Assembly: GCA_031288185.1 (NCBI GenBank)
Contig: JAITRZ010000016.1
Coordinates: 1 to 51,050 of the forward strand
Origin: Coriobacteriales bacterium
GTDB taxonomy: Bacteria > Actinomycetota > Coriobacteriia > Coriobacteriales > UBA8131
Direction: 5' to 3'
DNA length: 51,050 nucleotides
Shown here: piece after piece, positions 1 to 51,050 of the stretch
Layout: each line of letters begins with the position of its first letter
Numbering within the stretch: the stretch's first letter is position 1
Position numbers and translations under genes: made by a program
The notes under the pieces: model-generated
The model's database searches: none
Seen by the model: only the letters and a program-made list of their open reading frames with translations
Told to the model about the DNA's origin: nothing

Positions 1-2
1 AG

Positions 3-3000
3 CCCCTTGAGGCCCTGCCCGGAGAAAGCATCGAGTTTCCCTTGCCCGTTCCCGAACCCGATGTGGCCGCCTTCGGCTTTTCTGGCTGGTATAAGGACAC
101 CGAGGCCACGACACCGTGGAACTTTGAATCCGACACCGTGCCTCCCTATAGCATCGTCCTGTACGCCGGCTGGAGCTTTGAAGGCTACCAGGTGAGCTTT
201 GACCTCAACGGGCGCACCGATGTTGAAAACGCCCCGGCTGCGGCGCGCACGAACGCCGGCGAGAAAATACATGCTCCCGACCCTGCGCCGAGCGCGGCCG
301 GTCTTTTCTTTGGTGGCTGGTTTAAGGACAAGGCGTGCACGGCAGGCCAGGAGTGGGACTTTGCTGTTGAGACCATGCCAGCGGCCGACCTTGTGCTGTA
401 CGCCAAGTGGGAGGTTTTGAGCTTTACGGTCACCTTTGACCTGAACGGGCAGCCTACCGCCTCGCCGGTACCTTTGCCGCTTTCGGTTGCCTATGGCGCG
501 ACCGTTGTCGCGCCTTCACCCGCGCCGTTGGTGGCAAACTTCACCTTTCTTGGTTGGTATCGCGACGCGGCCTGTACGCAGAAGTGGAGTTTTCTTACCG
601 ACACCATGCCCGGTGAGAACCTAACTTTGTATGCCGGCTGGCGCGATAAGAGTTTTGTGCAGGTGACCTTTAACATGAACGGCCATGGCACGGCGGTGCC
701 GGCCCAGTGGGTGGTGCCTGCGTCTGCCGTCTCGCGCCCCAACCCCGAGCCCGTGACGGAGGGTTGGGCCTTTGGCGGCTGGTTTAAGGACAAGGCCTGT
801 ACGGCGGGGCAGGAATGGGCCTTTGCCGGCGAACTTTCTCCCACCCTCGTGCCCGCTGGCGGCGCGAGCATCTATGCCAAGTGGGAGCCTGTGTCCCGCG
901 CGGTCACCTTTGACCTCAACGGCCAGCCTGGTGCTTTGCCGGCACCTGCGCCGCAGTCTGGCCTTGCGTACGGATCGCTTGTCACCGAGCCGTGGCCCGC
1001 TCCCAGCGTGGCCGGCCAGGTGTTTGACGGCTGGTATGGCGATGCGGCCTGCACACCTTCCACACGCTGGGATTTCGCGACCGACACGATGCCGGATGGC
1101 AACCTTGTGCTCTATGCCGGCTGGCACGCAAGTGACTCTTTTAAGCTGCTGTTTAACCCAAATCTGCCTGCAGGTGCTGCCTTAAGCGAGCCGGTGCCGC
1201 CTTCTCAGTGGGTGGCCCCCGGTGCCCGTGCGACCGCCCCCGCCGTGACCCCCGCCGCAGCCGGCTACGCGTTTGAGGGCTGGTATCGCGACGCTTCTGG
1301 CACGCAGGCGTGGAACTTTGCGACCGATAAGGTGACGGGGACAACGACGCTTTACGCGAAGTGGCGCGCCGTACCCTGCACGGTGTCTTTTTCCACCGGC
1401 GATCACGGCACTCCCCCCTCATCCATTGCTCTGAGCCCTGGCGCGCTTGTTCCTAAACCAAACGATCCTCAAGCCCCTGGCTGGGTGTTTGGCGGCTGGT
1501 ATGGCGACGGGGGCTTTTCTCCGGATACGCGCTGGGATTTCGCGACCGACACCGTGCCTGCGGCCTCAGAGCTGAGCCTGTATGCCCTGTGGTACAAGGA
1601 GGGTAGCTTTGAGGTGGCCTTTGACCTCAATGCGGGATCTGGTGATTTTGGCGGTGATGCCGCAGAGCTTGTGACCCCCGCCTCGCTGTGGCTTGTGCCC
1701 GGCTCCTGGGTCTCTGAGCCGGTTGTTGCCGCTACGGGTTGGCGTGTTGCGGGCTGGTATCGCGACGCTTCTGGCACGCAGGCGTGGGATTTTGTGAACG
1801 ACACGACCCCACCAGACCCCGGCGGGCGCCTTGTGCTTTTCGCGAAGTGGGAGGCACAAGACTATGAGGTGAGCTATGAGGCAGGTGCGCACGGAACCGC
1901 TCCTGAGCCTGAGCTTGTGACCTATGGCGCTTTTCTTCCCGACAATCGCGTCCCCACGCCCGATTCGTCGGATTGGGTGTTTGGTTTTTGGTATAAGGAT
2001 GTTTCCCTAAAGCAGCGCTGGCATTTTGACACTGATGCCATGCCTGCGCACAACCTCACCCTGTATGCCTCCTGGCACACGAGCGCCGCTCACCTCGCCA
2101 GCTTTGATACCAACGGACACGGAAGCACCCCCGATGAGGTATGGGTTGAGCCGGGTGCCTGGCTTGATGAACCTGAGCCCGGGCCGGCCGAGGAGGGATA
2201 TCGTTTTGGCGGCTGGTTCAAGGATGCCGCTTGTACGCCGGGACAGCAATGGGATTTTGCGGCTGACACCATGCCAGCTGGTGCCGACCTTAAGCTGTAC
2301 GCCAAGTGGATCCCTGTGGAGGTAACGGTGAGTTTTGATGGCAACGGGCGGGGTGGCTCTTTGCCTGAGGCGCGCCGGGCCTCCTTTGCCTCTCTGCTGG
2401 TTGAGCCTCCCGCCCCGAGCCAGTACGGGTATGTCTTTACTGGCTGGTACACTGACGAGTTGTGCTCTGAGGGCTCGCGCTGGGACTTCGCTGCCAACAC
2501 GGTACCTGCCCATGCCCTCACGTTGTACGCCGGTTGGGAAGTTGGCACGTGGACGGTTGACTTTAACGCCAATGGTCATGGGAGTGCTCCGCCTTCTGTG
2601 CAGGTATCATTTGGCGAGCTCGTACCTGAGCCCGCCGCACCTTCTGTCACCGGTTGGCATTTTACGGGCTGGTATAAGGATGCTGCCTGTACGCCTTCTG
2701 CGCGTTGGAACTTTACAACCGATATGATGCTCGGACAGAAGCTCACGTTGTACGCCGGTTGGGTTAGTGTGTCGCCTACACCGACACCGGTGCCCGTGCC
2801 GCCTACACCGACACCGGTGCCCGTGCCGCCCACTCCGACACCGGTGCCCGCCCCATCCCCGATTACGCCGGCACCTGACGACAGCTCTGACGACCGTTCT
2901 GACGCCCGTTCTGACGACAGCGGATCTGGTGGGAAGGACGATACTCTTGGCGGTACCGACGACGATAAGGATAGGCCCTCCAGCGCCGATGGCATGGAGG

Positions 3001-3290
3001 CCACGTGGGCGCTTATAAACGTCATGCTGGTGCTCATTGGCCTGGGTAGCGTGCTGGCTGCTACTGGCGAGGCTTTTGTGCGCCGCGAGAAACCGCGCTA
3101 TCACAGGGCAACGCTTGTCGCGGCTGGAGCGGTCGCCGTCGCCTCGGTCGTGCTGTTCTTTGTTCTTGAACCCTTTGCCGGGCACCTTGTCTTACTCAAT
3201 GCCCACACGGTGCTGTTTGCCCTCCTGTTGGCTGCCGAGATCACCCTCCTCGTCTTCTCTCGTCACTCCAGCAGGATAAAGCCCCGCTGA
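3..3290 (+). CDS. InlB/Listeria-Bacteroides repeat surface protein, 5' truncated by window edge
   Basis: The frame is open to the left edge, so this is the C-terminal part of a larger protein; the TTG at 42 is only an internal codon. The visible part consists of about 12 tandem units of roughly 75-90 residues, each with V-x-F-D-x-N-G near its start, GWY/GWF-KD in the middle, W-x-F-x-T-D-x-MP and a closing LYAGW or LYAKW. This is the InlB B-repeat (Flg_new, PF09479) pattern of secreted adhesin-like proteins. After the repeats come three Pro-Thr-Pro-Val units (about 2775-2870), an Asp/Ser-rich spacer and three hydrophobic segments (about 3004-3270) ending in a basic tail. There is no LPXTG motif, so the protein is probably held by its C-terminal membrane segments with the repeats outside the cell. 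The N-terminal domain and the ligand are unknown. Confidence 0.9.
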   Translation, partial: PLEALPGESIEFPLPVPEPDVAAFGFSGWYKDTEATTPWNFESDTVPPYSIVLYAGWSFEGYQVSFDLNGRTDVENAPAAARTNAGEKIHAPDPAPSAAGLFFGGWFKDKACTAGQEWDFAVETMPAADLVLYAKWEVLSFTVTFDLNGQPTASPVPLPLSVAYGATVVAPSPAPLVANFTFLGWYRDAACTQKWSFLTDTMPGENLTLYAGWRDKSFVQVTFNMNGHGTAVPAQWVVPASAVSRPNPEPVTEGWAFGGWFKDKACTAGQEWAFAGELSPTLVPAGGASIYAKWEPVSRAVTFDLNGQPGALPAPAPQSGLAYGSLVTEPWPAPSVAGQVFDGWYGDAACTPSTRWDFATDTMPDGNLVLYAGWHASDSFKLLFNPNLPAGAALSEPVPPSQWVAPGARATAPAVTPAAAGYAFEGWYRDASGTQAWNFATDKVTGTTTLYAKWRAVPCTVSFSTGDHGTPPSSIALSPGALVPKPNDPQAPGWVFGGWYGDGGFSPDTRWDFATDTVPAASELSLYALWYKEGSFEVAFDLNAGSGDFGGDAAELVTPASLWLVPGSWVSEPVVAATGWRVAGWYRDASGTQAWDFVNDTTPPDPGGRLVLFAKWEAQDYEVSYEAGAHGTAPEPELVTYGAFLPDNRVPTPDSSDWVFGFWYKDVSLKQRWHFDTDAMPAHNLTLYASWHTSAAHLASFDTNGHGSTPDEVWVEPGAWLDEPEPGPAEEGYRFGGWFKDAACTPGQQWDFAADTMPAGADLKLYAKWIPVEVTVSFDGNGRGGSLPEARRASFASLLVEPPAPSQYGYVFTGWYTDELCSEGSRWDFAANTVPAHALTLYAGWEVGTWTVDFNANGHGSAPPSVQVSFGELVPEPAAPSVTGWHFTGWYKDAACTPSARWNFTTDMMLGQKLTLYAGWVSVSPTPTPVPVPPTPTPVPVPPTPTPVPAPSPITPAPDDSSDDRSDARSDDSGSGGKDDTLGGTDDDKDRPSSADGMEATWALINVMLVLIGLGSVLAATGEAFVRREKPRYHRATLVAAGAVAVASVVLFFVLEPFAGHLVLLNAHTVLFALLLAAEITLLVFSRHSSRIKPR

Positions 3291-3349
3291 TCCGCAGGCC
3301 CACCGCGTCTGCCATAGGTGGCGCTCATCGGGTGTCAAAGATCCTATAA

Positions 3350-3448
3350 TGCCACATTGAGCCTGACTGGTTACTGGTTTACCAGATTGATGATGAAATC
3401 AAAGAAGTGTATTTCGTTCGCACTGGCACTCATAGCGACATCTTCTAA
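3350..3448 (+). pseudogene. Relic of a YafQ/RelE-family type II toxin (C-terminal fragment)
   Basis: Read in frame from 3350, this stretch gives about 32 residues beginning CHIEPDWLLVY and ending FVRTGTHSDIF before a TAA at 3446. This matches the conserved C-terminus of YafQ-type mRNA interferases (HIEPDWLL-Y...RTGTHSDLF), including the histidine near the end. The frame is closed by a TAA directly upstream at 3347-3349, and nothing upstream resembles the rest of the toxin or an antitoxin. It is therefore a remnant of a toxin-antitoxin module. A TATAAT-like hexamer at 3345-3350 overlaps its left end and is probably coincidental. Confidence 0.7.
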
Positions 3449-3505
3449 CATGATACAGCTTAATTGTACAGCGGCGAGGTGGCGAGAAGGGGGCTAGAGG
3501 GCTCT

Positions 3506-5443
3506 CTATCGCCGGATACTCCAGGACTGCGCCTGCTGCTGAAGGTGATAGAGGCGGTGGTAGAGGGCGGCATTAGACATAAGCTCCTCGTGGGTGCCTT
3601 CCTCAACCAGCCTGCCATTATCCAGGACGGCTATTTTGGGGCAGTCCTTAACGGTTTGCAGCCGGTGGGCTATGACAACAACCGTCTTACCTTCTATAAG
3701 GCGCGTGACGGCCTGTTGGATAACCATCTCGTTTTCTGGATCCAGTGAGGCGGTTGCCTCATCAAACAGCACGATGGGGGCGTCTTTGAGAAGTGCCCGC
3801 GCGATGGAAATACGTTGGCGCTCGCCACCGGAGAGTGTGGCACCGTTCTCACCCAGCAGCGTGTCGTAGCCGGCGGGTAGCGCGCGAACAAACTCGTCAC
3901 AGCATGCCGCGCGCGCGGCGGCGAGCACCTCGGCATCCGGGGCATGCGCCCGACCGATGCGGATATTGTTCATCACCGTGTCATTAAACAGGACAACGTC
4001 CTGGAACACGAAGGATACAAACCCCATAAGGTACTCAGGGTCAAGCGTGGCAACATCACGTCTGCCAATGCTTACACGTCCGGTATCAACGTCCCAAAAG
4101 CGCGCGATAAGACGCGAGAGGGTGGATTTTCCCGATCCGGATGGTCCAACAAGAGCGGTCGTCTGTCCTGCGGGAATTGTCAGTGTCACATTGTTGACGG
4201 CCTTCTCCGCATCTGAGCGGTACCGAAAATCGACGTTTTCAAAGCGTATCGTAAAGTCCTCAAAGTCGCCCTCATCCAAGCCTGTCATAACCGGTATGGC
4301 CATCAATGTGCGCGCGCGCTTGACAACAATGTTGTTGTACAGCAGCTCAGGCAGCAGCGTAAGTTCGGTGAGAATGGGGCCGTATATGCGCGTGACCATG
4401 ACCAGGAACATCATAAGCGGCATAAATTCGATATACTTATTAACAATAAGCCAGATGCCCACAAATACGGTGAGCCCCACGCCCGCCTGCAGGATGGCCT
4501 GCGAACCTGTTATGAGGGTACCCACAACAAGCTCAAAGCGGATGGCGAGGCGTTTGAGGGTAAATAAGGCAGTGTCAAGGGTGCTAAAGCGCGAGCCGGT
4601 AAGGTTGCAGGACTTGATAACCTTGATGCCTTCAAGATATTCCTGTACCTGCTCTGCCGCCTTCATCTTTGCGGCGACCTGTCGTTTGCCAAGGCTTTCC
4701 TGAAATCGGCGGCTTATGACCACAGCTCCAAAGGCTAGCGGGAGCGTACCAAAGACGCACAGGGCAAGACGCCAGTCAAAAAAAGCCAGCACTATGCAAA
4801 TGACGGTGACAGAGATGGCGTTGGCCACCAACTGGGGAACCACATGACTCAGCAGATGTTCGGTGACCGCCACATCTCCCATGATGGAGGTGGTCAGATC
4901 CGTCAGATCACGTGAGTTGAACACGCTCATAGGCAGGCGCCTAATGCGCTCAGCCACAGCGATGCGGGTGTTCTCGGTTTCAAGATAGGAGGTCACATAG
5001 GTTTTGCGGTAGTCATTTCGGTTTGCGAAGAACACTATAATTGCTGCAAGCAGGCCACAGCCAAAAAGCAGCCAAAGCCGGTTGATGTCAAGCGCTCCAC
5101 CTGTCAGCGCGCCGGTTACCTCGCCTATGATAAGGATGGTCACCGTGAAGGGCAACATAAGCGAGAAATTGGTGAGCGTGCAGGCAGCTATCGCGCGGCG
5201 CAGATCGCGGTAGCCCTTGTCACTGAGCATGAGACTTCGCTGCAGCCACGGTTGGCGCAGGCGGCCGCCTGTGCCAACCGTGGGAGGGGGTGTGGCGGCG
5301 GTGTCCGGTGAAGGGGTTTGGGATGAGGCGCGGTCACTCCCTTTGCTTGAACCTTCGGTCGAAGGATGCGAACGGCGTGCGGCACCCTCAGACGTGTTCT
5401 CAGACGTGTTCTCTGACATGCTCTCTAACATCGTCTCAGACAT
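3506..5443 (-). CDS. ABC transporter, fused permease and ATPase (partner half-transporter)
   Basis: Half-transporter of about 645 residues with a type I exporter fold. A Ser/Thr/Pro-rich N-terminus of about 65 residues is followed by six predicted membrane segments (about 90-355) and a nucleotide-binding domain. That domain has Walker A GPSGSGKST near 435, Q-loop FVFQD near 480, signature LSGGERQR near 538, Walker B VLFDEA near 558 and H-loop AHR near 593. The ATG at 5443 is chosen because AGGGAG lies seven bases upstream; it overlaps the preceding gene by eight bases, so the two are translationally coupled. The partner is probably the permease-ATPase half of that upstream fusion protein. Pairs like this next to an AraC regulator and an ECF module resemble YbtPQ-type siderophore importers as well as drug exporters, so the direction of transport is not settled. 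Confidence 0.85.
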   Translation of the reverse strand: MSETMLESMSENTSENTSEGAARRSHPSTEGSSKGSDRASSQTPSPDTAATPPPTVGTGGRLRQPWLQRSLMLSDKGYRDLRRAIAACTLTNFSLMLPFTVTILIIGEVTGALTGGALDINRLWLLFGCGLLAAIIVFFANRNDYRKTYVTSYLETENTRIAVAERIRRLPMSVFNSRDLTDLTTSIMGDVAVTEHLLSHVVPQLVANAISVTVICIVLAFFDWRLALCVFGTLPLAFGAVVISRRFQESLGKRQVAAKMKAAEQVQEYLEGIKVIKSCNLTGSRFSTLDTALFTLKRLAIRFELVVGTLITGSQAILQAGVGLTVFVGIWLIVNKYIEFMPLMMFLVMVTRIYGPILTELTLLPELLYNNIVVKRARTLMAIPVMTGLDEGDFEDFTIRFENVDFRYRSDAEKAVNNVTLTIPAGQTTALVGPSGSGKSTLSRLIARFWDVDTGRVSIGRRDVATLDPEYLMGFVSFVFQDVVLFNDTVMNNIRIGRAHAPDAEVLAAARAACCDEFVRALPAGYDTLLGENGATLSGGERQRISIARALLKDAPIVLFDEATASLDPENEMVIQQAVTRLIEGKTVVVIAHRLQTVKDCPKIAVLDNGRLVEEGTHEELMSNAALYHRLYHLQQQAQSWSIRR

Positions 5444-8400
5444 GATCATGCTCCCTTTCCTCAGCCGCCCTGCCCATGCTCCAACTGGCAGCGCGCTCAT
5501 AGACGTCCCACATACCGGCATAGCGCCCATTGTTGTTAAGCAACTGGGTATGGCGTCCCTGTTCAACTATTCTCCCGCCCTCAACAACAAGTATCTGGTC
5601 GGCTCCCGTAACCGTTCCAAGACGGTGCGCTATCATAACAACGGTCTTGCCGCGCATGAGCCGCTCAAAAGCACGTTGGATGAGGTACTCATTTTCTGGG
5701 TCGGCAAAGGCGGTTGCCTCATCAAGAACAACCACAGGCGCGTCTTTGATGATGGCGCGCGCAAGCGCAACACGCTGTCGCTCACCGCCGGAGAGGTGCA
5801 CGCCTCCCGCGCCTATCACCGTGTCGTAGCCCTGCGGCAGACGCCCGATAAACTCGTGGCACTGAGCGGCGCGCGCCGCCTCGATAACTTCCTCATCACT
5901 CGCTCCAAGGCGTGCCATGCGGATATTGTCGCGTACACTCTGTCGAAACAGGAACACATCCTGAAACACAAAGCTCACCTGATCCATGAGCTGCTCAGTT
6001 TTGAGGGAGCGAATGTCCTTTTCACCAAGCAGGATACGGCCGCCGTCTACGTCGAAAAAGCGGCAGATAAGGTGCGCAATGGTTGTTTTGCCTGAACCGG
6101 ACGGTCCAACAAGCGCGGTCACCTCGCCTTGTCGTGCCGTAAAACTGACCCCTTTAAGTGCTTCTATAAAGGGCAAAATAGTGCCGTCACCTGTGCTACC
6201 ACCTGTGCTGTTACCTGCACCGTCACCATTACCGTCACCACCCACGCCATCGTTTTTCCTGTTGTTTTCCCGGTCGCCTTCTTGTTCATTTGACGCGCTT
6301 GATGCCACCGTTTTTGCTATGCTCGGCTTGCTTGACGCCGGCGCGCCTGTTGTTTCGGGCATGTCCGGCGCCCCTGTGCCCGGCTTGCTTGACGCCGGCG
6401 CATAGGAAAAGCGCACGTCCTCAAATACGATGTCATGGGTTGTGGGTAGGGCGGCGGGGCGGTGAGGCTCAGGCAGAACCGGGGAGGAGAGTATGCGATC
6501 CATCGCCTCCACGCCGCTTGAAATTTGCATGGCGTTTGTCGATACATACATGAGCTTTGTCATGACACTGGCGATACAGGGAACAAATATAAGATAAAAC
6601 AGAAAGCGCGAGGCGAAAGTTGGCAGGTCGGTTGCCCCAGCGCCCAGGAATATGCCAAGTGGTATCACAAAAATATAGATATTGTTAACAATGGCCATGA
6701 AGGCCGACATGGGATTTTCCCAGTTGAGGGTGTAGGGGATAACAAAACTTGTGTATTCGCGTATCGTCTCGCGCAGTCGTGTAAAAGAATAGGCGGTCTG
6801 TCGAAACGCCTTAACCACCGATATGCCCCTTACATACTCCACTGTCGCGTTGCTCATGTCCTCCAGAGAGCGCTGATACTTTTGCGCCATTAGCTGTGAC
6901 GTGGCGCCGCCGTATGCTTTTACCTCCAGGGCAAAAGCTATGGCGATGCCCAGCAGCGATACAAGGCCAAAGCGCCAATCGATGCCCAGGAGGATAACAA
7001 ACATCACAACAGGAGCCGTCACCCCGGCCACGATGTCGGGCAGCTGGTGAGCGATGAAACCTTCTATCTTCTCGATGTTATCGTCCATCACCTTGCGCAG
7101 CCGCCCGCTGCCCATCTGGATAAAAAAGCCAAGTGGAACCTTACCAAGATGGCTCGCAAAGTCTATTTTTAGCTGGTAGATGGTGCCAAAGGCCGCGATA
7201 TGCGAAAAGCACAGGGCCGCGAAGTATAAGATGATGTTGCCCGCGAGTCCCGCCAGCGCAAGCCAGCCGTAGGCCATGAGCGCGGCGGGGTCGGCGGTTG
7301 AGAAATGGGGATAGAGGGCAGCGAGTTGAGCTACCAACAAGTAGATAGCGACGGCTGGGATGAAGCCACAGACGGCTGCGAGCGCCGCGAGTATGACCGA
7401 GGCAAGCGCATACCCCTTGCGCATCAGGGCAAATTGCAGTAGTCTCCCAAAGCCTCCGGAGGACTGCTGTGCCGCCTCCGTATCCTTTCGCGATGATCCC
7501 TGCCGCTTTTGGGACTTGCGCCGTGGTGTTTTAGAGGGTGTCTTGGTGCCAACTTGGAGGTGTCTGGACACCAAAGGAGCCTGTCCATCTATTCTATCCT
7601 TCATCATCGTGTTTCCCCAATCTAAGAGTTGTTTCCTGCCGCTTTCATCCAGCGGGTAGTATTCAGCTACCTCCCCATTCTCCAAACGTAGCACTGAGGT
7701 GCAGCACCCCAAAATAAGTTCGAGGTCATGGCTGATGATGACCGTCAGCAGCACATCCCTTTCCAGCTCTCCTATCAGCGCGCAAAGGATGCGCATTCCC
7801 GTGTGATCAAGACCACTGGTTGGCTCATCAAAAAACAGCAGACGTTTGTGCGCGACCAACGCGGAGGCAACGGCGACACGCTGCTTTTGCCCACCCGAAA
7901 GGGCCACCGGATGCTTATCGGCGCAGGCGGCAAGATCAAGGCGTGTGAGCAGTTTGTCTATGCGATCTTCTGTCCATGCATCCGTTTGGCTTTCTGAGCC
8001 CTGCGTGGCTCCTGTGGGACTGCGGGCCGAAAGAAGCAGTTCCTCGCGCACGCTCTCGGTGAAAAGCTGGTGGTTAACGTCCTGCATAACCAGATAGCTT
8101 GAGGCGATCCGCTGGCGTGCGCTGAGGAGCTTTCCGTTAAGGAACACCCGTCCCTTGTGAGCCTTGATTCCACAGAGGCACCGCGCAAGCGTCGATTTGC
8201 CCGCGCCGTTGGCGCCAATGAGCGCAACCACCTCGCCGTGTTGTAGGGCAAGGTGATCGATAGAAAGCGCCTGCCGGCCGTTGTAGAAACAGCGCAGCCC
8301 CTCTACGCGGAGCGCGCCAGAGCTGTGGAGCGGCCGCGTTCCGTCATCATCTGATGCCATGTTTGCCAAGGGTAACGGTGGAGGAGGGCTCAGGGTTTGT

Positions 8401-9452
8401 GATGGGAATGTGAGCGGGAACGACACAGCGGACACAGAGGGATCAGAAAGTGCGGGCTCAGCGGACACGGAGGACACGGACACGGTGGGCCGGGATTCGC
8501 CCATCGCTTCTTCCAGTGACAGGCAGCGTAGTCCCTTCCTGGCACGCTCATCCTTAGAAAGAATCCTGATGTGCGCGGGGGTAAAGACGGCGTGTAGGCG
8601 GCCGTTTTTGAAATGGAGATAGCGATCCGCGAGACCGTCGAGATAGTAAAGGCGGTGCTCGGCGAGTATGATGGTCGCACCCTGGCGTTTCATGAGCGCC
8701 AGCGCGTCGCGCAACTGGGCGACAGAGGCAAGGTCAAGGTTTGAGGAAGGCTCGTCCAGAAGATAGATCCGCGGACGTGTCGCGTGCACAGATCCGCAGG
8801 CTATGCGCTGCTTTTCGCCGCCTGAGAATTCAAAGATACTGCGCCCGAGCAACTTCTCCAGTGAAAAGGCACCAACAGCCGCCTCCACGCGTTGCACTAT
8901 GAGGTTACGTTCAAACTCAAGGTTCTCGCAGCCAAAGGCAAGTTCACTGGTGGTGTCCATGTTAAAAAACTGACTGCGGGGATTTTGAAACACCGATCCA
9001 ACAAGGCGCGCGCGATGGGCAAGGGGCATCTTCATTGCATTGATGCCGTCTATGGTGATGGTGCCCGAAAGCTCGCCGGGATAAAACTGCGGTGCCAGGC
9101 CATTGATAAGGCGGGTTACCGTTGTCTTGCCACAGCCGCTCCTCCCGCAGAGGACAACGCACTCTCCCGCCTGGATGTCGAGATTAAGCGCTGACACGCC
9201 GGGGACAAGGGGAGAGGGGAGGTGTCCGTTGAGCCCGTTGAGCCCGTTGGGCCCGTTGGAGTCAGGGGAGTTGCCAGGTTTATCAGGTTTGCCGGGTTCG
9301 TCGGATACTCGGTAGGCAAACGACACATTTCGAAAGCTGATAAGCGGTTGGGAACACGATGCCTGTTCCCTCTGCCTTTCCGGAGAACACGACACCTGTT
9401 TTCCTCTCACCGGGGGACACGACTCCCGTTTTCTTCTGTCCAGCACTCCCAC
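5436..9452 (-). CDS. Fusion of dual ECF-type ATPase with ABC permease-ATPase (three NBDs)
   Basis: One uninterrupted frame of about 1338 residues joins proteins that are normally separate. Residues about 35-300 are a first ECF-type ATPase (Walker A GRSGCGKTT, signature FSGGEKQR, Walker B YLLDEP). About 380-600 are a second (GANGAGKST, LSGGQKQR, LFFDEP, H-loop SHD). After a Lys/Arg/Ser linker comes an exporter-type membrane domain (about 675-990) and a third ATPase (GPSGSGKTT, LSGGERQR, VVLDEA, AHR). A GTG at 9452, eight bases after a GGGG run and just past the ecfT stop, is the likeliest start; the frame extends to a TTG at 9494. An internal ATG-ATG at 7607/7604, preceded by GGGGA, lies exactly at the module boundary and could give a separate second product. 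Low-complexity insertions follow the A-loop of the first and third ATPases. Confidence 0.85.
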   Translation of the reverse strand: MGVLDRRKRESCPPVRGKQVSCSPERQREQASCSQPLISFRNVSFAYRVSDEPGKPDKPGNSPDSNGPNGLNGLNGHLPSPLVPGVSALNLDIQAGECVVLCGRSGCGKTTVTRLINGLAPQFYPGELSGTITIDGINAMKMPLAHRARLVGSVFQNPRSQFFNMDTTSELAFGCENLEFERNLIVQRVEAAVGAFSLEKLLGRSIFEFSGGEKQRIACGSVHATRPRIYLLDEPSSNLDLASVAQLRDALALMKRQGATIILAEHRLYYLDGLADRYLHFKNGRLHAVFTPAHIRILSKDERARKGLRCLSLEEAMGESRPTVSVSSVSAEPALSDPSVSAVSFPLTFPSQTLSPPPPLPLANMASDDDGTRPLHSSGALRVEGLRCFYNGRQALSIDHLALQHGEVVALIGANGAGKSTLARCLCGIKAHKGRVFLNGKLLSARQRIASSYLVMQDVNHQLFTESVREELLLSARSPTGATQGSESQTDAWTEDRIDKLLTRLDLAACADKHPVALSGGQKQRVAVASALVAHKRLLFFDEPTSGLDHTGMRILCALIGELERDVLLTVIISHDLELILGCCTSVLRLENGEVAEYYPLDESGRKQLLDWGNTMMKDRIDGQAPLVSRHLQVGTKTPSKTPRRKSQKRQGSSRKDTEAAQQSSGGFGRLLQFALMRKGYALASVILAALAAVCGFIPAVAIYLLVAQLAALYPHFSTADPAALMAYGWLALAGLAGNIILYFAALCFSHIAAFGTIYQLKIDFASHLGKVPLGFFIQMGSGRLRKVMDDNIEKIEGFIAHQLPDIVAGVTAPVVMFVILLGIDWRFGLVSLLGIAIAFALEVKAYGGATSQLMAQKYQRSLEDMSNATVEYVRGISVVKAFRQTAYSFTRLRETIREYTSFVIPYTLNWENPMSAFMAIVNNIYIFVIPLGIFLGAGATDLPTFASRFLFYLIFVPCIASVMTKLMYVSTNAMQISSGVEAMDRILSSPVLPEPHRPAALPTTHDIVFEDVRFSYAPASSKPGTGAPDMPETTGAPASSKPSIAKTVASSASNEQEGDRENNRKNDGVGGDGNGDGAGNSTGGSTGDGTILPFIEALKGVSFTARQGEVTALVGPSGSGKTTIAHLICRFFDVDGGRILLGEKDIRSLKTEQLMDQVSFVFQDVFLFRQSVRDNIRMARLGASDEEVIEAARAAQCHEFIGRLPQGYDTVIGAGGVHLSGGERQRVALARAIIKDAPVVVLDEATAFADPENEYLIQRAFERLMRGKTVVMIAHRLGTVTGADQILVVEGGRIVEQGRHTQLLNNNGRYAGMWDVYERAASWSMGRAAEEREHDHV

Positions 9453-9457
9453 GTTGC

Positions 9458-10174
9458 CTACCCCACCAGTACGCAAATGACAAAGGCAGCGCAAAGCGCA
9501 AGGACGAGGTAGTCGGCCGGCCCCAGCCTAACCTCCAACAGGCAGGTTCGCTCAGTCTTGCTGTCAAGACCGCGGCTTAACGAAGCGGCGGCGAGCTCGT
9601 TGGCCAGGGTCGCTGTTGACATGAGCAGGGGGACAAGCGCGTATTCGAGGGTTGTAAGAGGTGAGCGCAGGACACGCACCGGCGAGACCCCGATACCTCT
9701 AAAGTGCATAGCGGTGCGAATAGACCCCCATTCCTCCTTGACCGTAGGGATGAAACGGAACATGACCGAGAGGGGGATTACCAGTTTCGCGGGCAGGCGC
9801 ATCCGGCGCAGCGCGGCGATGAAGCGGCTCACCGTCATGCCGTGTATGAGGAGGTTGGCAGCAAGAACCAGGGGCATGAACAGGCGCATACAGGTGGTGA
9901 CTGCCAAGAGAATGGCCGCCAGGACACCGGAGAGCAGCGGCACGGCGCACAGGCCAACCGCGAGTGCCACCGCATATACCACCACGACCTTCAGCGCGGC
10001 CGCGTATCTCCGCTCGTTGACAAACAGCAACGCGAGAAAGGAGACGACGGCCACCTCAAGGGGCAAGGGAACCCTTTTGATGAGGATGAATCCCGATGCG
10101 AACAGCAGCGCGAGCATACTACGGGGGTCGAGCGGCACAAAGGCCGTGCGCTCTCGCGTTGCGCGTAGTTCCAT
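9458..10174 (-). CDS. ECF transporter transmembrane component (EcfT/CbiQ family)
   Basis: Hydrophobic protein of about 238 residues with five to six membrane segments. In the cytoplasmic part after the middle helices it has the EcfT-type pattern with Ala-Arg-Gly-like coupling motifs, here AASLSRGLDS near the C-terminus. EcfT couples the ATPases to the substrate-binding S component in energy-coupling-factor importers. The ATG at 10174 shares its A with the TGA of the S-component gene (TGATG), so translation is coupled. The dual-ATPase gene follows directly downstream. The last residues run to a TAG at 9458, six bases before the likely GTG of the next gene. Confidence 0.85.
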   Translation of the reverse strand: MELRATRERTAFVPLDPRSMLALLFASGFILIKRVPLPLEVAVVSFLALLFVNERRYAAALKVVVVYAVALAVGLCAVPLLSGVLAAILLAVTTCMRLFMPLVLAANLLIHGMTVSRFIAALRRMRLPAKLVIPLSVMFRFIPTVKEEWGSIRTAMHFRGIGVSPVRVLRSPLTTLEYALVPLLMSTATLANELAAASLSRGLDSKTERTCLLEVRLGPADYLVLALCAAFVICVLVG

Positions 10175-10992
10175 CAAACGACACCGGCTCGCTCAAAGTG
10201 CTTGGAAAGCAGCCGCTGGCCAAGCGCGCCGCCGATGAGCCCGCCCACAAGGGCCAGCGCGATGAGCACGAGGACTATCCACGACGGGGTGAGCGCGTCA
10301 ATGGTGACGACGTATTCTGACCCAAAGTACATGGCGCAGGTCTCAAGGAAGCGTGCCTTGGCAAGGACGAGCAGCCAGAATGGCCCCATGTTTGTGAGGG
10401 CGAACACGCTGTAGGCCGCCAGATATGAGCGCTTGGAGCGGTAGCGCCCCGCCCGCGCGAGCAACTCGGCCGCCCCGCCCGCAAGGATTGCCCATCCAAG
10501 ACCTATCCAGTTGCCGGTCATTGATTCGGCGAGGCCAACGAGTATCGCCAAAACAAGCAGGGCACCGGGCTTGTTGAGCTTGGTGCAGTACACCGAGAAT
10601 ATCGGTCCCAGGGCGATGCCTAAAAAGAGTGGATCCATCAGATAGAGTATCGGGACAAATGCGGACACCGTCACAACGGCTAACAACACCACGATGTAGA
10701 CCGCCGCGAAGGCTCCCGCGATAATGAGGTCGCGGGTGTTAAGTTTGCGAGTGCTGAGTGTGTGAATACGGGATGTGCGATCCGCTCCTGTTCCGCTTCC
10801 GCTGCTTGTGCTGTTTCTGTCCGCTCCTGTTCCGCTTCCGTCCGTGCTGCTTCTGCCGGCGCTTGTCCCGCTTCTGCTGCCCGTTCCCCTTCTGTCTGTG
10901 CCGCTCTGGCTCGCCTCGCTTCTTTCGGTGCGGGAAACGGTGCCCTTGGCGCTGTACCCGCTGCCTTCCTGGGCCGTACGTGTTCCTTTCAT
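10174..10992 (-). CDS. ECF transporter S component, Trep_Strep/MptB-like (TIGR02185 type)
   Basis: Integral membrane protein of 272 residues. The first 85 or so are a Ser/Thr/Gly/Arg-rich low-complexity stretch with repeated GTGADR and SGTSAGR-like units, unusual for this family. The remaining part has six hydrophobic segments. It resembles the Trep_Strep group of S components, which bind an unidentified small substrate and sit in operons with EcfT, a dual ATPase and a pair of ABC half-transporters, as here. An ATG at 10992 with GGTGCC / GGAGG-like bases just upstream starts the operon. A 20-bp palindrome-like box 33-52 bases upstream matches one in front of the AraC gene. The substrate is not determined by sequence; iron-siderophore or heme is an inference from the box and the regulator type. 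Confidence 0.75.
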   Translation of the reverse strand: MKGTRTAQEGSGYSAKGTVSRTERSEASQSGTDRRGTGSRSGTSAGRSSTDGSGTGADRNSTSSGSGTGADRTSRIHTLSTRKLNTRDLIIAGAFAAVYIVVLLAVVTVSAFVPILYLMDPLFLGIALGPIFSVYCTKLNKPGALLVLAILVGLAESMTGNWIGLGWAILAGGAAELLARAGRYRSKRSYLAAYSVFALTNMGPFWLLVLAKARFLETCAMYFGSEYVVTIDALTPSWIVLVLIALALVGGLIGGALGQRLLSKHFERAGVV

Positions 10993-11024
10993 GGTGCCTC
11001 CTGGTCACTGCTGCTGGATATAAA

Positions 11025-11044
11025 GTTAATGATAACTAACTTAA
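11025..11044. promoter_or_regulatory. Operator-like box B upstream of the ECF/ABC operon (DtxR-like)
   Basis: A 20-bp imperfect palindrome with GTTA-N6-ACTAACTTAA lies 33-52 bases before the S-component ATG. It shares 15 of 20 positions, with identical spacing, with box A in front of the AraC gene. On the minus strand it begins TTAAGTTAGT, which matches eight of nine bases of a DtxR/IdeR half site (TTAGGTTAG); the other half matches less well. The position overlapping a possible -10 element fits repressor control. Confidence 0.5.
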
Positions 11045-11306
11045 TAGCCTAACGCAGTGTGGGAGCCTTTTCTACTCCAAACCATCAGGAATGCTCCAAA
11101 GCGGTATTGGGTGCCGCCTCTTCAGGCGCGCGCTCAGGCTGTTTTCATCAGGCAGCACATTTCAAGATGACCTACGCCTCTTTGGCCGCGCACCAAGGCC
11201 GCGAGGTCAAAGAGGCACATGGGGTGTAAATGGTGGCGTGTCTTTCTTGTGAGGATTCGCGCTTCAGGACGCGAGGGCAAAACTGCGCATGTTTAAGGCC
11301 ATGAGG
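11045..11306. other. Gap between AraC gene and ECF operon: hairpin and repeat
   Basis: No gene is visible. A hairpin with a perfect 9-bp stem (GCCTCTTTG 11176-11184 with CAAAGAGGC 11208-11216) and an inner GC-rich loop lies midway. It may act as a terminator for the AraC transcript, although no T-run follows. AAGGCC-N2-GAGGTCAAA occurs at 11195-11211 and again at 11295-11311, the second copy spanning the AraC stop codon, so the stop-codon region has been duplicated 100 bases downstream of the gene. Confidence 0.6.
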
Positions 11307-12305
11307 TCAAAATGATGAACGGGAACGCACGCTGAGGCTGTTTGCCGCGCGGTATTCCAGCGGAGTTGTACCTAGCACCTCACGAAAGGCGTTTGCGAAC
11401 TTGCTGGCGTTGCGGTAGCCAAGTGACTGGGCTATCTGGGCAACGCTCTCCGTTTTTGCAAGCAGGCGGCTTGCCGCCTGGTGCATCTTGTAGTGTTTTA
11501 GGTAGAGATAGGGGGTAAGCCCGTAGATATCCTTAAAGGTGTTCTGAAACAGGGTAAGGCTGATACCGTGGCGGCGCGCGAGATCGGCAAGTGCTACCCG
11601 CTCGCCCAGGTTGGTGATAAGCTCGTTGCGCATGAGCCTAACGGTACGCGCGCGGCTGTCTGAGTGGTAGACAGCGCGCCGCTCTCCCCCCGCGTTAAAA
11701 CGTTCGATGAGGAGCAACGTCTCAAGCACGGTGAGCCTGAGGGCACCGCGGTCGTCTGTGTGCAGGCCCTCATACAGCCTTGCGAAGGAGCGCTCAATCT
11801 CTCCCGTGCAGGTTCCAACAAACCAGCGGTTTTTAAGACCGAGGTTTTCCTGTAAACGCTCAAGGTCAATTGAGAAGGCGGCAAGCAGGCGACACGTCTC
11901 GTTGGAAAGGGTCGCAAAGTCAATAACGATGCAGGTGCCACAAAAGGAGTTGAAGGGGAAGAAGTAGCGAACGCGCGCTGGGATGTGCGCGGTTGAGGTA
12001 ACGGCGAAGTCGCCCTCAGCAATGCAGACACAGGCATCGCGCGCCAGTTCGCACTCAAAGCGTCCGCGGCGGCAGTGAACTATCTCAAGGACATCATGGC
12101 GCAGAGGTGTAACTGAGTAACCCTCGCTGGCGCCAACGTCCATGAGCCCTAGATGGATGCCTGCAAAGAGGGCGATGTCGGTGCAGGTGGCCGCTCCGTC
12201 CGCATACTCGTAGGTCAGGCGGCGCGTAGTACCCTCGTCGGAGAGGTGAGCGTACTCTCCATACCATTGGGGCAGATCACTGCTGTGCATAGGCGACACC
12301 ACCAT
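11307..12305 (-). CDS. AraC-family transcriptional regulator
   Basis: A protein of 332 residues with an N-terminal ligand-binding/cupin-like region (about 1-220) and a C-terminal double helix-turn-helix (about 230-325). The latter contains LADLARRHGIS in the first HTH and VAQIAQSLGYRNASKFANAF in the second, the usual AraC/XylS signature. The layout resembles PchR/YbtA-type regulators of siderophore uptake. It lies directly upstream of the ECF/ABC operon on the same strand and probably controls it. A GGACAGGG directly abuts the ATG at 12305, so the GTG at 12299 or ATG at 12290 are possible real starts. Box A lies 29-48 bases upstream of 12305, so the regulator gene may share control with the operon. 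Confidence 0.85.
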   Translation of the reverse strand: MVVSPMHSSDLPQWYGEYAHLSDEGTTRRLTYEYADGAATCTDIALFAGIHLGLMDVGASEGYSVTPLRHDVLEIVHCRRGRFECELARDACVCIAEGDFAVTSTAHIPARVRYFFPFNSFCGTCIVIDFATLSNETCRLLAAFSIDLERLQENLGLKNRWFVGTCTGEIERSFARLYEGLHTDDRGALRLTVLETLLLIERFNAGGERRAVYHSDSRARTVRLMRNELITNLGERVALADLARRHGISLTLFQNTFKDIYGLTPYLYLKHYKMHQAASRLLAKTESVAQIAQSLGYRNASKFANAFREVLGTTPLEYRAANSLSVRSRSSF

Positions 12306-12333
12306 CCCTGTCCGAAGCCTTACGGTCTCGCTA

Positions 12334-12353
12334 GTTAGTATACACTAACTTAA
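12334..12353. promoter_or_regulatory. Operator-like box A upstream of the AraC gene (DtxR-like)
   Basis: GTTAGT-ATAC-ACTAAC is an imperfect palindrome extended by TTAA on the right. Read on the minus strand it matches the DtxR/IdeR consensus (TTAGGTTAGGCTAACCTAA) at 14 of 19 positions by eye. It includes TATACT, a plausible -10 hexamer for the AraC gene. The matching box B in front of the transporter operon has the same spacing of conserved bases. Confidence 0.55.
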
Positions 12354-12356
12354 CCG

Positions 12357-12418
12357 ACCGATGACTGCTCAGCCGGGGACTACCTTGACCGATGACTGCT
12401 CAGCCGGAAACTACCTTG
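12357..12418. repeat. 31-bp tandem repeat, two copies plus degenerate ones
   Basis: Two nearly identical 31-bp units (12357-12387 and 12388-12418) both begin ACCGATGACTGCTCAGCCGG. Further decayed units with CTAGCC/CTAGCT and CTACC follow to about 12476. They fill the gap between the AraC gene start and the stop of the secreted hydrolase gene. No hairpin with a T-run is seen. Confidence 0.8.
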
Positions 12419-12480
12419 GCTAACGACCACGCTAGCCAGGGCTACCTCCACCAACAACTACCCTAGCTGGGGGCTTTAGT

Positions 12481-13800
12481 TCAGATCAAAGTCATTTGGT
12501 TGGATACAAAGGTAAACCAGTATTCCCAGTTAGGCGGACAGTATTTTTTTGCCGCCGCTTCAGAGATGGTTTGGCCGTAGCTGCTTGCCAGGCCGCGCAC
12601 ATGCGCATAAATGGCGGTTTCCCAGTCTTTCCAGCTAACCTGTCCCCAACCCCAGGCGTTATAGTCCTTAAACAGATAGCGACCCTTGGAACTCTCCAGA
12701 CAGGCGATGGCCGGCGACCAGCGCGGGTCAACGTTATAATCCCAGGCGGCATTTGCAAAGGCATAACCATAGCTAGCCAGCGGCGAACCCGCCAGATAGG
12801 CATCAATGCGAGGAGCCCAGATATTGACAAAGCTCTGCTTGTCGTCTGTAGAGGCGTTGTTATTCGGAGGAGGGTCTGATGGGATGTTTCCTGACGGAGT
12901 GTTGTTGTTAGACCCACCAGGAGAGGTGCTGTTACCACTGTTGCCACCGGTGGAGCCGGTAGCGTTGGAGGGATCAGACATAACAGGTAGGGGAGTCTCG
13001 CGCGCGTGCTCCTGTGCGGCTTCCGCCTCTGCCGCCGCCGCCGTTGCCGCCGCCGTTTCCTCTGCTATGCGTCTTGCTACTGCTTCAGCTTCATTGCGCA
13101 AAACAAGCGCGTCATTTAAGGCCTCCTGAGCCCTTCGTTCTTCCTCCTTCAGGGCTGCCTTGCCTTCCTGCAAGGCGGCCTGGGCAGCACTCAGTTGCTC
13201 GTTCAACACGGCCAGTTGGCCTATATCCTCTAAAAAATACTGATTGACACGTATGGCATATTCCATCTGGGCCAAAAGATCTGCCAGATTACGTGCCCCA
13301 AACAGCACCTCCAAAAACAGATTGGCGTTGTTATGCAGCCGGTAGTATTCCGCCGCCGCCTCGCCGCTGGCCTTACGGGCTGCAGGCAGCTGGGCATCGA
13401 TCAGCGACATTTGCCCGCTGACCTCGCTCAGTTGCGTTTCAATGTCCAAAATGCGACGGTTGGCGTTGTCGTAGGTAACCTGAGCTGCGTCCACCTGTTC
13501 CTGGAGCTCAGCGATGTTAGGTAGTTCTTCACGGGCATTGCCCACGGCGGCTGGATCATTAACCAGGACGATGTGAGGCGGGAAAACTGTGGCAAAGGCG
13601 GTTTTTGGACCGCTGGCCGCAACAGAGGGCTGGCCTATCGCACAAGCTAGTTGGCCGGTTGAAAGAATGAGAATCAGCAGGCTCGTTGATCCAACGGTGC
13701 CAAAAGCGCGCGTCAGGCGCAACCATCCAAAACCCGTCGCCCCTTGCCTGCGGGAGGCATTCTTGGCTGCTTTGGGTATCTTAAGGGAATTTTTGGCCAT
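12481..13800 (-). CDS. Secreted coiled-coil protein with lysozyme/glucosaminidase-like domain (PcsB-like N-terminus)
   Basis: Precursor of 439 residues. The ATG at 13800 has AGGAGAG nine bases upstream; the frame runs further up without a credible start. A basic N-terminus and a hydrophobic segment (about 35-60) form a signal peptide or anchor. Residues about 85-285 are coiled coil rich in Ala, Glu and Gln, like the CC domain of PcsB/peptidoglycan hydrolase regulators. A Ser/Asn/Gly/Pro linker follows (about 285-325). The C-terminal 105 residues contain WAPRIDAYL, IACLESSKG and NAWGWGQVSW, a lysozyme-like fold with a likely catalytic Glu in CLESSKG. A function in cell-wall remodelling or division is probable. 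The gene is divergent from the ABC exporter at 14022. Confidence 0.75.
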   Translation of the reverse strand: MAKNSLKIPKAAKNASRRQGATGFGWLRLTRAFGTVGSTSLLILILSTGQLACAIGQPSVAASGPKTAFATVFPPHIVLVNDPAAVGNAREELPNIAELQEQVDAAQVTYDNANRRILDIETQLSEVSGQMSLIDAQLPAARKASGEAAAEYYRLHNNANLFLEVLFGARNLADLLAQMEYAIRVNQYFLEDIGQLAVLNEQLSAAQAALQEGKAALKEEERRAQEALNDALVLRNEAEAVARRIAEETAAATAAAAEAEAAQEHARETPLPVMSDPSNATGSTGGNSGNSTSPGGSNNNTPSGNIPSDPPPNNNASTDDKQSFVNIWAPRIDAYLAGSPLASYGYAFANAAWDYNVDPRWSPAIACLESSKGRYLFKDYNAWGWGQVSWKDWETAIYAHVRGLASSYGQTISEAAAKKYCPPNWEYWFTFVSNQMTLI

Positions 13801-14021
13801 GATGTAGAACTCTCCTGCGCTGTTTCTGCTGCTTTTGAAGGAAATAAGTATACCATATGACCTTGTGGGGGCCAAAAAGCCAAAGGGATGCCTGGGGTAT
13901 CTGGGGCGTGCGTGATAATCTATGAGCGGACAAGATAAGACCCATCCCGTATCATCATATACCTGCACAATGCCAGGCCGCCCCCGGCACCAGAGATAAA
14001 ACGTCAGAGATGAGGATCCAT

Positions 14022-16085
14022 ATGAGAGACGCTGACCCTCTAAAACCATCGCCAAAACCGTACCGTTCAAACGGCTCGACAGCATATCGCTCAGACAACA
14101 CGTCGCCATCTCAGACGCTCAATTCTTCAACCCATGCACCAACGGAACGCGTCCGTAATAATGCCAACTCAAACGCAGCCGGCAGCTCCGCCACGGCTGA
14201 CCATTCCAGCGCAACCAGCAGCTCCAACACGACCGATAGCTCCAATCGCCCCGTGCGAAAACCCTCCGTTGCGTTACGATCCTTGTACTACTACGGCCGT
14301 ATAACCCGTCGTCATCTGGGGCTTTTTCTGCTGGCCCTGTTCTCGACCCTTGGCTTTGTTGTCACGCTGACGTTTGGTAACCCCTATGTGGTGGGGCTTA
14401 TCGTGGATCGTGTTAGCTTAGGAGAACATCTGGAGCCAGAACGGGTGCTGGTGGTTTTTGCGCCCTACATTCTGGCCTTAATTGGCATTAATGTGCTGGG
14501 GCAGGTGTGTTCCAAGTTACAAGATTATGCGGTTTGGAAAATCACTATCAAGGCCAATTATGACCTGGCTACCCATGTCTTTGACACGCTGGCCAACCAG
14601 TCTATGACCTTTCACTCCAACCGCTTTGGCGGCTCGCTGGTAAGCCAAACTCTCCGTTTCATTTCTGGCTACACCATTTTGATGGAATGTTTGATCTACG
14701 CGCTTTTGCCCATACTACTCACGGCCGTGTTGACGGTGGCCATTCTTGGTGGGTTGATTCCCCTCTACGTGGTGTTGCTGTGTGTACTGCTGGCTATCTA
14801 TGTACTGGCGGCCTGGCTGCTTTATAAGCGGGTGCTGCCGCTTAATTCTGCGGCTGCGGCGGCCCAAAACTCTCTTTCTGGCGAGCTCTCAGACAGCATC
14901 ACCAACATTCTTGCCGTTAAGACCTATGGACGTGAGGCACATGAACGTCAGCTGTTTAATGCCGCCAATCGCGATGTCTTTAACGCTGATTCCCGCCGGA
15001 TGCGCTCTTCAACAGCCCGTGGCGCCATCACCTCTACTATCATCGTCTGCATCATGACCCTTCTGGTCATTTTTATTACCGGCGGTAGTGTCTGGTTTGG
15101 CATCAGCGCCGGTACGCTGGTCATCGCCTTTACCTACACCTACGCGCTCACCATGCAGTTTAACCGACTGAACATGACCTTCCAGCAGGTCAACCGGGGC
15201 TTTGGAGACGCTCACGACATGACGCTTATCCTGGATGAACCCACACTGGTGGCTGACGCGCCGGGGGCAGCTACCCTTGTGGTCAGCGCCGGTAGCATTG
15301 ATTTTGAGGCTGTGGACTTTGCCTATACCGATAACGAGGAAAGGGAACATGAGGAGGCCAAGGAGAAACCAAACAGTTTGTTTATCAGCCAACGCGTCTT
15401 CTGCAATCTGAATTTGCGCATTCCCGGTGGTCAACGGCTGGGATTGGTAGGTCGTAGCGGTTCAGGGAAAACCACCTTAACCACACTTTTGCTGCGGCTG
15501 AATAATCTTGAGGCCGGCCGCATCCTTATTGACGGCCAGGACATCGCTGGTGTTACCCAGGTTAGCCTGCGCCAGCAGATAGCCTATGTACCCCAGGAAC
15601 CCTTACTGTTTCACCGTACCATTTACGAGAACATCGCCTACGGTCGTCCAGACGCCAGCCTGTCTGAGGTGAGGGATGCGGCTGCCAAAGCCAATGCTCT
15701 GGACTTCATCTCTCGCCTTCCTGCGGGATTTGACACCATCACTGGTGAGCGCGGCATCAAACTAAGTGGCGGTCAACGTCAACGCATCGCGATTGCCCGG
15801 GCGATACTGGCTGACAAGCCAATTCTGCTTTTGGATGAAGCCACCTCGGCCTTGGACTCAGAAAGCGAAAAGCTGATCCAGGAGGCAATGGCCAATCTTT
15901 TGCGTGGTCGCACCTCAATTGTGGTGGCTCACCGTTTATCTACGGTAGCCAGTTTGGATCGGATTATTGTGTTGCGCGATGGCCATATTGTCGAGGACGG
16001 CACCCACCAGGAACTGGTCGCTCGTGGTGGCGAGTATGCCCATCTCTGGAACCGGCAAACGGGAGACTTTCTGGCGGATCATTAG
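14022..16085 (+). CDS. ABC exporter, fused permease and ATPase
   Basis: Half-transporter of about 687 residues. The first 80 are Ser/Asn/Thr-rich low complexity. Six membrane segments (about 95-370) follow, then an ATPase domain with Walker A GRSGSGKTT, Q-loop YVPQEP, signature LSGGQRQR, Walker B LLLDEA and H-loop AHR. The ATG at 14022 has GAGG six bases upstream; the ATG at 14010 is an alternative. A Glu/Lys-rich insertion (EEREHEEAKEKP) sits after the A-loop tyrosine. It probably acts as a homodimeric lipid, peptide or drug exporter of the MsbA/LmrA type. The gene stands alone, divergent from the hydrolase gene; both promoters must lie in 13801-14021. Confidence 0.85.
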   Translation: MRDADPLKPSPKPYRSNGSTAYRSDNTSPSQTLNSSTHAPTERVRNNANSNAAGSSATADHSSATSSSNTTDSSNRPVRKPSVALRSLYYYGRITRRHLGLFLLALFSTLGFVVTLTFGNPYVVGLIVDRVSLGEHLEPERVLVVFAPYILALIGINVLGQVCSKLQDYAVWKITIKANYDLATHVFDTLANQSMTFHSNRFGGSLVSQTLRFISGYTILMECLIYALLPILLTAVLTVAILGGLIPLYVVLLCVLLAIYVLAAWLLYKRVLPLNSAAAAAQNSLSGELSDSITNILAVKTYGREAHERQLFNAANRDVFNADSRRMRSSTARGAITSTIIVCIMTLLVIFITGGSVWFGISAGTLVIAFTYTYALTMQFNRLNMTFQQVNRGFGDAHDMTLILDEPTLVADAPGAATLVVSAGSIDFEAVDFAYTDNEEREHEEAKEKPNSLFISQRVFCNLNLRIPGGQRLGLVGRSGSGKTTLTTLLLRLNNLEAGRILIDGQDIAGVTQVSLRQQIAYVPQEPLLFHRTIYENIAYGRPDASLSEVRDAAAKANALDFISRLPAGFDTITGERGIKLSGGQRQRIAIARAILADKPILLLDEATSALDSESEKLIQEAMANLLRGRTSIVVAHRLSTVASLDRIIVLRDGHIVEDGTHQELVARGGEYAHLWNRQTGDFLADH

Positions 16086-16186
16086 GGCTGTTGGCTGTGT
16101 GCGAATAGTTGCGGTTGCCCGGTTTTTGTCAGCCGCTGCCTTCCCGGAGCCGCGAGCATGAGCCGCGCGGATGAGCCGCGTCTTTG
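16086..16186. repeat. Convergent gap with GAGCCGCG short repeats
   Basis: Between the convergent exporter and VanZ-like genes, GAGCCGCG occurs three times within 16147-16182 (GAGCCGCGAGCAT, GAGCCGCGCGGAT, GAGCCGCGTC). No clear intrinsic terminator is seen. Confidence 0.6.
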
Positions 16187-16648
16187 TTAGTTGTTGTCCT
16201 TGCGCCGGTTATGTCGTTGGCAAGAAAACAGCCAAAACCGTAGAAACAGCATACTGACGAAGGTACCAAGCACGCCGCCGCCCAGGTCGCACAACCAGTC
16301 CACGACATCACTGGAGCGATAGGGAACAAACAGCTGGTGCAACTCGTCACTGGCGGCATAAACCGCCACGATGATAATAGTTATCATCGCCAGCTTCCAG
16401 GTATCGGCTTTGCCGTTGTAGAGAGCCGTATGAATAAGCGCCGCCAAAATCAAATACTCGCCGCCGTGGGCCACATAGTTCAAAAAGCCAGGGTGAGCTG
16501 GATAGTTCTGGCCCGAAATGCCGGAAAGCACAAAAATCAGCGCCGCCCAAAGCAGAGCCAGGACAAGAGCAGCCAGTCGTAGTTTTGCAGGGAGTTTTTG
16601 AGTTGAGGTCTTAGGGGCCATCGCATACTTCTGTCTTATGGGTAGCAC
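16187..16648 (-). CDS. VanZ-like membrane protein
   Basis: A protein of 153 residues with four hydrophobic segments. The sequence SDELHQLFVPYRSSDVVDW is the VanZ family hallmark (DE-x-HQ-x-F-x-P-x-R...D-x-D). VanZ-family proteins are linked to low-level teicoplanin or lipoglycopeptide resistance, but most genomic copies have no tested role. The GTG at 16648 is chosen because CAGGAG lies five bases upstream; a methionine nine residues later lacks such a site. The gene is convergent with the ABC exporter and has no operon partner. Confidence 0.85.
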   Translation of the reverse strand: MLPIRQKYAMAPKTSTQKLPAKLRLAALVLALLWAALIFVLSGISGQNYPAHPGFLNYVAHGGEYLILAALIHTALYNGKADTWKLAMITIIIVAVYAASDELHQLFVPYRSSDVVDWLCDLGGGVLGTFVSMLFLRFWLFSCQRHNRRKDNN

Positions 16649-16784
16649 CGTAGCTCCTGTAATGAGCAGCCCGTAGCCACCTTCCTATGTTTCAGTCGCT
16701 TTCTATGCTATCATGTCCAGCGGCGTTTTGGCCCGGTTGACACGGTAGCTACGGGCTCACATGAAAACGTTTTTCACTTTCTGT

Positions 16785-16861
<77 letters not shown>

Positions 16862-16970
16862 AGTCTTTTTGGTTCGCACGCCTGTCGGCGGAATGACACA
16901 GCGGTGGCAAGCCACCGCAGCCTGCTTACGCAGGCCGGATTTGAGGTCGCAAATTCGCACGTCCCGACCA
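16862..16970. repeat. Hairpin-rich segment bounded by a duplicated tRNA 3' end
   Basis: The last nine bases of the tRNA, TCCCGACCA (16853-16861), recur at 16962-16970. Between them lie a hairpin with an 8-bp perfect stem (GCGGTGGC-AA-GCCACCGC, about 16901-16918) and another with a 6-bp stem (GCCTGC-TTAC-GCAGGC, about 16920-16935). TTCGCACG also occurs twice. No protein is encoded. A 109-base duplication of a tRNA end fits a remnant of an integrated element or a small hairpin transposable element. Confidence 0.6.
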
Positions 16971-17082
16971 TCAGGTTCTTGCGTAGACTGTCGACAAAAG
17001 AAACTGATACATGATAAAGCTGTTTAAGCCCGCTGCAATGGCACCAGTGGGCTTTTGGCATTCTGGAGCTATGTCGGGGGGT

Positions 17083-17217
17083 TATGTCAGTATACGTCGC
17101 CTCGGGGTGGTGTTGGACATAGTCCCTGAGCTCTTCGCGATCTATCTTTTTGTAAGGTTTCTTATCAACTTTCATAACTTGTTTGGCAGAGCGCCTGTAC
17201 TGAAAGATGGCCGACAC
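17083..17217 (-). pseudogene. Relic of an IS630-type transposase (N-terminal region)
   Basis: About 45 residues with the core KPYKKIDREELRDYVQHHPE resemble the linker between the N-terminal helix-turn-helix and the catalytic part of IS630-family transposases (KIDxExLxxYVxxHPDA). The similarity stops after TYTDI, and no DDE domain follows. The frame continues to 16840 through the tRNA without meaning. The relic starts right behind the stop of the exonuclease-like gene. Confidence 0.45.
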
Positions 17218-17223
17218 GTGTGT

Positions 17224-18120
17224 TTATGCGCGTTTAGGCAGGGATGCGTTTGCCTGATTTTGCAAGCGCTCAAGAAGGACATAAAAGCCCAGCCTCTCCA
17301 GCTCGCCCTGCAGCCTTTCCACACTCAAAGCCTTAGTCATATCCGCCTTGACGTTTAGTTTAATGGGCGCATCCGTGCGAAATGTGGCCAACGTACGCGA
17401 AATGCGGGCCAACTCATGGCCAGCTTTCAGCTTGGTCTGCCAGGCCGGCTTGATCGCTTCGAGATGAGTGAAAATTTCCTCCAGGCTGCCGTATTTTTGC
17501 AGCAGGGTCGCAGCTGTCTTTGCGCCGATACCGGGCACTCCGGGAATAGTACGACCACTGTCGCCCACCAATGCTCTAAAGTCTATAAGTTGGTGGATGG
17601 AGATGCCATACTTTTGCTCAAAGGCAGCGATATCGTATTGCTCAATGTCCATAAAACCGCGCTTGATGGTAAACAGCTTTGTGTGAGGGTCAACCAGCTG
17701 AAGCATATCCAGCTCCACCGATAAAAGCAGTGACTGCGCACCCACCGTTTCAGCCTGTCTGGCCAGTGTCGCCATGATGTCCGTCGCCTCGTAGTCATCC
17801 AGTTCATACAGTGGCCACTGTAAGGCCGACAAAAACTCACGAAGCAACGGGACTTGAGCGTAAAACTCCGGTGGTGCTGGCTTGCGTCTGGTCTTGTAAG
17901 GGGGATAAATCGCTTGGCGCCAGCGCACATTAGTTTTTGGTTTGTCCCAGGCTACAACAACGTAATCAGGCTGGAGCTTATCTAGCAACTCCAGTGCAAA
18001 ACTGGAAAAGCCGTACACACCGCCAGCCGGTTGACCATCGGCTGTTTTAAGCCAGGGCATGGCATAAAAGCCACGATAGAAGATATTTTTGCCATCAATC
18101 AGGGCGAGTCGCTTAAACAT
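17224..18120 (-). CDS. 5'-3' exonuclease/FEN-like protein with altered metal-binding residues
   Basis: A stand-alone protein of 298 residues that follows the N-terminal 5'-nuclease domain of PolA along its length: LALIDG near residue 6, the arch-region YPPYKTRR near 75, the helix-hairpin-helix GVPGIGAKTAATLLQKYGS near 200. Several carboxylates that hold the two metals in Taq/T5-type enzymes are changed. EADD reads EATD, GDKDLLQL reads VELDMLQL, and GDSSDNIPG reads GDSGRTIPG. The first Asp, the WD of the second motif and the Glu of EATD remain. It is probably a paralogue with weak, changed or no nuclease activity that still binds branched DNA. No ribosome site is obvious before the ATG at 18120, and there are no operon partners. 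Confidence 0.75.
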   Translation of the reverse strand: MFKRLALIDGKNIFYRGFYAMPWLKTADGQPAGGVYGFSSFALELLDKLQPDYVVVAWDKPKTNVRWRQAIYPPYKTRRKPAPPEFYAQVPLLREFLSALQWPLYELDDYEATDIMATLARQAETVGAQSLLLSVELDMLQLVDPHTKLFTIKRGFMDIEQYDIAAFEQKYGISIHQLIDFRALVGDSGRTIPGVPGIGAKTAATLLQKYGSLEEIFTHLEAIKPAWQTKLKAGHELARISRTLATFRTDAPIKLNVKADMTKALSVERLQGELERLGFYVLLERLQNQANASLPKRA

Positions 18121-18303
18121 GGGTCTATTCTAATGCTTCACAGAGGTTTCGCTCAGGAGAAAGCCGTCGGCGACCGTTCACCCCTGTGCCCATAACGCGC
18201 AGGTGCCTGGCAGCAGGACAGATGAGTGGCCCTTTTGCCGCATGCCACCGGAGGCTGCTTGGGCTACGATAGAGCTCAGTTTTTGGGCATGAGCAAATAG
18301 GTG

Positions 18304-18474
18304 TAAGCACCACCAACGTGAGGGAAGGGCAAACGAGCATGGGACGTGACCTTCAGCTGCACACAAATTTCCGGAGGCTCATAGCTTAGTTCTTCTCCCA
18401 TCCACCAACACCTATGAGGGCGCGCATGTACGCGCCAAAGATGCCGCCCAGGCCCCTGCGCCAGGCGGTTTTTT
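18304..18474 (+). ncRNA. Candidate structured leader RNA with intrinsic terminator
   Basis: The first 72 bases (18304-18375) match an element at 50903-50970 with one indel in the core. Then follow three hairpins in series: CTCATAG (18377-18383) with CTATGAG (18412-18418), GGCGCG (18419-18424) with CGCGCC (18431-18436), and CCGCC (18444-18448) with GGCGG (18464-18468). The last is followed directly by six Ts (18469-18474), the mark of a rho-independent terminator on the plus strand. No protein gene on the plus strand ends before it, so a short RNA or a leader upstream of the prepilin gene at 18651 is the simplest reading. It does not clearly match a known riboswitch class. Confidence 0.45.
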
Positions 18475-18529
18475 GTACTCTGAAATAGGTTCTGGAGAGA
18501 AAAACGTTACTAGGACTGTCGCCAGCGTG

Positions 18530-18662
18530 GGCCCCTCGCACAGGGGACGCCGGCTCAAACACTCTGCGGCCTCGTCGCCTCGGTAGTTCTACCTCTCTTG
18601 CAACCCCTCAGCAGGGCTCCTCGGTCTGCGGAACTCACCGGACGCCCCCTGTGCGAGGGGCC
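18530..18662. repeat. 17-bp perfect inverted repeat, arms about 100 bp apart, overlapping the prepilin start
   Basis: GGCCCCTCGCACAGGGG (18530-18546) is repeated as its exact reverse complement at 18646-18662. The 99 bases between hold smaller hairpins such as GGTAG-TT-CTACC. The right arm contains the GTG at 18651, the only start codon available to the prepilin gene. A folded RNA would bury that codon in the stem. The repeat might also be a recombination or insertion element boundary. Confidence 0.8.
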
Positions 18663-19304
18663 TTCCACAATCCACCAAAAATACACAAACAAACTAACAC
18701 TACCGGCTTTACCCTCGTCGAGCTGATAGTAGTTATTGTTATCTTAGGTATCCTGCTCGCTATCGCCATACCTGCTCTTACCGGATACATACAAAAGGCA
18801 CAGGATGAGGAATGGAAGATGAAGGCCAGAGACGCTGCGCAGGCAGCTCGCACGGTCTTGGATGAGGCGTACACGAAGGGTGAGCTCACCTCATCAACCA
18901 CCTACCCCAATATATCTGACTACATCCAAAATGGGGAATCAGGCTATCAGACCAAAGTGTTCAATGTGCGGGGCATCTCATATCGCGCTGAGGGCGACCT
19001 TGTCTCCTATCTTCGCATCGCCTCCGTCTTGATGGGAAAGACTTATCCGGTCACCTACGGCGACCCTGGAACTTGGGACTTCTGGATCATCGGCTCCGAC
19101 ACCTCTACTGCGCTGGATGCCGATGGATTTGTCTATTACTTCTGTCCGGACGGCAACAAACCCAACTATCCATATATTGTGGTGACCTATCGGATGTTAC
19201 GGGTTAATGGAGCCGTCACCCAAAATGACATCTACACAGCGCTACAAACTTCCCCTCTCTACAGCGCTGAGGCGGGCTATGAGGTATATCACATAATTCT
19301 ATAA
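18651..19304 (+). CDS. Type IV prepilin-like protein
   Basis: A protein of 217 residues with a class III signal: a short basic leader ending in G, then FTLVELIVVIVILGILLAI, the prepilin peptidase site and N-terminal helix of type IV pilins and pseudopilins, with Glu at +5. The rest is a globular region rich in Tyr, Thr and Asp with one Cys. No ATG precedes the cleavage site. The GTG at 18651 is the only start and lies in the right arm of the inverted repeat, with no Shine-Dalgarno site, so the gene may have lost its own start or be a silent or recombining cassette. No assembly genes (pilB, pilC, pilD) are nearby. Confidence 0.8.
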   Translation: MRGAFHNPPKIHKQTNTTGFTLVELIVVIVILGILLAIAIPALTGYIQKAQDEEWKMKARDAAQAARTVLDEAYTKGELTSSTTYPNISDYIQNGESGYQTKVFNVRGISYRAEGDLVSYLRIASVLMGKTYPVTYGDPGTWDFWIIGSDTSTALDADGFVYYFCPDGNKPNYPYIVVTYRMLRVNGAVTQNDIYTALQTSPLYSAEAGYEVYHIIL

Positions 19305-19601
19305 GTTACCTGCGTCAGACCCAGGCGCGCATGTGAGTACCTTGAGCGCCTGGTGCCGGGAAAGGCGCAACAGAACGCGCGGACAATTTGCGTGATGCGC
19401 GCGGACACCTTACAGGGTGGTGTGCGAACGAGTCTCTGAACCGTCGGACAATTTGCGTGATGCGTGCAAGCACCTTAGCATTATTCTTTTTTATACCCTA
19501 TATAGGAAAACGTTAGTATCTGCAGAAGGGATTTTAGGTGAGCAATCAAACCGCAGGAGACAGCCATAAAATCTCTGCCACAAAAACCACTTGAAAACAT
19601 C
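19305..19601. repeat. Gap after prepilin gene: hairpin and 33-bp direct repeat
   Basis: A hairpin with an 8-bp perfect stem (CCAGGCGC 19321-19328 with GCGCCTGG 19346-19353) follows the prepilin stop but lacks a T-run. GGACAATTTGCGTGATGCG starts at 19381 and again at 19446, and the likeness extends to about 33 bp (ending CACCTTA). Its reverse complement resembles the CACACAAATTTCCGG part of the elements at 18304 and 50903. No gene is visible. Confidence 0.7.
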
Positions 19602-19630
19602 TTGACAGTCCAATTAACCTGTGTTACTAA
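19602..19630 (+). promoter_or_regulatory. Strong promoter-like sequence TTGACA-N17-TACTAA
   Basis: TTGACA at 19602-19607 is separated by 17 bases from TACTAA at 19625-19630, close to the primary sigma-factor consensus. Transcription would start near 19637 and run right into DNA that has no recognisable protein gene for nearly 900 bases, until tatA at 20525. Confidence 0.5.
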
Positions 19631-19636
19631 TATACA

Positions 19637-20524
19637 TTGTTCAGAATAAAATCTGACAAACGCAAAAACTGTTGGCCCTCTTCGGAACGCGGTGTGGTTA
19701 GCCACTCGGCCGCGCGAGTGCTCGTAGAGGGCTTGGGCAGGGCCGAATCCTCTGGACGATTCGTGCTTTTGCGGATGTGGCGAAGGTGGCAAAGACCGGC
19801 GTTTGCTCAATTGAGCCTGATGCATACGGTTGATTGCACCGCTGGATTGCAAGCCCTCCTTCCTTGCGATATGCCTCCTTCGCCCGGGGTCAGGTATACT
19901 TTCTTGCTCCTCGTTAAGCGCAGCCTTTCTGTTCAACGCGATCTTCAGGCGTTGGCCCCCTTCCCGTCACTCGCGCGCAGTAATGCGTACAGTAAAACAC
20001 AGCCTTCAGGCGCTGGTTTTCTCGCGCAGGCCAACAAATGCGCGCAGCATTTGGGACTCGCCAGCATCACGGTGGATACAGGGTTCCTCTCGCGCAGGCC
20101 GTCAACGTGTGCGGATGCGTCAAGGCCCAGCTCCATCAGGTAGGCGTAGATGTGTTTCTCGCGCGCAGGCCGCTAATGTGTGCGGGCCACTTTATCCGTA
20201 GGGAGGAAATCGAGACTACAATCTTCGGAGGCAGGCCGTCAACGTGTGCGGGCCACTTTATCCCCCCACCTTAAGCGGGTTCATAAGCAGGATTCCTCTT
20301 GAGTCCCCTTTGCGCTCTTGCCGCAAGACAACAGACGCAAAGAGTGGTAACCTATCTGCCTGCTCGTCCGGGGTGAACGCCAGGCTGGTTCTGGCCTTCG
20401 TTCCGGACAAGAGCAGCCGGTTCACTGATTGGCGTGGAGTTTCCACGGTTGTGGCCGGGCTAAGCCACCGATGCTGCGGCCGATTTGTATGCAGCATCGC
20501 GTGTTGAAAGATCTAGGAGGTAGC
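19637..20524 (+). other. Non-coding stretch with hairpins and degenerate 66-71-bp-spaced repeats
   Basis: Open frames here have no recognisable protein features. The 5' part can fold: CCCTCT (19676-19681) with AGAGGG (about 19727-19732) encloses CACTCG/CGAGTG, and CGAATC/GATTCG follows near 19752. GCAGGCC recurs at 20026, 20094, 20165 and 20231, inside a unit ending GTGTGCGGGCCACTTTATCC in the last two copies. The unit is about 35 bp and decays towards the left. It resembles the multiple terminal repeats of IS21-type elements more than a CRISPR array. The last 260 bases before tatA presumably hold its promoter. Confidence 0.5.
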
Positions 20525-20842
20525 ATGAGAGTATTTGGTATGGGAATGCCAGAGCTGATTATCATCTTGTTGGTGATTCTGATTATCTTTGGCCCAAAGA
20601 ATCTGCCAAAACTAGGTTCGGCGCTGGGACGTGCCGTTAAAGGTGTGCGTGAGGGTGTTGAGGGTGTCAGCGATGAGTTGGAAGGCGCCACCGATACCGG
20701 CGCTGCCGGCTCGCCGTCTAAGCCGCGTGCTGCGGTTACCGCCACAGCAACGGTGGAAGATATGGATGATTCCGGTTTTAACCCCGTGGATGCCGCAACG
20801 GGTGGTAAGCGCAAGAAGTCTGCCAAGGCTAGTAAGCACTAA
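20525..20842 (+). CDS. tatA: Twin-arginine translocase component TatA/TatE
   Basis: A protein of 105 residues. A short periplasmic start (MRVFGMGMPEL) leads into one membrane helix, then FGPKNLPKLGSALGRAVK, the conserved hinge and amphipathic helix of TatA. A charged, low-complexity tail of about 55 residues ends in a Lys-rich stretch. TatA oligomers form the pore for folded proteins carrying RR signal peptides. The ATG at 20525 has AGGAGGT four bases upstream; the longer frame from 20429 has no such support. No tatC lies in the window. The terminator-like hairpin before greA probably ends this transcript. Confidence 0.95.
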   Translation: MRVFGMGMPELIIILLVILIIFGPKNLPKLGSALGRAVKGVREGVEGVSDELEGATDTGAAGSPSKPRAAVTATATVEDMDDSGFNPVDAATGGKRKKSAKASKH

Positions 20843-21100
20843 CCGTTTCACAGCCGCTGCCTGCGAAGGTGTCGTTCACAGAGCCGCGTATGACGCTGAG
20901 GGACAGTGTTTTAGTGCTAAAGGATCGCTCACACCCTCAACCCGGCAGGTTGCGCAATCGAACAATCGCGCAACAGTCGGCCTGATAGACCCTATCATGC
21001 TAAAAATATTAACAAAAAAGTTCAACAGGGCGCGGCGGCGCACATCCTCAGCCGTCGTGCCGCTTTTTAACCAGCAGGAAACCTGCGCGATTGGGAAGTC
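20843..21100 (+). terminator. Gap with candidate intrinsic terminator before greA
   Basis: GCGGCGCAC (21035-21043) can pair with GTGCCGC (21057-21063) with one bulged G, and TTTTT follows at 21064-21068. It could end the tatA transcript or act as an attenuator in a greA leader. Further up, GTTGCGC and GCGCAAC around 20950-20974 form a perfect 7-bp hairpin. Short repeats (TTCACAGAGCCGC-like) follow the tatA stop. Confidence 0.5.
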
Positions 21101-21571
21101 ATGACAAAAGAAACCGTATTGACTCAGGCCGGGCGTGAGCAACTGGAAAAAGAGCTCGACCACCTAGAAACCACCAAACGGGCTGAGGTTGGTGAGCGCA
21201 TCAAGGTAGCGCGGGAATTTGGCGACATCACAGAAAACTCTGAGTACGATGATGCCAAAAATGAACAGGCCTGGGTCGAAAGCCGCATTATCGAAATTAC
21301 CCAGATTTTGTCCACAGCGACCATTGCCGATACGCCCAAACGCTCCAATAGGGTTGCTATTGGCAACAAGGTCACCGTACAGAAACCGGATGGTAGCGAA
21401 GCGGAATTTATGATAGTTGGGGCGGCAGAGGCTGATGCCACATCAGGCCGGATCTCCAACGAGTCGCCCGTAGGGGCGGCGATGATTGGCGCTCACAAGG
21501 GCGACGTGGTTGTCGCCGCAAGCCCCACCGGTAAGGAGATCAAGTATACGATTCTCAAGATCAGCCGGTAG
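21101..21571 (+). CDS. greA: Transcription elongation factor GreA
   Basis: A protein of 156 residues, the usual length. The N-terminal coiled coil (about 1-75) carries REFGDITENSEYDDAKNEQ, with the acidic tip residues that stimulate transcript cleavage in the secondary channel of RNA polymerase. The C-terminal FKBP-like domain ends SPTGKEIKYTILKI. It rescues backtracked polymerase. GGGAAG two bases upstream of the ATG is rather close, but no better start exists. The next gene, lysS, is 206 bases downstream across a repeat-bearing gap. Confidence 0.97.
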   Translation: MTKETVLTQAGREQLEKELDHLETTKRAEVGERIKVAREFGDITENSEYDDAKNEQAWVESRIIEITQILSTATIADTPKRSNRVAIGNKVTVQKPDGSEAEFMIVGAAEADATSGRISNESPVGAAMIGAHKGDVVVAASPTGKEIKYTILKISR

Positions 21572-21639
21572 CGTCCTTTTCTTGCGAGTGCCTGCTTGAC
21601 GAAAGACGATTCCTCGTATCTCCACTTTCAGAGTCTCCC

Positions 21640-21723
21640 CCGGAGCACCGAATGACAAACCAACCCGCGCGAGCACAAAAAAGGGTTCCACACCGGAGCA
21701 CCGGATGACAAACCAACCCGCGC
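21640..21723. repeat. 31-bp direct repeat, two copies, in greA-lysS gap
   Basis: CCGGAGCACCG-(A/G)-ATGACAAACC and the following CAACCCGCGC occur at 21640-21670 and 21693-21723 with a single mismatch. The copies are 53 bases apart. The gap holds no gene; the lysS promoter should lie here or in greA. Confidence 0.85.
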
Positions 21724-21777
21724 ACAGGCACGTGTGCGGCGCAGGTACGTGAACCGATACATGAACAGGCAACGCCA

Positions 21778-23376
21778 ATGTTTTCAGAGCCGACAGACCC
21801 CAGACTGACCCATCCCGCTGCCCCTGAGGCCGTATCCAGCGGTTCTGTTCCAGTTCCAACGCAAGGCCGGGACTCAGGAGTGAGCCCCGCTGCCCCTGAG
21901 GTTGTTGCGGACGATGCTCTGTCTGTGCGCAAGGAAAAACGCGCTGCCATCCTGGCCTCCGGAAATATGCCCTACGCCTACCGCTTTGACGTTGATGCGC
22001 ACCTGGGGGGTTTAGCAGACACCTATGCCACCTTGCTTGCTGGCGAGGACAGCCAAGACAGGGTAGCGGTTGCTGGGCGGATCATGGCCGTGCGTAATCA
22101 GGGCAAGGCGGTATTCATCGTAGTGCGTGACGGCAGCGGCGAGATTCAGCTGTTTTGCCGTATTGACACCCTGGGGGAGGATAAGTTTGCGGCGGTCAAG
22201 GAGCTTGATGTTGGTGATTTTGTGGGCTGTACCGGCACCATCATGCGCACCCGTCGCGGACAATTGTCCCTGTTGGCCACCGATGTGACGCTGCTCTCAA
22301 AGTCACTGCGCCCTCTGCCAGAAAAGTTCCACGGTTTAAGCGATAAGGAAACCCGCTATCGCCAGCGCTATATCGATCTGCTTATGAACCCCAACGTTAA
22401 AGAGGTCTTTAGCCAGCGCTTCAAGATAATCACCGCTTTGCGCAGCGCTGCAGTGAGCAGGGGTTTTGTTGAAGTGGAAACGCCCATGCTGCATCCGATA
22501 CCCGGAGGTGCCACGGCGCGACCCTTTGTGACTCAGCATAACACGTTGAGCCGGGATTTCTACCTGCGTGTGGCCCCAGAGTTGCATCTAAAGCGACTGC
22601 TAGTGGGCGGTTTTGAGAAGGTCTTTGAACTAAACCGCAGTTTTCGCAATGAGGGTATGGATCCAACCCACAACCCGGAGTTCACAACACTGGAAGCCTA
22701 TCAGGCCTATACCGATGCTGCAGGAATTGCTAATTTTACTCGCGAATTAATCCAGGCCGCCTGCCTGGCTGCCAACGGTAGCCTTCAGATTTCCTATCAG
22801 GGCACCGCGCTGGATCTCAGCGGCGAGTGGCCCAGGCGACCACTGATCGAGTTGGTTAGCCAGGCCGTCAGCCGCCCGCTTTCTTATCGCCAGAACGTCC
22901 AGGAACTGGAGGCGTTGGCAAATGGTCACCATATTGCCACCCAACCGGGATGGGGAGCTGGTAAAATAATCGTGGCTCTTTATGATAAATTGGTAGAGAA
23001 AACCCTCATCCAACCGATTTTTGTAACGGACCATCCTCTGGAAACTTCGCCCTTAGCCAAGCGCAGGGCAGACAATCCAGATGTTACCGATAGATATGAG
23101 CTTGTGATCTGTGGGCGCGAGTACGCCAATCTGTTCTCGGAGTTAAATGATCCGGTGGAACAACGCCAACGTTTTAAGGCCCAGATGGCCGCTAAAGCTG
23201 CTGGAGACGAGGAAGCCATGGGCTATGATGAGGACTATATCCGCGCCCTCGAATACGGTATGCCACCGGCTGGCGGTGTTGGTATTGGTGTTGACCGCCT
23301 GGTGATGCTGCTAACCGATACTGAGTCCATTCGCGACGTGCTCCTGTTTCCGCATATGCGCGACGAGAGTTTTTAG
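21778..23376 (+). CDS. lysS: Lysyl-tRNA synthetase, class II
   Basis: A protein of 532 residues. After a Pro/Ser/Ala-rich N-terminal stretch of about 45 residues, longer than usual, comes the OB-fold anticodon domain (about 95-175) and the class II catalytic core. Motif 1 is around VETPMLHPIPGG, motif 2 is FRNEGMDPTHNPEFT, and motif 3 is GVGIGVDRLVMLL near the C-terminus. It charges tRNA-Lys with lysine in the cytoplasm. The ATG at 21778 lacks a strong ribosome site; internal starts before the conserved RKEKRAAIL are possible but none is better placed. Confidence 0.96.
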   Translation: MFSEPTDPRLTHPAAPEAVSSGSVPVPTQGRDSGVSPAAPEVVADDALSVRKEKRAAILASGNMPYAYRFDVDAHLGGLADTYATLLAGEDSQDRVAVAGRIMAVRNQGKAVFIVVRDGSGEIQLFCRIDTLGEDKFAAVKELDVGDFVGCTGTIMRTRRGQLSLLATDVTLLSKSLRPLPEKFHGLSDKETRYRQRYIDLLMNPNVKEVFSQRFKIITALRSAAVSRGFVEVETPMLHPIPGGATARPFVTQHNTLSRDFYLRVAPELHLKRLLVGGFEKVFELNRSFRNEGMDPTHNPEFTTLEAYQAYTDAAGIANFTRELIQAACLAANGSLQISYQGTALDLSGEWPRRPLIELVSQAVSRPLSYRQNVQELEALANGHHIATQPGWGAGKIIVALYDKLVEKTLIQPIFVTDHPLETSPLAKRRADNPDVTDRYELVICGREYANLFSELNDPVEQRQRFKAQMAAKAAGDEEAMGYDEDYIRALEYGMPPAGGVGIGVDRLVMLLTDTESIRDVLLFPHMRDESF

Positions 23377-23510
23377 CCGGTTTTTTGAGCCGGCCTCTGG
23401 CCTTAAGGCATCTGCGGCAGCTGATAGTGTAAGGCATCCGCGATGTCTTGGTAGTTCCCACTGCGGCCCAACCGCATTCACTGCAAGCCTAAAAAGAGAT
23501 AGGGGTTCAC

Positions 23511-26081
23511 ATGTCCTTTGACCGTTTTACCGATAAGGCCCGCGCCGTGTTGGCACAGGCCCAGGAAGAAGCGCGTGCCCTGGGGCAAAATAACGTTGGC
23601 ACCGAGCATCTGTTGCTTGGTCTGCTGCGTGAAAAAGAAGGTCTGGCGGCCCAGGCCCTCAATACTCTCAATGTTAGCTATGACGAAACTCTGGCTCAGG
23701 TTAAAAGTATCGTCACCGCAACCGCTGAAGCGCCCACTGGCCATCTGGCCTTTACACCTCGGGTTAAGCGGGTGCTGGAGTTTGCCCTGCGTGAGACCAT
23801 GCAGCTGGGTCAGAGCTATATTTCCACCGAGCATCTGCTTTTAGGGATCATCCGCGAAGGCAACGGGCAGGCTATCCAGGCCCTGTCACAGATGGGTATT
23901 GACGGCGCGATGATCAAAAAGGCGATCAGCGAACTGCTGCAAAAAACAGCGACGTATGCCGGACATCCCGATATTACCGATGCCGACGCTGAGGCTGGCG
24001 ACGGCAATAGCATCCTCAAAGAATTTGGTACTAACCTTACCAAATTAGCCAAGGACGGCAAACTTGACCCGGTGGTTGGCCGGGAGCTGGAAATTGAGCG
24101 AGTGATGCAGATACTGTCACGTCGCGCTAAAAACAATCCGCTTTTGTTGGGCGATCCCGGTGTGGGCAAAACCGCCATAGCCGAGGGTCTGGCCCAGCTG
24201 ATCGCCTCCGAGCAGGTGCCCGATATACTGCGCGGCAAGCAGATCATTACGCTGGATGTACCGGCCCTGGTGGCTGGCTCTAAATACCGTGGTGAATTTG
24301 AGGAACGCTTAAAGCAGGTTATTAACGCGGTGCGCAAGGACGGCGACATCATCCTGTTTATTGACGAGATGCACACGCTTATTGGCGCTGGCTCCGCTGA
24401 GGGTTCCATTGACGCTGCCGCCATCTTAAAGCCACCGCTGTCGCGCGGTGAGATTCAGGTTATCGGCGCGACTACTTCTGATGAATACCGCAAGCATGTA
24501 GAGAAGGACTCGGCTTTGGAACGGCGCTTTCAACCGGTGCAGATAAACGAGCCTTCCGGCGAACAGGCCCTGCGCATTCTGGAGGGTCTGCGTGATCGCT
24601 ATGAGGCCCACCATCGTGTGCGTTTTAGCGATGAGGCACTGGAGGCCGCCGTGCAACTCTCTGACCGCTACGTGCAGGATCGTTTCCTGCCGGATAAGGC
24701 CATTGATGTGATTGATGAGGCTGGCGCACGGATGCGTATCCGCAATATGACCCTGCCCACCGATATTCACGCCATCGATGAGAAGTTGCGCAAAGTGCGT
24801 GCAGAAAAGGACGAGGCCATCAATACCCAGGACTTTGAGAAAGCCGCCAAGCTGCGCGATACTGAAAAGCGACTGCGCGCAGAACGTCTTGAAATTGAGG
24901 AAAAATGGCTGGAAGACAACGCCAAGGATGTGGTCAGCGTGAGCGAGAAAGAGATTGCTGACATCATCTCCATGTCCACGGGCGTGCCGGTAGCCGATTT
25001 AACCGAGGCTGAAACCGAAAAACTGCTGCGCATGGAAAACGTGCTGCATGAGCGGGTCATCGGTCAGGATGAAGCGGTCACGGCCATCGCCAAGGCCATC
25101 CGGCGCTCCCGCGCTGGGCTCAAGGATCCCAAACGTCCAGCCGGCTCCTTCATATTTTTGGGCCCGTCTGGCGTTGGTAAGACCGAGCTTTCAAAATCGC
25201 TCGCTGAGTTTTTGTTTTCTACTGAAGACGCTCTGCTTAGCTACGACATGAGCGAGTACATGGAAAAACACACCGTTTCGCGACTGGTTGGTTCACCGCC
25301 GGGCTATGTGGGCTATGACGAAGGCGGTCAACTAACCAAGGCCGTGCGCCAGCGCCCGTACTCAGTGGTTTTGTTTGATGAAATTGAAAAGGCGCATCCT
25401 GATATCTTTAACATCCTGTTGCAGATACTGGAGGAAGGCCGCCTCACTGACGGCCAGGGCCGCAAGGTTGATTTTCGTAACACGATCATTATCATGACCT
25501 CTAATGTTGGAGCTCGTGAGATTGCCCAAGGCTCGCCGGTGGGCTTTAGCGGTACTGATTCCAAGGCCGGACTTTCGGATAAGGAGATCAACACGCGGGT
25601 AATGTCAGAACTGCGTAAGTTGTTTAGGCCGGAGTTCTTAAATCGCATTGACGAAATAATCGTATTTAAGTCTCTGACCAAAGAACAGATAGAACTGATT
25701 GTTGAGTTGATGGTCAGTGATCTCAGGGACAGACTGGTTGCCCAAAATATGAGCATTCGATTAAGCAAAAAGGCGCGCGAGTTCATTGCTGCGGAGGGCA
25801 CGGATACCACCTTTGGCGCCCGCCCACTCCGTCGTGCTATCCAGAGGCTGCTTGAGGATCCCATCAGCGAAGGTGTACTTGAGGGTCGTTGGCCGGCCGG
25901 TGAGATCATCGTCGCCGATTTTGATGGAAATGACATCACGTTTTCAACCGAAAAGGGAGAGATACCCGCGCCGCGTAAACGTGATACTCTGGCTCGCGAG
26001 GCAGAATTGGTCACTCCCATTTTTGCCTCCAGCCAACCCAAGAGCGCGTCGCCGGGAAGTGCTGGCGAGCCCACGCAGTAA
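23511..26081 (+). CDS. clpC: ATP-dependent Clp protease ATP-binding subunit ClpC
   Basis: A protein of 856 residues with the full ClpC layout. Two Clp-N repeats (about 1-145), AAA+ domain 1 with GDPGVGKTA and [13 protein letters not shown], a UVR-containing middle domain ([14 protein letters not shown]), and AAA+ domain 2 with GPSGVGKTE and [13 protein letters not shown] follow in order. A C-terminal D2-small domain and a short Ala/Pro tail end it. It unfolds substrates for ClpP and, with adaptors, controls stress and development proteins. AGAGAT about ten bases before the ATG is a weak ribosome site. A perfect palindromic terminator follows the stop. Confidence 0.97.
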
Positions 26082-26096
26082 ATCGCGCAATCAGAC

Positions 26097-26132
26097 ATAA
26101 CAAAGAGGCGGCCCGGGCCGCCTCTTTGTTAT
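26097..26132. terminator. 36-bp perfect palindrome, terminator after clpC
   Basis: An 18-bp perfect stem from ATAACAAAGAGGCGGCCC to its exact reverse complement, with no unpaired loop base, starts 16 bases after the clpC stop. It ends in TTTGTTAT, a weak T-run. It should end the clpC transcript in either direction and separates it from disA. Confidence 0.8.
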
Positions 26133-26179
26133 CATTAGCACAACACGTTTTTGTTTCATAAAGCAACGGAGGCTCTGTT

Positions 26180-27247
26180 TTGAAACATGTTCACGAAATC
26201 ATCGGCTCCTGTGAGGAGAATCTGTTTGACGCCGCTTTGAAGATGGTTACGTCCGGTCAGCCGTTGCGCGAGGCCATCGACATGATCATTTCAGCTCAAA
26301 ACGGCGCTTTAATCTGTATTGGTGATGTGCAAAACATCCTGATGCTTGGCAACGGCGGTTTTCGCATTGACGCTCCAGTTAGTCCGCAGCGCCTGTTTGA
26401 GCTGTCCAAGATGGACGGTTCGATAGTTTTAAGCGGTGACCTCAAGCAAATAATTTGCGCCAATTTTCACCTCAACCCTGACCCCGACATCATCACCGCC
26501 GAAACCGGTATGCGCCACCGTAGCGCCGCGCGCACCTCGGCCCAGACTGATGCCATTGTGATAGCCATCTCAAAGCGCCGCAACCAAACTACGCTGTATC
26601 GACAGGGAGAGGGTGTAACCCTGGATTCCGACGAGATCCTGCTGCAAAAGAGTAATCAGGGGCTTTTGGCCCTTCAACACCTGCGCAATAATCTGGAGCG
26701 CGCCTCGATACGCCTGAGCTTTCTTGAAATGGACGACATCTCAACGGTTGCCGATGTCGCAGAGCTTATTATCCGCTATGTTCGTTTGATAAATCTGGCG
26801 GTCGAGACTGAGCGTTTTATCGACTTTTTGGGTGACAACAGCGGATTGTTGCGCAATCAGCTTGACGAGATTGTCAGCGGCCTGGTAGACAGCTTTACGC
26901 TGGTTATCCGTGACTACGCGGCATCTCCTGACCTGCAGGAAGCCCGCAAGACCATTAACGCGCTTCTTAATCTGTTTCCTCAGCCCACCAATAAGGATGT
27001 GCTTTTTCTGCTTGGCTACAGCCAGGAACTGGCAGACGAGGATCACTGGTCGCCACGCGGTTTCAGGGCCATTTCGCGTATTTCGATGCTGGATGAAGAG
27101 GCTGTAGCGCGCATCATTGATGAATACGGCTCGCTTTCTGCCATCGTGAGTGATTCAAAAGAAGGCTTTGACCGTATGGGCGAGCTGGGTATTGATAATG
27201 TTCGGGCCATTGCCAAAAGCTTCATGCAGTTGCGTTCGACCATCTAA
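26180..27247 (+). CDS. disA: DNA integrity scanning diadenylate cyclase DisA
   Basis: A protein of 355 residues that makes cyclic di-AMP from two ATP. The N-terminal DAC domain (about 1-150) has the Asp of the DGA motif in MDGSIVL (Ala replaced by Ser) and GMRHRSA for the usual GTRHRTA. The Asp and both Arg and His remain. A helical middle region (about 150-290) and a C-terminal RuvA-like HhH DNA-binding domain (about 290-355) complete the DisA layout, which forms an octamer that scans branched DNA. The TTG at 26180 has CGGAGG eight bases upstream. The next gene is ispD, 29 bases downstream. Confidence 0.95.
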   Translation: MKHVHEIIGSCEENLFDAALKMVTSGQPLREAIDMIISAQNGALICIGDVQNILMLGNGGFRIDAPVSPQRLFELSKMDGSIVLSGDLKQIICANFHLNPDPDIITAETGMRHRSAARTSAQTDAIVIAISKRRNQTTLYRQGEGVTLDSDEILLQKSNQGLLALQHLRNNLERASIRLSFLEMDDISTVADVAELIIRYVRLINLAVETERFIDFLGDNSGLLRNQLDEIVSGLVDSFTLVIRDYAASPDLQEARKTINALLNLFPQPTNKDVLFLLGYSQELADEDHWSPRGFRAISRISMLDEEAVARIIDEYGSLSAIVSDSKEGFDRMGELGIDNVRAIAKSFMQLRSTI

Positions 27248-27276
27248 GTGCCCTGACCCTGACCGGACGCCTGCTC

Positions 27277-28338
27277 ATGAATCCCGCCCTGCCCTTTCCC
27301 ACGCTTCTAACTGAAGCTGACCGTCACGCTCTGGCCGCTGGGTTGCCTGCCGCTGCTGTTGCCGGGCCGTCTGTCACTGCTGCCACCGCTGGGTTGCCTG
27401 CCGCTGCCACTGAATCTGCCACCAGGCCGTTTGCCGCCACTCCTGCCGCGCTTTTTGGCGCAGAGGTAGCGGGTGCTCGAAGAGACATCCACAACAAACA
27501 GACACTGCGTCACAACAGTGGCGACCCGGTGGTTGGTCCTTCAGTGCTGGCTCAACCTGAATTTATCGCCCATAGAGAAAATCTGGACTCTCTGGCCAGC
27601 GCGCTGTTATCCTTGCAGGGCAAGGTCGCTTCTACACCACACACCGCAGCGGTTATCCTTGCCGGCGGCAGTGGCGAACGCTATGGCCGTTTTGGCGGCA
27701 AACAAACGTTGGAAATTTTAGGAAAACCTATCTTAACCTGGAGCGCCGAGGCTTTTGATGCTGTGGCCGACGTTGGCCTTATTGTTGTTGCTTGTCCACC
27801 GGAGCGTATGGAGGAATACTGTCGGGTGGCCATTGATGCCTTTCCCTTTGTAACACCGGTGGTGATGGCGCCAGCTGGTGAACTGCGTCAGGAATCTGCC
27901 TTTTCAGCCCTTTCGATGGTGCCCCAGGAGTTTGAGCTCATCGCTATTCATGACGGTGCCCGGCCCCTCGTTACCCCGGCCCTGATAGAACACGCCATCG
28001 CTGCGGTGCGTGGCAGTGTAGACAATGATGGGGCTGTTGTTGGCTACCCGGCCATTGACACTCTTAAAATTGTTAGCGAACAACATATAATTGGCACACC
28101 GGATCGCTCGGCATTCTGGACCGCTCAGACTCCCCAGGTGTTCAGGGCGCCCATCTTGCGTGAAGCCCATCGCACCGCCTTAACTGAGGGCTTTGTTGGA
28201 ACTGACGATTCCTCGCTGGTTGAGCGCATCGGCGGCAAGGTTGCGCTGGTACAGGGTCCGCGTGACAATATCAAAATTACGGTGCCAGAGGATACGGTAG
28301 CCGTAGAAGCCGGCCTGCGTAAACGGCGTCGGGGATAG
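27277..28338 (+). CDS. ispD: 2-C-methyl-D-erythritol 4-phosphate cytidylyltransferase with N-terminal extension
   Basis: Residues about 122-350 are a complete IspD: ILAGGSGERYG for CTP binding, GKQ, then HDGARPLV near 225 and the C-terminal DDSSLVERIGGKV. It makes CDP-methylerythritol in the MEP isoprenoid pathway, just before IspF, encoded downstream. The first 120 residues are an Ala/Pro/Thr-rich low-complexity extension with a repeated AGLPAAA unit, absent from typical IspD (about 230 residues). The ATG at 27277 follows disA by 29 bases with only GGACG upstream. A TTG near 27615 could give a standard-length enzyme but has no ribosome site, so the true start is uncertain. Confidence 0.9.
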   Translation: MNPALPFPTLLTEADRHALAAGLPAAAVAGPSVTAATAGLPAAATESATRPFAATPAALFGAEVAGARRDIHNKQTLRHNSGDPVVGPSVLAQPEFIAHRENLDSLASALLSLQGKVASTPHTAAVILAGGSGERYGRFGGKQTLEILGKPILTWSAEAFDAVADVGLIVVACPPERMEEYCRVAIDAFPFVTPVVMAPAGELRQESAFSALSMVPQEFELIAIHDGARPLVTPALIEHAIAAVRGSVDNDGAVVGYPAIDTLKIVSEQHIIGTPDRSAFWTAQTPQVFRAPILREAHRTALTEGFVGTDDSSLVERIGGKVALVQGPRDNIKITVPEDTVAVEAGLRKRRRG

Positions 28339-28472
28339 GCCCTGGATGCCCTTAGAGGCGCTGTTTTGCGGCCTTGTTTGAAGCCGGCCTGTGCAAATAA
28401 AGCCTGGGGTAACTATGCGGTTGTTGCCACGTAGCCCAGGCGAACCGGTCTGTGTAAACAATGTCAGGGGTA
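28306..28472. repeat. Three decayed copies of the ispD 3' end
   Basis: The last 33 bases of ispD (28306-28338, GAAGCCGGCCTG...GGGGATA) recur downstream at 28380-28412 and 28441-28472 as GAAGCCGGCCTGTGCAAATA and CGAACCGGTCTGTGTAAACA, both ending GGGGTAAC. The rest of the gap up to ispF holds no gene. Confidence 0.75.
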
Positions 28473-28544
28473 ACACAGGAAATCCCTCAGTGGCATCGCT
28501 GGATTTTTATCGTGTCTTTATCCTCATGAGAAAGTGAGCGGGTT

Positions 28545-29042
28545 GTGCGAATTGGGATTGGTATAGATGTTCACGCTTTTGCGGTTGCGCAGGAAAAACG
28601 GCCCTTACTGCTGGGCGGTGTGCGCATTGACCATGAGTGTGGCCTGGCTGGCCATTCTGACGCTGATGTGCTAACGCACGCAGTGATGGATGCCCTGCTG
28701 GGAGCGGCCCGGCATGGTGACATTGGGGAGCTGTTTCCCAGCGACAATCCCGCTTACCTGGGGGCGGATTCTCTGGTTTTGCTTGCCGGGGTGCGGGATC
28801 TACTCAAACAGGACGGCTGGCTGGTAGAGGATATAGACTGCGTGATAATCGCCCAACGGCCTCACCTGGCGCCCTATCGGCAGCACATGCGTCAAAACAT
28901 CGCAGGCGTGCTGGAGATGAACCCCGCCAATGTTGGCATCAAGGCTACAACCAGCGACTATCTGGGATTTGAGGGTCGCGAGGAAGGCATATCAGCCTAT
29001 GCGATGGCGCTTCTTCGTCACCCTGATTCCCATAAACAGTAA
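28545..29042 (+). CDS. ispF: 2-C-methyl-D-erythritol 2,4-cyclodiphosphate synthase
   Basis: A protein of 165 residues, the usual length. GIDVHAF near the N-terminus gives the zinc ligands Asp and His, HSDADVLTHAVMDALLGA follows, and the C-terminal KATTSDYLGFEGREEGI has the Thr-Thr and Glu of the active site. It closes the cyclic diphosphate in the MEP pathway. Residues ELFPSD replace the more usual FPDTD. The GTG at 28545 is preceded by a weak GAGCGG. It follows ispD by 206 bases across the repeat-bearing gap. Confidence 0.95.
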   Translation: MRIGIGIDVHAFAVAQEKRPLLLGGVRIDHECGLAGHSDADVLTHAVMDALLGAARHGDIGELFPSDNPAYLGADSLVLLAGVRDLLKQDGWLVEDIDCVIIAQRPHLAPYRQHMRQNIAGVLEMNPANVGIKATTSDYLGFEGREEGISAYAMALLRHPDSHKQ

Positions 29043-29076
29043 AATAGACCCCATGCGACCTTTGTGTGGGAAGCAT

Positions 29077-29119
29077 AGTCAGGCGCTACGCGGTAAGTAG
29101 TCAAGCGCCGCACGGTGAG
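29077..29119. repeat. 21-bp tandem repeat after ispF
   Basis: AGTCAGGCGCTACGCGGTAAG (29077-29097) is followed by a decayed copy at 29099-29119, AGTCAAGCGCCGCACGGTGAG. It lies 35 bases behind the ispF stop and 54 before the cysE start. Confidence 0.75.
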
Positions 29120-29172
29120 CCTGGCGCCCAACTTTGTGTTGGTTGTGGGTTTTCAACAAGGAGCGTGAGCCA

Positions 29173-30069
29173 ATGTTCAGCCGTTTGAGAGAGGACATAG
29201 CAGCCGTTCAGGAGCGTGATCCCGCTGCCACTTCTGCGGCCAGCGTGCTGATCAACTATCCGGGGGTGCAGGCTATCTGCGCCCATCGCTTTGAACATTT
29301 TCTCTGGAACTGTGGCCGCCGCGGCATCGCCCGTTTTCTCAGCCAATGCACACGCTTTTTCACCGGCGTTGAGATTCACCCGGCCGCCCGGTTTGGTCGG
29401 CGGGTGTTCATTGACCACGGCATGGGCGTAATTGTTGGCGAAACCGCCGTGGTTGGCAACGACGTCACCCTGTTTCAAGGCGTTACGTTGGGCGGAACCG
29501 GCAAGGAACAGGGAAAACGCCATCCCAATATAGAAGACGGTGCCATTATTGGCGTGGGCGCGGCGGTGTTGGGCAATATTACCGTGGGCGCGCGCACCAA
29601 GGTGGGTGGGGGAGCGGTTGTGGTGGACAATGTGCCCGCAGACTGCACGGTAGTTGGAGTGCCAGGGCATGTGGTGGTACAAAACGGTATTCGTATCTGC
29701 CCTGCCGATCCCTTCAGGCGTGAGCTTTTGCCTGATCCGGTAGAAGAACAGCTGCTGGCTCTAACCGCGCGGGTCACCGAGTTGGAGACCCATAGCCTGG
29801 CCCTGCCGCCTGGTACCTCCAACGCCGAACTGGCCAGGCTTTCAGCCCGTCTGGACACCCTGGAAGCTGAACTTGACGCCCTGGTAGCTGCCCAGCACAT
29901 CGCTCAGGGCGCGAGCGAAAAGCATCGGTCTCAGGCCGGAAAGAACAAAGGTAAGATGAAGAAGGATAAGCACAAGCCAAAGAAAAACGGGTCAGTCGCG
30001 TGCGGGCACAGAGGAATACCTGCTTCGCAACAGACAAACCTGAATGGAGATGGTGATGCGCGTCTATAA
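29173..30069 (+). CDS. cysE: Serine O-acetyltransferase with Lys-rich tail
   Basis: A protein of 298 residues. The core (about 1-175) has the serine acetyltransferase pattern: HRFEHFLW, the left-handed beta helix with GVEIHPAARFGRRVFIDHG, GETAVVGNDVTLFQGVTLGG, and PNIEDGAIIGVGAAVLG. It makes O-acetylserine for cysteine synthesis. Behind it comes a coiled-coil stretch (about 185-240) and a Lys/Gly-rich tail (GKNKGKMKKDKHKPKK) not found in standard enzymes. The ATG at 29173 is used because AAGGAG lies upstream; an in-frame extension to 29134 has no such site. Its end overlaps cysS by 14 bases, so cysteine synthesis and cysteine charging are coupled. Confidence 0.93.
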   Translation: MFSRLREDIAAVQERDPAATSAASVLINYPGVQAICAHRFEHFLWNCGRRGIARFLSQCTRFFTGVEIHPAARFGRRVFIDHGMGVIVGETAVVGNDVTLFQGVTLGGTGKEQGKRHPNIEDGAIIGVGAAVLGNITVGARTKVGGGAVVVDNVPADCTVVGVPGHVVVQNGIRICPADPFRRELLPDPVEEQLLALTARVTELETHSLALPPGTSNAELARLSARLDTLEAELDALVAAQHIAQGASEKHRSQAGKNKGKMKKDKHKPKKNGSVACGHRGIPASQQTNLNGDGDARL

Positions 30070-31774
30070 CACGTTAAGCCGTCGCAAAGAGGAATTTGTG
30101 CCGATTCGCCCCGGGCGGGTGGGCTTTTACCTCTGCGGGCCCACCGTCTACAACTACATCCATATTGGCAATGCACGCACCTTTCTGAGCTTTGACGTGA
30201 TCCGTCGCTACCTTGAGTATGTGGGTTATGAGGTGGAGTATGTACAAAACATCACCGATATTGACGATAAGATAATCGAGCGCGCCGCCCGTCAGGGATG
30301 TACACCGGCGGCATTGGCGCGTGAATATACCCAATCCTTTCTTGACTCCATGCGCCGTCTTGGCATCAAAGAACCCACGCTGCAACCAAAGGCAACGGAG
30401 GAGATTCCGGCGATGATCGCGCTTATCGAGTGTCTACTGGCTGGCGATCACGCATATCAGGTGGATGGGGACGTGTACTTTGCGGTGCGCTCCTATAAGG
30501 ACTACGGAAGGCTTTCTGGCCGAAAGGTGGACGAGTTGCGCAGTGGTGCCCGGGTTCAGGTGGACGAGCGCAAGCGTGACCCCTTGGATTTTGCGCTCTG
30601 GAAGGCCGCTAAGCCCGGTGAGCCAGCCTGGGACTCGCCTTGGGGAAAGGGTCGGCCCGGCTGGCATATCGAGTGTTCAGCGATGAGTGTCAAATACCTG
30701 GGCGATCCCTTCGATATACATGCTGGAGGCGACGACCTGGTGTTTCCCCATCATGAAAATGAGCTGGCCCAGAGCGAGGCTTGTTCTCACGCCGGTTTTG
30801 CCAACTACTGGCTGCACGGCGGTATGGTGACGATAGGCAGCGAGAAAATGTCTAAAAGCGAAGACAATTTTACGTTGCTCAAAGATGTCTTGTGCCAGGT
30901 TAGCGCGCCGGCCCTGCGCCTGCTGATGCTGCAAACCCACTACCGCAGTCCCTTTGACTACTCGCCGGAGCGTTTACGTGAGGCCAACGCCGCGTTGGAG
31001 CGTGTCACGAGCGCGCTCACCAACATGCGCTGGTCAGCTGCCAGCTTGCCCACCGACTCTATCGCTATTGTTAACGCTACCGGCACCGTATCGGACAGCG
31101 TACCCTCTGACATTAGCGATTCTGCACCTTTGGGCGCGCGTATGGTTGGCAGCCCCGTGCCAGAGCGCGCGTCTGTAGAACGTGTTGGTCACGCGTCTCA
31201 GGCCATGCCTTCAGATGCGCGGCTGGCAGACCTTTATCGACCCCGTATCGCGACCACGCAACCAAAGTTAGACAAAGCTGCCGTTTTGCTGACCGATGAT
31301 ATACCAGGCGACGAGGCGGGTTCTGTAGCCTTGGCCCAACAACGCTTTAGGCAGGCAATGGATGATGACTTTAATACCGCTCAAGCCTTGGCTGCCATTT
31401 TTGAATTAATCAGCGCCGGCAATAAGCTGGCGGCAAACCTGCAAAAGGTCAGCGATGCGGCAGAACTGGAGCGTATTCGCACGGCCGTTATTGAGCTTTT
31501 GGGGGTGCTGGGCATTGAGCTGGAACACAGCGATACCACGGGCTGGCAGGGTGATAGCCAAGCGGTGTTGGCGCTGGCCGCCAAACTGCTTGATTACACA
31601 GGCGGGGATGAGCGCGAAGCCCTGGACGCGCTGCTGGAACTGCGCGCTTTGGCGCGGTCTGACAAAAACTGGGATTTGGCGGATAAAGTGCGTGATAATT
31701 TAGCACAATATGGCTTTATCATTGAGGATACTCCCCAGGGGCAGCGTCTGGTGAGCAAGAAGAACGGGCGCTAG
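30056..31774 (+). CDS. cysS: Cysteinyl-tRNA synthetase with a large internal insertion
   Basis: A class I synthetase of 572 residues, about 100 more than usual. The HIGH-like motif is in [16 protein letters not shown] near 25-40, the zinc ligands are in the first Cys, WHIECSAM and HHENE, and KMSKS reads [10 protein letters not shown] near 265. Between the catalytic part and the C-terminal DALR-like helices lies a Ser/Pro/Ala-rich insertion (about 335-420) of low complexity. The ATG at 30056 has GGAG six bases upstream; 30044 and 30050 are in-frame alternatives. It overlaps the cysE end. Confidence 0.95.
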
Positions 31775-31891
31775 AGGCAGCGTGTCCTGCCTAACCAGCA
31801 CCGGTGTCTTTTTGACTTTGCTGTCCCCGCACTTGCCAAGAGGCAGCGTGTCCTGTCTAACCAGTACCCGTATCTTCAAGGTGGATTTTGC
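31773..31891. repeat. Direct repeat spanning the cysS stop codon
   Basis: AGAGGCAGCGTGTCCTG starts at 31773, inside the cysS TAG, and recurs at 31839; likeness continues for about 50 bases through CTAACCAG and ends TTTGCTG in both copies. The second copy runs to just before the ribosome site of the methyltransferase gene. Confidence 0.8.
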
Positions 31892-31905
31892 TGATAGGAG
31901 GTACG

Positions 31906-32466
31906 ATGCGCCAGTGGCGATCCCAAAGTCAGGAACATGATGAAACGCCCTACCATTACCAGTACGCAACATTGTTTGACCTCATTGGTCTGGCCCGTGG
32001 CAAAGAAGAGGCTCTGGTGGTTGTTTTGGATCACCTGACTGATGTCGGCAATCTTGGTGCCATCATTCGGAGTGCCGAGATAGTGGGAGCCACCGGCCTG
32101 TTGATTCCCAACCGCCGGGCTGCCCACGTTAACAGCACGGTTTTTCGTACGTCAGCAGGAGCGGTGGAATATCTGCGCGTTGCCCGTGAGGCGAACATCG
32201 CCGCCTCATTGCGCCGCCTGAAGGACGAAGGTTTTTGGGTGGGCGCGGCCACCAGCGACCAGACGGCACAAAACCTCTGGTCAGCGCCCCTTACGGGGCG
32301 ATTGGCGGTGGTAATGGGTGCCGAGGACAAGGGCATCTCGCGTCTGGTACATGAGTGCTGTGACTTTGACTTTAGGCTGCCCCAGCGTGGCTTTACGCCC
32401 TCCCTAAATGTGGCCCAGGCATTCAGCGTCATAGCTTATGAGTGGCTCCGGCGCCAGCAGACGTGA
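31906..32466 (+). CDS. SpoU/TrmH-family RNA 2'-O-methyltransferase (RlmB-like)
   Basis: A protein of 186 residues that consists of the SPOUT catalytic domain. Motif 1 is DHLTDVGNLGAIIRSAE with the key Asn and Arg, motif 2 is VMGAEDKGIS, and motif 3 is LPQRGFTPSLNVAQAFSV. It should methylate a ribose in rRNA or tRNA using S-adenosylmethionine. The L30e-like substrate-binding domain at the N-terminus of RlmB is missing, so the target is unclear; position after cysS is typical of RlmB-type enzymes. The ATG at 31906 has GGAGG four bases upstream. Confidence 0.88.
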   Translation: MRQWRSQSQEHDETPYHYQYATLFDLIGLARGKEEALVVVLDHLTDVGNLGAIIRSAEIVGATGLLIPNRRAAHVNSTVFRTSAGAVEYLRVAREANIAASLRRLKDEGFWVGAATSDQTAQNLWSAPLTGRLAVVMGAEDKGISRLVHECCDFDFRLPQRGFTPSLNVAQAFSVIAYEWLRRQQT

Positions 32467-32674
32467 TTGCTTAACGTGCCGGCAGCGCTCGGCACCAAAA
32501 GCATCCAGCGCTCCTTTCCCGGCAGGCTCCGTTGTACCGTGCGGCTGGCTATGGTTTGTCGTGCTACAATGGCGCCGGCCAAACTGCCAGACATAAAAAG
32601 CCCGTCGGGTGTGCTGTTGACCAAGCGGTTGGCCGCTTATTGTCCCTTTGGTAGCAACCAGGATTTGAGTTGAG
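32467..32674 (+). promoter_or_regulatory. Gap with extended -10 promoter candidate
   Basis: TGCTACAAT at 32562-32570 is an extended -10 element (TGnTACAAT), about 105 bases before the small membrane protein gene. No -35 consensus is seen at 16-18 bases, which extended -10 promoters do not need. No other feature is visible. Confidence 0.4.
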
Positions 32675-33055
32675 ATGAAAAAGCAGATAACCGCCTACCG
32701 AGCCTATCTGGATGAAGAACTTGCCCAGGCGCAGGGTTCTGCGGCATTGCGGCTTCTTGAACAGTATGAACTGCGCCTTGCTGATTTCAAACACGAGCGG
32801 TTGATCCATCTGCTCGTAACCCTGTTCTTTGCTGGCGCGACCCTGCTGCTCCTGCTGTTTACTGTGGCTCTAGCTCCGGCTTCTCTGGCGGGCGACCCTG
32901 GGCTGGCCCCGCATGTTGGCATTGGTCTTGTGCTTCTGTTGCTCATATTTCTCATAGTTGACGTGTTTTATGTCAGCTACTACTTTTTTCTGGAAAACTC
33001 ACTGCAGCAGCTCTACACCTACCGCGACCGCCTGTGGCGCGCCGCAGCGTCCTAA
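32675..33055 (+). CDS. Small membrane protein, two transmembrane segments, function unknown
   Basis: A protein of 126 residues that I do not recognise. Residues 1-40 form a charged, Glu/Arg-rich amphipathic helix (possible coiled coil), about 45-70 and 78-102 are hydrophobic helices joined by a Pro/Gly-rich loop, and an aromatic, charged tail follows. The ATG at 32675 is preceded by GAGTTGAG, a weak ribosome site. It lies between the methyltransferase and the str operon promoter. Its last codons and stop are the first copy of a 25-bp tandem repeat. Confidence 0.7.
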   Translation: MKKQITAYRAYLDEELAQAQGSAALRLLEQYELRLADFKHERLIHLLVTLFFAGATLLLLLFTVALAPASLAGDPGLAPHVGIGLVLLLLIFLIVDVFYVSYYFFLENSLQQLYTYRDRLWRAAAS

Positions 33056-33122
33056 CAACGCCTCTGCCGCAGCGTCCTAGCGGTACTTCTGCCGCAGCGT
33101 CCTAACAACGCCTCTGCCGCAG
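33041..33122. repeat. 25-bp tandem repeat that includes the stop codon of the gene before
   Basis: GCCGCAGCGTCCTA starts at 33041, 33066 and 33091, with a partial fourth copy at 33116, an exact 25-base period. The first copy encodes the end of the small membrane protein (AAS and the TAA). Copies one and three are identical over AACAACGCCTCT. Confidence 0.95.
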
Positions 33123-33169
33123 CCGCACCTGGCGGCCACACCCGGTGGCCACACCCGGCGGCGTGGCAT

Positions 33170-33198
33170 TTGACACCCAGCGCTTTTGTTGCTACAAT
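33170..33198 (+). promoter_or_regulatory. Consensus promoter of the str-S10-spc operon
   Basis: TTGACA (33170-33175), 17 bases, then TACAAT (33193-33198) with TG two bases before it. It is a near-perfect primary sigma-factor promoter, as expected for ribosomal genes. Transcription should start near 33205, about 360 bases before rpsL. Confidence 0.85.
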
Positions 33199-33564
33199 CC
33201 CGCACTGCGCCTTTTTAAGGGCGCGGTTTTATGTGCGAAAAAAGCCACGCAATCAAAGCCTGCCTGGCATTGCTGTTGCTGGGCAAGGTTGCTGTCTGAG
33301 CTCAATTGCCCTGACTCAAAACCCAGGTGAGCCATCGCGTTCAACAGGCCCTTTGGTCTTAACGTGGCCTGCCTGTTTGGCGCTCCAGCACAGATTGTGC
33401 CTGCGCGTTCACGCTGGGCTCCTGAACCGGCCAGCGATTTCGCCCGTGGGCAGCAACCAGGCCAGCGGTTTTAACCAGATTGTCAGCGGCAGCCTGAACC
33501 GGCCAGCGATTTCACCAGCGGCCACCATGCCACCAGGCACCTAACAGAAACGTAAGGAGTAGAT
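33199..33564 (+). other. Long untranslated leader of rpsL with internal repeats
   Basis: About 360 bases between promoter and rpsL contain no credible gene. CCTGAACCGGCCAGCGATTTC occurs at about 33421-33441 and again near 33490-33511, and AACCAGGCCAGCGGTTTTAACC between them is a third, weaker version. Such length would allow attenuation or ribosomal-protein binding, but no terminator hairpin with a T-run is seen here. Confidence 0.5.
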
Positions 33565-33936
33565 TTGCCAACCATTAACCAGCTGGTACGCAAGAGCCGC
33601 CAAAAGGCGGTGGAAAAAAAGAAAACACCCGCGCTTAAATCCAATCCCCAAAAGCGTGGCGTTTGTACGCGCGTCTACACCACTACTCCCAAAAAACCTA
33701 ATTCTGCGTTGCGCAAGGTCTGCCGTGTTCGGCTGGTTAATGGCATGGAGGTAACAGCGTATATCCCCGGCATTGGCCACAATCTACAGGAGCACTCAAT
33801 GGTGTTGATTCGCGGCGGCCGGGTGCGAGACTTGCCCGGTGTGCGTTATAAGGTTATTCGTGGCGCTTTAGATTGTGCTCCGGTAGCCAACCGCATGCAG
33901 GCTCGTTCTCGCTATGGCACCAAGAAGCCCAAGTAA
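33565..33936 (+). CDS. rpsL: 30S ribosomal protein S12
   Basis: A protein of 123 residues that belongs to the decoding centre. [11 protein letters not shown] at the start and [18 protein letters not shown] in the middle are family hallmarks; the Lys of PKKPNS is the position changed in streptomycin-resistant mutants and is unmutated here. [20 protein letters not shown] follows. The TTG at 33565 has AAGGAG five bases upstream. It is first in the str operon, and a terminator-like hairpin separates it from rpsG. Confidence 0.98.
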
Positions 33937-33952
33937 TAGGAAAGCTACACCG

Positions 33953-33981
33953 GGTACCTGTCTGGCAGGTGCCTTTTTATT
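33953..33981 (+). terminator. Intrinsic terminator/attenuator between rpsL and rpsG
   Basis: GGTACCTG (33953-33960) pairs with CAGGTGCC (33966-33973) around TCTGG, eight pairs with one G-T, followed by TTTTTATT. It is a textbook rho-independent terminator within the operon. Partial read-through would make rpsL more abundant than downstream messages. Confidence 0.75.
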
Positions 33982-34002
33982 GTTTGGAGAAAGGAATCCC
34001 AC

Positions 34003-34473
34003 ATGCCACGAAGGGCAGCGGCAGAGCGCAGGGAAATAGGCCCTGACGCAACCTACAACAACCGGCTGGTTACCCAGCTTATCAATAAGGTGCTTTCAGA
34101 TGGCAAAAAGTCCGTCGCCGAAGGCATCGTCTATGGTTCCTTTGAGATTGTCGCGGAAAAAAGCGGCCAGGATCCTCTCACCGTCTTCAAAAAGGCCATG
34201 GACAATGTGCGTCCCACTTTGGAGGTTAAGCCCAAGCGGGTAGGTGGTGCCACCTATCAGGTTCCCATGGAAGTCAACAGCCGTCGTGCTACCACCTTAG
34301 CTGTGCGCTGGATAGTTGACTTTTCACGCAAACGTCGCGAAAAAACCATGCACCAGCGTCTGGCGGCTGAAATACTGGATGCCTCCAACGGCCTGGGTGC
34401 CTCAGTTAAAAAGCGCGAGGACATCTTTAAGATGGCTGAAGCCAACCGAGCCTTTTCACACTATCGTTGGTAA
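34003..34473 (+). CDS. rpsG: 30S ribosomal protein S7
   Basis: A protein of 156 residues of the usual length that nucleates assembly of the 30S head. It starts [15 protein letters not shown] and holds [20 protein letters not shown] and [14 protein letters not shown]-like [20 protein letters not shown], with the C-terminal [20 protein letters not shown] upstream of the ATG at 34003 is a good ribosome site. It lies after the rpsL terminator and before fusA. Confidence 0.98.
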
Positions 34474-34534
34474 AGCAGCCAACCGTTACCGGCCAGAGAT
34501 AACAAGACAGGATACAGGCGGAACACAACGACCC

Positions 34535-36622
34535 ATGTCAAAAACAGCACTGAAAGATACCAGAAACATCGGCATCATGGCGCATATCGATGCGGGTAAA
34601 ACCACAACCACCGAGCGCATCCTCTACTACACGGGCAAGTCGCACAAAATTGGCGAGGTGCACGAAGGTGCCGCAACCATGGATTGGATGGAGCAGGAAA
34701 AGGAGCGCGGCATCACTATCACATCGGCCGCTACAACCTGCTACTGGCGTGAGGCGCGCATTCAGATCATCGACACCCCCGGCCATGTTGACTTTACAGC
34801 TGAGGTCGAGCGCTCGCTTAGGGTGTTGGATGGAACGGTGGCGGTATTTTGCGCCGTTGGCGGCGTTCAGCCTCAGTCTGAAACCGTCTGGCGTCAGGCC
34901 CACCGCTACAATGTGCCGCGCATGGCCTTTATCAACAAGATGGACAGGGTGGGCGCAGATTACTTCGCGGTTATTGAGCAGATGTCAGAGCGTCTGGGCA
35001 CCAGGCCGGTGAGCCTACAGTTGCCCATAGGAGCAGAAGACGCTTTTGTGGGCATCATCGACCTCATCACAATGAAGGCCGAGCTGTTCAACGAGGCCGA
35101 AAACGGCATGATCTATCCTGTGGAAGCCGATATTCCCGCCCAGCACGCCGCTGAAGCCGCAGCGCATCGCGAGCAGTTGGTAGAGACGGCGGCGGAGTTT
35201 GACGACGATCTGATGCTGGCAGTTTTAGAAGGACAGGAATACAGTACAGAACAGGTTGTCGCGGCCTTGCGCCAAGCTACTATCAACTGTCAGATCACCC
35301 CGGTTATCTGTGGTGCCGCCTTTAAGAATAAGGGCATTCAGCAGCTGCTTGATGCCATTATCGCGTATCTGCCTTCTCCTGCAGATGTCGCCGCCATTCG
35401 TGGCATTGACGTTAAGACCGGTCAGGAGGTAGAGCGCAAGGCCAGCGATAAAGAGCCTTTCGCGGCGCTCGCCTTTAAGGTCATGACTGATCCCTACGTG
35501 GGTAAGCTCACCTACTTTCGAGTCTATTCCGGTCACCTTAATACCGGTTCCTATGTGCTCAACAGTGTCAAAAATCGCAAGGAACGCGTCGGTCGCCTGC
35601 TGGAGATGCACTCCAACTCGCGTGAGGACATCAGCTCTTGTTCAGCGGGTGACATTGTGGCCGCTGTTGGGCTCAGGGACACGTCTACCGGCGATACCCT
35701 CTGTGTTGAGAGCAGTCCAGTTATCCTAGAGTCCATGGAATTTCCCGATCCGGTCATCTACATTGCCATTGAGCCCAAAACCAAAGCCGAGCAGGATAAG
35801 CTCATGGTAGCGCTTCAAAAGCTGGCTGAGGAGGATCCAACCTTCAAGATTACCCCCAACCAGGAAACCGGCCAAACTATCATTGCCGGCATGGGTGAAC
35901 TGCACCTGGAGATAATTGTCGATCGCCTGTTGCGGGAGTTCAAGGTCGAAGCGAGCGTGGGTAAGCCCCAAGTCGCCTATCGCGAGACGGCCCGTAAGCC
36001 GGTTGAACATGTTGAAGGACGCTTTGTGCGTCAAAGCGGCGGTCGTGGCCAGTATGGTCATGTCATCATCAACCTAAAGCCGCGTGAGGCCGGTAGCGGC
36101 TATCAGTTCACCAACAAGATAGTTGGCGGCATCATTCCCAAAGAGTACATCAATCCGGTGGACAAAGGTATACAAGAGGCCTTAAACAACGGTGTGGTGG
36201 CCGGCTATCCTGTTGTGGATGTGGGCATTGAGCTGGTTGATGGCTCGTTTCATGAGGTCGATTCCTCTGAGGCGGCCTTTAAGATAGCCGGTTCTCTGGC
36301 CGTTAAAGCGGCCCTGCGCAAAAGTGACCCTCTGCTCCTTGAGCCTATGATGGCGGTAGAGGTTGAAACTCCTGAGAACTATACCGGCGATGTGATGGGT
36401 AACCTCAGTGCCCGTCGCGGCCAGATTCAGGGTATGGATACCCGCGGCAATGCCACGCTGATAAACGTCCTGGTGCCGTTGTCAGAAATGTTTGGCTATG
36501 CCACTGACCTGCGCTCGTCCACCCAGGGACGGGCGTCATATACCATGCAGTTCAACTCCTATGAGCCGGTGCCCAAGAGTGTGGCCGAGGAGATAATCAG
36601 CAAGGCTGGAGGTAATGCCTGA
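34535..36622 (+). CDS. fusA: Translation elongation factor G
   Basis: A GTPase of 695 residues that drives translocation. G1 is [15 protein letters not shown]2 RGITITSA, G3 DTPGHVDF, G4 NKMD. Domains II to V follow with the C-terminal [17 protein letters not shown]. The ATG at 34535 gives the normal N-terminus [21 protein letters not shown] lies about 14 bases upstream. The stop overlaps the rpsJ start by one base (TGATG), so tuf, which usually comes between, is not here. Confidence 0.98.
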
Positions 36623-36930
36623 TGGCAACGCAAAGGATCAGAATCCGTCTCAAAGGCTACGATCATGAAATTGTTGACCAATCTACCAAATTAATAGTGG
36701 ATACGGCCCAAAAGACCGGTGCCACTATATCCGGGCCAGTGCCCTTGCCCACCGAGCGCAACCTGTATTGCGTGGTGCGCTCGCCACATAAGGACAAGGA
36801 TTCGCGTGAACAATTTGAAATGCGTACCCACAAGCGACTGATAGACATCTTAGAGCCCACGCCCAATACCGTGGACTCGCTGATGCGTCTGGATCTGCCT
36901 GCAGGCGTGGACATTGAGTTAAAGCTGTAG
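36622..36930 (+). CDS. rpsJ: 30S ribosomal protein S10
   Basis: A protein of 102 residues at the head of the S10 gene group, also the NusE partner of NusB in antitermination. [17 protein letters not shown] opens it and [19 protein letters not shown] and [16 protein letters not shown] close it. Its ATG shares a base with the fusA stop, so the str and S10 groups form one coupled unit in this genome. Confidence 0.98.
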
Positions 36931-36999
36931 GTTTTCCCACCGGTTTCAAGAAAACAGGCTCGGCACCATGCCGGGTGACAGGAGCGACAGGAGCAGTAC

Positions 37000-37620
37000 A
37001 TGAGCACCATGCTGATTGGACATAAGCTGGGAATGACCCAGGTATTTGACAGCGATGACCGGGTCATACCGGTTACCGTTATCAAACTGGGGCCCTGTGT
37101 GGTCACTCAGATAAAGACCACGGCCAAAGAAGGGTATGAGGCCATTCAAATAGGGTATGGTCAGGTCAAGGCCAGCCGTTTGAACAAGCCGGCCACCGGA
37201 CATCTGGCTGCCAGCAAGGCCCAACCACTCAAAATCCTGCGTGAGGTGCGGGTGGATGATGCCAGCGGCTACGCATTGGGCCAGGAGCTCACCGTGGCTG
37301 ATTTTGTTGATGTGCCCCGTGTGGACATCAGCGGCATTTCCAAGGGTAAGGGCTTTGCCGGTGTCATCAAGCGCCACAACTTTAAGGGCGGTCCGGCCAG
37401 CCACGGCTCGCATTTTCACCGCGCCCCCGGCTCTATTGGGCAGTGCGCCACTCCCTCCAGGGTCTTTAAGGGCCAACGTCTGCCCGGACACATGGGCACC
37501 GACAAGGTAACGGTACAAAACCTCAAGGTTATCAAAGTTGACGCTGAACAGAATTTGCTATTGATCAAAGGCGCTGTTCCCGGCGGCAAAGGCGCCATTG
37601 TTAGCGTTTGTAGCGCATAG
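37000..37620 (+). CDS. rplC: 50S ribosomal protein L3
   Basis: A protein of 206 residues. It opens MSTMLIGHKLGMTQVF and has KGKGFAGVIKRHNFKGGPASHGS and HRAPGSIGQC, the loop that reaches the peptidyl-transferase centre. The ATG at 37000 has AGGAG six bases upstream. A 69-base gap separates it from rpsJ and holds nothing notable. Confidence 0.98.
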   Translation: MSTMLIGHKLGMTQVFDSDDRVIPVTVIKLGPCVVTQIKTTAKEGYEAIQIGYGQVKASRLNKPATGHLAASKAQPLKILREVRVDDASGYALGQELTVADFVDVPRVDISGISKGKGFAGVIKRHNFKGGPASHGSHFHRAPGSIGQCATPSRVFKGQRLPGHMGTDKVTVQNLKVIKVDAEQNLLLIKGAVPGGKGAIVSVCSA

Positions 37621-37671
37621 CCGGTATGAGTGAGCGCCCGCAGCACGCAGGAACACAAAGGAGCGTTAGTT

Positions 37672-38298
37672 ATGGCACGCATTGAACTTAAAGACATCCA
37701 GGGTGAGGCCATCGGCACCGTTGAATTGGCCGATGCCGTTTTTGGCCTGCACCCCAATATCCCTGTGATGCACCAAGTGGTGCGAGCTCAGCAGGCAGCA
37801 CAGCGAACCGGCACCCACGACACCAGAACCCGTGGCCTGGTACGTGGCGGCGGTCGCAAGCCCTATCGGCAAAAAGGCACTGGCCGTGCCCGCCAGGGCA
37901 GCATCCGCTCTCCCCAATGGCGTGGCGGCGGCGTGGTCTTTGGCCCGCACCCCCGTTCTTATGCCTTCAAGGTTAACCGTAAGGAGATTAAACTGGCGAT
38001 GCGCTCGGCTCTGTCCGCAAAAAACAGTGAGGGTGTCTTGCAGGTGGTTGATGATTTCGACTTTGAAAAACCCTCTACCAAAGCGGCGGTTGCGGCCCTA
38101 TCTGCCCTGGGGTTGAGCGGCAGGGTAACGGTTGTTTTGCCGGATAACAGCGTTAACGCCTTTCTCTCCTTTCGCAACATCCCTCGTGTTCGCGTTATTG
38201 CTGTATCTGATAGCAGTACCCGCGACTTCCTGGACAACAGCGCCCTGGTTTTTACCAGTGCCTCACTCCGGCGCATTGAGGAGGTTCTGACATCATGA
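37672..38298 (+). CDS. rplD: 50S ribosomal protein L4
   Basis: A protein of 208 residues. [20 protein letters not shown] forms the extended loop lining the exit tunnel, where macrolide-resistance changes occur; it looks normal. The ATG at 37672 has AAAGGAG seven bases upstream; the frame continues to 37630 without support. In other bacteria L4 also represses its own operon, but no such site was identified here. The stop overlaps rplW by four bases. Confidence 0.98.
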
Positions 38299-38579
38299 AA
38301 GATCCCCGTCAGATAATCATTCGTCCGATCATCTCGGAGCGTTCCTTTGACCTGATTAACAACAACCGTTACACCTTTGAGGTTGCCAAAACGGCCAATA
38401 AGATAGAGATTCGCCAGGCGGTAGAACGTATCTTTGACGTCAACGTACTTAACGTTAACACCATGAGCGTAAAGGGCAAGCCCAAGCGGGTGCGCCACGC
38501 CAAGGGCTACAGTCGGTCCTGGAAAAAAGCCATTGTCACCCTGGCGACAGGCGACAGTATCGAAGCATTTGGAGCATAA
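38295..38579 (+). CDS. rplW: 50S ribosomal protein L23
   Basis: A protein of 94 residues at the tunnel exit, the docking site for trigger factor and SRP. IIRPIISERSFDLINNNRYTF and NVLNVNTMSVKGKPKR are typical. It is translationally coupled to rplD through an ATGA overlap at 38295 and ends three bases before rplB. Confidence 0.97.
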   Translation: MKDPRQIIIRPIISERSFDLINNNRYTFEVAKTANKIEIRQAVERIFDVNVLNVNTMSVKGKPKRVRHAKGYSRSWKKAIVTLATGDSIEAFGA

Positions 38580-38582
38580 GCA

Positions 38583-39413
38583 ATGGCACTTAAACAGTAC
38601 AAACCCACCAGCCCCGGTCGCCGTTTTCAGAGCGTAGCTGATTTTCGCGAACTGAGCGCGGTGGCACCGGAAAAATCCCTGCTCCGACCCCTGCCCAAAA
38701 AGGCCGGTCGCAACAATAATGGGCGTATTACCACGCGTCATCAGGGCGGCGGCCACAAGCGCCAATACCGGGTGCTTGACTTCAAGCGTAACAAGGATGG
38801 TATACCCGCCAAAGTGGCCACTTTAGAATACGACCCCAATCGTTCAGCGCGCATTGCGCTTTTGCACTACCGTGACGGTGCTAAAACCTATATCCTGGCC
38901 CCTAAGGGCCTAAAGATTGGGGATGTGGTGACCTCTGGTGCAGAAAGTGACATCAAGCCTGGCTGCGCGCTCATGCTCAAGGACATTCCGGTGGGAACCC
39001 TGGTACACGCGGTGGAGTTGCAGCCCGGTAAGGGCGCGGCGCTGGCCCGCAGCGCCGGCTCCTCCATTCAGTTGATGGGTAAGGAGGGCAAATACGTCAT
39101 CTTGCGTCTGCCTTCCCATGAGATGCGCCGGGTGTTATCCAGCTGCCGGGCTACGGTGGGGGAGGTTGGCAACGCTGAACACTCCAACATCAAGATTGGC
39201 AAGGCCGGACGCAAGCGCTGGTTGGGCGTGCGCCCCACGGTGCGTGGTACGGTCATGAATCCTGTTGATCATCCGCATGGTGGTGGAGAGGGCAAAAACA
39301 AGTCTGCTGGCCGCCATCCGGTGACCCCCTGGGGCGTTCCCACGAAGGGCCATCGCACTAGGAATCCAAAAAAGGCATCAAGCCGCCTTATCATACGGAG
39401 GAGGAACAAGTAA
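38583..39413 (+). CDS. rplB: 50S ribosomal protein L2
   Basis: A protein of 276 residues of standard length. [16 protein letters not shown] near the N-terminus and the C-terminal [19 protein letters not shown] with the conserved His near the peptidyl-transferase centre identify it. It ends with a basic RLIIRRRNK tail. The ATG at 38583 follows rplW by three bases, and the next start codon (rpsS) directly abuts its stop. Confidence 0.98.
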
Positions 39414-39689
39414 ATGAGCAGAAGCCTGAAAAAAGGCCCTTACGTTGAACCGCGCCTGCTGGAACGCATCAATAAGATGAACTCCGTTGGCGAAAAACAG
39501 GTTATCAAGACCTGGTCGCGGGCCTCAACCATCTTTCCAGAGATGGTCGGGCACACCATCGCTGTTCATGATGGTCGCAAGCATGTCGCCGTCTACATCA
39601 CTGAATCGATGGTCGGCCATAAACTGGGCGAGTTTGCCGCAACACGCACCTTCCGCGGTCATGCGGGCGACAGGAAAGGCAAGAGGTAA
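39414..39689 (+). CDS. rpsS: 30S ribosomal protein S19
   Basis: A protein of 91 residues that contacts S13 and the A-site finger. [18 protein letters not shown] at the start, then [20 protein letters not shown] and [14 protein letters not shown], are typical. Its ATG abuts the rplB stop with GGAGGAAC upstream inside rplB, and its stop overlaps the rplV start by one base. Confidence 0.98.
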
Positions 39690-40027
39690 TGGAAGCAAAA
39701 GCTCAGGCGCGCTATGTGCGCGTGGCACCCCGTAAGGCCCGTGTTGTCCTGGATCTAATCCGTGGCCAGCAGGTGGCGCGGGCTCGCGAGATACTGCAAT
39801 TCTCAGATCGCAACATCGCTGAGATCATTGAGAAGTGTCTGGAGAGCGCCGTGGCCAATGCCGAGCGTGAAGGCGTTAAATCTGAAAATCTGCTGGTGCG
39901 TAGCACCTACGCAAACGAAGGGCCAACCATGAAACGAATCCGCCCCCGTGCAAAGGGTGTTGCGGCGCGCATTCGCAAGCGCACCAGTCACATCACGATT
40001 ATTGTTGGCACCGGAGAGGGGGCATAG
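39689..40027 (+). CDS. rplV: 50S ribosomal protein L22
   Basis: A protein of 112 residues. [19 protein letters not shown] and the beta-hairpin near [20 protein letters not shown], which lines the exit tunnel, are normal. It starts within the rpsS stop (TAATGG) with AGGCAAGAGG upstream and ends two bases before the GTG of rpsC. Confidence 0.98.
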
Positions 40028-40029
40028 GC

Positions 40030-40731
40030 GTGGGACAAAAAGTTGACCCCACCGGTTTCCGTTTGGGTATTACTGAAAATTGGCGCAGTCGCTGGTTTGC
40101 CGGCAAGGATTATTCTGTCAATCTCGCTAACGATATTGAGTTGCGTCGCTATCTGGACAAGCGCCTGGCCCGCGCGGCCATCTCCAAAACCGAGATCGAG
40201 CGAACCGGCGGCAGAATCAAGATAACCATTATCACAGCGCGTCCCGGCGTGGTCATTGGCAAAAAGGGCGCAGAAATTGATGAATTGCGCAAGGAGCTTG
40301 ATCGCATCGCCAGTGGCAAGGTTTCGGTGGATGTGGTGGAAGTTAAACGGCCTGAACTTGACGCTTCTCTGATTGCCCAGGCGGTTGCCGAGCAGCTGGA
40401 AGGCCGGGTGGCCTTCAGGCGCGCCATGCGCAAAGCCGTACAAAGCGCCAACAAAAGCGGGGCCAAGGGTATTCGCATCCAGTGTTCTGGTCGTTTGGGA
40501 GGCGCGGAAATGAGCCGTCGTGAATGGTATCGCGAGGGGCGCGTTCCCCTGCATACCCTGCGCGCCAAGATCGACTACGGCTTTGCCACAGCAGCTACCA
40601 CGATGGGATCCATTGGCGTTAAGGTCTGGGTGTATCATGGCGAAAAACTGCCCGGCCAACCCACACCTGAACCAGCGCTGGAAGGCTCGTCACGTCCCCA
40701 GCGCGCGCGCCGTTTTGAAGGGAGAAGGTAG
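40030..40731 (+). CDS. rpsC: 30S ribosomal protein S3
   Basis: A protein of 233 residues. It starts [13 protein letters not shown], has a KH domain with [17 protein letters not shown], and the C-terminal domain with [19 protein letters not shown]. Together with S4 and S5 it lines the mRNA entry. The GTG at 40030 is the only fitting start. The tail [12 protein letters not shown] is basic. It abuts rplP. Confidence 0.98.
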
Positions 40732-41169
40732 ATGCTTAGTCCAAAACGCGTTAAGCACCGCAAGGTGCAGCGCGGTTCTATGAAGGGCAAAGCCAAAGGC
40801 GGTACCGAGCTAAACTTTGGCACCTATGGCATCCAGGCCCTGGAATCGCATTGGATAACCAACCGTCAGATAGAGGCCGCTCGTGTGGCGATGACCCGCC
40901 ATATGAAGCGTGGCGGACGGGTTTGGATAACTATTTTTCCCGACAAACCGGTTACAAAAAAACCGGCAGAAACCCGCATGGGTTCTGGTAAGGGTAATCC
41001 TGAAGAATGGGTGGCAGTGGTCAAACCCGGAAGGGTGATGTTTGAGGTCGCCGATGTCAGCCATGAAGTGGCACGGGAGGCCCTGCGACTGGCTATCCAG
41101 AAACTGCCAATCAAATGCCGGATTGTCAGCCGTGATGAGCAGGAGGACACAAGCAATGAAAGCGCGTGA
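40732..41169 (+). CDS. rplP: 50S ribosomal protein L16
   Basis: A protein of 145 residues. [15 protein letters not shown] at the start, [10 protein letters not shown] and [25 protein letters not shown] are all typical for the A-site-facing protein. The ATG at 40732 directly follows the rpsC stop with GAAGGGAGAAGG upstream. Its end overlaps rpmC by 14 bases. Confidence 0.98.
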
Positions 41170-41365
41170 GATTCGTGAGCTATCCAACGATGACCTTCAG
41201 GTGCAGCTGAAAGAGGGCCGTGCTGAACTGTTTAATTTACGGTTTCAAATGGCAACAAGTCAGCTGGATAACACCGCGCGCATCAAGGAAGTTAAAAAGA
41301 ACATTGCCCGCGCGCTCACTGAGATTCGCAGCCGCGAGCTACATCTGAACCTGAAAACCGGCTGA
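41156..41365 (+). CDS. rpmC: 50S ribosomal protein L29
   Basis: A small two-helix protein of 69 residues near the tunnel exit. [20 protein letters not shown], then [15 protein letters not shown] and [15 protein letters not shown] match the family. The ATG at 41156 lies inside the end of rplP, with AGGAGG a few bases before it. A 100-base gap without features other than two weak repeats follows before rpsQ. Confidence 0.97.
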
Positions 41366-41465
41366 GTGATGGGCTGTTGAGCGTGCAGCCGCAACAAACA
41401 GAGAGAGCGTGTTACCACAAAGAGTCGCCACTGACATCAGGGCGTTGTAGAAGTTAGGAAAAGTA

Positions 41466-41738
41466 ATGGCCTTACAGGAGCAAAAAACACGTAATAACCG
41501 CAAGGTCCGCCAGGGTGTGGTTGTGTCAGTGTCTGGCGATAAAACCTGCGTGGTAGAAGTTAAGGCGCGCAAGCCGCACCCGGTGTATGGAAAAATGATG
41601 ACGCGTACCAGCAAATATCATGCCCACGATGCCGATAACCAAACAAGCCTGGGCGATATTGTGCAGATAATGGAAACTCGCCCTCTGTCCAAGCTCAAGC
41701 GCTGGCGCCTTTTGAGCATCGTTGAAAAAGCCAAATAG
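41466..41738 (+). CDS. rpsQ: 30S ribosomal protein S17
   Basis: A protein of 90 residues. GVVVSVSGDKTCVVEV and HPVYGKMMTRTSKYHAHD, then RPLSKLKRWRLLSIVEKAK, are the OB-fold and tail signatures. Ribosome site TTAGGAAAAGT is close to the ATG at 41466. It is followed nine bases later by rplN. Confidence 0.97.
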   Translation: MALQEQKTRNNRKVRQGVVVSVSGDKTCVVEVKARKPHPVYGKMMTRTSKYHAHDADNQTSLGDIVQIMETRPLSKLKRWRLLSIVEKAK

Positions 41739-41747
41739 GAGGGCACC

Positions 41748-42116
41748 ATGATCCAGGTCGAAACGATGATGACGGTCGCCGATAACTCAGGCGCCCGCAA
41801 GGTTCAATGTATCAAGGTTTTGGGAGGCTCGCGTCGTCGCTATGCCAGCATTGGCGATGTGGTTGTCTGCGCGGTTAAGGAAGCCACTCCCGGTGGTAGC
41901 GTTAAAAAGGGCGAGGTGGTGCGTTGCGTCATCGTCCGGGTCAAAAAAGAACTGCGGCGCAAAGACGGCAGCTATATCAAGTTTGACCAAAACGCCGCCG
42001 TGGTCATTGACGACAGCGGTGCGCCGCGCGGCACGCGTATCTTTGGCCCTGTCGCTCGCGAGTTGCGCGACAAACGGTACATGAAAATTGTGTCGTTGGC
42101 GCCAGAAACGCTTTAG
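41748..42116 (+). CDS. rplN: 50S ribosomal protein L14
   Basis: A protein of 122 residues, the standard length. [20 protein letters not shown] opens it, and [24 protein letters not shown] closes it. It sits at the subunit interface and is the binding site of silencing factor RsfS. AGGAGG lies five bases before the ATG at 41748. Confidence 0.98.
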
Positions 42117-42178
42117 CGCTGTGTATGCCGGTAGGCTTGTTACGCGCTTAGGTGACTGAAATATAAGGAGTCAGTAAA

Positions 42179-42499
42179 ATGCCAAATAAAATGCGCATTA
42201 AAAAGGGTGATCGTGTCCAGGTAATCAGTGGCAAGGACAAGGGAGCAACCAGTGTTGTGATGCGCGCTATTCCTGAAAATCGCAAGCTGGTGGTAGAAAA
42301 AGTCGCCGTCGCCAAAAAAGCCCAGCGCCCTACCAGGGAAAACCCCCAGGGTGGCATCATCAGCATTGAGATGCCCATTCATGTGTCCACCGTGATGCTG
42401 GTGTGTCCCAAATGCGGCAAACCCACGCGGGTGTCCCTGCGCAGCGACGAGGGCAAAAAAGTCCGAGTTTGCAAGAAATGCGGAAAGGACATTGATTAG
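42179..42499 (+). CDS. rplX: 50S ribosomal protein L24 with C-terminal zinc ribbon
   Basis: A protein of 106 residues. The KOW motif ([17 protein letters not shown]) comes first; [20 protein letters not shown] follows. The C-terminus holds two Cys pairs, CPKCGK and CKKCGK, as in zinc-binding L24 of many bacteria. It helps start 50S assembly. ATATAAGGAG precedes the ATG at 42179. Confidence 0.97.
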
Positions 42500-42500
42500 G

Positions 42501-43046
42501 ATGACAGCCCGACTGAAAGAAAAGTACGTACAGCAGATAGCGCCCCAGCTCAAGGAGCAATTGGCGCTCACAAACGTCAACCAGGTGCCACGCCTGGAAA
42601 AGATTGTCGTAAACATGGGTGTTGGAGCTGCGGCTCAGGACTCCAAGCAGATCGACGCAGCTGTTCAGGATCTCAGGGCAATTACCGGCCAGCAGCCACG
42701 CGTCTGTAGGGCCAAGAAATCCATCGCCAACTTCAAACTGCGGGCTGGGATGCCCATAGGCGCCAAAGTAACGTTGCGGGGTGAAAGGATGTGGGAGTTC
42801 CTGGATCGTCTCCTTTCCACGGCAATTCCGCGGGTGCGCGATTTCAGGGGCATTTCCAGAAATAGCTTTGACGGCCGCGGCAACTATACGCTGGGCGTTA
42901 CCGAGCAGCTCATTTTTACTGAGGTGGATTACGACAAGGTAGACCGCGTACGCGGCATGGACATTACCCTCGTCACCTCCGCCAGCGACGATGCCCAGGC
43001 CCGGGCGTTGTTTGAGGCTTTGCAGTTTCCGTTTAAGCGGAATTAA
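42501..43046 (+). CDS. rplE: 50S ribosomal protein L5
   Basis: A protein of 181 residues that binds 5S rRNA and the P-site t[39 protein letters not shown] and [11 protein letters not shown] are typical. The ATG at 42501 gives the normal N-terminus and follows the rplX stop; a TTG at 42492 with GGAAAGGA nearer to it is an alternative that would overlap rplX by eight bases. Confidence 0.97.
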
Positions 43047-43060
43047 CGAAAGGGAGAGTT

Positions 43061-43246
43061 GTGGCCAAAAAGTCAATGATTGCCAAAGCCAAGAGACCTG
43101 CCAAGTTCTCGTCTCGCCAGCATAACCGCTGCATGCGCTGTGGTCGTCCCCGTGCCTATTACCGGCAGTTTGGTATCTGTCGGATCTGCCTGCGCGAACT
43201 GGCTAATCGTGGCGAGTTACCGGGCATTCGCAAGGCCAGTTGGTAA
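43061..43246 (+). CDS. rpsZ: 30S ribosomal protein S14 type Z (zinc-binding)
   Basis: A protein of 61 residues with the zinc ligands CMRCGR and CRICLR, the C+ short form common in Gram-positives. It opens [18 protein letters not shown] and ends GIRKASW. The GTG at 43061 has AAAGGGAGAG just upstream. No zinc-free paralogue is seen in the window. Confidence 0.97.
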
Positions 43247-43346
43247 CCTGCCGCCTTTCCCGCGCGAGCACCTGTGCCACATCCGGCTGCATTGTTTTGG
43301 CCCCGTGTTCTAATGCCAGGGTCGATGAAAGAGAAATGAGGAAACG

Positions 43347-43745
43347 ATGTCGATGACAGACCCGATTGCGGATATGCTTACCCGTGTCCGCAACGCCAAT
43401 TCGGCAAACAAGGATAGCGTCTCGATGCCCACTAGTAAAAAGCTGGTCGAGATCGCTCGCATCCTCAAAGAAGAGGGCTATATCCGTGATTATCAGGTTA
43501 CCCCGGCGCGTCCGGTTGCCAACCTGAGCATCAGCCTTAAATATGGGGAAAAACGTGCCAAGGTTTTGCGCGGTCTAAAACGCATCTCAAAACCAGGCCT
43601 GCGCGTCTATGCCGGCAAAGACGAATTGCCACGGGTCTTGGGTGGTTTGGGGGTTGCGGTTATCTCAACGTCCAAGGGCGTAATGTGTGATCGTGATGCC
43701 CGAAAGGCCGGCGTTGGGGGCGAAGTACTCGCCTATATCTGGTAG
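43347..43745 (+). CDS. rpsH: 30S ribosomal protein S8
   Basis: A protein of 132 residues. [21 protein letters not shown] at the start and [21 protein letters not shown] at the end are family signatures. It binds the central 16S domain and in enterobacteria represses the spc genes. GAAATGAGG lies upstream of the ATG at 43347; the ATG at 43353 is an alternative. A 100-base gap with no other feature precedes it. Confidence 0.98.
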
Positions 43746-43769
43746 CCGGGAAACTGCGAAGGAGCATCA

Positions 43770-44309
43770 ATGTCACGAATCGGAAAACAACCCGTGCCGC
43801 TGCCAGCCGGGGTACAGGTGACCATTAACGGTCAACACGTACAGGTCAAAGGACCCAAGGGTGAGTTAAGCCGGGAGTTTTTGCCTGAAGTCAACATCAG
43901 TCAGGATGGCGCGGTGTTAAAGGTCAGCCAGGTTGGTGAAGGTCGTGAGGCCCAGGCCCGTTTTGGCCTGTCCCGCACCCTCTTAAACAATATGGTTGTG
44001 GGTGTCAGCCAGGGCTTTACCAAAAAACTGGAGATTTTTGGCGTTGGCTACCGCGCGGCCTTAAAGGGCCAAGATCTGGAGTTACAGCTGGGTTTTTCGC
44101 ATCCGGTGGTGGTCAAGCCGCCTGTAGGTATCAGTTTTGACGTACCTGCCAATACGCAAATCATTGTTTCTGGCATTGACAAACAACAGGTTGGCCAGGT
44201 AGCTGCAAACATCCGTAAGTGGCGCAGTCCAGAGCCCTACAAAGGTAAGGGCATTCGCTATGAAGGAGAGAAGGTTCGTATCCTGCCCGGCAAGTCTGCG
44301 GCCTCATAA
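43770..44309 (+). CDS. rplF: 50S ribosomal protein L6
   Basis: A protein of 179 residues with two repeated domains. SRIGKQPVPLPAGVQVTI opens it, TKKLEIFGVGYRAALKGQDL lies mid-way and RKWRSPEPYKGKGIRYEGE ends it, as in the family. It supports the factor-binding stalk region. GAAGGAG lies seven bases before the ATG at 43770. Confidence 0.98.
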   Translation: MSRIGKQPVPLPAGVQVTINGQHVQVKGPKGELSREFLPEVNISQDGAVLKVSQVGEGREAQARFGLSRTLLNNMVVGVSQGFTKKLEIFGVGYRAALKGQDLELQLGFSHPVVVKPPVGISFDVPANTQIIVSGIDKQQVGQVAANIRKWRSPEPYKGKGIRYEGEKVRILPGKSAAS

Positions 44310-44321
44310 AGGAGAATCACT

Positions 44322-44696
44322 ATGGACAAGCTGAAGTCAAAAGCCAAAATGGCCGGCTTAAAACGCCGCCAGCGCCGGGTGCGCGGCAAACTTAGGGGCA
44401 CGGCCACCTGTCCGCGTTTGCGCGTGACCCGTTCTCTCAATAATATCTATGCCCAGGTAATTGATGATGATGCCGGGCGTACGCTGATTAGCGCTTCGTC
44501 TCTGGACGCAGAGTTCAAAGCCGGTCCACAAAGCGGAGCCACTGTGGCTGGCGCGGAGATAGTAGGAAAGATAGTAGGCGAGCGAGCTCGCAAGGCTCAG
44601 ATCGCCACGGTTGTGTTTGACCGTGGAGGACATCTGTATCACGGTCGTGTAAAGGCCCTGGCTGAAGGCGCCCGCGCAGCCGGGTTGCAATTTTAA
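44322..44696 (+). CDS. rplR: 50S ribosomal protein L18
   Basis: A protein of 124 residues that binds 5S rRNA with L5. [20 protein letters not shown] at the start and [20 protein letters not shown] at the end are typical. The ATG at 44322 has AAAGGAG upstream. The short stretch [17 protein letters not shown] is normal for the family. Confidence 0.97.
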
Positions 44697-44708
44697 AAAG
44701 GAGCAGCA

Positions 44709-45254
44709 ATGGCGCGTAGTAATCAAAAGCGAGAGACATCCGTCCCTGAACTACAGGAGCGGGTTGTCTACATTAACCGCGTTTCCAAGGTGGTTAAGGG
44801 TGGCAGGCGTTTTGCTCTTACCGCCTTGGTGGTGGTGGGCGACGGCAAAGGCCGCGTGGGCGTGGGCATGGGTAAGAGCCAGGAAGTGCCCATCGCCATC
44901 AAAAAGGGTGTGGAGGATGCCAAGAAGGGCCTGTTTTCAGTGCCTCTCACCAAGGAGGGGACGCTGCCGCATCAGGCCCTGGGTATATTTGGTGCTGGTA
45001 AAGTGTTACTTAAGCCAGCAACTCCCGGTACTGGTGTCATCGCCGGCGGTCCGGTGCGCGCCGTTTTAGAGTTGGCCGGAGTTAAAGACGTGCTGTCAAA
45101 GAGCCTGGGCACCAATAATGCCATGAACATTGTCAAGGCCACGGTCGCCGGCTTAAAGTCCCTGTCGTCTCCCCAAGAAGTAGCGGCACGGCGCGACACG
45201 TCTGTTGCCCGCATCTATGGGTGGAAGGAGCAGGCCGATGGCCAGGCAAACTAA
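44709..45254 (+). CDS. rpsE: 30S ribosomal protein S5
   Basis: A protein of 181 residues. [40 protein letters not shown] and [16 protein letters not shown] are typical of this mRNA-entry and decoding protein. AAAAGGAGC lies before the ATG at 44709. Its last 17 bases overlap the rpmD start. Confidence 0.98.
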
Positions 45255-45966
45255 ACCTGACGCAACCGCTCTGTCTGACGCAACCGTTTCTAACTCTGAC
45301 GCAACCGCTTCCACCCCTGACGCAACCGCCCTGAATCCTGCTGATGCCCAGGTGGCAGCCGTGACCAACACGGCCCCGTCCGGCAAGGATGCTTCTACCA
45401 GATCCAAAAGCGCGCGTGGCGGAGCGGCTCAAGGTGGGGCGGCTCAATCTGTAAAAACCGGCAAGGTTGCCAAGAAGCCTACCCAGGCCCACACTACCAA
45501 GGATCATGCCGCCAAGACTGCTAAAACAACTGCGACTGCGACTGCTAAGACTGCTAAGGACAAACCAACTAAGGCTGTCAAAACGGCTGCGGTTGCCAAG
45601 TTCGCCAAGGACGCATCAACCAAAGCTGTCAAAACTGCCAGGGTTGTCAAAGACACCTCTACCCGGGATAAAGACACCTCTGCCCCGGCCGCCACAGTGG
45701 CTGCAGCTGTCGCCATGACAGCGCAGAGTGCCAAACGTCGCGTGTCTACAGCCGCTTCATCGCGAAGCAAGACCAAGCGTTCAATTCCCCGCAGCCTGCG
45801 CGTCACCCAGATAAAAAGCGCTACCGGCTTCAAGTCTGATCAGGGCGCTACGCTTAGGGCCTTGGGGCTGGGAAAAATCGGCCGCAGTGTGGCCCAGGTG
45901 GACAATCCCGCCGTGCGCGGCATGCTCTTCAAAGTTAAGCACCTCGTACATGTGGAGGAGATGTAG
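45238..45966 (+). CDS. rpmD: 50S ribosomal protein L30 with a long histone-H1-like N-terminal extension
   Basis: A protein of 242 residues, four times the usual 60. Only the last 62 or so residues are L30: [20 protein letters not shown], then [12 protein letters not shown] and [15 protein letters not shown]. The first 180 are low complexity. Residues about 5-45 repeat an Asp-Ala-Thr unit, encoded by four copies of CTGACGCAACCG spaced 20-21 bases. Residues about 55-180 are rich in Lys, Ala and Thr ([32 protein letters not shown]), like bacterial histone-H1-like proteins. The ATG at 45238 has GGAAGGAG seven bases upstream and overlaps rpsE by 17 bases. No later in-frame ATG or strong start lies before the L30 core except one Met near residue 160. 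Confidence 0.92.
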
Positions 45967-46416
45967 ATGCAACTGCACGATCTGGCACCAGCGCCAGGCT
46001 CACTCAAAAAACGTAAGCGCGTGGGCAGGGGTCCGGGCTCAGGCCGCGGCAAGACCGCCACGCGTGGCCAGGATGGCCAGAAATCGCGAAGCGGCGGCGG
46101 CAAGGGCGCCGGTTTTGAAGGCGGGCAGACACCTCTGGCACGTCGCCTGCCCAAACTACCCGGTTTTCGCGCTATCAATCGCGTTGTTTCGGTGCCGGTT
46201 AATGTTGAGCGTCTGGAGGTCTACTTTACTGACGGCGACATTGTGGATGGCGATACGCTGGTTGCAAAGGGTATAATCAAAAACAACGGTTTGCTCGTGA
46301 AGGTTTTGGGCCAGGGCACGCTCACCAAAAGCCTAACCGTGAGAGTGGCTGGGGTTTCAGCCAGTGCCCGTGCTAAGATTGTTGCCGCCGGAGGAAAGGT
46401 AGAAGCACCTTGCTAA
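45967..46416 (+). CDS. rplO: 50S ribosomal protein L15
   Basis: A protein of 149 residues. HDLAPAPGSLKKRKRVGRGP, GKTATRGQDGQKSRSGGGKG and GGQTPLARRLPKLPGF are family signatures. The ATG at 45967 directly follows the rpmD TAG, with GTGGAGGAG upstream. Its end overlaps the secY start by seven bases. Confidence 0.98.
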   Translation: MQLHDLAPAPGSLKKRKRVGRGPGSGRGKTATRGQDGQKSRSGGGKGAGFEGGQTPLARRLPKLPGFRAINRVVSVPVNVERLEVYFTDGDIVDGDTLVAKGIIKNNGLLVKVLGQGTLTKSLTVRVAGVSASARAKIVAAGGKVEAPC

Positions 46417-47678
46417 GTGCGCTGCTTAATGCGTTTCGCGTTCGTGATCTGCGCCGCAAGATAATCTTTACCCTGTCGATTATTGCCTTATATCGTCTGG
46501 GATCCTATATTCCGGTACCGGGTGTTCCGATAGGTGCCCTCACCGGAGCTTTTAGTGATCCCTCTAACCCTTCGCTTTTGATGCTTAATCTGTTTTCAGG
46601 AAACGCCCTGAGCAACTTCTCCGTGTTTTCCCTCGGCATCATGCCCTACATTACCGCCTCCATTATTATGCAGTTGATGCAGGGGGTAATCCCTTCTTTA
46701 CAGCGTATGGCTCGCGAAGGTGAAAGCGGCCAGCGCCGGGTTACCCAGATAACCCGTTATCTGTGTTTGGGCCTGGGCTTGATCAACGCCATTGGCTACC
46801 TGTTTCTTTTCCAAAGCCCGCAATACGGTGTCATTTTGACAACTGAGCTCCCCTCTTTCATCACCGCCTCCGTCATTGTGTTAACCCTGGTGGCAGGAGT
46901 CGGTTTTATCATGTGGATGGGAGAATTAATTACCCAGCGGGGCGTTGGTAATGGCATGTCATTGATAATCTTTGCCAATATCATCGCTGGCTTTCCCACC
47001 GCCATCATGCAATCGGCCACCATGCAATCCGTCGGCTTAACGGTGCTTATTATCATTGTGGTTTTAGCGGTTATCCCCGGTATCGTTTTGATTGAGCGGG
47101 CACAGAGGCGCATCCCCATCAATTATGCCAAGCGCATCTTGGGTCGAAGGGTTATGGGGGGTCAATCTACCTATATCCCACTTAAGGTTAACGGTGCCGG
47201 CGTTATCCCCATCATCTTTGCCTCCTCCCTTTTGTATTTTCCGGCGCAGCTTGCCGTGTTCTTTAATGTAGGATGGTTAAATGACTTTTCTAATGCCCTG
47301 GCTGGCGGTTGGCTTAACTGGGTGCTGAACTTTACCCTGATAGTGTTTTTCTGTTTCTTTTACACCTCCATGGTCTTTAACCCAGAGGACACGGCTGACA
47401 ACCTACGCAAACAGGGCGGTTTTATTCCCGGTGTGCGCCCGGGTGCCAATACGGTTCAATATATCAAAAACGTACTCAATCGCATCACACTGCCCGGCGG
47501 CATTTACATTGGCCTGATTGCCGTGGTGCCTTCCATCCTCTTTAATTTTACCGGCGATACCCTGATAAGCGCCTTTGGAGGCACGTCTATTTTGATCATG
47601 GTGGGTGTTGCCCTAGACACCATGAGCAAACTTGAGAGTCAGCTTAAACAGCATCACTATGAGGGATTTTTCAAATAA
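46410..47678 (+). CDS. secY: Protein translocase subunit SecY
   Basis: A membrane protein of 422 residues with ten transmembrane segments, the channel of the Sec translocon. RVRDLRRKIIFTLSIIALYR opens it; YIPVPGVP, the plug region, GIMPYITASIIMQLM and the cytoplasmic loop GQRRVTQITRY follow. PEDTADNLRKQGGFIPGVRPG in loop C5 carries the ribosome and SecA contacts. The TTG at 46410 overlaps rplO; GGAGGAAAGG lies about ten bases upstream. Confidence 0.98.
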   Translation: MLSALLNAFRVRDLRRKIIFTLSIIALYRLGSYIPVPGVPIGALTGAFSDPSNPSLLMLNLFSGNALSNFSVFSLGIMPYITASIIMQLMQGVIPSLQRMAREGESGQRRVTQITRYLCLGLGLINAIGYLFLFQSPQYGVILTTELPSFITASVIVLTLVAGVGFIMWMGELITQRGVGNGMSLIIFANIIAGFPTAIMQSATMQSVGLTVLIIIVVLAVIPGIVLIERAQRRIPINYAKRILGRRVMGGQSTYIPLKVNGAGVIPIIFASSLLYFPAQLAVFFNVGWLNDFSNALAGGWLNWVLNFTLIVFFCFFYTSMVFNPEDTADNLRKQGGFIPGVRPGANTVQYIKNVLNRITLPGGIYIGLIAVVPSILFNFTGDTLISAFGGTSILIMVGVALDTMSKLESQLKQHHYEGFFK

Positions 47679-47684
47679 GGTGGG

Positions 47685-47712
47685 TTTTGCCGCTGGATCA
47701 TTTTGCCGCTGG
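47685..47712. repeat. 16-bp-spaced direct repeat after secY
   Basis: TTTTGCCGCTGG occurs at 47685-47696 and 47701-47712, seven bases behind the secY stop. No terminator is visible in the 100-base gap to adk. Confidence 0.7.
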
Positions 47713-47778
47713 TTCTTGCCCGCGCAAGGAGCCAACAGTTACTGTTTGTACCGGTTTTAAGAAACCCAGGAGGAACCT

Positions 47779-48459
47779 ATGAATATCGTCTTGCTTGGAG
47801 CTCCCGGAGCGGGAAAGGGTACTCAGGCCGAAAAACTGGTTGATGCTTACGACATTGCCCATATCTCCACCGGCAACATTCTTAGAGCAGCGGTAGGGGC
47901 TCAGACACCGCTGGGGCTGGAGGCCCAGTCTTATATGGACGCTGGCGAGCTGGTTCCAGACTCAGTGGTCATCGGCCTTGTTAAGGAGCGTTTGGAAGAA
48001 GAGGACACTGACAAGGGTTTTATCCTGGACGGCTTTCCCCGTACTGCCACCCAGGCTGTGGCCCTGGCGTCTGAACTGGAAGAAATGGGGAGGGGCATTG
48101 ACTGTGCCATTGCGGTGAAAGTTGCCCCGGAGATAATTGTTAAACGGCTTAGCTCCCGGCGCCTGTGCAAGGCATGTGGTTATATTGGCCGCGTTTCTGA
48201 CGCTGCCTGCCCTGTTTGCGGCGATAAGCTCTATCAGCGGGACGACGACAAACCGGCCACGGTTAAAAATCGTCTGGAAGTCTATGAGAAATCCACCGCC
48301 CCGCTGATTGACTACTATCGTGGGGCCGATCTTTTGGTTGAGGTGGATGGCGAGCAGAGTCCTGGCGTGGTGTTTGAGCAGATCCAGGTGGCGTTATCCC
48401 AGGGTTCGCGCCGTAAGGAGACGAGCTGCCGTGATGAAAGCGAAAGAGCGGTTTTGTGA
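47779..48459 (+). CDS. adk: Adenylate kinase with zinc-type LID
   Basis: A protein of 226 residues that equilibrates ATP, ADP and AMP. The P-loop GAPGAGKGTQ, AMP-site HISTGNILRAAV, and GFILDGFPRT are complete. The LID domain carries four Cys (CKAC and CPVC), the zinc-binding form of Gram-positives. The tail SRRKETSCRDESERAVL is an addition of about 15 residues. CCAGGAGGAACC lies before the ATG at 47779. Confidence 0.98.
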   Translation: MNIVLLGAPGAGKGTQAEKLVDAYDIAHISTGNILRAAVGAQTPLGLEAQSYMDAGELVPDSVVIGLVKERLEEEDTDKGFILDGFPRTATQAVALASELEEMGRGIDCAIAVKVAPEIIVKRLSSRRLCKACGYIGRVSDAACPVCGDKLYQRDDDKPATVKNRLEVYEKSTAPLIDYYRGADLLVEVDGEQSPGVVFEQIQVALSQGSRRKETSCRDESERAVL

Positions 48460-48679
48460 GACGGAGGTTTTGTGCTGGTGGCGATGACGCATGAGGCGCA
48501 TCAGCTGCCGATGCGCGTGACTTGGCGTGTGACCTAGCGCAAGAGCAGCCCAGGCGTGAGAAAGCCTGGCTTATGCGGCGCATCAATTGTCAGTGCGCGT
48601 GATCTCGCGCAAAGTGGGGGGCTGGTATGTGCCAGTCCCATTAGTAAGCCTTAGCAAACTAGAGGGTGGTAAAGACCCA

Positions 48680-49432
48680 TTGGTTACCATTAAAACGGCA
48701 GAACAGATTGAGTTGATGCGCCAGGCAGGGCGCATCAGCGCGAAGGCCCTGCGTAAGACCGGGGAATTAGTGCGTCCGGGCATTAGTACCCTTGAGCTGG
48801 ATCGTTTTGCCGACAACCTGATTCGTATGGAGGGCGCTCGTCCAGCCTTTTTAGGTTATGGTGGTTTTCGTGGCAGCATCTGCGCTTCAGTTAACGACCA
48901 AATTGTTCATGGCACACCGGACGCTGAGGTTCGCTTGCAGGAAGGCGACATCATCTCCATTGACACCGGAGCGGTGTTGGGTGGTTGGTATGGGGACAAC
49001 GCCGCCACTTTCGCGGTGGGCCAGATAACTGCTGAGGCTCAGCGGCTCCTGGACGTGACTGAGCAGTCGATGTGGGCGGGCATAGCGGCGGCGCTGCCCG
49101 GTAATCACTTGGGGGACATCGGGTATGCGATACAGAGCATGGCCGAGGCGGCCGGCTTTGGTGTTGTGCGGGAATATGTTGGTCATGGCATTGGCCAGGA
49201 CATGCATGAGGATCCCAATGTGCCCAATTTTGGCCGTCGCGGCAAGGGCCTGCGGCTCAAGAAGGGCATGGTTCTGGCCATTGAGCCCATGATTAACGCC
49301 GGCGGTTCAGAAACATGCGGCCCCTTTGAGGACGGCTGGATTATCTACACAGCCGATCATTCGCTGTCCGCGCATTTTGAGCGTACGGTGGCCATTGGAC
49401 CAGATGGACCGGAAATCCTTACCAAAGAGTAG
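48680..49432 (+). CDS. map: Methionine aminopeptidase, type I
   Basis: A protein of about 250 residues with the pita-bread fold. It removes the N-terminal Met from new proteins. IKTAEQIELMRQAGRI opens it, and the five metal ligands are in DTGAVLGGWYGDNA (two Asp), GHGIGQDMHED (His), and IEPMI and a later Glu. The TTG at 48680, about 11 bases after GAGGGTGG, gives the standard N-terminus. The frame is open up to 48587 (31 more residues, unlike the family). It ends the ribosomal superoperon here; infA does not follow. Confidence 0.93.
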   Translation: MVTIKTAEQIELMRQAGRISAKALRKTGELVRPGISTLELDRFADNLIRMEGARPAFLGYGGFRGSICASVNDQIVHGTPDAEVRLQEGDIISIDTGAVLGGWYGDNAATFAVGQITAEAQRLLDVTEQSMWAGIAAALPGNHLGDIGYAIQSMAEAAGFGVVREYVGHGIGQDMHEDPNVPNFGRRGKGLRLKKGMVLAIEPMINAGGSETCGPFEDGWIIYTADHSLSAHFERTVAIGPDGPEILTKE

Positions 49433-49441
49433 ATCATAGGG

Positions 49442-49447
49442 TACAAT
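49442..49447 (+). promoter_or_regulatory. TACAAT promoter hexamer before the small secreted protein gene
   Basis: TACAAT stands 36 bases before the ATG at 49483, with a weak TTACCA 17 bases upstream at 49419-49424. It is a plausible separate promoter after map. Confidence 0.35.
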
Positions 49448-49482
49448 AGCCCAATCAGTATCTGCGATTTGGGGGGTTCCTT

Positions 49483-49710
49483 ATGCACATGCTATCACTT
49501 CGCCGCGCGGCGAAATGTCTGATTGTTACCCTGGTTTTACTGCTTGTACCTCTCGCGCCAGCCCAGGCTGACAGCGGTGGTGGTTCTGCGGCTGCGGATG
49601 ACCAAACCCTGACGCTCTGCGTAGGTTTGTGTGCGCTTGCTGGTTTTACCCTGTTACTGGCCGCGCTCCTGTATCGTCCGCCCAAAAACCACAAGCGACA
49701 CCGGCGCTAA
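49483..49710 (+). CDS. Small exported membrane protein, function unknown
   Basis: A protein of 75 residues I do not recognise. A signal peptide (basic start, then LIVTLVLLLVPLAPAQA, with an AQA cleavage site near residue 29) leads to a short Gly/Ser/Asp stretch, a second hydrophobic helix (about 42-64) and a Lys/Arg/His-rich C-terminus. GGGGGG stands six bases before the ATG at 49483. It may be a single-pass membrane protein with a tiny outside loop. Operon partners are not evident. Confidence 0.65.
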   Translation: MHMLSLRRAAKCLIVTLVLLLVPLAPAQADSGGGSAAADDQTLTLCVGLCALAGFTLLLAALLYRPPKNHKRHRR

Positions 49711-49736
49711 GGCCTCGCTGGCCTTCACCGTAACCG

Positions 49737-49786
49737 GGATGGGCCCTGCGCGCTTTGATAAAAGGATGGGCTCTGCGTGCTTTGAT
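49737..49786. repeat. 23-bp direct repeat in the gap after the small exported protein
   Basis: GGATGGGCCCTGCGCGCTTT (49737 on) recurs at 49764 as GGATGGGCTCTGCGTGCTTT, 27 bases apart, each ending GAT. Farther on, GTCGGTTAGCCACCG and GTCGGTTGTGCCACCG (about 49890-49920) form another pair. The gap 49711-49975 has no other feature. Confidence 0.85.
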
Positions 49787-49975
49787 TCGTAACGTTTTGA
49801 TAACCGCTGGCGGACGATAACCTGATGCCCCCTTGCTGAACTTTGCCAAGAACGCCACTATGGTCACATCCTGTTAGAGTGTTTGAACAGGTCGGTTAGC
49901 CACCGGTCGGTTGTGCCACCGGTAGTAACCCTTGCGTCGCCTGACAGTGAGCTGGCAGCCTTGAGGAGGGCATGA

Positions 49976-50794
49976 TTGACAACCCATAACGTGATTTTTC
50001 TTGGAACAGGCGCCTCCTGTGGCGTGCCCAGCTTCTACTGCGGTTGCAAGGCCTGCCAAGAGGCGCTGGAGATACCCAGCGCCCAACGTAGCTGCTCGGC
50101 GCTGCTGATTGTGGGCCAACAGCATACCCTGATAGACGCTGGGCCTGAAATTCGGACACAATTGAATCGGGCGCGGATAAGCAGGGTGGATCAAATCCTG
50201 CTAACCCACGAGCATTTTGACCACATCGGTGGTATTCCCCAGTTTGAGTATTACGTACGTTTGGGAACGCAGAAACCCCTTGCGGTATACGGCAGCCCCG
50301 TTACTCTTGAGGCTGTTCGTCAGCAGTTTGGTTTTATGCTGGAAGCCTTAGACCTGCGCGTGCTTAAACCCTGGCAAACGTTAGCACTGGATACCATCAC
50401 CTACACCGCTCTTCCAGCAGAACATTCCCCGGATGCCTTGGGTTTCTTGCTGGAGTTGCAGGCTTCCGGCGCTGACAAAGGCGCATCCTCACGACGCCTG
50501 GCGTATTTTCCCGATACGGGGCCCTTGCGCGCGGAGGTTCTGGAGCGTCTGCGTGGAGTCGACATTCTGGTAATAGACGCTACCTTTAATGGCAATAACT
50601 GGATGCCCAACTCCCATCACAGCATTGGTGAAGCCATTGCCCTGGCACAGAACCTGGGTGCCAAGCAAAGCTACCTTACTCACCTCTCCATGCACTATGA
50701 CCAACCAATTACTCAGGGAGAACTGAGTGCCTGGCTTGCGAGTCTTCCCTGGGCGGTAGCGGCTGCTCAAGATGGTTTGGTTCTGCGTTTCTGA
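49976..50794 (+). CDS. MBL-fold metal-dependent hydrolase, PhnP-like
   Basis: A protein of 272 residues. It opens FLGTGASCGVPSFYCGCKAC, the PhnP-type start with structural-zinc Cys residues. THEHFDHIGG is the HxHxDH metallo-beta-lactamase motif; a later Asp in FPDTG and His in YLTHLSMH complete the metal site. PhnP cleaves 5-phosphoribosyl 1,2-cyclic phosphate in phosphonate use, but no phn genes are here, so a different phosphodiester such as a nucleotide may be the substrate. The TTG at 49976 has GGAGGG five bases upstream. Only 22 bases after its stop, GTGCC-TATAGT-GGCAC can form a small hairpin. Confidence 0.85.
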   Translation: MTTHNVIFLGTGASCGVPSFYCGCKACQEALEIPSAQRSCSALLIVGQQHTLIDAGPEIRTQLNRARISRVDQILLTHEHFDHIGGIPQFEYYVRLGTQKPLAVYGSPVTLEAVRQQFGFMLEALDLRVLKPWQTLALDTITYTALPAEHSPDALGFLLELQASGADKGASSRRLAYFPDTGPLRAEVLERLRGVDILVIDATFNGNNWMPNSHHSIGEAIALAQNLGAKQSYLTHLSMHYDQPITQGELSAWLASLPWAVAAAQDGLVLRF

Positions 50795-50902
50795 ACTTCC
50801 GATGTGCCTATAGTGGCACAAAAAACCGTCGCTCTGCCCACAAACATTTACCTTGTGTTAGCATATATCCAGCATTTTAGGCAACAAACGGATTTAACCG
50901 CC

Positions 50903-50970
50903 TAAGCACCGTGAGGGAAGGGAATAACGAGCATGCAAAGTAGTCTTCAGGCGCACACAAATTTCGCCGG
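50903..50970 (+). repeat. Second copy of the element upstream of the prepilin gene
   Basis: TAAGCACC, GTGAGGGAAGGG, AACGAGCATG, CTTCAG and GCACACAAATTTC occur in the same order and nearly the same spacing as at 18304-18375, with one indel in the core and about three quarters of positions alike. It is followed by a run of 12 G at 50969-50980. The window ends before any downstream gene is visible; the final 70 bases hold no recognised feature. Confidence 0.75.
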
Positions 50971-51050
50971 GGGGGGGGGGTATTTATCTCCTAGCCCTCT
51001 GATCCCTTCTATAACCACCCCGCCCAAGCCCGCTTGCCAACAGTCGTTGG

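Follow-up and report, generated by a model that had tools for sequence, protein, structure and literature searches.

A stand-alone 5'-nuclease domain of saccharibacterial PolA type with altered metal ligands in a Coriobacteriales genome

A Coriobacteriales genome encodes a stand-alone 5'-nuclease (FEN) domain protein of 298 residues whose closest relatives are the N-terminal domains of DNA polymerase I (PolA) of Candidatus Saccharibacteria, and in which three metal-binding aspartates are replaced. Judged from sequence, there is about an even chance that the gene is a laterally acquired saccharibacterial PolA flap-nuclease domain that has been kept as a folded DNA-binding protein and is catalytically dead. 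The FEN fold itself is ordinary, but its pattern of ligands is unusual, and so is a saccharibacterial source for a gene of another lineage. Positions refer to the window, the whole stretch of 51,050 nucleotides that was analysed.

Results

An intact FEN gene with three changed ligands

The gene and its altered codons were placed as follows, the codons by PDB alignments and by the available part of PMC3783174.

17224..18120, minus strand: free-standing FEN (5'-nuclease) domain of 298 aa, of the saccharibacterial PolA type (open reading frame, Pfam and tree)
17782..17784, minus strand: codon for T113, which replaces the Cat1 Asp (T5 Asp130, ExoIX Asp104)
17713..17715, minus strand: codon for E136, which replaces the Cat1 Asp located where Cat1 and Cat2 meet (T5 Asp153)
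17551..17553, minus strand: codon for R190, which replaces a Cat2 Asp (T5 Asp204)

The reading frame is intact, starts with ATG and encodes a 5'-nuclease/H3TH protein. The Pfam domains 5_3_exonuc_N (5.8e-43) and 5_3_exonuc (9.8e-27) were both found, and PF02739 and PF01367 scored 146.9 and 93.7 bits against cut-offs of 34.3 and 40. An AlphaFold2 model built on a 41-row alignment had a mean pLDDT of 91.8 and a pTM of 0.89. Its best solved neighbour was a plastid exonuclease (Z 28.7, 3.0 A), followed by Escherichia coli ExoIX (VIA-align Z 28.3, 1.7 A over 247 residues), which was also the top Foldseek match among solved structures, and Mycobacterium smegmatis FenA (Z 27.2, 3.0 A); the Taq and T5 FENs came next. 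The initial annotation had held that the fold motifs and the HhH are kept, and the domains, the model and the retained H3TH glycines all agree with it.

The protein fell outside the named families that we compared. It is not a DNA polymerase I, as its frame stops at 298 aa without a polymerase domain and NCBIfam TIGR00593 gave 256.2 bits against a cut-off of 600. When the window was searched by tblastn with four saccharibacterial PolA proteins, no polymerase part was found; two short matches lay elsewhere (E 0.68 and 0.84). The Xni model NF007017 gave 161.3 against a cut-off of 261, and the stand-alone 5'-3' exonuclease types of PRK14976 all stayed below their cut-offs (196.6/305, 142.6/434 and 141.5/347 bits). 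Ahead of the ATG there is no Shine-Dalgarno-like stretch, and terminator and promoter scans showed no excess over shuffled sequences.

According to the available part of PMC3783174, Cat1 of T5 FEN consists of Asp26, Asp68, Glu128, Asp130 and Asp153, and Cat2 of Asp155, Asp201 and Asp204. We counted the corresponding positions by hand on phmmer alignments to ExoIX and M. smegmatis FenA, together with the T5/ExoIX equivalences in that part of the paper. On this count the 298-aa protein has D9, D59, E111, T113 and E136 at Cat1, with two of the five residues changed (Asp130 to Thr113 and Asp153 to Glu136), and D138, D187 and R190 at Cat2. Six of nine motif carboxylates are kept (D9, D59, E111, D114, D138 and D187), as are Y75, R79 and K76, the conserved lysine that is Lys67 in ExoIX. 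The altered motifs read E-A-T113-D, V-E136-L-D138 and G-D187-S-G-R190-T, as first noted, and this is not the pattern of Xni/ExoIX, in which Cat1 is kept and Cat2 lost: here Cat1 is changed and Cat2 keeps Asp138 and Asp187. The ligand residues were inspected in 110 loci of saccharibacterial type, 89 of them distinct, made up of the best 80 of 213 relatives and 30 loci from a class search, and in eight further loci; 22 of 149 rows were removed as identical before counting. Aspartate stands at all three changed sites in 126 of 126 distinct rows, 89 saccharibacterial-type and 37 from the host order. The changes are therefore private to one genome as far as seen. The initial annotation had named homologues with normal residues, pointing to decay in one strain, as its refutation, and this case is borne out in part: the residues are normal in all rows compared, which would fit adaptation as well as early decay.

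Kinship with saccharibacterial PolA

A scan of genome contigs gave 213 relatives, the best 80 of which were PolA N-termini of Ca. Saccharibacteria type at 50-56% identity; none of these 80 exceeded 56%. Frames of at least 700 aa from the start of the match were present in 74 of the best 80, five more ran off the locus and one stopped at 686. DNA_pol_A was found in all ten saccharibacterial-type relatives scanned, in one of them partly. Nineteen of the best 80 carry titles without Saccharibacteria (14 'bacterium', three Nomurabacteria, one Patescibacteria and one Chloroflexi). Those retained grouped with the saccharibacterial rows in a quick tree, and one Nomurabacteria-titled genome (L041, G399) falls in the same class as the Saccharibacteria genomes. 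Searched across this class, at least 356 of 392 genomes match the gene at E<=1e-60. Short or second frames in six of the genomes, at eight loci, proved to be five at contig ends and three long frames, and the Asp ligands are kept at all eight. One genome of the class, G710, has two long PolA-type frames, of 824 and 788 aa, and the Asp ligands are canonical in each:

C17:90056-90907: PolA-type frame of G710, locus L187
C4:24824-25708: PolA-type frame of G710, locus L189

A careful tree was built from 42 rows picked by hand (34 of the 89 saccharibacterial-type rows and seven of the 37 from the host order), with host-order PolA as the only outgroup. The branch that joins the gene with saccharibacterial PolA was supported at 100/100, and 0% of 200 bootstrap trees separated the 34 saccharibacterial rows from the gene. 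The gene thus groups with the saccharibacterial PolA 5'-nuclease lineage, apart from host-order PolA. Its place inside that lineage is unsure: the forks that nest it within the group are weak (83/48 and 84/73), its end branch measures 1.85 against a median of 0.34, and the quick tree, in which the joint group had an SH-aLRT of 100, put the gene at the group's base with a long-branch warning. The long branch, the weak forks and the differing quick tree leave the donor unsure as well. A long end branch fits both a new function and relaxed constraint.

The host's own PolA was found elsewhere in the genome, as the initial annotation had suggested checking; it is complete (1006 aa) with canonical motifs. 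It shares 31-33% identity with the 298-aa protein and falls with the PolA rows of its order. The earlier label of paralogue is thus misleading, given the 50-56% identity to saccharibacterial domains, and we rejected duplication of the host PolA as the origin.

In the host order, nine of 395 genomes match at E<=1e-58, namely the gene and eight long frames at 37-38% identity; none of the remaining 394 genomes gave an ortholog at this threshold, at which a much more diverged one would be missed. A sample of the phylum gave three of 396 at E<=1e-64, the gene and two long frames at 39-41% identity, and this limit too would pass over a strongly diverged ortholog. When the threshold was relaxed to E<=1e-10, 55 of 59 relatives matched, with one match each, and a genome of the same genus (88% complete) had a PolA match only. 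Viral contigs yielded four pattern stretches and no relative of the gene. Among the matches listed, 15 of 268 phage and 10 of 293 plasmid records, identity was 32-37%, and it was below 60% for all records; we rejected a phage or plasmid gene.

Genomic setting

The gene lies in an interval with the following features.

16187..16648, minus strand: VanZ-like gene, left syntenic flank
16785..16861, plus strand: tRNA-Pro (CGG)
16950..16970, plus strand: 21-nt stretch with 76% identity to the 3' end of the tRNA-Pro (repeat family D5)
18530..18662, no strand given: copy of a dispersed element of the host genome, 20-nt ends 95% complementary
18651-19304: ORF resembling a pilin gene, with a methylation motif at the N-terminus of its product
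19373-19477 and 20020-20263: direct repeats, all short, in the stretch from the pilin-like gene to tat (two copies of 40 nt, three of 33 nt and three of 18 nt)
20429..20842, plus strand: TatA-like gene, right syntenic flank

The stretch from vanZ to tat in the window thus holds tRNA-Pro(CGG), the nuclease gene and the pilin-like gene. Downstream of the TatA-like gene follow greA, lysS, clpC and disA, read from their translations. The order abc-vanZ-(gene)-tat-greA-lysS is matched in another genome, G010, in which the interval contains an unrelated 299-aa ORF and no nuclease gene. Two further genomes of the order (G035 and G040; loci L135 and L136) likewise have the tRNA-Pro upstream of tat, so it probably marks the ancestral interval that holds the gene. 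The same-genus genome has a 34% identical copy of the pilin-like ORF near tat (L131 15134-15787). In G001 the contig ends just past the pilin-like gene, about where the window has its dispersed-element copy; vanZ is on another contig there, followed by Fur-like and AhpC-like genes read from translations.

The dispersed element is about 135 bp long and has 44 matches in the 1.8-Mb genome, itself and partial pieces counted. Twelve of the 44 begin within 500 bases of a contig's start, and the element may therefore be what breaks the assembly; it could be a MITE-like element or a regulatory palindrome. The copy in the window lies 410 bp upstream of the gene's start. The 21-nt stretch could be the remnant of an old attachment site, a weak match that chance may explain. 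The initial annotation placed the gene next to tRNA, IS and repeat remnants: the tRNA and the repeat are there, and six small ORFs tested near the gene gave no transposase family, so that the IS remnant is not confirmed.

A ribosomal protein operon and secY were read from translations on the contig, with L2 and L3 confirmed, and its lysS shares 73% identity with the lysS of the same-genus genome; judged by its genes, the contig belongs to the host. Compared with protein chains, L3 scored best, behind a single chain of unknown source, with mycobacterial and cutibacterial ones by a clear margin, ClpC did the same narrowly (998.5 against 990 bits) and L2 favoured no group, which would fit an actinobacterial order. 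The gene's codon usage (-1.145) lies among that of 16 host genes (-1.07 to -1.33). Seven saccharibacterial PolA genes scored -1.05 to -1.26 on host codon usage, and because some of them already fit, codon usage cannot date a transfer. At 42-3290 the window also has a 1082-aa ORF with InlB B-repeat-like units (read from the translation), a proline-rich stretch and a hydrophobic C-terminal part; it resembles a surface protein built of repeats and may begin outside the window.

Divergence and constraint

The gene departs from saccharibacterial PolA at 11 of 80 near-invariant sites (S12N, T32A, I65V, D113T, S135V, D136E, L179I, K182R, S189G, D190R and N191T), which exceeds chance: for single saccharibacterial-type rows set against the others, the median is 0 and the maximum 6. 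These changes cluster at the active site, with seven of 23 motif sites against four of 57 others (P = 0.011, for motif ranges set after the data were seen). For the ligand sites alone, three of nine, the enrichment was not significant (P = 0.10). The four changes outside the motifs are T/A, I/V, L/I and K/R; all have BLOSUM62 scores >= 0, compared with 47% of simulated neutral changes, a weak point given four changes only.

Mismatch to the saccharibacterial consensus fell from 76 through 61 and 38 to 14% between the most variable and the near-invariant columns, and from 65% to 0.2% for the average saccharibacterial row over the same classes. The gene's excess mismatch is about 32% at columns conserved at 80-98% and about 14% at near-invariant ones. 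Were all of the excess neutral, it should be alike in the two classes. There is no indel relative to the majority of saccharibacterial rows before residue 298. In a neutral simulation, 242 of 2,000 runs that reached 11 near-invariant changes were free of stops, and the open frame counts only mildly against drift.

Discussion

We propose that the 5'-nuclease domain of a Ca. Saccharibacteria-type PolA entered this genome without its polymerase part, at a point between tRNA-Pro(CGG) and the tat-greA-lysS block, and may have diverged there as a stand-alone protein. As the fold, the arch Tyr/Lys/Arg and the H3TH are kept, recognition and binding of forked or 5'-flapped DNA should be preserved. As in other FENs, the H3TH and the arch would grip and bend DNA with a 5' flap or a nick, and the scissile phosphate would then point at a site unable to hold the Cat1 metals properly. 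With Thr113 and Glu136 in place of Cat1 aspartates and Arg190 at Cat2, it is most likely nuclease-dead. Arg190, beside Asp138 and Asp187, may balance the charge at the Cat2 metal site and so stand in for a cation. Uncut, bound flaps might be shielded from host PolA or competed for beside it. A laboratory precedent for such shielding is a dominant-negative Site 1 mutant of Bacillus subtilis FenA, E114Q,D116N, which shows no noticeable 5'-flap activity, complements poorly and acts in a dominant-negative way when rnhC is missing; the authors of that work offer the speculation that substrate binding persists. D116 of that protein is the position of T113, and D192 that of R190. The fullest version of the proposal, in which an episymbiotic saccharibacterium passed the domain to the type of bacterium that carries such cells and a nuclease-dead FEN now binds flaps independently of metal, with Arg190 replacing the Cat2 metal, and protects or marks 5' flaps, we consider unlikely as a whole.

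The serious rival is early decay: a transferred PolA fragment that never had a function here or has recently lost it, with the active site going first while the frame is still open. We hold this to be possible, though less likely than a retained binding protein. Its case draws on a gene present in one of 395 genomes of the order at E<=1e-58 and absent from the 88% complete same-genus genome, on the missing ribosome-binding stretch and the long branch, and on the simulated runs that kept an open frame by chance; against it stand the graded conservation and the lack of indels despite much divergence, and, more weakly, the four mild changes outside the motifs. Several observations temper the reading of a retained binding protein. 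As one genome only carries the gene, any selection on the changed ligands is conjectural. The long end branch, the weak nesting forks and the basal placement in the quick tree weaken that reading further, as do the lack of a Shine-Dalgarno-like stretch, a promoter scan at chance level, the P value of the ligand sites alone and the tolerance of FenA to D192N, at the R190 position.

That tolerance also speaks for an active nuclease with altered metal use, either at a Cat1 formed by Asp9, Asp59, Glu111, Asp114 and Glu136 or with one metal on Asp138 and Asp187: FenA with D192N alone cuts flaps and does not disturb the living cell, the protein here keeps K76 and six of nine motif carboxylates, and ExoIX functions with a reduced ligand set, as the available part of PMC3783174 describes. 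That text also states that ExoIX keeps Cat1 without the three Cat2 Asp, that Asp104 is the sole carboxylate directly coordinating Mg in ExoIX, and that Cat1 is essential and sufficient for flap cleavage by T5 FEN. ExoIX thus retains the very Cat1 residues that are changed here, and one-site chemistry of the ExoIX kind, which the initial annotation offered beside a binding protein, fits poorly; we disfavour it, and of its two suggestions binding is the likelier on the sequence evidence. The FenA Site 1 mutant points the same way. In M. smegmatis FenA the counterparts of T113 and R190 are D125 and D208, and that of the retained D138 is D148; the D125N and D208N mutants are reportedly nuclease-dead. 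Activity therefore seems improbable. We think it very improbable that a piece of a saccharibacterial genome was joined into the contig by assembly or binning, for all that the assembly is in 73 contigs and that searches of the order gave the gene, which is close to another phylum, in this genome alone. The genes on either side belong to the host and follow an arrangement shared with G010, a copy of the host's dispersed element lies just upstream and the window lacks a saccharibacterial polymerase part; moreover, as the 89 distinct saccharibacterial-type rows all have canonical ligands and the identities found stop at 56%, no known organism supplies such a piece.

If the gene is a retained, nuclease-dead flap binder, it would be a test case for the usefulness of flap binding without cutting in bacteria. 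It would also be an instance of gene flow from Saccharibacteria to another phylum, which we take to be that of their known hosts. Saccharibacteria are described, in the available part of PMC9040727, as obligate episymbionts that grow on host bacteria. Among the titles listed in searches of open-licence literature, none dealt with a natural FEN that has lost the Mg-contacting Cat1 residue or with saccharibacterial gene flow into another phylum.

Compared with known systems, the protein is closest to the 5'-nuclease domain of Ca. Saccharibacteria PolA, with which it shares 50-56% identity, the AWDKPKTN, YK..R and H3TH motifs and the absence of a majority indel. It differs in that the saccharibacterial domain is fused to a polymerase (10 of 10 scanned; 74 of the best 80 frames >= 700 aa) and has complete ligands in 89 of 89 distinct rows. 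M. smegmatis FenA structures 6c33-6c36 (D125N, D148N and D208N) have the same fold (Z 27), but are laboratory mutants at 27-28% identity. B. subtilis FenA (YpcP) is likewise a stand-alone FEN, and its Site 1 mutant changes the Asp of T113 and a Glu that is kept here, whereas the natural enzyme has all eight carboxylates. E. coli ExoIX (Xni) resembles this protein as a free-standing bacterial FEN that lacks part of the ligand set and occurs together with a normal PolA; judging by the available part of PMC3783174, its Cat1 is intact and the three Cat2 Asp are gone, whereas here Cat1 is hit (Asp130 and Asp153) and Cat2 keeps two of three. Descriptions of stand-alone bacterial FENs give either full sites, as for B. 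subtilis FenA, or the loss of Cat2, as for ExoIX. A natural FEN without the Mg-contact residue of Cat1 would, if our reading is true, be the mirror case of ExoIX.

Follow-up and report, generated by a model that had tools for sequence, protein, structure and literature searches.

A 72-base block at positions 18304-18375 of a 51,050-nucleotide stretch of Coriobacteriales DNA (the window) lies 5' of a gene for a type IV prepilin and is followed by three perfect hairpins and a run of T residues, raising the question of what this element is and which process it serves. The initial annotation took the conserved block and terminator for a riboswitch or other regulatory RNA, and named the end of a lost mobile element as the alternative. 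Its description of the DNA holds: the block exists, and a whole-genome search finds a second copy at 50903-50970 (E 7e-9, 81% identity over 59 bases); the hairpins are formed by CTCATAG/CTATGAG (18378-18384 with 18412-18418), GGCGCG/CGCGCC (18419-18436) and 18443-18468; the T6 run (18469-18474) directly follows the third; the plus strand upstream of the block is gene-free; and a prepilin does lie downstream. Comparison with the rest of the genome leads to another interpretation, in which the element very probably forms the 5' switch of a single gene from a large, phase-variable and terminator-backed type IV prepilin family. The relevant features of the window are as follows.

17224-18120, minus strand: 5'-3' exonuclease gene, neighbour of the block
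18304-18338, plus strand: 5' untranslated part of the A-type family block, with the Shine-Dalgarno-like GAGGGAAGGG at 18320-18329
18339-18389, plus strand: start codon and short frame read in the window copy, MGRDLQLHTNFRRLIA, stop TAG; homologous to MQSSLQAHTNFAGGGG... elsewhere
18373-18377, plus strand: site of the lost poly-G tract, GGAGG in place of G11-G14 by comparison with loci L002-L030
18378-18418, plus strand: CTCATAG...CTATGAG inverted repeat, directly 3' of the tract site
18380-18586, plus strand: ON-frame remnant HSLVLLPSTNTYEGAHVRAKDAAQAPAPGGFLYSEIG..., with an extra A inserted at 18524 and the terminating TAG at 18584
18419-18436, plus strand: second hairpin, GGCGCG/CGCGCC, which encodes GA.VRA in the ON frame
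18443-18474, plus strand: intragenic hairpin and T6 resembling an intrinsic terminator; family members read GGC GGT TTT TTG, G-G-F-L
18489-19304, plus strand: open prepilin reading frame, frameshifted relative to the leader
18530-18662, plus strand: long inverted repeat in the leader, arms at about 18530-18553 and 18638-18662
18705-18707, plus strand: G of the GFTLVEL cleavage motif, followed by the mature pilin (18708-19301), both within the frame 18489-19304
50903-51050, plus strand: second family member in the window, with the block, ATG at 50933 and a G12 tract at 50969-50980

The window belongs to a 1.81-Mb MAG of 73 contigs that is 88.9% complete. When this genome was searched with positions 18300-18400, 40 matches were obtained, and these fell into two halves. 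The 5' half, present in about 15 copies, consists of a Shine-Dalgarno sequence, an ATG and 5-12 codons; the downstream half, which starts with CTCATAGCTTAG, is present in more than 25 copies and stands behind other 5' blocks as well. The halves are separated by a G tract, G10-G14 in most copies, which is absent at 18304 and kept at 50903. Three unrelated 5' halves were recognized, termed A (ATGCAAAGTAGTCTTCAGGCGCACACAAATCTCC), B (ATGTCACAAATTTCGCC) and C (ATGAGCGCGAAAACATCCAGAATATGCCC), and within the 15 aligned block copies GTGAGGGAAGGG never varies, with a distance of about 10 nt to the start codon in each. The plan of a locus is thus a Shine-Dalgarno sequence, an ATG, 5-12 codons, a poly-G tract and one frame that stays open for 40-144 codons into GFTLVELIVVIVILGILLAIAIPALTGYI. 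The two remaining frames close at once after the tract, as LIA-stop, S-stop, VFIS-stop or IYFLAL-stop, and in almost all loci of this genome and of the two relatives described below (G001 and G005) the frames other than the one leading to the pilin (ON) end within 1-19 codons. In the B- and C-type loci both OFF-frame stops are contained in the CTCATAG...CTATGAG repeat (CTC ATA GCT TAG; TCA TAG).

A census based on leader types alone yielded at least 43 distinct loci, a lower bound, since identically flanked loci were counted once and a few variant leaders escape the criterion. One frame is open to the prepilin motif in 32 of the 36 loci with enough downstream sequence, and a Shine-Dalgarno sequence and start are present in all pilin loci with a tract, 33/33 here and 22/22 in G001. 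Tract lengths, taken from the MAG consensus and possibly off by one, vary among paralogs with a mode of 12: G8 (1), G10 (1), G11 (6), G12 (24), G13 (9) and G14 (2). For leaders A, B and C alike, the common form is ON at G11 and G14. Seven loci have an ON length, 35 have an OFF length and one could not be assigned. This ON fraction lies below the simple expectation of one third (7/42, p 0.02; 2/22 in G001, p 0.01), although little weight is given to these p values as the loci are paralogs and the counts are not independent. Architecture, frames and tract lengths, all read directly from the DNA, are those of contingency loci: a homopolymer tract stands in the 5' part of a frame with its own ribosome-binding site and start, of every three length classes, one connects start and product and the other two stop early. 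Many contigs of this genome (G000) end at these loci (C9, C13, C17, C57, C62, C64 and others); since repeats break assembly, the true copy number is probably higher.

Several other features accompany the 5' ends. In B- and C-type loci, short direct repeats (AAGACAGGCACCACC-like) in varying number separate the presumed promoter from the start codon, as at about 1400-1477 in L018. A TGTGCTAYYAT box, which resembles an extended -10 promoter element, lies about 75-100 nt before the tract in most A-type loci and in about half of the G001 loci (8 occurrences in the upstream DNA of this genome against 0.22 expected from shuffles); it was not found before most B- and C-type or G005 loci.

The leader between tract and pilin reaches 100-144 residues, which is unusual for a prepilin. 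Differences at codon positions 1, 2 and 3 are 0.22/0.24/0.27 in the long leaders of this genome and 0.35/0.27/0.43 in G005, a bias weak enough to indicate that the leader peptide itself is little constrained. What persists is an open frame and not a particular peptide, which would fit removal of the leader by cleavage. Most long-leader loci contain, in frame, a palindromic segment with arms GGCCCCTCGCACAGGGGACGCCGG and CCGGACGCCCCCTGTGCGAGGGGCC (window 18530-18662) that is missing from short-leader members and resembles a REP-like repeat inserted without disturbing the frame.

Against this plan, the copy at 18304 is an A-B hybrid, with an A-type 5' block ahead of B-type downstream DNA. In an alignment with L021 the extra A at 18524 is a single inserted base; it puts the leader out of the pilin frame, so that no tract length joins start to pilin, and the sole near start of the pilin frame is a GTG at 18651 without a visible Shine-Dalgarno sequence. 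We therefore read this copy as a decayed, locked-off family member that has apparently lost its tract and acquired a frameshifting base. The copy at 50903 is of an A sub-type with two extra bases before the tract, for which G12 is the ON phase; its ON frame, MQSSLQAHTNFAGGGGYLSPSPLIPSITTPPKPACQQSL..., is interrupted by the contig end before reaching a pilin.

The product of the window gene has the signature of a type IV prepilin. It matches Pfam N_methyl (E 8e-7) and TIGR02532 above its cut-off, and carries the G/FTLVE cleavage motif followed by a hydrophobic N-terminal helix (residues 22-75 in the model). An AlphaFold model (pLDDT 91) consists of one long N-terminal helix and a sheet; phmmer matches to solved pilins cover mainly the N-terminal helix region, and a Foldseek search of the model against the PDB gave no match at E <= 0.001. 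When 15 members drawn from three genomes are aligned, GFTLVELIVVIVILGIL.A.A.PALTGYI is invariant and the body variable; the median mature-domain identity within this genome is 19%. Machinery for pilus assembly is encoded as well: one gene cluster holds T2SSF (PilC), PilM-like, PilB and PilT genes, the PilM match being weak and below cut-off, and a prepilin peptidase (Peptidase_A24) is found in the genome. In three loci (L083:150-2132, L100:3330-4913 and L089) the prepilin N-terminus is fused to a large C-terminal part, containing DUF6273 in L100 and, by eye, LRR/BspA-like repeats in L083, which suggests switchable adhesin-tipped or minor pilins.

Relatives with the same plan were found through a search for poly-G tracts; an exact DNA pattern had no match in GTDB contigs, a result that reflects the lineage-specific nature of the flanking DNA. 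The LysRS places the genome in Coriobacteriales, not with Patescibacteria/Saccharibacteria: it is 73% identical to that of the best named relative, MAG Nm470_bin152 (G001), of the same genus, and about 65-71% identical to those of other Coriobacteriales/Eggerthellales MAGs. Tracts of at least ten G number 52 in G001 and 62 in Gx485_bin20 (G005), which represents another genus of the same family, and these genomes contain 22 and 14 prepilin loci, respectively, with the same plan and different flanks. The pairings of G001 with G061 (Nm470_bin152) and of G005 with G077 (Gx485_bin20) were made through coinciding tract positions. At least five further loci follow it in G030 (genus g5). Few such tracts occur in most other family members and in the rest of the order, apart from a few tract-rich genomes such as G007 and G043. 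Six loci of G001 and G005 (L176, L183, L203, L214, L217 and L245) have open frames of 500-760 aa directly after G10-G17 tracts, several of which look like surface proteins, repeat-rich and cell-wall-binding-like; other post-tract proteins are oxidoreductase-like (L179) or ATPase-like (L214). Poly-G phase variation may thus extend beyond pilins.

The initial annotation regarded the third hairpin and its T-run as a terminator. The hairpin is indeed terminator-like and apparently under selection, but it belongs to a coding region and not to a non-coding RNA domain. A hairpin that ends at a T-run between tract and pilin, with 5 or more pairs in its stem and a dG no weaker than -8, is kept in 27/33 loci of this genome, 20/22 of G001 and 11/14 of G005, 58/69 in all, although the leaders have diverged. 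Energies in this genome are mostly -10 to -17 kcal/mol. The hairpin lies about 50-90 nt 3' of the tract, and the T-run typically follows the tract by about 91 nt (83-153 nt in G001, 104 nt in G005). Were coding constraint alone responsible, synonymous changes should break the hairpin; when codons within the leaders were permuted synonymously 100 times, the mean numbers of retained hairpins were 8.5, 10.1 and 3.6 (maxima 15, 15 and 7) in this genome, G001 and G005, and the observed counts exceed all 100 permutations in each. Stems and loops vary between genomes, and also within G001; six short-leader loci of this genome have no terminator. Over positions 18290-18480 taken together, predicted folding is unexceptional (z -1.3). 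In 57 of 59 loci both OFF-frame stops precede the hairpin, so that an intrinsic-type terminator stands 3' of a short translated frame whose stops lie upstream of it. This is the arrangement of an attenuator, and is expected if ON-frame translation must pass the hairpin for transcription to continue. The hairpin is likely to be a translation-dependent attenuator, with OFF frames exposing the terminator.

These features lead us to propose a model whereby the shared 5' module, comprising the Shine-Dalgarno sequence, ATG, a few codons and poly-G tract, would open each gene, and slipped-strand mispairing in living cells would alter the G count. At one length in three, translation from the start codon would run on into the pilin frame (ON); at the rest it would stop within a few codons (OFF). 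In the ON state the translating ribosome would cover the hairpin and transcription would proceed; in the OFF state the ribosome would leave before the hairpin, which would then form and end transcription, so that a switch of frame would be a switch of transcription too. A cell would in this way display on its pili a changing subset of dozens of different pilins. The more specific proposal that a single family, in at least two genera, uses exchangeable 5' cassettes of start, poly-G tract and intrinsic terminator as a 'contingency attenuator' is one to which we give about an even chance of being correct.

The exchangeability of the cassettes is suggested by the mosaic structure of the loci. Post-tract DNA distance and mature pilin distance are uncorrelated (Spearman rho -0.03), and in 9 of 19 B- and C-type loci the nearest downstream neighbour carries the other 5' type. 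Of the N-helix DNA, 97% is common to L002 (type A) and L100 (type C), whose mature regions are 89% identical although their 5' modules differ. Such a pattern indicates that 5' modules were exchanged among loci. MutS was not detected in this 89% complete genome, in a search that was positive in 11 of 14 control genomes; this result is in keeping with many Actinomycetota, and a missing MutS would favour tract instability.

Other explanations of these loci have been considered. The order of conserved block, terminator-like hairpin and pilin gene is what a c-di-GMP or similar riboswitch with its terminator would present, and the OFF state would likewise yield a short terminated transcript. Yet the block has no Rfam match, the only match in the window being a tRNA; among its 15 copies two-sided changes affect none of the 7 predicted pairs, with a consensus energy of -0.8 kcal/mol; and what it contains is a Shine-Dalgarno sequence, an ATG and codons. 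It has no sequence or structure match to the c-di-GMP classes GEMM I/II. Moreover, the unrelated leaders A, B and C all precede pilin genes, B and C sharing a downstream region, and nearly all copies with enough sequence read into a pilin in one frame. A structured regulatory RNA is thus extremely improbable, and on these comparisons we are confident that phase-variable prepilin loci should replace it as the reading. The idea of a mobile-element end is rejected from comparison of the copies, which showed no common insertion-sequence boundary and share only the gene start, followed, with few exceptions, by a pilin gene of their own where the contig suffices. Antigenic variation by recombination, with the loci as donor cassettes and the poly-G tract or 5' module as a crossover mark, has a precedent in the guanine quadruplex at Neisseria pilE, and it would account for the mosaic of 5' modules and mature pilins as well as for the hybrid copy in the window. 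It is nevertheless unlikely: in contrast to silent promoterless cassettes, most copies come with a Shine-Dalgarno sequence, a start and an intact frame of their own; a sole expression site was not seen; and the mosaics point to past exchange rather than a dedicated switch.

Two further readings retain the tract as the source of frame changes. Long homopolymer runs followed by a stem-loop can favour slippage during transcription, and CTCATAG/CTATGAG directly follows the tract in the B- and C-type loci of this genome; slippage by RNA polymerase, or by the ribosome, on a tract of fixed length would give a mixture of ON and OFF messages in every cell. Near-identical paralogs differ in tract length (G10-G14), however, as replication slippage would give, and the similar layout of Bifidobacterium pili has been shown to switch by replication slippage (PMC9187656), making this alternative improbable. 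The remaining reading, of plain contingency loci in which slippage switches translation only, with the hairpin and T-run incidental to coding or a by-product of module copying, is a less probable but serious contender. The loci within one genome are paralogs sharing a 5' module, the T-run encodes a recurring F-L, and 6 of 33 loci of this genome lack the terminator yet keep the frame open. Arguing for a terminator that is itself selected, stems, loops and codons differ in G001 and G005, where a hairpin and T-run still hold a similar position; the Leu codon of the T-run is nearly always TTG or TTA, as against 15-19% of Leu codons in the mature pilins; and hairpin numbers surpass every synonymous permutation, as described above.

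The best-known cases of homopolymer-tract phase variation come from a few pathogens. The loci described here would provide at least 40 loci per genome for predicted switchable type IV pilins in one uncultured Coriobacteriales lineage, to our knowledge among the largest single-family repertoires, and a terminator immediately following the OFF stops would offer a simple route from a frameshift to a transcription switch. If the 'contingency attenuator' is real, dozens of diverse type IV pilins would be independently phase-variable in both transcription and translation, and each cell would display a shifting subset of the repertoire. No report of phase-variable type IV pilins in Coriobacteriales was found in the open-licence literature, where such switching of type IV pilins in this order, the number of loci involved, the terminator and the shuffling of 5' modules all appear to be unreported; poly-G phase variation of pili is already known from the sortase pili of Bifidobacterium.

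Each known system shares part of this arrangement. The c-di-GMP riboswitches GEMM I/II can precede pilin genes and end in a terminator, as the Coriobacteriales element stands before a pilin gene and ends in a terminator-like hairpin; unlike them, the block is protein-coding. At Neisseria pilE/pilS, gene conversion transfers silent cassettes into one expressed locus; many pilin copies, a conserved N-terminal part, a variable body and a G-rich element near the 5' end are common to both, but each Coriobacteriales copy has its own start and tract. The termination site in siaD of Neisseria meningitidis, a capsule gene, is Rho-dependent, unlike the Coriobacteriales hairpin, which is of intrinsic type and conserved across a gene family. 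Nevertheless, siaD, for which poly-C phase variation with intracistronic transcription termination is described in Lavitola 1999 as cited in PMC3025981, is the nearest precedent for termination induced by a frameshift: there a frameshift through homopolymer slippage leads to premature termination within the gene, as is proposed for Coriobacteriales. Campylobacter jejuni NCTC11168 has 29 poly-G contingency loci (PMC4965091), likewise tens of G-tract loci per genome, there switching surface functions; they belong to many gene families, whereas the Coriobacteriales loci mostly represent one prepilin family with shared 5' modules. The nearest known system is the G-tract ON/OFF switch of sortase-dependent pili in Bifidobacterium breve (bbr_0113 and bbr_1889), for which replication slippage has been measured (PMC9187656). 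Both occur in Actinomycetota, and in both a poly-G tract lies between a short upstream ORF bearing a Shine-Dalgarno sequence and the pilin frame, which slippage joins. In Bifidobacterium, transcription beyond the OFF stop is low, and the authors describe termination as dispersed, through polarity, with arguments against any specific terminator (PMC9187656). The pili there are of the sortase/LPXTG type, encoded by one or two clusters per genome, whereas the Coriobacteriales loci encode type IV prepilins, number in the dozens and carry a conserved hairpin and T-run after the OFF stops.
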